20,210 nucleotides of DNA from positions 1 through 20,210 of IMG/VR virus record IMGVR_UViG_3300035196_000084. One strand, written 5' to 3'. Origin of the DNA: a virus. Position numbers and translations under genes: made by a program. Every line of letters starts with the position of its first letter. Within the stretch, counting starts at the first letter, position 1. The notes beneath the pieces were generated by a model. The model had not been told where the DNA came from, made no database searches, and saw only the letters and a program-made list of their open reading frames with translations. Positions 1 to 20,210 of the stretch are shown piece by piece.

Positions 1-884
1 AAAGGAACGTCTTTAATATTGATTATCTCAAACCATTCTTTTTTCCATTCGCCTCCTTCATCTGGTGCTGGTCTCTGTTGGTACTGTCCTGCGAACGTGT
101 ACTGATTTGCTTGTCTTATAGATTCAAGTTCTTTAAACGTGTGTTTCTGCTCCCATAGCGGCTCGTTCTTTTCATTCAATGCTGGTAAACATAAATGCTC
201 CCACTCTTCACCAGAGCCACCGTCTAAAAGATACCCGCTTAAATCATCCTCATGTAACCGCTGCATAATTAAAATGATAGGTGTATCTCTACTGTTCACC
301 CTTGACCGTATTGTATTATTATAACGTTCGTTTACTGATTTCCTTTTTATCTCACTAAAAGCATCATCTGGTTTTAACGGATCATCAATTATAATAGCAC
401 CACCAAACCCTCCTAATGTTGTAGAGCCTGCTCCAAATCCTGTAATTGCACCTCCAGAAGATGTAGCGTAAACACCACCTCCATCATCGTTAAACCATTT
501 ACTTTTACTTTGTGCGTCCTTCTTTAGATTCATACTCCAAAGGTTCTGATAAGCATCTGAATTAATATACTCTTTTGTTTGACTGGAATTATCTAAGGCT
601 AAAGAATCAGAATAAGATAGGTGTATAAATTTAGATGAAGGGGTTTTGGCAAGACACCATGCTATGAACATTTTAATGGCTAGCTCTGTCTTTCCATATC
701 TTGGAGGTATGTTTACTATCAGTCGTTTTATTTCACCGTTGTAAACACGCTCTAATGTACTGGCTATTTGTTCTAAGTGTTGTGAGGGTATAAACTTTCT
801 ATTGTGGTTTTCTTTATACATGTACCTAGCAAACAATAATAAGTTATCTTCTAAAGGAACTCTAATTGCATCTTTTGCGGTCAT
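1..884 (-). CDS. terL: Terminase large subunit, N-terminal ATPase part (3' end outside window)
   Basis: This is the motor of the DNA packaging machine. It hydrolyses ATP to pump phage DNA through the portal and cuts the concatemer with a C-terminal nuclease. The frame is open from ATG at 884 to the window edge, giving 294 residues without interruption. Seen directly: Walker A PPRYGKTE at about residues 60-67, Walker B IIIDD at about 164-168, and the coupling region IMQRLHEDDLSG at about 207-218. Related proteins run to roughly 400-550 residues, so the RNase H-like nuclease domain is missing because the window ends, not because the gene is broken. The start ATG follows the stop of the small subunit with no gap (TAGATG), so the two subunits are translationally coupled. 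The identification rests on motifs and on the neighbouring small subunit. Confidence 0.95.
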   Translation of the reverse strand, partial: MTAKDAIRVPLEDNLLLFARYMYKENHNRKFIPSQHLEQIASTLERVYNGEIKRLIVNIPPRYGKTELAIKMFIAWCLAKTPSSKFIHLSYSDSLALDNSSQTKEYINSDAYQNLWSMNLKKDAQSKSKWFNDDGGGVYATSSGGAITGFGAGSTTLGGFGGAIIIDDPLKPDDAFSEIKRKSVNERYNNTIRSRVNSRDTPIILIMQRLHEDDLSGYLLDGGSGEEWEHLCLPALNEKNEPLWEQKHTFKELESIRQANQYTFAGQYQQRPAPDEGGEWKKEWFEIINIKDVP

Positions 885-1172
885 CTAATAATCTTTAAAA
901 AACTTATCTTTGATTGATTGTAATTCTTTTTGGGTGATTTGTTTCTCCTCTATATTGATGTTGGTGTTCTCAATTTGTTGCTTAGGCTTACCGTAGAGAT
1001 ACTCAAAGAATAATTTAACCGCCCATCCTTGACCATCTTGCAAAGAGTCTTTAAGAGCCTTGTATGCTGCTGGTGCTAATGGAGATAGTTTCTCTATTAG
1101 TTTGTGTTCGTCAGCCTTAGAAGGTCTCCCTCCGTTTGTCTTATGTCCTCCGTTATTTTTTCTCCCATCCAT
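885..1172 (-). CDS. terS: Putative terminase small subunit
   Basis: A 95-residue protein directly upstream of the large terminase gene. Its basic, glycine-rich N-terminus (GRKNNGGHKTNGGRPSKADE) leads into a helical segment of a kind often annotated as terminase small subunit in Bacteroidota phages. Small subunits recognise the packaging site and regulate the large subunit. A second segment (about residues 45-65, WAVKLFFEYLYGKPKQ) resembles the end of the DNA-binding helical region in such proteins. The identification is partly by position. No catalytic residues are expected. A different small DNA-binding protein is possible but less likely. Confidence 0.8.
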   Translation of the reverse strand: MDGRKNNGGHKTNGGRPSKADEHKLIEKLSPLAPAAYKALKDSLQDGQGWAVKLFFEYLYGKPKQQIENTNINIEEKQITQKELQSIKDKFFKDY

Positions 1173-1192
1173 AATTAATATAAATTAATTAA

Positions 1193-1315
1193 TTAATTCC
1201 AATTTTCTTTATAAAATACAAACTCATAATAAACATTACTATGGTCTGTAAGCATCATCTGCATTTCTCCTATCCCACTATCTAATAATATATCTAAGTG
1301 ATCCTCGTTAAACAT
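1193..1315 (-). CDS. Small hypothetical protein, 40 aa
   Basis: ATG at 1315, TAA at 1193-1195. The product begins MFNEDHLDILLDSGIGEMQM and is acidic, with an aromatic-rich end (YYEFVFYKENWN). It starts one base after the stop of the 36-aa membrane ORF upstream (TAAAATG), which fits operon coupling. No family is recognised. Support comes from tight packing between neighbours and a plausible soluble composition. It lies in the block of small genes just before the terminase. Confidence 0.55.
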   Translation of the reverse strand: MFNEDHLDILLDSGIGEMQMMLTDHSNVYYEFVFYKENWN

Positions 1316-1316
1316 T

Positions 1317-1427
1317 TTAAAAAAACATAAGATAAAGTGATAAAGCCGTTCCCATTAAAAGAAACACTTCTACTACTTCTGGATTAAATAACATAAATTC
1401 TTTTATCTTTTCAAATATACGATTCAT
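1317..1427 (-). CDS. Small single-pass membrane protein, 36 aa
   Basis: ATG at 1427, TAA at 1317-1319. The N-terminus is basic and amphipathic (MNRIFEKIKEFM), followed by a hydrophobic segment at about residues 13-36 (VVEVFLLMGTALSLYLMFF) long enough to span the membrane once. It overlaps the end of the upstream 127-aa gene by 17 bp and is followed one base later by the next small gene. The function is unknown. Its size and position fit one of the many tiny membrane proteins of phage accessory blocks. Confidence 0.5.
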   Translation of the reverse strand: MNRIFEKIKEFMLFNPEVVEVFLLMGTALSLYLMFF

Positions 1428-1794
1428 AAACAGTATCTAAAGAGTTTGATATGTATATTCTTTTTTGTCCTGAGTCTTTACAATTATCACAAAGATCAGA
1501 CATCTTATACTGTATTGCGAACACCTTAGCATATAAGTCTATTATCAATTGTATATCTTCTAGCTCCCATTTGTTAATTTGTCTTCTGCTTCTGTATTTC
1601 TTATAAGATTCTATATCTTTGTCGTCTAAACATCTTACGGCTTTCCTCTTGTAATTAACTAAATCGTTTAGATATGTCTTTCGTGCTTTACACCCGCAAT
1701 CTTTAGGTAATACTTTCTTTAGAATCTTCTGTACTGGTTTTAATACTTTCTCTATTGTATCGCCTAAACCCTCTGATTTCTTTTTACTGCTCAT
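1411..1794 (-). CDS. Conserved phage hypothetical protein with cysteine motifs
   Basis: A 127-residue protein. The N-terminus carries GLGDTIEKVLKPVQKILKKV, an amphipathic helix, then CGC at about residues 33-35 followed by a basic helix. A CDNC pair lies near residue 102, so two cysteine pairs could bind a metal. I recall similar GLGDTIEK...CGC...LN proteins as a recurring unnamed family in Bacteroidota phages, usually near the terminase genes. No enzymatic motif is visible. It overlaps the upstream 49-aa gene by 11 bp. A zinc-stabilised DNA-binding or packaging-associated role is possible but is inference only. Confidence 0.75.
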   Translation of the reverse strand: MSSKKKSEGLGDTIEKVLKPVQKILKKVLPKDCGCKARKTYLNDLVNYKRKAVRCLDDKDIESYKKYRSRRQINKWELEDIQLIIDLYAKVFAIQYKMSDLCDNCKDSGQKRIYISNSLDTVYESYI

Positions 1795-1933
1795 CTTTAA
1801 AGTCTTTTAGTAGTTGGCTTGTTGTCTTTACTGCAAATGAATTTTCCCAATAGTAAACCCCGTTCTTAATATCGTATAGATTGTAATGGTTTTCCCCAAC
1901 CCACTCTGTAAATTTAAGCTGTCCGTTTTCCAT
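1784..1933 (-). CDS. Small hypothetical protein, 49 aa
   Basis: ATG at 1933, TAA at 1784-1786. It contains KFTEWVGENHYNLYDIKNGV, YYWEN and a C-terminal helix SQLLKDFKDE. This layout (FxEW near the start, a tryptophan-containing strand, and a closing helix) is common among tiny proteins beside phage terminase genes in Bacteroidota. It overlaps the sigma-like gene upstream by 20 bp and the 127-aa gene downstream by 11 bp, which supports expression in the same operon. The function is unknown. Confidence 0.6.
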   Translation of the reverse strand: MENGQLKFTEWVGENHYNLYDIKNGVYYWENSFAVKTTSQLLKDFKDEQ

Positions 1934-2453
1934 TCTTCTTTTCTTTATAATCTTCTCCTAGTATTTTCTTCTTTGCTTTGTTTGTATGTCTACGTACAAA
2001 TTGATAGTTTATATTAAACTCCCTTTCAATCTGTCTAAGTGATTTGTCGTAAGAATGGATAAGTAATTGCTGCTCCCACCATTTTAGTTTATTCGCCATG
2101 TTTAATATTCTTAAATCTTTATCATCAAAATCATTCTCTAAAGGAGGCTCTACTAATATAGTATTTTCTAAAGTTCCCTGTTTATCGTTATCATCAATTC
2201 GCTCCGTACTATAAACATAATCAAAACTTAAATCCTTTATCTTCTTACAATGATCTCTAAATAAATTGTAAATAACCCATCCAACATAGTTCTCTGTTAG
2301 TTTCTCTGGCTCTACGTTGTAGTTATAGATGCGTAGATACATAAGGTTGGTTAGTTCATCTGCTAAGTCTTTACACTTACAGATGTTAAAGGCTGTTTGC
2401 CTCCAAAGTTTATCTTTCTTAGATAGTTCTTCTAACAGTGGGATATAAAATAT
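1914..2453 (-). CDS. Sigma-70-like transcription regulator; start uncertain (ATA proposed, first ATG at 2342)
   Basis: A small sigma-like protein, probably directing or tuning late transcription, since it stands first in the terminase operon. The C-terminal part carries a helix-turn-helix typical of sigma region 4: LKWWEQQLL, then SLRQIEREFNINYQFVRRHT, then a basic tail. The only canonical start, ATG 2342, gives 142 residues. The frame stays open upstream to a stop at 2469-2471, and those 37 extra codons encode PLLEELSKKDKLWRQTAFNI followed by CKCKDLADELTNL. That runs smoothly into MYLRIYNYN and resembles sigma region 2 (W-R-x-x-A...LA-D-E/D-L...MYLxIY). No ATG, GTG or TTG exists in this extension. 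ATA at 2451-2453 is my best guess for the start, with CTG at 2436-2438 as an alternative. A rho-independent terminator ends four bases before the ATA, an unusual arrangement. Confidence 0.7.
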   Translation of the reverse strand: MFYIPLLEELSKKDKLWRQTAFNICKCKDLADELTNLMYLRIYNYNVEPEKLTENYVGWVIYNLFRDHCKKIKDLSFDYVYSTERIDDNDKQGTLENTILVEPPLENDFDDKDLRILNMANKLKWWEQQLLIHSYDKSLRQIEREFNINYQFVRRHTNKAKKKILGEDYKEKKNGKRTA

Positions 2454-2457
2454 ATTT

Positions 2458-2494
2458 AAAAAAAGCGGCTAGGAAACCTTACAAACCTAACCGC
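2458..2494 (-). terminator. Rho-independent terminator ending the early operon
   Basis: On the minus strand, the arms GCGGTTAGG and CCTAGCCGC pair over nine positions with one G-U, around a 12-nt loop, and are followed by seven T. It separates the early/middle genes from the sigma-terminase operon. The terminase genes must therefore be read from a promoter hidden here or by readthrough or antitermination. Confidence 0.85.
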
Positions 2495-2622
2495 CAAACC
2501 TTAACCAATACTAAACCAATTATAAAATGATATTCTTAAAATGCTAATATACAACATTTATTTTGTTTTTAAACTATACATTTATCACTTATTTTGTTTA
2601 CGTGTCATACGCTTTTCAACTA

Positions 2623-2665
2623 CTGATAAAATTCATTTCTGAAGAGGAAACGACATTTTTATCAG
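2623..2665. repeat. Nine-bp perfect inverted repeat between operons
   Basis: CTGATAAAA at 2623-2631 and TTTTATCAG at 2657-2665 are perfect inverted copies, 25 nt apart. They lie just after the 84-aa gene in a gap with no convincing ORF (2495-2673). There is no T-run directly after the stem. This could be an operator, an mRNA 3' stem or a transcript-stabilising hairpin. The remainder of the gap shows no promoter that I can support. Confidence 0.5.
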
Positions 2666-2673
2666 AATGTTAA

Positions 2674-2928
2674 TTAAAGGCTTAGTATATCTTCAATCTT
2701 ATGTAGAAACTTTATTTTCTCGCTACGGTAAGGCGTGTTTGTTTTTCCAATCTTAGGGTTCTCCTCTTGCTTTATGTCGCTTCTTACCCAGTTCAAAAGG
2801 TCTTTTATTTTCTTATCCTTTAACTGTTCGCTTTGCCCTACAGCATCAGGTATAGTTAATTTTCTCTCTAGTTCGTTTATGTATAGTTGTGCCTTGTATG
2901 GTAATTTATGTATTTCTTCTCTTGTCAT
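2674..2928 (-). CDS. Hypothetical protein, 84 aa
   Basis: A helical, charged protein, MTREEIHKLP at the start, with a segment LNWVRSDIKQEENPKIGKTN in the middle and a C-terminal helix FLHKIEDILSL. No family is recognised. It is the last gene before the terminator at 2458-2494. Its start overlaps the stop of the upstream membrane gene as ATGA, so it is likely co-translated with it. Confidence 0.6.
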   Translation of the reverse strand: MTREEIHKLPYKAQLYINELERKLTIPDAVGQSEQLKDKKIKDLLNWVRSDIKQEENPKIGKTNTPYRSEKIKFLHKIEDILSL

Positions 2929-3122
2929 AATTTATTTATTTTAAAACTAACCTTTTCCATCCTTCTGATCCATCTAATTAAGAGTGCCCCTCCTATTATA
3001 AAACTACATGGTATTCCTACTATGTACAAATATGCTACTGGACTTGTGTACAATATAAATACTGTTGGAGTGATTATACATACCGCCAAACATAATATTA
3101 TTGTTATTATTTTCGTGTTCAT
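2925..3122 (-). CDS. Small two-TM membrane protein, 65 aa
   Basis: Two hydrophobic segments, at about residues 4-26 (IITIILCLAVCIITPTVFIL) and 30-50 (YLYIVGIPCSFIIGGALLI), are followed by a basic tail (RWIRRMEKVSFK). Under the positive-inside rule the tail would be cytoplasmic, giving a hairpin topology. No family is recognised. The gene is translationally coupled to the 84-aa gene (ATGA). A second holin or a superinfection-exclusion protein would fit, but nothing specific supports either. Confidence 0.6.
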   Translation of the reverse strand: MNTKIITIILCLAVCIITPTVFILYTSPVAYLYIVGIPCSFIIGGALLIRWIRRMEKVSFKINKL

Positions 3123-3149
3123 AATGTTAAATTTTTACTTTTAGTTCTG

Positions 3150-3251
3150 TTAATATCCGTTTTGTATCCCTTTATACCCAATTCTTTGGGCTATAAAAAC
3201 TACTAATATAGCCCATAAATTATTAATTACTGCTGTGTTAAAATTATTAAT
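3150..3251 (-). CDS. Possible small membrane ORF without a canonical start
   Basis: Between the metallophosphoesterase and the two-TM gene the minus strand has a frame, bounded by stops, encoding up to 37 residues. It contains the membrane-like segment NNLWAILVVFIAQRIGYKGI. There is no ATG, GTG or TTG in frame; ATT at 3249-3251 would be the start. An 8-bp perfect inverted repeat (GGGCTATA/TATAGCCC, 3188-3195 and 3207-3214) lies inside it. In AT-rich DNA a hydrophobic frame can arise by chance, so this is tentative. The rest of 3123-3339 is non-coding as far as I can see. Confidence 0.25.
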   Translation of the reverse strand: MNNFNTAVINNLWAILVVFIAQRIGYKGIQNGY

Positions 3252-3303
3252 GCTAGTATTAACTCACATTAACTGTGTTTTTGTACGTTATTGTGTACAT
3301 TTA

Positions 3304-3341
3304 CCCTCGTTCAATAGTCAAGGGTAATGGTTGCCCTCGTT
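3304..3341. repeat. Octamer direct repeat CCCTCGTT beside an inverted repeat
   Basis: CCCTCGTT occurs at 3304-3311 and 3334-3341, 30 bp apart, right after the metallophosphoesterase stop. TTACCCT (3301-3307) and AGGGTAA (3321-3327) also form a 7-bp inverted repeat. The layout could be a regulator-binding site or an imperfect terminator lacking a T-run. Confidence 0.35.
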
Positions 3342-4380
3342 AATTAAAGATATGTGTTAGTCTTGCTACTTGTCCATGTTCTTTATGGTGTATAAAAGCC
3401 TCTACTGCTTCAACTACTCCCGTATATCCGTTTCTATGATGCCATGAATCTGATGTACTTGGACTTCTTAAACTCTCTACGGTGCAGCCAATCAAATCTT
3501 TTGCTGTCTTGTGGTGTACGTGGTGAGTGTAAAAGTATCTATTGATACACTTAGTCCAATGTTTACTTTCGTGAGCCATTAACGCCCCCAAATCGTTTGT
3601 CTTCGCTCCATCTCCGTGCGTAGTACCTATTAAGTTATTACCATACTTAAAATATTTCCTATGTGCTATTGAAATGTCAAACGTAATGTTTGGATTACTT
3701 CTAAAATGCGCCTCTATTACTTGTGCTAACATAAACCCACTCATATAATCGTGGTTACTTGGGTTGAATGTAAAATGTACATCAGCAATAGGTATCAACA
3801 TTTCTAATACATCTACATAAAGGTTCTTAGCGGTTATGAAATTCTCGTACCACATACCATCTGTATCTTGTGGAGTTCCAGAAGTGGTAACTCTTTTTGG
3901 CGTGTCTATGTGAAGTATGTCATTACCACCTATGAAGTTAATCTTATCTATATTAAACCCGCTGGACTTATCTAAAACACCTTGCACTCCTTCCAATACT
4001 CTCTTAACTGCTACCTGTTGGTTGTAGTCTTTGCCTGTTTCTAACCTTGAACATAGTTTACCTATGTGAATATCAGCAGGATCAAGAACCATTAAATGGC
4101 TGTCTTTTGTTTTAGTTCTCTTAATTGTAGGATACTTTGGAGAATACTGTGATAAGTCTTCTATTAGTTTTTTAATAAAAGCATCCCGTTTAGCGGTTTG
4201 AAAGTTTGGGTTTTTAATAAATAGACTGTCTTTCTTCGACTTTAACCAGCCGTGTTTAACATCGTCTATGTTTACATCTTGACCTTCAGCTGCATCTTTT
4301 AAGCCTCTGTAGTCTTTAATCATTTTTACTTCATCCTCCTTCAATCTAAATCTGTTCTTGCCTGTTTGCTTTTTGTTCAT
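3340..4380 (-). CDS. Calcineurin-like metallophosphoesterase
   Basis: A 346-residue protein with the ordered signature of the metallophosphoesterase superfamily: DxH (D103-I-H105 in DPADIHIGKL), GGND at about 151-154 (the G-D-x-x-D equivalent), NHD at about 209-211, a lone histidine in THGDG at about 255, and HxH in THHVHH at about 286-290. Together these form a two-metal site. The nearest general analogues are SbcD/Mre11-type nucleases, and phage copies are often linked to DNA metabolism. A basic N-terminal region of about 95 residues precedes the catalytic domain and may bind DNA or a partner. The gene sits in the replication block and starts by ATGA overlap with the 75-aa gene upstream. 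The fold is well supported; nuclease activity is inference. Confidence 0.8.
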   Translation of the reverse strand: MNKKQTGKNRFRLKEDEVKMIKDYRGLKDAAEGQDVNIDDVKHGWLKSKKDSLFIKNPNFQTAKRDAFIKKLIEDLSQYSPKYPTIKRTKTKDSHLMVLDPADIHIGKLCSRLETGKDYNQQVAVKRVLEGVQGVLDKSSGFNIDKINFIGGNDILHIDTPKRVTTSGTPQDTDGMWYENFITAKNLYVDVLEMLIPIADVHFTFNPSNHDYMSGFMLAQVIEAHFRSNPNITFDISIAHRKYFKYGNNLIGTTHGDGAKTNDLGALMAHESKHWTKCINRYFYTHHVHHKTAKDLIGCTVESLRSPSTSDSWHHRNGYTGVVEAVEAFIHHKEHGQVARLTHIFN

Positions 4381-4604
4381 CCTAATCTAATTTTTAAAAG
4401 TTCAATTAATGTATGCTCGATTTTTATAGTCATTATCTGACCGTTTAGTATAATATTCATTTCATCACTATCTACGGTTAAATCTAAATCTTCATCGTAG
4501 TACGCTGGTATAATCCAAAAGCCGTGTATCTTATTGTCATCAATATAAGAATCTACCCATACTTCTGAACCATCATTTGCCATTGTAAAAACTTTAACTA
4601 TCAT
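4377..4604 (-). CDS. Hypothetical protein, 75 aa
   Basis: A small, probably beta-rich acidic protein (DGSEVWVDSYIDDNKIHGFW, then DLDLTVDSDEMNIILNGQIM) ending with a helix, IEHTLIELLKIRL. No family is recognised. Its end overlaps the metallophosphoesterase start as ATGA, so the two are probably expressed together. Confidence 0.6.
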   Translation of the reverse strand: MIVKVFTMANDGSEVWVDSYIDDNKIHGFWIIPAYYDEDLDLTVDSDEMNIILNGQIMTIKIEHTLIELLKIRLG

Positions 4605-4609
4605 ATCTT

Positions 4610-4798
4610 TTAATTTTCATCTTCAAATATTTTTTGCGTAAAGTTAATCTCTTTATCTAACTCAGTGACTAACAGCCTTGCGGTGCGTTCGTCTAGCTTG
4701 ATAACCGTTTCACCCCTGTAGTCTCCAAAACTTAAATGGTACATTGGGTAATACTTACTCTTTGTTTCTACTTTCTCTACTGTTACATCTGTTTTCAT
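4610..4798 (-). CDS. Hypothetical protein, 62 aa
   Basis: A short protein with a strand-rich N-terminus (MKTDVTVEKVETKSKYYPMY) and a C-terminal helix (DERTARLLVTELDKEINFTQ). No family is recognised. It lies between the ATPase and the 75-aa gene with 5-15 bp gaps, as expected for an early operon member. Confidence 0.6.
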   Translation of the reverse strand: MKTDVTVEKVETKSKYYPMYHLSFGDYRGETVIKLDERTARLLVTELDKEINFTQKIFEDEN

Positions 4799-4813
4799 CT
4801 GGTTTGTATTTAA

Positions 4814-5650
4814 TTAATATAATGATTGTGTTAATTCGTTTGTTCGTGGTAATCCATCGCCTCCAATTGAAAATTCAAAGTCATCTATTGGAAAGCCTCT
4901 AGTGTATGCGAATTTAACAGACGTTGCTTCTTGTCCGTATTCTAATACACAAACAGTTTCCGCTTTTTTCATTACCGCAGAACCTAAATGCCCTGTTGGT
5001 CGGTTTGATCCGAAATTAGTATGTAAAATCCCAGTAAGATGACATTGGCTAACGTCCGTCCAACTCATTAATCTTTGCACCATTTCATTACATTGTGTTA
5101 AGTCGTTCACATCTGAAACTAAATCAGCGAAGCCATCGATACTCACAAGCCCTATGTTAGACTTAAACTCACTTTCCATAATACACCACTCTATGAATTC
5201 TAAACGCTCTCTAAACGTGTATTTACGCAAAGAGAATGGTTTATAGAAATTAGCATTACCTCCGACTAAATCACAAACTCTTTTAAATACTCTTTGCGAA
5301 TGATAAGCCGACTGCTCTGTATCAAAATCTAAAACAAAACCCTCGCCCACTCTGTGACTTCTAAAGTCTGGTGCGTATGTGTTTGTCTTACCTCCGATGT
5401 ATGCAGCCATTACAAGAGACTTTAAGAATGATTTCCGAGCCTTTGACGCTCCAACAATACAACTAAAGTTACCATACGTTCCAAATGCGTTAGGGATTGA
5501 ATCTCCTTTGTACTCATGTGAGCCAATACTAACCGCTACAGGAGGGTGTAATAATTTTTCATTTACATCTACGAAAGCATCTAGTTTCATTTTATTGAAA
5601 TCTATACCGTCAGAAAGGTTTTCTAGGTTGTCAAGGTTTATTTGTTCCAT
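4814..5650 (-). CDS. RecA/DnaB-fold ATPase (AAA_25/RepA-like), probable replication helicase or recombinase loader
   Basis: A 278-residue P-loop ATPase. The Walker A is VGASKARKSF at about residues 66-75 (K73, S74). A VLDFDTEQ strand near 107-113 and a Walker B-like LVSIDGFADL at about 168-177 (D172) follow. A sensor region HTNFGSNRPTGHLGS then ends the core. This order matches the RecA-like family that includes plasmid RepA helicases and phage single-domain helicases or Sak4-like recombinases. The likely role is to unwind or load on DNA during phage replication or recombination. There is no primase or zinc domain, so any primase must come from elsewhere. The start overlaps the upstream 149-aa gene by 13 bp. 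Confidence 0.8.
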   Translation of the reverse strand: MEQINLDNLENLSDGIDFNKMKLDAFVDVNEKLLHPPVAVSIGSHEYKGDSIPNAFGTYGNFSCIVGASKARKSFLKSLVMAAYIGGKTNTYAPDFRSHRVGEGFVLDFDTEQSAYHSQRVFKRVCDLVGGNANFYKPFSLRKYTFRERLEFIEWCIMESEFKSNIGLVSIDGFADLVSDVNDLTQCNEMVQRLMSWTDVSQCHLTGILHTNFGSNRPTGHLGSAVMKKAETVCVLEYGQEATSVKFAYTRGFPIDDFEFSIGGDGLPRTNELTQSLY

Positions 5651-6087
5651 ACTATTGATTTTTTAAATTCATTGATTAAGTCGGTTAGTAGTTTGTTAAA
5701 GTCCGTAAAGTTAGCATTTTTTAAAGTATCATTCTTAATCATATTTTCTAACTCATGAGATTTCAACACACTAAGCACCTCCAGCTTCTTTTGTTTTGAT
5801 CCGTTTGCTATGTCAAATTCAACACCAGAACACATTTCCTGTAATGGTATTGGCGAACCATCATAAACCTCTGACTGCATTAACCACTCTTTTATATTTG
5901 CGTATAGTAATGTTTCTATTACATCGGTAAAGTATTTATTTTTAAGCATTGTTTCGAAACAGTTAACCGTATTTATTAAAGTGTTTATAGTTTTAGCATC
6001 TTTAACTTTCTCTTTAGAGAATTGTAATTTATACGTTAAATCATTAATTACTGTCTTTTGGTCTTCTATCGTTTGGTATGGTTTCAT
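5638..6087 (-). CDS. Hypothetical protein, 149 aa, helical
   Basis: A largely helical protein. The N-terminal 40 residues (YQTIEDQKTVINDLTYKLQF) could form a short coiled coil, and the rest contains SPIPLQEMCSGVEFDIANGS and a helical tail. No family is recognised. Its position directly before the RecA-fold ATPase, overlapping it, makes a partner or loader role possible, but this is only contextual. Its start follows the stop of the 110-aa gene with no gap (TAAATG). Confidence 0.6.
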   Translation of the reverse strand: MKPYQTIEDQKTVINDLTYKLQFSKEKVKDAKTINTLINTVNCFETMLKNKYFTDVIETLLYANIKEWLMQSEVYDGSPIPLQEMCSGVEFDIANGSKQKKLEVLSVLKSHELENMIKNDTLKNANFTDFNKLLTDLINEFKKSIVWNK

Positions 6088-6420
6088 TTAATTACTGATA
6101 TTTAAAATAGGTCTATGCGCCACTGTCTCTGTAGTTCTCTCGTTATCTTTGTATTTAGCAACTCCAATATATCCAATTCTTTTTTTATCTAATAATTGTT
6201 CAACTGTTTCATTAGAAAAAAACATATCATCAGCTATTACATTTATCTCAAACCCTGTAAAATCACCTTGTTCATACTCTTCAAAGGGAACTTCTATTAA
6301 ATGATAAGTAAAAATATTATCATGATAACATTGAAAGTATACATCTCTGTCTAAATAACCTTTTAAAAAGTCTTTTAGTTTTTTCAAGTCCACATCCATT
6401 ACTTCGTTTATTTTTGCCAT
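6088..6420 (-). CDS. Hypothetical protein, 110 aa
   Basis: An acidic protein starting MAKINEVMDVDLKKLKDFLK, with a mixed middle (FEEYEQGDFTGFEINVIADD) and a short basic end. No family is recognised. It is the first core gene after the modification island. The 23-bp flanking repeat (6432-6454) ends 11 bp before its ATG, so that repeat probably holds its native leader. Before the island arrived, the gene would have followed the DnaD-like gene (10121-10699) by about 55 bp. Confidence 0.65.
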   Translation of the reverse strand: MAKINEVMDVDLKKLKDFLKGYLDRDVYFQCYHDNIFTYHLIEVPFEEYEQGDFTGFEINVIADDMFFSNETVEQLLDKKRIGYIGVAKYKDNERTTETVAHRPILNISN

Positions 6421-6431
6421 CTTTGTTTAAT

Positions 6432-6454
6432 TTAAAGTTTAATATATCTTAGTT
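6432..6454. repeat. 23-bp direct repeat, left boundary of the modification island
   Basis: Identical over 23 bp to 10072-10094. It contains TTTAATATATCTTAG on the plus strand and sits in the leader of the 110-aa core gene. The second copy follows the DnaD-like core gene on the other side of the island. The pair looks like a target-site duplication or the footprint of recombination. Confidence 0.8.
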
Positions 6455-6460
6455 AATTTG

Positions 6461-6531
6461 TTAAAAGGTGTGTTTAGCCCCCTATATTTCCGTGTATGTT
6501 TACCTTTGATTTTAAAAGGTGTGTTTAGCCC
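6461..6531. repeat. Pair of 20-bp direct repeats at the island's end
   Basis: A 20-bp sequence containing GGTGTGTTTAGCCC occurs at 6461-6480 and 6512-6531, with 31 bp between. The stretch lies between the half attC-like site and the 23-bp boundary repeat. Part of it can also form a small stem (ACCTTT/AAAGGT). It may be debris of a damaged last cassette site. The phrase GGTGTGTTTAGCC resembles the spacer plus GTT box of the site at 8380-8446. Confidence 0.7.
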
Positions 6532-6534
6532 TAC

Positions 6535-6541
6535 GTTACCC
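6535..6541 (-). other. Half attC-like site after the last island gene
   Basis: GGGTAAC on the minus strand, 11 nt after the last methyltransferase stop and in the same context as the full site at 7263-7321 (ATTATTATGGGTAAC in both). The matching stem and GTT box are absent. The distal half was lost or never present. Confidence 0.45.
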
Positions 6542-6552
6542 ATAATAATTTT

Positions 6553-7215
6553 TTAGCCATCTACACGTGCTACTGCAACGTTAAAAAACTCTTCATCAAG
6601 TTCACACCCTATAAAATTTCTGTTTGTGTTCTTACAAGCAACAGCAGTAGTCCCACTTCCCATAAACATATCCAACACCATATCGTTTTCATTAGTACTA
6701 TTGTTGATATAGTATTCTATTAAATCAGTAGGCTTTTGTGTTGGGTGTACTTTATTTTTAGGCACATCAAACTTGTGTACTGTTTTACTGCCTTTATTAT
6801 TTATGCTTTTTGCCTTGCCTTTCTTTGCAAAAATTACATATTCAGCATTTTTTAAATACCACCTATTAACAACAGGCTTTTTTTCCCATACTAATAAATT
6901 ATGCACATAAAACTCACTTTTCTCAAATAGTGTTAAAAACTTGTTTAAGTTTAAAAGGTTAGTAAAAAAATAAATATGGCTTTGCTCCTTCATAATTCTA
7001 AACATTTCACACATAAAGTTTTCATTAAAATCAACTTCATTGTGTTTAAATATTTTACCATTATTTTTCCATTTACCCTTATAAAAAGCGTTTGCAGTTT
7101 TGGTTTGTCCTCCACTTATTACTTTATAAGGTGGGTCTGTAATAATAGCGTCAATACTATTATCTTCAATCGTTTTCATTACTTCAAGGCAATCGCCTAA
7201 TCTTAAATCTATCAT
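6553..7215 (-). CDS. DNA adenine/cytosine-N4 methyltransferase, beta class (island gene 5)
   Basis: Transfers a methyl group from S-adenosylmethionine to an exocyclic amino group in DNA. The catalytic motif DPPY lies at residues 27-30, with a HPTQKP motif and the SAM-binding motif VLDMFMGSGTTAVA near the C-terminus; catalytic-before-SAM order defines the beta class. At 220 residues it has little room for a separate target-recognition domain. There is no restriction gene nearby, so it is an orphan methylase, most simply protecting phage DNA from host restriction. Its first 42 bp are identical to those of island gene 4, and its last codons (ARVDG) plus following bases also match, while the middle differs strongly. 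The leader shares 23 bp with the Mom-like gene. Confidence 0.9.
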   Translation of the reverse strand: MIDLRLGDCLEVMKTIEDNSIDAIITDPPYKVISGGQTKTANAFYKGKWKNNGKIFKHNEVDFNENFMCEMFRIMKEQSHIYFFTNLLNLNKFLTLFEKSEFYVHNLLVWEKKPVVNRWYLKNAEYVIFAKKGKAKSINNKGSKTVHKFDVPKNKVHPTQKPTDLIEYYINNSTNENDMVLDMFMGSGTTAVACKNTNRNFIGCELDEEFFNVAVARVDG

Positions 7216-7238
7216 ATATTTTAATTTTTCAAATTAAT
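7216..7238 (-). repeat. Shared 23-bp leader, copy 1
   Basis: The 23 bp just before the ATG of island gene 5 are identical to 9195-9217 before the Mom-like gene. On the minus strand it is A-rich (TTTGAAAAATTAAAATAT), so it probably acts as the ribosome-binding leader. Identical leaders on unrelated genes suggest a common cassette background. Confidence 0.7.
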
Positions 7239-7262
7239 TTGCCACCGCACAAAAATAACTAT

Positions 7263-7321
7263 GGGTAACACCGTATAAAATCCATTGCGAAAAGCAACGG
7301 TTCTTATACAAACCGTTACCC
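7263..7321 (-). other. attC-like site a (59 bp) after island gene 4
   Basis: Minus strand: GGGTAAC, spacer GGTTT, arm GTATAAGAACCGTTGC, loop TTTTC, arm GCAATGGATTTTATAC, spacer GGT, GTTACCC. The outer boxes pair perfectly, and the arms pair with scattered mismatches. It starts 12 nt after the stop of gene 4. There is no T-run after it, so it is not a terminator. Confidence 0.55.
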
Positions 7322-7333
7322 ATAATAATTTTT

Positions 7334-8053
7334 TTAGCCATCTACACGTGCTACTGCAACGGCATAGTATTGTGGGTCTTTCTCTATTCCTATTCCGTTT
7401 CTGTTTAGGTTTTTACAGGCTAACATAGTTGTTCCACTTCCCATTGTATTATCCAAAATGGTATCGTTTTCTAAAGAATATGTTTTTACTAAATACTCAA
7501 TTAATTCTAATGGTTTTTGTGTTGGATGTAAAGGTTTGTTATTACTTGCATTTGCATTTGATACCTCAATTAAATTTTTAGGATACCAAGTTTTATATAT
7601 TTTATATTCCGTTTTCCCATTACTATTTATTAAGTCGGTTTTATTAAACTCTTTACTTTTTTTCCATTTATTTTTAGGTCTATCAATCATAATAGGGTAA
7701 TAATTATGTTTAGAATTTCCAAAAACAATAATATCTTCTGTTTGTTGCAATGGTCTATGTTTTGCTACTAAATGACCTCTTGCGGTTACTTTATTCCAAA
7801 CCCAACTATATTTAAACTTTTTATAATTACTACTAATTAAAGCACTTGTAAAAGGTTGGCTACCAAATAACACTATTGCACCATTACTTTTTATAACTCG
7901 ATTATATTGTTCCCAAAGCGGCTCAAATGGTATTATACTATCCCATTTACAAGCAGTAGTTCCATAGGGCAAATCGCAAATAATAGCATCAATGCTTTTA
8001 CTTGGTATTTCTTTCATTACTTCAAGGCAATCGCCTAATCTTAAATCTATCAT
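7334..8053 (-). CDS. DNA N6-adenine/N4-cytosine methyltransferase, beta class (island gene 4)
   Basis: A 239-residue SAM-dependent DNA methyltransferase. The catalytic motif appears as DLPY at 27-30, a known variant of DPPY, followed by GTTACKWD and, downstream, SQPFTSAL. HPTQKP and the SAM motif ILDNTMGSGTTMLA follow near the C-terminus. I start at ATG 8053 (MIDLRLGDCLEVMK) because the sister gene starts identically there. A longer frame to 8182 would translate the attC-like site and overlap the DUF551 gene. The gene shares identical 5' and 3' ends with island gene 5. No restriction partner is seen, so the role is probably anti-restriction. Confidence 0.9.
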   Translation of the reverse strand: MIDLRLGDCLEVMKEIPSKSIDAIICDLPYGTTACKWDSIIPFEPLWEQYNRVIKSNGAIVLFGSQPFTSALISSNYKKFKYSWVWNKVTARGHLVAKHRPLQQTEDIIVFGNSKHNYYPIMIDRPKNKWKKSKEFNKTDLINSNGKTEYKIYKTWYPKNLIEVSNANASNNKPLHPTQKPLELIEYLVKTYSLENDTILDNTMGSGTTMLACKNLNRNGIGIEKDPQYYAVAVARVDG

Positions 8054-8082
8054 TCTATTATCTTTATCGGTTAAATAAAAGT

Positions 8083-8135
8083 GCCTAACAAGGTGTAAAA
8101 CGCAATAAAAAAAGCGTTTACACAAAACGTTACCC
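8083..8135 (-). other. attC-like site b (53 bp), best match to integron core-site consensus
   Basis: Minus strand: GGGTAAC, spacer GTTTT, arm GTGTAAACGC, loop TTTTTTTATT, arm GCGTTTTACAC, spacer CTT, GTTAGGC. The last box fits GTTRRRY exactly. The arms pair except for one extra base on the distal arm, like the extrahelical base of real attC sites. It starts 10 nt after the DUF551 gene stop and ends 29 nt before the next ATG. Confidence 0.6.
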
Positions 8136-8145
8136 ACCATTAAAA

Positions 8146-8358
8146 TTACTTTGTTTGTGGTTCTTCTGGTAGTTCGCACCAATGGGTTACATCTTTCATA
8201 AAGCTTTCCCCTGCTTCATCATAAAATCCTTTTACATCATCGTAGTATTCAGCTACTACCCAACGGCTATTCTTAGGGAAGCTATGTGGTGCATAAGCTA
8301 AATAGCTTCCACATTCTACATCGGGCAATTTGTCTTTTACATTAAATATTTCTGTCAT
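8146..8358 (-). CDS. DUF551-like small protein (island gene 3)
   Basis: A 70-residue protein with the pattern KDKLPDVECGSYLAY, then WVVAEYYDD and F, then DVTHWCELPEEP. The closing VTHWxxLPxxP is characteristic of DUF551, a small domain found in many phages with no known biochemical role. The island context (modification genes) suggests an accessory function, but nothing identifies it. It is bounded by attC-like sites on both sides (8083-8135 and 8380-8446). Confidence 0.75.
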   Translation of the reverse strand: MTEIFNVKDKLPDVECGSYLAYAPHSFPKNSRWVVAEYYDDVKGFYDEAGESFMKDVTHWCELPEEPQTK

Positions 8359-8379
8359 AATTCCGTAATTTTAAAAGAT

Positions 8380-8446
8380 GGCTAACACCACCTAAAGTTT
8401 ATAATTTTCGTTCCTCAAATTTCAATCCTTAGCTTAAACGTTATAA
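8380..8446 (-). other. attC-like site c (about 67 bp), degenerate
   Basis: Minus strand: TTATAAC, then an arm around CTAAGG, an AT-rich inner stem (AATTT/AAATT), arm CTTTAG, then GT GGT and GTTAGCC. The last box differs by one base from GTTRRRY. This site is the least regular. An alternative start for the AAC box is 8480-8486, right at the Mom-like gene stop, which would make it about 107 bp long. Confidence 0.4.
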
Positions 8447-8487
8447 AACATATTTTGTAAAAGGGGCTGCCACTCATACGTTCTCAC

Positions 8488-9189
8488 TCAATCGTTATTA
8501 TAATGCTTTAAATATGGTTTTTCTTTTTTAGTACATTTCTTAATCCAAGATTTATCTAAAAATTTAATATACCTAAATTGTCTTAGCGTGTGTTGTATAA
8601 CCCTGTCTTTATTTTTAGGGTCATTTAATAAACGAAAACCTCTCTTCCCCGCTTTTTCACTTGTTTTTATAGAATTATGGAATGTTTCACCATCTAATTC
8701 CCAAAAACTACTTGTATGTTCACCATAAAATCTAAAAGAACACGCTTGGTAAACAATACCCAAACCGCCACAACGCTCATCTGCAAAACTTTGAATCCAT
8801 TTAATAGTTTTTAGTTTTCCTTTAATATATTTAATGGAATAACTAATTGCTTTGCTTTCTGGGTAATCACCTACATCATCAGCAATCCACATTCTATTTA
8901 ATTCTAAATATTGGTTCATTTCCGTTCCCGTTACAAGGCTTCCACCACTTGCTGGGTTCATTGCATAACCATATTGTAAAACGCCTAGAAACTCACCTTT
9001 AATAAACACACCTAGATTAACATACGTTCCATTATAACATTTTTTTGAATAATGGTTTTTTATAATAGTTTCTCTTGCTAAATCTTTGTCAATTTCTTTT
9101 ACATAGAAATCTTCTGTTCCATAACCTATAATGTCTTTATGTCCAAACATTGGTATTTGGTCGCTAAAAATATATCCTTTCTTACTCAT
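8488..9189 (-). CDS. Mom-like DNA base-modification protein (island gene 2)
   Basis: A 233-residue protein resembling the phage Mu Mom family, GNAT-fold iron-dependent enzymes that turn adenine in DNA into a methylcarbamoyl-type hypermodified base and block many restriction enzymes. Seen: the NHYSKK motif (H46, Y47) in the region where Mom proteins carry a conserved histidine-tyrosine pair, GVLQYGYAMNPASGG at 69-83, LELNRMWIADD at 95-105, PESKAIS at 110-116 and SFADERCGGLGIVYQAC at 134-150. The last three blocks are the family signature as I know it. In Mu, modification needs only Mom plus a host cofactor. Here it sits among three methyltransferases, so the island acts on DNA bases. The start is ATG 9189, with the shared leader just upstream. 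Confidence 0.8.
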   Translation of the reverse strand: MSKKGYIFSDQIPMFGHKDIIGYGTEDFYVKEIDKDLARETIIKNHYSKKCYNGTYVNLGVFIKGEFLGVLQYGYAMNPASGGSLVTGTEMNQYLELNRMWIADDVGDYPESKAISYSIKYIKGKLKTIKWIQSFADERCGGLGIVYQACSFRFYGEHTSSFWELDGETFHNSIKTSEKAGKRGFRLLNDPKNKDRVIQHTLRQFRYIKFLDKSWIKKCTKKEKPYLKHYNND

Positions 9190-9194
9190 ACTTA

Positions 9195-9217
9195 ATATTT
9201 TAATTTTTCAAATTAAT
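9195..9217 (-). repeat. Shared 23-bp leader, copy 2
   Basis: Identical to 7216-7238, lying 5 bp before the ATG of the Mom-like gene. A likely A-rich ribosome-binding leader. Confidence 0.7.
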
Positions 9218-9238
9218 GCCCCTTTTAAAAAAAACGTT

Positions 9239-9301
9239 TAATAACACCGCATATAATTCATTGGCGAAAAGCCAACGCAATCATATTCGTATCCGTTGTG
9301 C
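9239..9301 (-). other. attC-like site d (63 bp) after island gene 1
   Basis: Minus strand: GCACAAC, spacer GGATAC, arm GAATATGATTGCGTTGGC, loop TTTTC, arm GCCAATGAATTATATGC, spacer GGT, GTTATTA. The apex TTGGC/GCCAA is a perfect stem. The same TTTTC loop and similar apex occur in site a. It begins 6 nt after the methyltransferase stop. Confidence 0.55.
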
Positions 9302-9307
9302 ATAATA

Positions 9308-9991
9308 CTAGGCTAGTCTTTCATTTGCTATATTATAGTAATGCTCATCTAATTCTATACCAATGTATTGCCTATTTGTTTGTTTGCTTGCTATCGCAGT
9401 ACTACCTACACCTAAAAACGGGTCTAAAACTATCTCGTTTTCTTTACTACTATTTTCAATCAATACTTTCATTAAATCAATAGGTTTCTCTGTTGGGTGT
9501 ATTGGCTTATTATCTTCTCCCTTTGTTTTTGTATTTGGATATTGTAATAAATCACTTGTTCCACAATTATTAATCCTTACAAATTTACCTTTGCGTAAAA
9601 ACAAAATAAACTCAAATTGACTCATATATGCTTGGCTCATTATCTTATTATCCTTTGCCCAAATCATAGTTTTAACTAAATGAAAATCGGTATCATTAAC
9701 AGCATCTAAAAAAGGATAAAGATTTTTATTATTACACATTATGTAACAATGTCCTGTATCTTTTAAAACCTCATAGAGTTTTGGTAGCCATTCTTTAATA
9801 GTTAAAGTGTTTTCTTTAAATACTTTCCCTTTTCTCATTTTATCGTCAAGCATCATGCCACCTGCATTAGTATAACCACCTCTCGTAGTTACTTTGTAAG
9901 GAGGGTCTGTTGCTATTAAATCAACTTTGTATTCTTTTGCTATCATTCTGTCAAGTATTTCAATAGCATTATCGTTAAATATTTTATTCAT
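9308..9991 (-). CDS. DNA methyltransferase, beta class (island gene 1)
   Basis: A 227-residue SAM-dependent DNA methyltransferase: DPPY at 29-32, HPTEKP and the SAM-binding stretch VLDPFLGVGSTAIA near residue 190, in beta-class order. It is distinct in sequence from the two sister methylases (starts MNKIFNDNAIEIL). The short length suggests it either recognises DNA by loops inside the catalytic fold or modifies loosely. It is the first gene of the island in transcription order. A full attC-like site lies upstream and another directly after its stop. No restriction gene is adjacent. Confidence 0.9.
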   Translation of the reverse strand: MNKIFNDNAIEILDRMIAKEYKVDLIATDPPYKVTTRGGYTNAGGMMLDDKMRKGKVFKENTLTIKEWLPKLYEVLKDTGHCYIMCNNKNLYPFLDAVNDTDFHLVKTMIWAKDNKIMSQAYMSQFEFILFLRKGKFVRINNCGTSDLLQYPNTKTKGEDNKPIHPTEKPIDLMKVLIENSSKENEIVLDPFLGVGSTAIASKQTNRQYIGIELDEHYYNIANERLA

Positions 9992-10025
9992 TCTATTTAA
10001 TTTATTCGTTAATAATCCGTACTAT

Positions 10026-10077
10026 GTACAACAACGTATAAAGTGAATTAAAACGCACCTTATACAATGCGTTAAAG
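10026..10077 (-). other. attC-like site e (52 bp) before the first island gene
   Basis: Minus strand: CTTTAAC, spacer GCATT, arm GTATAAGGTG, loop CGTTTTAATT, arm CACTTTATAC, spacer GTT, GTTGTAC. The arms pair with one mismatch. The site begins inside the 23-bp boundary repeat, so the repeat and the array are physically joined here. It sits where an attI or a first attC would be. Confidence 0.55.
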
Positions 10078-10094
10078 TTTAATATATCTTAGTT
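10072..10094. repeat. 23-bp direct repeat, right boundary of the modification island
   Basis: Second copy of the repeat at 6432-6454, 26 bp after the stop of the DnaD-like gene. Joining this copy to the other one recreates a short intergenic spacer between two core genes. Confidence 0.8.
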
Positions 10095-10120
10095 GATTAA
10101 TTGCTTTTACCTTCCAGTTT

Positions 10121-10699
10121 TTATTTTATAAGTTGTATTGCTGCGTTATATCCTTTGTTTTTCCAGTTTTGTATTGGTGTGCCATATCCATCTTTCCAGT
10201 CGTTTACAGCCCATGATTTATATCTTAGAATAAGTTTGTCTCTAACTTCCATGTATTGCTGTTCATTTAATTTGTCTTTTAAGTAAATCATAAAAGTTTC
10301 CTCACTAGGTATTTCTTTTACTTTCTTTTGTTTTACTTTACTTTGCTTCGGTGTTGGCTTAGTAATCGGCTTAGGTGTTGGCTTACTTGTACTACCACCT
10401 TTTGAGCCTCTACGTACTAAAGATAAACGGGTTTCGCAACTTGGTATAAACAATTTACCCCCCTCTTTTAAGTCTATTAATTGTGCTTTGTATAGTACAT
10501 TCAGCATACTACTCAGAGTGGTATCGCATACCATCCACTTTCTACACCAAACAGATCGGTTAATTATAACCTTATTGTCTTGTAGCATTGCTAAATCTAT
10601 AAGTTCTCTGTAAAGTCCTCTATGTTGTAAATCAAGTTCAAAAACTGATTCGGAGTTATTCCAATCTTTAGGAAACCAAGTATATGATATTTTTGCCAT
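10121..10699 (-). CDS. DUF1376/DnaD-like phage replication protein
   Basis: A 192-residue protein. The N-terminal winged-helix-like part starts YTWFPKDWNN, continues FELDLQHRGLYRELIDLAM (21-38) and WCRKW, and ends LFIPSCETRL (83-92), a pattern I know from Bacteroidota phage proteins annotated as replication initiation or DUF1376 family. A proline/threonine/lysine linker (SKPTPKPITKPTPKQSK, about 105-121) separates it from a C-terminal domain with WKDGYGTPIQNWKNK (168-182), typical of DnaD-like tails that load helicase on DNA. It is the last core gene before the island, and the RecA-fold ATPase lies three genes further in the ancestral order. A likely promoter lies upstream at 10784-10814. Confidence 0.75.
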   Translation of the reverse strand: MAKISYTWFPKDWNNSESVFELDLQHRGLYRELIDLAMLQDNKVIINRSVWCRKWMVCDTTLSSMLNVLYKAQLIDLKEGGKLFIPSCETRLSLVRRGSKGGSTSKPTPKPITKPTPKQSKVKQKKVKEIPSEETFMIYLKDKLNEQQYMEVRDKLILRYKSWAVNDWKDGYGTPIQNWKNKGYNAAIQLIK

Positions 10700-10714
10700 T
10701 TGTTCGTTTTTTTA

Positions 10715-10747
10715 TTCACGTTTAAAAAAGATGTGCAGGAACGTGAA
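10715..10747. repeat. 8-bp perfect inverted repeat in the leader of the replication gene
   Basis: TTCACGTT at 10715-10722 and AACGTGAA at 10740-10747, 17 nt apart. A second, nested pair (GATGTG 10730-10735 and CACATC 10777-10782) could form an alternative stem. It lies between the proposed promoter and the ATG, so it may be an operator or a structured 5' leader. Confidence 0.45.
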
Positions 10748-10783
10748 CCTCGTTGAATTAAACCGCTAAGTTTAAACACATCC

Positions 10784-10814
10784 CAAAATTAAGTATTCTT
10801 TTTGAATTACACAA
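10784..10814 (-). promoter_or_regulatory. Bacteroidota-type promoter for the replication gene
   Basis: Minus strand: TTG, 20 nt, then TAATTTTG, which matches TAnnTTTG exactly. It lies about 85 bp before the ATG at 10699 in one of the few real gaps of the early region (10700-10852). Confidence 0.5.
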
Positions 10815-10852
10815 CTAAAATAGCATTAATTATTATTCTAGCGTGTTGAAAC

Positions 10853-11191
10853 TTAAAAAGGTAAATCGTCAGGCTCACCAGCAACAACTGCAACGGGCTC
10901 ACTTACACCGCTCTCAATTGCTTGTTTGTCAATTCTCCAACCTACAATACTATTGAAATACTTTGATACGCCCTCTGGATTGATCCATTCGCGCCCTCGT
11001 AAATTGATACCTACTTTTACTTCATCGCCTACATTGAATTTATCTAATAAGCTGCACTTGTCTTTTACAAACTCTAAACTTAAATCCTGTGGGTACTGCT
11101 CGTTTGTTGTTACCACTAGATTACGTTTTGTAAAATCCGTTCCAAACGTTTCTACATTTCCAATTACTTTGATTTTTCCTGTTACTTCCAT
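10853..11191 (-). CDS. DUF3127 / single-stranded DNA-binding-like protein
   Basis: A 112-residue protein beginning MEVTGKIKVIGNVETFG, followed by strand-rich blocks including FVKDKCSLLDKFNVGDEVKV and NLRGREWINPEG. This matches the DUF3127 family, an OB-fold group found in Bacteroidota and their phages and thought to act as SSB substitutes. The acidic C-terminal tail ending DDLPF mimics the protein-docking tail of bacterial SSB (DDDIPF). The likely role is coating single-stranded DNA during replication and recombination. Neighbours include RusA and an annealing protein, which agrees. Confidence 0.8.
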   Translation of the reverse strand: MEVTGKIKVIGNVETFGTDFTKRNLVVTTNEQYPQDLSLEFVKDKCSLLDKFNVGDEVKVGINLRGREWINPEGVSKYFNSIVGWRIDKQAIESGVSEPVAVVAGEPDDLPF

Positions 11192-11227
11192 TTATTTATA
11201 TTTAATTATTAATTTTAATATGTTTAT

Positions 11228-11494
11228 TTAAGATAAATTTATTGCTTTTTCATACTGTTTTCTGAAAGTTCTCCATCCTGCTTTATCAATTGCTTGGTCT
11301 AAACTTTTATACCCTTTAAATATCGCAAATTTACTAAGTTCTTCTTTTGCATTAATCTTTGATGCGTAACTTTCTGTAACCTTTACTTGTCCGTTTGGAA
11401 AGCCTGCGTGAGTAAAAGGTATTTTCCTTTCTTTTAAAATAGACTTAACTTTATTTACATCATAATCGTTTATTAAAAGTGCGTGTCTATTCAT
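11228..11494 (-). CDS. Hypothetical protein, 88 aa
   Basis: A small basic protein (MNRHALLINDYDVNKVKSIL, then PFTHAGFPNGQVKVTES and AGWRTFRKQYEKAINLS). No family is recognised. Its start overlaps the RusA gene end by 8 bp and it precedes the SSB-like gene, so it belongs to the recombination block. A role there is only contextual. Confidence 0.6.
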   Translation of the reverse strand: MNRHALLINDYDVNKVKSILKERKIPFTHAGFPNGQVKVTESYASKINAKEELSKFAIFKGYKSLDQAIDKAGWRTFRKQYEKAINLS

Positions 11495-11816
11495 AGTTTA
11501 GGTTTTTAAGTTCAAATATTAAGTATTCATTTCCTTTTTTTACTTTGACTCTTTTAGCAGTCATTTCATATATTTCTTTATCATTGAATCCGTACTTCTT
11601 TTGCAGTATGTCCTGGAGTGGTTTTATAGGGTTGTCTAAGTCGCTATTTGCTGAACTAAAACCAAACTCATAGTAAACTTTAAAAGGTGGCTTAGGCAGT
11701 TCTATATTAGGTAATCGTAATAGCATCTCTTTTTCATATCCTTTGTATTTTGGTGTCTTGAATCTTTTACCCTGCCAACATTGATTAACAGAAAGCGGTT
11801 TAATATCTATCTTCAT
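11487..11816 (-). CDS. rusA: RusA-like Holliday junction resolvase
   Basis: A 109-residue protein. PLSVNQCWQGKRFKT at the N-terminus (7-21) and the acidic cluster SDLDNPIKPLQDILQ at 58-72 (D59, D61, D69), followed by FND near 77-79, are the RusA signature; the aspartates form the metal-binding catalytic site. RusA dimers cut four-way DNA junctions, resolving recombination intermediates before packaging. The length matches the family (about 100-130). It overlaps the HNH gene upstream and the 88-aa gene downstream. Confidence 0.85.
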   Translation of the reverse strand: MKIDIKPLSVNQCWQGKRFKTPKYKGYEKEMLLRLPNIELPKPPFKVYYEFGFSSANSDLDNPIKPLQDILQKKYGFNDKEIYEMTAKRVKVKKGNEYLIFELKNLNYE

Positions 11817-12058
11817 AAGTTGCTTAAATGAATTTCTTTTGCTTTAGTGTTAAAATCTTTAGAGTCGTGACATTTATTATGGCAATCTCTACAAACTGCT
11901 ATTAAGTTTTCAATGTAATCTTTTGTTTTGCTCCCTCCCATTCCTTTAGGTTGTAAATGGTGTATATCAACTGAAGGAGCACCGCAAACCTCACAAGCAA
12001 TATAATCTCCTTTATCATAACCGAAATAATCTAAATATACTTTTTTGTATTTTATCAT
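11813..12058 (-). CDS. HNH endonuclease
   Basis: An 81-residue protein that is essentially one HNH domain. Structural zinc cysteines are CEVC (C22, C25) and CRDCH (C56, C59), the catalytic region is DIHHLQPKGMGG (H33, H34), N51 lies in IENLIAVC, and a final histidine is at H64. It is located inside the recombination block, overlapping its neighbours by ATGA, instead of beside the terminase where packaging HNH proteins usually sit. It may process recombination or replication intermediates or be a resident nicking enzyme. Confidence 0.85.
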   Translation of the reverse strand: MIKYKKVYLDYFGYDKGDYIACEVCGAPSVDIHHLQPKGMGGSKTKDYIENLIAVCRDCHNKCHDSKDFNTKAKEIHLSNL

Positions 12059-12468
12059 AAATATGTTTTATGTTTATCTATTTCTTTATCAATGCTGAAT
12101 TTATTCTCTTTGTATTCTTCTGCGTCAGGAATGTATAAGCCTTGTTTACTTGCATAGTTTCTTATCCAACTCACAAACTTACTACAATCTTCATTTGATT
12201 GCTTAGAAGTCTCTACAAGGAATACAGAACCGCTCTTTTCGTATCTCATAAACTCACACCCACGCTTTAACATTGTTTTTGATTCTGCTAGTGTATAACC
12301 AAACTCAATAGCGAATAAGGAAATACAGACATGGAGGTATGAATTTATAGATATTGACCTGTTTGCTCCTAGTTTCTTTAACTCAACTTTGCTATTAGAT
12401 AGTTTTAACTTATCAGAATAGGTATCGTATTTGTTACGGTCTAGTGAGTTGTTAAGGTCGAACTTCAT
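12055..12468 (-). CDS. Hypothetical protein, possibly NinB-like recombination protein
   Basis: A 137-residue protein. The central part ANRSISINSYLHVCISLFAI, then EFGYTLAESKTMLKR, a TSKQS block and FVSWIRNYASKQGLYIPDAE resemble the layout of NinB-type proteins (R-x-N-x-x-x-H near the start, helices, conserved S and closing WIR...G helix). NinB binds single-stranded DNA and aids phage recombination. The resemblance is one of pattern only. The neighbours (HNH, RusA, SSB-like, annealing protein) favour a recombination role. Its start overlaps the stop of the 52-aa gene by one base (TAATG). Confidence 0.6.
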   Translation of the reverse strand: MKFDLNNSLDRNKYDTYSDKLKLSNSKVELKKLGANRSISINSYLHVCISLFAIEFGYTLAESKTMLKRGCEFMRYEKSGSVFLVETSKQSNEDCSKFVSWIRNYASKQGLYIPDAEEYKENKFSIDKEIDKHKTYL

Positions 12469-12626
12469 TATTCTTGTGTTATGATTGCATATTGTGAGAT
12501 GCTAGCAACTAGCCACCCCGCCACTCCTGACATCCACCCCACCTTTTCTTTTCTTGTTATTGCTCCGTAAAGGCACAGTAAAACATTTACACTAAATATT
12601 ACTAAATTAATTTCTCTATGTGTCAT
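12468..12626 (-). CDS. Small two-TM membrane protein, 52 aa
   Basis: ATG at 12626, TAA at 12468-12470. Hydrophobic segments lie at about residues 6-22 (INLVIFSVNVLLCLYGAI) and 31-49 (WMSGVAGWLVASISQYAI), joined by a basic turn TRKEKVG. This predicts a membrane hairpin with the turn in the cytoplasm. The stop overlaps the next ATG as TAATG, strong support for translation. The function is unknown. Confidence 0.65.
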   Translation of the reverse strand: MTHREINLVIFSVNVLLCLYGAITRKEKVGWMSGVAGWLVASISQYAIITQE

Positions 12627-12638
12627 TTTGTTTTGGTT

Positions 12639-12863
12639 TTAATTATTTTCGTTTATGTACGTGTCGCGCTCCCATTGAGCTTTTTTCACATTAGCAACTA
12701 GTTTCTTAAACGTTGTGCTATCTTCGTATAACTTAGAAGTGTCTGGAAGGTTTGCGTAACTTATTACTCTGTCAGGAAACATCTTATTTCTAAGGTATTG
12801 CTCTAGATGGTAACTTTGTTTCTTATCTTCTAGGTCTAGTACTATGGCTACTTTTTGGCTCAT
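12639..12863 (-). CDS. Hypothetical protein, 74 aa
   Basis: A small charged protein, MSQKVAIVLDLEDKKQSYHL at the start, then YLRNKMFPDRVISYANLPDT and a C-terminal helix. No family is recognised. It lies between the annealing protein and the two-TM protein in the early operon. The 43-bp gap upstream holds no convincing ORF. Confidence 0.6.
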   Translation of the reverse strand: MSQKVAIVLDLEDKKQSYHLEQYLRNKMFPDRVISYANLPDTSKLYEDSTTFKKLVANVKKAQWERDTYINENN

Positions 12864-12906
12864 GCTATATCAGTTTATGTTTTTTTAAAAGTTCTTTTGC
12901 TCCTGT

Positions 12907-13506
12907 TCATTTATTGGCGATTGCTTCCAATGCTTTCCTTTGGTCGTCTGCCATTCTAAACTTTTCTAAAACTACTAGAATCTGTTTAGGTGTAGCGTTC
13001 TTAGTTGCTTGGAATTGCTCAAGAGTTAATGCTTCTTTGCGTGGTGCTTCTACTTTTACAGATTCTTTTTTAGGTGTTGGTGTTGGTTTAAAATCTTCGC
13101 TCTCATCTTCTCCAAAAACTCCTAACTCATAGAACCCTGTTATCTTTAAAACAGCTCTAGACATCGCTCTCTTTTCAGCCATCTCCATAACATACCAAGT
13201 GCTAGTATTTCCGTTCTCTTTCCATTTACCCTCTTTGCCGTATTGATTAGGCTTGTCAAATTTAACCCATTCTTTTACTCCATACTTAGCACTTCCAAAA
13301 GTCTCTATTACTAATTCACCTTTACCCCCTATTGCTTTAACTACGCAAAACTCTGGAGTAGATGTAATAGCCTCGTAAACAATATCTATGCTTTCATACG
13401 CCTGTATCTTATCAATACCCATTCTTGTTATAATAGTATAGTGGGCGTGTTGATACCAATCTTTTTGCGTTAATCCGTATTTCTTAATTTTTTCTGGTAA
13501 TGTCAT
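12907..13506 (-). CDS. ERF/Rad52-like single-strand annealing recombinase
   Basis: A 199-residue protein. Residues 1-55 begin LPEKIKKYGLTQKDWYQH; the core ends with TWYVMEMAEKRAMSRAVLKI (103-122), then GFYELGVFGEDES. The MAEKRAxSRAL stretch followed by GEDE is a hallmark of ERF-like and related annealing proteins, which coat single strands and pair homologous DNA. The C-terminal part (140-199) is linker-like with a P-T-P-K stretch and a final helix. The context of SSB-like, RusA and HNH genes fits a phage recombination system. The family is likely; the exact subfamily is not decided. Confidence 0.7.
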   Translation of the reverse strand: MTLPEKIKKYGLTQKDWYQHAHYTIITRMGIDKIQAYESIDIVYEAITSTPEFCVVKAIGGKGELVIETFGSAKYGVKEWVKFDKPNQYGKEGKWKENGNTSTWYVMEMAEKRAMSRAVLKITGFYELGVFGEDESEDFKPTPTPKKESVKVEAPRKEALTLEQFQATKNATPKQILVVLEKFRMADDQRKALEAIANK

Positions 13507-13601
13507 TATTGGTCAAATGTTAAAGTTAATGTAAAGTAAATTAATATTGCAACTACAATAACAATTGCTATTGTTGGTGCGTATTCTTTTAAGTGTTTTA
13601 T
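13506..13601 (-). CDS. 31-aa membrane protein with apparent ATA start
   Basis: The frame from ATA (13599-13601) to TAA (13506-13508) encodes xKHLKEYAPTIAIVIVVA followed by ILIYFTLTLTFDQ: a charged amphipathic start and one membrane span. The stop overlaps the next gene's ATG as TAATG. The proposed start overlaps the previous stop as ATAA, exactly where ATGA would stand elsewhere in this genome. No ATG, GTG or TTG occurs in the frame, which is open upstream into the 54-aa gene. Either ATA is used as a start, translation reinitiates at another near-cognate codon, or the gene has lost its start. Confidence 0.45.
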   Translation of the reverse strand: MKHLKEYAPTIAIVIVVAILIYFTLTLTFDQ

Positions 13602-13762
13602 TTGTGTAATTTTATAAGTTGGTCTTCTAATTCGTTTCTTAAAGCGGTGTCTAATGTAACTTCATTGTAAATGCTTTCTTCATCTAATATTGGTGAATAA
13701 ACCTTTATTACCCCGCTTTGGTTGTGTCTTACTACTACTCCTGTGTCTAGTGTTGTTTTCAT
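13598..13762 (-). CDS. Hypothetical protein, 54 aa
   Basis: ATG at 13762, TAA at 13598-13600. A small acidic protein: MKTTLDTGVVVRHNQSGVIK, a short loop with YSPILDEES, and a C-terminal helix TALRNELEDQLIKLHK. Its start overlaps the upstream 27-aa gene stop as ATGA. No family is recognised. Confidence 0.6.
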   Translation of the reverse strand: MKTTLDTGVVVRHNQSGVIKVYSPILDEESIYNEVTLDTALRNELEDQLIKLHK

Positions 13763-13842
13763 TTTATTAAAGTTTGAATCGTTTTATAAACGATGGTTAA
13801 TGTTATTAATATAATTCCTGTTATTGCGATGAATTCTTTCAT
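13759..13842 (-). CDS. Tiny single-pass membrane protein, 27 aa
   Basis: ATG at 13842, TGA at 13759-13761. The product MKEFIAITGIILITLTIVYK plus a short tail is almost entirely one membrane span. It begins one base after the stop of the 91-aa gene and overlaps the next gene as ATGA. The tight coupling on both sides is the main support for it being real. Confidence 0.55.
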   Translation of the reverse strand: MKEFIAITGIILITLTIVYKTIQTLIK

Positions 13843-13843
13843 T

Positions 13844-14119
13844 TTAAAATTGGTTTTTAAGTTCTTTTTCTTTGTTCTTCTCTGTTTGATAAAGTCCTTT
13901 TACAAACTCATAAATTTGTGTCATTTGCTTAGGCTTTAATATAACCCTGTCGTTATCTGAATCGTAAGCCTCATAAGTAAAATGTGTTTTACCTGTGTTG
14001 TATTCAGCTGTTAAATAAAAGCTTGATGTGTCATACTCTAAACGTGCGCCTTGTGTCTCTTGGTGTACCGTTGCATCTTCTAATACTTGGTTTAAAAATT
14101 CTGGTTTCATAATCTTCAT
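13844..14119 (-). CDS. Hypothetical protein, 91 aa
   Basis: A small acidic protein, MKPEFLNQVLEDATVHQETQ near the start, strand-rich in the middle (YDTSSFYLTAEYNTGKTHFT) and with a charged C-terminal helix. No family is recognised. It starts by ATGA overlap with the ribbon-helix-helix gene and is therefore second in the early operon. Confidence 0.6.
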   Translation of the reverse strand: MKIMKPEFLNQVLEDATVHQETQGARLEYDTSSFYLTAEYNTGKTHFTYEAYDSDNDRVILKPKQMTQIYEFVKGLYQTEKNKEKELKNQF

Positions 14120-14250
14120 TTTTTATTAGTAGTTAAATAAAATTCTACTGCCATAATTATTTCAGTATTAATAGGTCGCCTATTATCTTCTGCTTTATCT
14201 GCAATCTGTTGATAAAGTTTGTCTTGGAATGATACTAATTTTTTTTTCAT
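14116..14250 (-). CDS. Ribbon-helix-helix (Arc/CopG-like) regulator, 44 aa
   Basis: ATG at 14250, TGA at 14116-14118. The product MKKKLVSFQDKLYQQIADKA continues into EDNRRPINTEIIMAVEFYL. A short strand (LVSFQ) followed by two helices with an RxxNTEI turn is the layout of minimal RHH repressors such as Arc, which act as dimers of dimers. It is the first gene after the early promoter (14275-14304), an expected place for an autoregulator. DNA binding is inferred from fold pattern only. Confidence 0.65.
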   Translation of the reverse strand: MKKKLVSFQDKLYQQIADKAEDNRRPINTEIIMAVEFYLTTNKK

Positions 14251-14274
14251 CTGTTTAATTATTTATTGTTACGT

Positions 14275-14304
14275 CAAAGATACAACATATATTTAGATAT
14301 ACAA
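14275..14304 (-). promoter_or_regulatory. Bacteroidota-type early promoter
   Basis: Minus strand: TTG (14302-14304), 19 nt, then TATCTTTG (14275-14282), a full match to TAnnTTTG at canonical spacing. It sits between the late-operon terminator and the RHH gene and predicts a start of transcription near 14268, about 20 nt before the ATG. Confidence 0.75.
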
Positions 14305-14335
14305 CTATATTTTAGTATATTTTAATTTTAGACAT

Positions 14336-14367
14336 AAAAAAAAGCACTAAACCGTAGTAAAGTGCTT
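14336..14367 (-). terminator. Rho-independent terminator after the lysis genes
   Basis: Minus strand: AAGCACT and AGTGCTT form a 7-bp stem around a 12-nt loop, followed directly by a T-run. It lies 24 bp after the holin stop and marks the end of the structural-lysis operon. Confidence 0.9.
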
Positions 14368-14390
14368 GTATAAACTTGCAATTAATTTTA

Positions 14391-14804
14391 TTAAACTGTC
14401 TTATTCTTTAACTTTTCATAAGTACGCATACCCCCAAGTCCTAACATACCTAACAGAACAGTCATTAAATGCTCCATAGCCAACTCAGGAGGGGGTTCTA
14501 TTGCTGCATCATGTAATCTTATCACCCATGCAAAAATATCTCTTAGAATGAAGTTGTATAATAAAGCAATACCACAAACCCACCCTATAAATGGTCTCCA
14601 GCCAGCAACAAAGATAGTTCTATGTGCTGCCTCTTGTTTGTTTAATCCGATTTGTGCTAACGAAGGAGTGTTTAAGATTCTCATCCTAACCTCTTCATGC
14701 GTTAGTTTCTCATCTTTAGAGGTAAACAACCTATCCGCAACATCGCCTAAAGATATAATTGTCTTTTCTGCACCTACTCCAAAAAGTTTACTAAGAAATC
14801 CCAT
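14391..14804 (-). CDS. Holin, 3-TM (GTA-holin-like) family
   Basis: A 137-residue inner-membrane protein. A soluble N-terminal part of about 65 residues is followed by WRPFIGWVCGIALLYNFILR (69-88), a second segment around IFAWVI, the linker AAIEPPPELAME and a last span HLMTVLLGMLGLGGM (112-126). The RPFIGW start and PPPEL linker are typical of the holin family named for gene-transfer-agent release. It would form the membrane lesion that times lysis and lets the endolysin reach the wall. It is the last gene of the late operon, right before its terminator. Confidence 0.85.
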   Translation of the reverse strand: MGFLSKLFGVGAEKTIISLGDVADRLFTSKDEKLTHEEVRMRILNTPSLAQIGLNKQEAAHRTIFVAGWRPFIGWVCGIALLYNFILRDIFAWVIRLHDAAIEPPPELAMEHLMTVLLGMLGLGGMRTYEKLKNKTV

Positions 14805-14805
14805 A

Positions 14806-14892
14806 CTATCTTTTTATAGCGTATGCTGCACCCTTACCCATCATTTTTAAAAACTCAATAACTTTCTTAAATACTCTTTTGATTGCTTTCAT
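14806..14892 (-). CDS. Small basic peptide in the lysis cluster, 28 aa
   Basis: ATG at 14892, TAG at 14806-14808. The sequence MKAIKRVFKKVIEFLKMMGK plus a short basic tail is strongly cationic and amphipathic. It lies between endolysin and holin with gaps of only 1-3 bp. It could be a membrane-active helper or simply a small unstudied peptide. Confidence 0.5.
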   Translation of the reverse strand: MKAIKRVFKKVIEFLKMMGKGAAYAIKR

Positions 14893-14895
14893 AAC

Positions 14896-15234
14896 TTAAT
14901 AAGTAAATACTATTTGTGAATCCCTGTTGTCTATATGGATAAAAGTCTTTGCAACCCCTACACTTAAATCTAATTCTAAAGCGTGTTTAACTATCTTCGC
15001 TCTTAACGTTCCGTTATTACATGACAAATCTACTGCACGCCCTTTTAAATGCATACTCCTAGAACTGCCGCCTACTGAATTGTTATACTCTTCGCTTCTG
15101 TAACTACTAGTAATGTGTAAAGGCTCGCTTACAAGTTCTCTAAGCACGTCTAAACGGTCTAATAGGTCTGCATCCATCTTGTTGAATACATTTTTATCAC
15201 CCATTATAAACTCTGTTTCTCTAAAGTACCTCAT
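14896..15234 (-). CDS. Endolysin, M15-family peptidase
   Basis: A 112-residue single-domain peptidase. The metal-binding signature is SYRSEEYN (44-51), MHLKGRAVDLS (61-71; H62, D69) and FIHIDNR (98-104; H100, with D102). This matches Peptidase_M15_3, D-Ala-D-Ala or L-Ala-D-Glu peptidases that cut peptidoglycan stem peptides. There is no signal peptide, so release depends on the neighbouring holin. The length fits minimal phage versions, and no separate wall-binding domain is present. The stop is followed by the 28-aa peptide gene. Confidence 0.9.
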   Translation of the reverse strand: MRYFRETEFIMGDKNVFNKMDADLLDRLDVLRELVSEPLHITSSYRSEEYNNSVGGSSRSMHLKGRAVDLSCNNGTLRAKIVKHALELDLSVGVAKTFIHIDNRDSQIVFTY

Positions 15235-15521
15235 CCTTTTAACGCTTTAAAAATGTAACCAATATACAAACAGACACCGCTCACAATACCTAAAGCAATA
15301 GTGAACCTTTTTTCTACTGAAGCTAGTTTAATATTATTTCTATGTGTTATTTCAAAAAAACCCTCTTCGCCTGTCGCATCATCTTTGAATAATTTAGAAG
15401 TAATTTTAGTCATCGACTTGTTTAACTCACTACTATTAGTTTTTATTTCTTTAATGTCTTTTTTTATGTGACCTACGTCTTCTTGTAGTATTATAAACTC
15501 TTTAGTCTCTTTTACTGTCAT
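15231..15521 (-). CDS. Coiled-coil protein with C-terminal membrane anchor (holin/spanin-like)
   Basis: A 96-residue protein: helical charged region at about 10-60 with heptad-like spacing (ILQEDVGHIKKDIKEIKTNS), then one hydrophobic segment IALGIVSGVCLYIGYIF near the end and a short basic tail. This topology resembles XhlA-type haemolysin/holin accessories. Position directly before the endolysin, overlapping by ATGA, supports a lysis role. The exact family is not certain. Confidence 0.65.
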   Translation of the reverse strand: MTVKETKEFIILQEDVGHIKKDIKEIKTNSSELNKSMTKITSKLFKDDATGEEGFFEITHRNNIKLASVEKRFTIALGIVSGVCLYIGYIFKALKG

Positions 15522-15536
15522 GTTGCGTTTTTTTAT

Positions 15537-15599
15537 CTATTGTATTGTCGTTCCTAAATCCGCCCCTGCTCCTGCATTTAATGTTAGTTTTACTATCAT
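15537..15599 (-). CDS. 20-codon ORF, possibly a remnant of a tail protein N-terminus
   Basis: ATG at 15599, TAG at 15537-15539, product MIVKLTLNAGAGADLGTTIQ. It resembles the first strands of small phage tail or virion proteins but stops early. It may be a real peptide, a truncated gene or a chance frame. It lies between the LRR protein and the lysis genes. Confidence 0.3.
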   Translation of the reverse strand: MIVKLTLNAGAGADLGTTIQ

Positions 15600-15602
15600 A
15601 AG

Positions 15603-16277
15603 TTACGTTACAAAATTATTAATAGTCCACCCTCTTGTAACCAAAGTAGCTCTATCTGTTACTCCTTGCCCTGTTTCGTTATTTCTATAACTCAAATTAC
15701 CATTATTAATTCCGTTAGTTACTAAATCTGAAAGCAATTTATTTGTTGCCGTTGCTGAAAAATTATTACCTTGGCATCCTAAATTGTCCAAATTCGTAAG
15801 AGGTAAAACATTCAAGTCAGGCAAGTTGTTATTACCCACAACTAAAACGGTCAAAAGAGGAGTATTAAAAATTCCTAATGTTGATATATTGTTGTCTCTA
15901 AGAAGTACTGTCGTTAAAGATGGTGAGTTAGAAATATCAAATGAGGTTAAATCGTTATCGTTTATATTTATAAAAGTGAAAGCAGTTGTATTTCCAAAAG
16001 TGACTGAACTTATATCTAAAGAAGATATGACTATTGTTGTTAAATCGTCGGTATTTTCTATTAAAATATCTGCCGTTCCTGTATTCCCACTAAAATCAAA
16101 AGTAGGGTCGTTTATAGTAGTTTTAGCAATCGTCACTCCATTGCTAACAGTCCAATCTAAAGTAGTACCTGAATTACTTATTGAATCTGGAGACCAACTT
16201 CCAGAAGTTGACGTGCTTTTTATAACCATAGATAAAAATAAAACGCTTGAAAACCTGTATGGATTTAAAATATTCAT
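15603..16277 (-). CDS. Leucine-rich-repeat virion-associated protein
   Basis: A 224-residue protein. Residues 1-30 are hydrophobic at first (NILNPYRFSSVLFLSMVI), then a beta-rich block SWSPDSISNSGTTLDWTVSN and PTFDFSGNTGT. From about residue 75, at least four repeats of about 21-23 residues follow with LxxLxLxxNxLxxLD-like spacing (FININDNDLTSFDISNSPSL, TTVLLRDNNISTLGIFNTPL, TVLVVGNNNLPDLNV, LDNLGCQGNNF). LRR folds often mediate binding, so it may recognise a surface receptor or decorate the tail tip. I start at ATG 16277, which makes an ATGA overlap with the fibre gene, in preference to ATG 16298. Confidence 0.7.
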   Translation of the reverse strand: MNILNPYRFSSVLFLSMVIKSTSTSGSWSPDSISNSGTTLDWTVSNGVTIAKTTINDPTFDFSGNTGTADILIENTDDLTTIVISSLDISSVTFGNTTAFTFININDNDLTSFDISNSPSLTTVLLRDNNISTLGIFNTPLLTVLVVGNNNLPDLNVLPLTNLDNLGCQGNNFSATATNKLLSDLVTNGINNGNLSYRNNETGQGVTDRATLVTRGWTINNFVT

Positions 16278-17710
16278 AATCGTGTGTAATATATCCAAAA
16301 TTTACCACCTATTCCTGCAATAGTGCTACCTACTTGGTCAATGTCAATAGTCATTATCGCATTGGCTGCAATAGAACTATCTGATATAACTGGCGCGGTT
16401 GCGGCTGTTTCGCTGTTTGTTTCTCCTATATCAATCGATACCTTTGTACTCAATACAGAAGTGCCATTTTCGTTTAAATCAAATATTAATGTGCTTCCAG
16501 TTGGCGCAGTCTTAACATTCACTCCTACACCAGTTAAGGTGGTTGCAAAATTTGGCATTGCAAAAGTAATAACGCCAGTACCGACTACTAAATTAGAAGT
16601 TTCATCACTAAACGCAAGACCTAGAGTTTGTTCGGTAAGTGTGGCTATATTTATCCCACTGTCTTTTATAACTTTTCCAGTAGTTCCGTCAAATAACGCG
16701 ATATTTTCATTTACTGAAACATTAGTCCCGAACACATTGCCTCCTGATCCTGTTGGGGGTATTGGCGAAGAGCCTCCGTGTAATTCTACTTTATCAACAA
16801 ACCATCCTGGGAAGTTGTTGTAAGTAATATATTGGATAACTATCTTGTTATATTCTGCACTTTTTAACCTTTTAAACGAATCTCTGTTTATGGTTATCTT
16901 TTCATAACTTAAATTATCTCCAGTAAATCCGTTTTTACCACCATTAAAATACGTGGGTATTCCTACTCTTTTAGTTCCGTTGTAGAACGTAACCCCAATA
17001 TATTGCCGCCCCATTGGTAACTTCAATTTCGACCACCAACTCAAAGCATCAATATCATCTGTATGTAATAAAGAAGTCCATGTAAAAGTCATTAAGTTCG
17101 ATTGTTGCGAATTGGTCGCTTCAATGCTTTTAGTGCCGCTATAAGGATCTGCTGAAGTTACCGCTAAATCAACACCCGTTAAAGTTAAATTAAACTCTGT
17201 TGGTGCGCCTGTATCTTCATCGAACACTAAAGAACCTGTTGCTGTATCTCCTGTATTTGGATCACTTGGTGTTGTTTCAGTCGCTTTAACTAAAACTAAT
17301 TTAATAGGGAAGAAATCTGAAGGGTCGTAATCTGGTGCTGCAACTAATGCTGTTGTTGCTGGTGTACCTGTAACTTTTCCAACCGTGCCATTTGCAAACG
17401 CTCCTAAGTAATCCAGCCTGTCTAGTGTTGCGTCTGCTGCGTCTAGTGTAATGTTTGCAGCGGTTGCTGTTAGTATGTTATTGTCAATATAATAAACATC
17501 TGCACTTACTAGAAATTGTAAACCCGTACCCGTCCAAATTGCACTGTAGGAAACTGGCTCACCTGTTGATTCTCCTAAGTCGTTTGCAAAATTTTGTTTA
17601 GTTATAATAACAGACTGATCTCCTGGCGTTCGTGTTAAGTCAACTACATAAAGATACGCCCCTTCTAGGAGTGTTGTTATTTGCGTTAGTACACTTGCTT
17701 TTTTACTCAT
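16274..17710 (-). CDS. Tail fibre/tip structural protein
   Basis: A 478-residue protein. The N-terminal part has a short KKASVLTQIT segment and a beta-rich body rich in T, G and D. Residues about 205-310 look like a carbohydrate-binding jelly-roll (WWSKLKLPMGRQYIGVTFYN to WFVDKVELHGG). A proline-glycine linker (SSPIPPTGSGG) leads to NVSVNENIALFDGTTGKVIK, a motif common in phage fibre shafts, then a C-terminal beta domain. It would be a surface-exposed host-recognition protein. Support comes from repeat composition and position between tail and lysis genes. Confidence 0.7.
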   Translation of the reverse strand: MSKKASVLTQITTLLEGAYLYVVDLTRTPGDQSVIITKQNFANDLGESTGEPVSYSAIWTGTGLQFLVSADVYYIDNNILTATAANITLDAADATLDRLDYLGAFANGTVGKVTGTPATTALVAAPDYDPSDFFPIKLVLVKATETTPSDPNTGDTATGSLVFDEDTGAPTEFNLTLTGVDLAVTSADPYSGTKSIEATNSQQSNLMTFTWTSLLHTDDIDALSWWSKLKLPMGRQYIGVTFYNGTKRVGIPTYFNGGKNGFTGDNLSYEKITINRDSFKRLKSAEYNKIVIQYITYNNFPGWFVDKVELHGGSSPIPPTGSGGNVFGTNVSVNENIALFDGTTGKVIKDSGINIATLTEQTLGLAFSDETSNLVVGTGVITFAMPNFATTLTGVGVNVKTAPTGSTLIFDLNENGTSVLSTKVSIDIGETNSETAATAPVISDSSIAANAIMTIDIDQVGSTIAGIGGKFWIYYTRL

Positions 17711-18279
17711 TATTCTAAAATTATTCTTTCGTTATTTTCTAACAATATAAATTCTCCATTTTCTAATAAAAGGAAATTATCTTCTGATATTACAAATCCT
17801 GCATCTTCTAAATCGGTAATGAATAAGGCACTCAAAATCTCCTGCCCTTCCATTGTCAACTTGTACCCGTTAAAGTCTTGCTTACCGCTTCCTGTGACCT
17901 TTGATAGTTCTGAAATCAAACCATTGTACAATCCTACTATTCTATAATTACCATTCCTGTCTAATACAATCGCTCTGTAATCTTTTTTGATTAATTTAAC
18001 TAGCTCTAAATTATCTACGATGTCAAACTTTGGTAAATCAAAACTAATATTTTGACTGTAAAATTTACCACCTCCCTCTTCGCTTTGATCTTCTGTTAAA
18101 TTAGCACTAAGAACTTCAAACTTGTAAATAGTAGTCGATGGAAATGTTGTTACTACATTGGCATCTGTTATAATCTGGCTTTTGCTATATTTCACGAAAG
18201 GAAATAGATAAACCGTATCAAATCCTGCCGTACTATCTTTGCATTGCTTGGCTCTTCCAAATGTAAGTCCGCAAATCAT
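17710..18279 (-). CDS. Probable tail/virion structural protein, 189 aa
   Basis: A 189-residue protein. The N-terminus CGLTFGRAKQCKDSTAGFDT is followed by VYLFPFVKY, YKFEVLSANLTED and QNISFDLPKF, a strand-rich layout seen in tail-tube-like proteins of Bacteroidota phages. The C-terminus contains a short repeat, NFLLLENGEFILLENNERII, of a type common at the ends of virion proteins. It starts two bases after the connector gene and its stop overlaps the fibre ATG (TAATG). A tail-tube or tail-terminator role is inference. Confidence 0.6.
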   Translation of the reverse strand: MICGLTFGRAKQCKDSTAGFDTVYLFPFVKYSKSQIITDANVVTTFPSTTIYKFEVLSANLTEDQSEEGGGKFYSQNISFDLPKFDIVDNLELVKLIKKDYRAIVLDRNGNYRIVGLYNGLISELSKVTGSGKQDFNGYKLTMEGQEILSALFITDLEDAGFVISEDNFLLLENGEFILLENNERIILE

Positions 18280-18281
18280 AG

Positions 18282-18806
18282 TTAATCTTGTGTATTATTA
18301 ACCTCTGAACTTCCAAAATACCACCCGCTTCTAACTGTTAAAGACTTGCTAGCATTTACATCATCCTGCCAAGTCTTATATTCTGTAATAACGTTGTTTC
18401 CTATCCATTTATTGAATCTTAGGATATACATTTGCGCTAAGTTGTGATATTTACCGCCTAAAAATTGTGCTTCATCTTTATCTACTACTTCAGAATCTGC
18501 TGGAGAGTGTTTAAACAGTCCGCTATTGCCTAAAGTATAACTAGAAATTTCAATGTATTCTGCCGCTGCCTCGTTTAATGTAATCGGCTGCACGTATTCT
18601 GTAAATAATGTTAGATAATCACCCGCTAAAGTGTCCGCAGTCCAGTCTGTAACTATCTTATCATACAATTCTGTACCTAGTAATGGCTCAATTGTGGTAA
18701 TCATTACGTTATTTATGACAAAAGAGTACTTATCTTTGTCTACATTACCCCCTAAAATGGTGGTATTTGCTATTTGTTGCGGTGTTATAAAGAGTTTAAT
18801 TGCCAT
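18282..18806 (-). CDS. Head-tail connector (DUF6712-like / gp6-like)
   Basis: A 174-residue, mainly helical protein beginning LFITPQQIANTTILGGNVD and continuing PLLGTELYDKIV (42-53), EYVQPITLNEAAAEY and a region with HNLAQMYILRFNKW. This pattern matches a head-completion/connector family common in Bacteroidota phages. Such proteins form a ring below the portal to join head and tail. Its place right after the portal gene agrees. Confidence 0.7.
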   Translation of the reverse strand: MAIKLFITPQQIANTTILGGNVDKDKYSFVINNVMITTIEPLLGTELYDKIVTDWTADTLAGDYLTLFTEYVQPITLNEAAAEYIEISSYTLGNSGLFKHSPADSEVVDKDEAQFLGGKYHNLAQMYILRFNKWIGNNVITEYKTWQDDVNASKSLTVRSGWYFGSSEVNNTQD

Positions 18807-18809
18807 AAT

Positions 18810-20210
18810 CTATTTTAAACTGCCATGATTTGGCTTTGTTATTTCGGCTATTGATACATCTTTTGCGTTTGGAGTTCCTTTATGCTTCCATCCTTGTCTT
18901 TTAGCCTCGTTTACGTTTACAGGTTTTACATTCTGCATCGGATTACCTTTAAAAAGTTCTCCGTTTTCCTGCTCTTGTTTCTTAAAGATCCTTCTTTGCC
19001 ACACGTGATAACAATTAACACCGCCAGCGTAGAGCCATATAGAATAAGAACCCCCTGTATGCGCAAATTGACCGTTTACGCCATCTTTACCCATTTTTAG
19101 TATATCTTCTTCTCTGAATACTTTACCGCTGTTAGATAGCCTCATCATTCTATTACAGAAACTTCTACTTTTCCCTTCTGGCGTTTTGCTTGTGCCTTTA
19201 TCATAAGCGTATCTAACAATCCATTTATCCGTGTCTTGGTCGCTTTTAGAAGTTGCTGCTAGTTGCAAATCAAATTCAGCCCCGTCTGTTAAATCGTAAC
19301 CTTCTGGCGAGTCTTGTGCGTACATTTCTAAAACGCCATCAAAGTCATCGTGCGAACATTGCACTTGGTTGCTTAACTCCGTTGCTACAGGCTCAACTAC
19401 TTTAACCTCTGATAATGGTATAAACTCTAACTCTAAATTAATCCCGTACTGCGTTAGTATTGTTTCTAAAGCCTCTATGATGTATTCCTGTTTTGGTGCT
19501 ATTACACGCTTCATTAGTTGTGCCTCAGCCGTGTCTAATTCGTCTGCGTTATTACCTAATCCTGTGTTATCTTTTATACCAAATAACATTGGACTTGTAA
19601 CCCTGTGAGCTGTCAAAAGTTGTTGTCTACTTTCTTCTGTTAGAAATTGCCATTGTTTATGAATGTTATCATTAACAGGAAAAGGCGTTATTGTAATCTG
19701 CTCGTCTACACCGTTAAATGATATAATAAAGTCGCTTGCGTTTTCTGTACTTGTAAGTTTCTTTTTAACTTGCTTTTTAAATTCGTCTTTTTCTTCGTCT
19801 GAATATGAATTACCATCTGGAATGTTAATAATATATCCTGCACTTAATCCTTTCTGTATAGAGTTGATGTTTAGATTAGCGATTTCCTCTTCCATTTCTG
19901 CGTATGGTAAGCCTGCTAGATAATCAGGATCAGAAAAATAGTTCTTACCCGCTTTATATGGACTGATTACATACATTTCTTTTGAATGTGTACCGCTAAA
20001 GGCTGGAATTTCTACGGGTTTATATGCTGCTTGTCCTGACCTTACCCAATCCTTACTGAAAAAATAGTTTTCTATTTCGCAATCTTCATTTTCTATACTT
20101 GGTACTACTAAATTTTTTGCAATATGACTAATAGAACTTAATTCTTTTCCTTTGGTTTGTATCACCTCCATTGATGCTTCGCCAAATAACTCAAAGTCTG
20201 ATATAATTCT
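18810..20210 (-). CDS. Portal protein with C-terminal extra domain (5' end outside window)
   Basis: The frame is open to the right window edge, so the ATG at 20171 is internal; residues RIISDFELFGEAS precede it. Portal hallmarks: FELFGEASMEVIQTKGKELS, then the segment LTEESRQQLLTAHRVTSPML followed by FGIKDNTGLGNNADELDTAE. That HRVxxxLxG...LGN...E stretch is the stem region shared by portals that form the dodecameric DNA gate. About 180 further residues form a separate domain with FCNRMMRLSNSGKVFREEDI, VNGQFAHTGGSYSIWLYAGG and CYHVWQRRIF, resembling minor-head or MuF-type tails. The large C-terminal fusion is notable. The length in the window is 466 residues. Confidence 0.85.
   Translation of the reverse strand, partial: RIISDFELFGEASMEVIQTKGKELSSISHIAKNLVVPSIENEDCEIENYFFSKDWVRSGQAAYKPVEIPAFSGTHSKEMYVISPYKAGKNYFSDPDYLAGLPYAEMEEEIANLNINSIQKGLSAGYIINIPDGNSYSDEEKDEFKKQVKKKLTSTENASDFIISFNGVDEQITITPFPVNDNIHKQWQFLTEESRQQLLTAHRVTSPMLFGIKDNTGLGNNADELDTAEAQLMKRVIAPKQEYIIEALETILTQYGINLELEFIPLSEVKVVEPVATELSNQVQCSHDDFDGVLEMYAQDSPEGYDLTDGAEFDLQLAATSKSDQDTDKWIVRYAYDKGTSKTPEGKSRSFCNRMMRLSNSGKVFREEDILKMGKDGVNGQFAHTGGSYSIWLYAGGVNCYHVWQRRIFKKQEQENGELFKGNPMQNVKPVNVNEAKRQGWKHKGTPNAKDVSIAEITKPNHGSLK

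Follow-up and report, generated by a model that had tools for sequence, protein, structure and literature searches.

Does a run of five genes separated by palindromes in a marine virus of bacteria represent a set of mobile cassettes, and if so, which enzyme moves them? The window considered here is the whole stretch of DNA that was analysed, 20,210 nucleotides long (positions 1 to 20,210 of IMGVR_UViG_3300035196_000084). Inspection of the letters alone had led to the proposal, hereafter the original prediction, that this phage carries an integron-like cassette cluster without an integrase, with DNA modification as its cargo. The analysis described below indicates that the run of genes is likely to be five complete mobile cassettes that belong to a Bacteroidota system of integron-like design and have been inserted in the phage genome, and that their mover would be a recombinase of the clade that is sister to IntI.

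Organization of the array

The array consists of five palindromic elements and a lone terminal AAC box, with five genes in between (Table 1). Both the sequence and profile matches confirm that the genes, which encode three DNA methyltransferases, a Mom protein and a DUF551 protein, all reside on the minus strand. The spacers (GTT, GGT, GGT, CTT and GGT) and two GTT boxes (GTTAGGC, GTTAGCC) agree with those originally quoted. Five full elements were also correctly recognized, but the 'half element' after the last gene represents that cassette's end box and not a broken palindrome. A repeat search revealed that cassettes 4 and 5 share 32 identical bp at their 3' ends, beside box GGGTAACG, and that a 27-bp direct repeat bounds the region. 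The latter is absent from the original prediction, and cassette insertion does not account for it. No relatives of the neighbouring gene at 10699-10121 were found when searched for.

Table 1. Coordinates of the cassette array and its flanking repeats in the window.
Feature	Position	Strand	Basis
AttC-like element E1 (core AAC...GTT), 5' core of cassette 1	10030..10073	minus	CM R1 60.4 bits, E 5.8e-14; in training set
Cassette 1 gene, N6_N4-type DNA methyltransferase, 227 aa	9308..9991	minus	PF01555 E 5.7e-40; phrog_67
Cassette 1 end box ATTATGCACAAC	abuts E2 (9243..9297)	minus	sequence
AttC-like element E2, 5' core of cassette 2	9243..9297	minus	CM R1 45.3 bits, E 6.3e-10; in training set
Cassette 2 gene, Mom-like DNA modification protein, 233 aa	8488..9189	minus	PF25680 E 1.7e-65; phrog_1384
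AttC-like element E3, 5' core of cassette 3	8384..8442	minus	CM R1 32.0 bits, E 2.3e-6; not in training set
Cassette 3 gene, DUF551 protein, 70 aa	8146..8358	minus	PF04448 E 6.7e-6
AttC-like element E4, 5' core of cassette 4, GTT box GTTAGGC	8087..8131	minus	CM R1 46.2 bits, E 3.8e-10; in training set
Cassette 4 gene, N6_N4-type DNA methyltransferase, 239 aa	7334..8053	minus	PF01555 E 1.7e-30
AttC-like element E5, 5' core of cassette 5	7267..7317	minus	CM R1 66.4 bits, E 1.5e-15; in training set
Cassette 5 gene, N6_N4-type DNA methyltransferase, 220 aa	6553..7215	minus	PF01555 E 2.6e-36
End box GGGTAACG terminating cassette 5, complementary to start box GTTACCC of this cassette; marks the right-hand border with phage DNA	6534..6541	minus	sequence
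27-bp direct repeat, left copy	6432..6458		repeat search
27-bp direct repeat, right copy, 96% identical, overlaps outer edge of E1	10072..10098		repeat search

The elements form a structured family

A covariance model (R1) was built from 40 related elements, including four of the five in the window, with the 32-bit element held out. The common structure, AAC-5nt-stem-loop-stem-3nt-GTT, has 95.4% of cells paired across the 40 elements, and two-sided covariation is present at 9 pairs, an extent reached by none of 500 shuffles. All five window elements match R1 (66.4 to 32.0 bits, E 1.5e-15 to 2.3e-6). Their reported confinement to the array holds to the extent that nothing strong occurs elsewhere in the window, where a single marginal match was found (2674-2615, 13.7 bits, E 0.18). 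A scanner for these elements yielded 232 matches versus 3 in reversed controls, and no Rfam family matches at E <= 1.

A CALIN is defined by two or more attC sites that have no integrase nearby. The array has five sites in 2.8 kb, no recombinase was recognized in the fragment, and whether the sites would qualify as attC hinges on how that term is defined. One exact GTTRRRY box is present in the window, as pointed out in the original prediction. The classical boxes (R' GTTRRRY, R'' RYYYAAC) are not diagnostic of the family: exact RRRY occurs in only 10/184 and 26/184 boxes, and the family consensus is GTT-R-K-N-N-R-Y.

Cassette ends and the position of the breakpoint

Read along the minus strand, a cassette would comprise an attC-like core, a GTT-N6 start box, the gene and an N6'-AAC end box. 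The start and end boxes of the same cassette are complementary at 3.80/6 positions (2.25 +/- 0.15 when permuted), whereas the two flanks of one element match at merely 2.27 versus 2.05. In held-out bacterial arrays, the match between boxes of the same cassette reaches 5.27/6 versus 2.30 +/- 0.24. Because N6' is the complement of N6, one continuous palindromic site would be restored in a cassette that closes into a free circle. The boxes of cassette 4 are mismatched (3/6), and the identity of its 3' end to that of cassette 5 suggests that homologous recombination also acts.

The original prediction assigned each palindrome to the gene that precedes it. This assignment is contradicted by the identity of the cores, which tracks the right-hand gene: values are 0.70 for pairs with only the right gene homologous (n=41), 0.47 for those with only the left gene homologous (n=16), and 0.53 for random pairs. 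It is likewise contradicted by two Polaribacter phages, P12002L and P12002S, whose cassette junction falls inside TAACGT. The crossover is at the AAC box (between G and TT on the opposite strand), and therefore the palindrome moves with the gene after it. Some cores, as in loci L101 and L167, diverge within the element.

Whole cassettes differ between related phages

P12002L and P12002S are near-identical and are separated by one clean 914-bp cassette, composed of a core plus a methyltransferase gene, that is present in P12002S and absent in P12002L. The 500 nt on each side are 100% identical, and this difference constitutes insertion or excision of a whole cassette at the site. P12002L bears elements of the window's family, and the nearest DNA matches that the phage collection yielded are the methyltransferases of this phage. 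The array is missing from a close relative (L283), and the same cores and genes recur next to differing neighbours. A fixed order of the five genes among related phages had been named in advance as evidence against cassettes; the order varies.

A CALIN in P12002L, with attC sites and methyltransferases, has already been published (Qi et al. 2023, PMC9892861). Like the window array, in which the sites are attC-like and no recombinase was recognized in the 20-kb fragment, it places DNA-methyltransferase cassettes between attC sites in a lytic Bacteroidota phage without an integrase, but the window has additional Mom and DUF551 cassettes. The phage array is therefore of a known kind, and what appears new is the chromosomal system behind it. 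The site family, cassette boundaries, chromosomal home and recombinase were left undefined in that work (PMC9892861).

A recombinase sister to IntI adjoins chromosomal arrays

A search of flavobacterial genomes for the same elements, as had been recommended, revealed single-gene arrays in Flavobacteriaceae chromosomes adjoining a tyrosine recombinase. Elements lie near 13/15 IntI-like recombinases versus 1/20 XerC/D (p = 9e-7), and near 14/20 further IntI-like recombinases versus 0/20 arbitrary regions. The array-type recombinase was found in 45/60 Flavobacteriaceae genomes and in 43/118 sampled Bacteroidota genomes, about a third. Only 4/15 recombinase loci in other Bacteroidota have R1 elements beside them, which indicates that R1 is biased to Flavobacteriales. 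Among about 200 viral loci, copies of the recombinase are carried only by L176 and, more distantly, L195.

In a tree that includes XerA, the array-type recombinases form their own clade (97/93) that is sister to IntI (94/93). The spacing from K to HxLRH is 57-59 aa, compared with 100-101 in IntI, and TIGR02249 model positions of about 181-238 are left unmatched. None of 15 element-bearing genomes has a recombinase over the TIGR02249 cut-off for IntI, and 4/5 array-type recombinases tested exceed the cut-off of NF040815. Their sequence family is that of XerA and the 'integron-like' simple tyrosine recombinases, a subgroup in which the IntI insertion is not fully conserved (PMC8138268). For members without the insertion, no assignment to cassette function was found in the literature searched.

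At 12 chromosomal loci, an attI-like box resides 27-97 nt past the recombinase stop codon, with 8-9/9 complementarity at the first-cassette box; at six of the chromosomal loci examined, a 22-26-nt palindrome lies just ahead of the box. An attI-like site beside the recombinase gene is a feature of the chromosomal loci only.

These loci resemble sedentary chromosomal integrons in having a recombinase at one end followed by an attI-like box, single-gene cassettes with complementary ends, and palindromic 50-130-nt sites in one orientation. They differ in that the recombinase is without the IntI-specific insertion of approximately 42 aa, GTT-R-K-N4 takes the place of GTTRRRY as the box, the unpaired spacers measure 3 and 5 nt, and most recombinases are transcribed toward the array. 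The last arrangement is not otherwise known outside Treponema-type integrons. The IntI-specific additional domain is part of the definition of an integron integrase (PMC7784347), and because the associated recombinase is without it, placement of the system in the IntI integron class is not supported. It appears to be an undescribed integron variant that is widespread in flavobacteria. The original prediction of an integron-like phage cluster with a DNA-modification cargo is upheld by the complementary ends, the recurrence of cores and genes beside varied neighbours, the P12002L/P12002S polymorphism and the relative without an array, but membership in the IntI class and the implied cassette polarity are not.

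Explanations for the phage array

We infer that phage cassettes are moved by a host recombinase, namely the enzyme beside the same elements and an attI-like site in Flavobacteriaceae chromosomes. The enzyme would be supplied in trans while the phage infects its host, or else be encoded by a phage copy of the kind seen in contig L176. Several observations stand against this explanation. No recombinase was recognized in the window, which is only a 20-kb fragment, nor did the attI-like palindrome pattern match there. The gene polarity is opposite to that of bacterial arrays, cassette 4 has its poorly matched boxes, and the 27-bp repeat is left over.

The array might instead be an ordinary CALIN, whose classical attC sites came from a canonical IntI (one with the IntI-specific domain) of some host and are moved by it; the flavobacterial enzyme would then have no bearing on the phage. 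A HattCI+INFERNAL scan calls attC sites in the P12002L array, including P12002L_attC2, and IntI1 recombined this site with attI1 at the same frequency as attC_aadA7 (PMC9892861), so some host may possess a true IntI. Moreover, intI genes with the patch have been reported from the Bacteroidetes/Chlorobi group (PMC2426708). Recombination of a folded bottom strand has been published solely for P12002L_attC2 with IntI1 (PMC9892861). However, IntI1 failed on P12002L_attC1 (PMC9892861). Together with the non-canonical R box, the lack of IntI-scoring enzymes in the 15 genomes, and the adjacency of elements to the sister clade without the IntI-specific domain in 27/35 loci, this failure makes a canonical IntI an unlikely mover.

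We regard as improbable the idea that the palindromes are structural or regulatory repeats, such as terminators or leader structures, at which phage homologous recombination shuffles genes. Repeats favour such exchange, and both the shared 32-bp end of cassettes 4 and 5 and the cores that diverge inside the element fit it. Cassette-specific complementary boxes, AAC-box breakpoints, a clean insertion between identical flanks, and the close association of the elements with a single recombinase clade and with an attI-like box are not predicted by it, and the Rfam result also argues against it. Single genes flanked by short imperfect palindromes might also recall REP/IS200-type or other palindromes mobilized by a transposase, but this is scarcely credible: the gene beside the bacterial arrays encodes a tyrosine recombinase of the XerA/IntI group, and those arrays, unlike REP, run head-to-tail in a single orientation with 45/45 genes co-oriented.

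Beyond movement of the five cassettes by the sister-clade recombinase, we lean toward a broader reading in which Bacteroidota hold a second integron class. Its IntI-sister integrase would recombine hairpin sites without the IntI-specific attC-binding domain, through another recognition code that consists of cassette-specific GTT-N6 boxes and an attI that is palindromic. Phages would maintain a distinct cassette pool, with inverted genes and an abundance of DNA methyltransferases and Mom, which would serve as an interchangeable set of anti-restriction functions; the recombinase itself would be carried by some phages. The IntI-specific domain is regarded as enabling integrons to use folded single-stranded sites. 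If the reading is true, a widespread and intact-looking cassette system of IntI's sister clade without this domain would be a living test of integron origins. IntegronFinder needs the domain (PMC9668308), and thus its complete-integron mode would overlook the flavobacterial system.

Cargo and polarity of phage cassettes

Genes lie on the model strand in 93/98 phage cases versus 5/47 in bacteria, and the phage genes are thus antisense relative to bacterial attC polarity. This suggests that phages may draw on a separate cassette pool or another enzyme. The inverted polarity might also explain the 'divergent' site directions described for P12002L (PMC9892861).

DNA-modification enzymes account for 41/98 phage cassette genes (about 40%). 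In the window, the three methyltransferases and Mom may modify phage DNA and permit escape from host restriction, and exchange of cassettes could let phages switch modification specificities. For lytic phages, this would provide a specific mechanism by which DNA-modification genes could be traded as whole cassettes, and P12002L and P12002S offer a natural before/after pair that is already cultured. The payload belongs to the same protein families as phage Mu Mom and phage orphan methyltransferases, here carried as cassette cargo. Unlike the window Mom, relatives of mom in other phages mostly stand without an adjacent element, which accompanies only ~6 of 80.

Organization of the array in the window

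Upstream of each of the five array genes in this 20,210-bp IMG/VR virus record lies a palindromic element with an AAC...GTT core, and the series closes with a solitary AAC box. The spacers and boxes quoted in the original prediction agree with the sequence. A covariance model built from 40 related elements, including four of the five in the window, detects exactly these five (E ≤ 2.3e-6) plus one marginal, intergenic match (13.7 bits, E 0.18), which is possibly a decayed element. The window element outside the training set scores 32 bits.

Cassettes 4 and 5 have their 3' end in common. A 27-bp direct repeat, TTAAAGTTTAATATATCTTAGTTRATT, is present at both array borders, with its left copy immediately upstream of the adjacent phage gene; its presence is not accounted for by the insertion of cassettes. 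Two copies of a 20-bp sequence, TTAAAAGGTGTGTTTAGCCC, lie in the interval that separates the terminal AAC box from this phage gene.

Positions of array genes, elements and associated features in the window and in compared loci (L numbers)
Feature	Sequence	Position	Strand
Methyltransferase (cassette 1)	window	9991-9308	minus
Mom (cassette 2)	window	9189-8488	minus
DUF551 (cassette 3)	window	8358-8146	minus
Methyltransferase (cassette 4)	window	8053-7334	minus
Methyltransferase (cassette 5)	window	7215-6553	minus
Element outside training set	window	8442-8384	
Marginal element match	window	2615-2674	minus
27-bp repeat, left copy	window	6432-6458	
27-bp repeat, right copy	window	10072-10098	
20-bp sequence, two copies	window	6461-6533	
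68-nt sequence	L002 (P12002L)	7888-7956	
68-nt sequence	L002 (P12002L)	about 15950	
68-nt sequence	L003 (P12002S)	14714-14781	
Array-type recombinase	L176 (phage)	7215-8021	plus
Zn-ribbon gene	L268	16900	
Zn-ribbon gene	L271	2777	
Zn-ribbon gene	L276	5456	
Zn-ribbon gene	L281	1318	
Zn-ribbon gene	L275	6103	
Element near XerC/D-type gene	L291	4944-4996	

Element family, cassette ends and exchange point

An exact pattern derived from the first elements seen matched at least 119 viral stretches. A slightly stricter one, run against 84,980 genomes of bacteria and archaea, matched just 19 stretches, mostly in Flavobacteriales. These counts do not compare rates, because the collections are unequal in size and the patterns derive from phage sites. 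The 40 aligned elements share a structure of AAC, 5 nt, a stem starting GTATAAG, a loop, a stem ending TTATAC, 3 nt and GTT. Two-sided changes occur in nine pairs, and covariation exceeds that in all 500 shuffles, the chief reservation being kinship among the aligned rows. A separate two-arm scanner yielded 232 matches versus 3 in reversed sequence. Versions in bacterial chromosomes are longer (~130 nt). A Cloacimonadota MAG contig (L206) carries four elements, and the recombinase described below was not found near them.

The six bases after GTT differ between cassettes, and they are the complement of the hexamer that precedes AAC at the other end of their own cassette. Across 66 cassettes this match averages 3.80 of 6, compared with 2.25 ± 0.15 when ends are randomly re-paired (at most 2.82 in 2000 permutations). 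Within a single element, one flank matches the other only weakly (2.27 versus 2.05 ± 0.09). Bacterial arrays outside the model set average 5.27 of 6, with at least five matches in 32 of 37. In the window, end boxes match at five of six positions in cassettes 1 and 2, four in cassette 3 and three in cassette 4, and cassette 5 has the ends GTTACCC...GGGTAAC.

Where homology between two elements is confined to the right side, after GTT, core identity has a mean of 0.70 (41 pairs, nine of them at ≥0.9); where it is confined to the left side, the mean is 0.47 (16 pairs, none at ≥0.9), and random pairs give 0.53. Because identity is raised only for right-homologous pairs, the core moves with the downstream gene, with the AAC box as breakpoint. 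This linkage argues against the original prediction that each palindrome belongs to the gene preceding it.

Related phages, whose comparison had been proposed, do differ in cassette content. The cleanest swap is a 914-bp unit, comprising a core and methyltransferase P12002S_0038, that is present in Polaribacter phage P12002S and missing from P12002L; 500 nt on each side are identical and the junction falls inside TAACGT. The related phage L283, 86% identical in the array-adjacent ATPase, carries no array. An element directly adjoins mom in about six of 80 mom relatives (L025/L026, L046, L047, L058, L080), and most lack one.

The P12002L and P12002S array ends have in common a 68-nt sequence, AACAACGGATAAAACAAGTTTTACC..., whose palindrome is similar to the chromosomal attI-like site described below; it is perhaps a phage insertion point.

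Linkage to a chromosomal recombinase

A search of Flavobacteriia genomes, also suggested originally, revealed arrays beside a tyrosine recombinase (hereafter array-type). In element-bearing Flavobacteriales genomes, arrays adjoin the best integron-integrase-like recombinase at 13 of 15 loci, picked on recombinase score alone, versus elements at 1 of 20 XerC/XerD loci in those genomes (Fisher p = 9e-7). Among 60 evenly drawn Flavobacteriaceae genomes, 45 carry the array-type recombinase, mostly in single copy; 14 of 20 recombinase flanks contain elements (53 matches in 295 kb), and 336 kb of arbitrary sequence from these genomes, sampled as 20 regions, contains none.

The recombinase sits at one array end, in most loci with its 3' end toward the array (exceptions, L272 and L273). 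In 12 loci a GTT-N6 box lies 27-97 nt past the recombinase stop and is complementary at 8-9 of 9 positions to the first cassette's end; six of these have a 22-26-nt near-perfect palindrome just before the box (0/300 shuffles each). Such an arrangement is an attI-like site.

A small Zn-ribbon gene (CLACxKPLxGRSDKKFCD motif), perhaps a regulator, is the divergent neighbour of the array-type recombinase in five genomes. In the 60-genome search this recombinase is frequently 1-3 kb from the edge of its contig, as though the arrays interrupt assembly. At one locus, L291, an element (30 bits) lies ~0.6 kb from an XerC/D-type gene.

Relationship to integrons

The IntI-specific domain defines IntI (PMC7784347) and is needed by IntegronFinder (PMC9668308); an integron-like subgroup has this insertion incompletely conserved (PMC8138268). 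The array-type recombinase leaves the corresponding region of TIGR02249 unmatched, with the overall match under cut-off, and its best profile is NF040815 (XerA-type). Among proteins of solved structure it is closest to XerA and to IntI4, which matches in two pieces. The KxxKDR and HxLRH boxes are 57-59 residues apart, versus 100-101 in IntI; the distance is 62-66 in nine of ten XerC/D proteins measured. In midpoint-rooted trees with four IntI and two XerA sequences, array-type recombinases and that of phage L176 form one clade (97/93), sister to IntI (94/93, with the two XerA sequences included). By the IntI definition, the flavobacterial system is outside the known integron class, although it is integron-like on every structural criterion tested save the R-box consensus and integrase domain.

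A phage array of methyltransferase cassettes was already known, since Qi et al. (2023) published a P12002L CALIN with two methyltransferases, and IntI1 integrates one of two P12002L attC sites tested (PMC9892861). A literature search, with preprints and most subscription journals outside its scope, found no account that gives the flavobacterial recombinase the role of cassette integrase or that describes its attI-like site or the element family. We propose that the array-type recombinase catalyses cassette exchange, that it may act on phage DNA in trans, and that the folded strand would be its substrate.

Polarity and cargo of phage cassettes

Genes follow the model's AAC-to-GTT strand in 93 of 98 phage cases and oppose it in 42 of 47 bacterial cases, so that phage cassettes have the reverse of the bacterial attC polarity. 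In the arrays beside the chromosomal recombinase, all 45 genes between consecutive elements oppose the model strand. Up to 41 of 98 non-redundant phage cassette genes encode DNA-modification enzymes (23 N6_N4, 7 D12, 4 C5, 6 Mom and 1 MT-A70, family counts that may overlap), a share somewhat inflated because a minority of loci were obtained with mom or by methyltransferase similarity. The methyltransferases and Mom may protect from restriction. On the 102-kb phage contig L176, which also has terminase and exonuclease genes, a five-element array with two methyltransferases is directly followed by an array-type recombinase of the phage's own.
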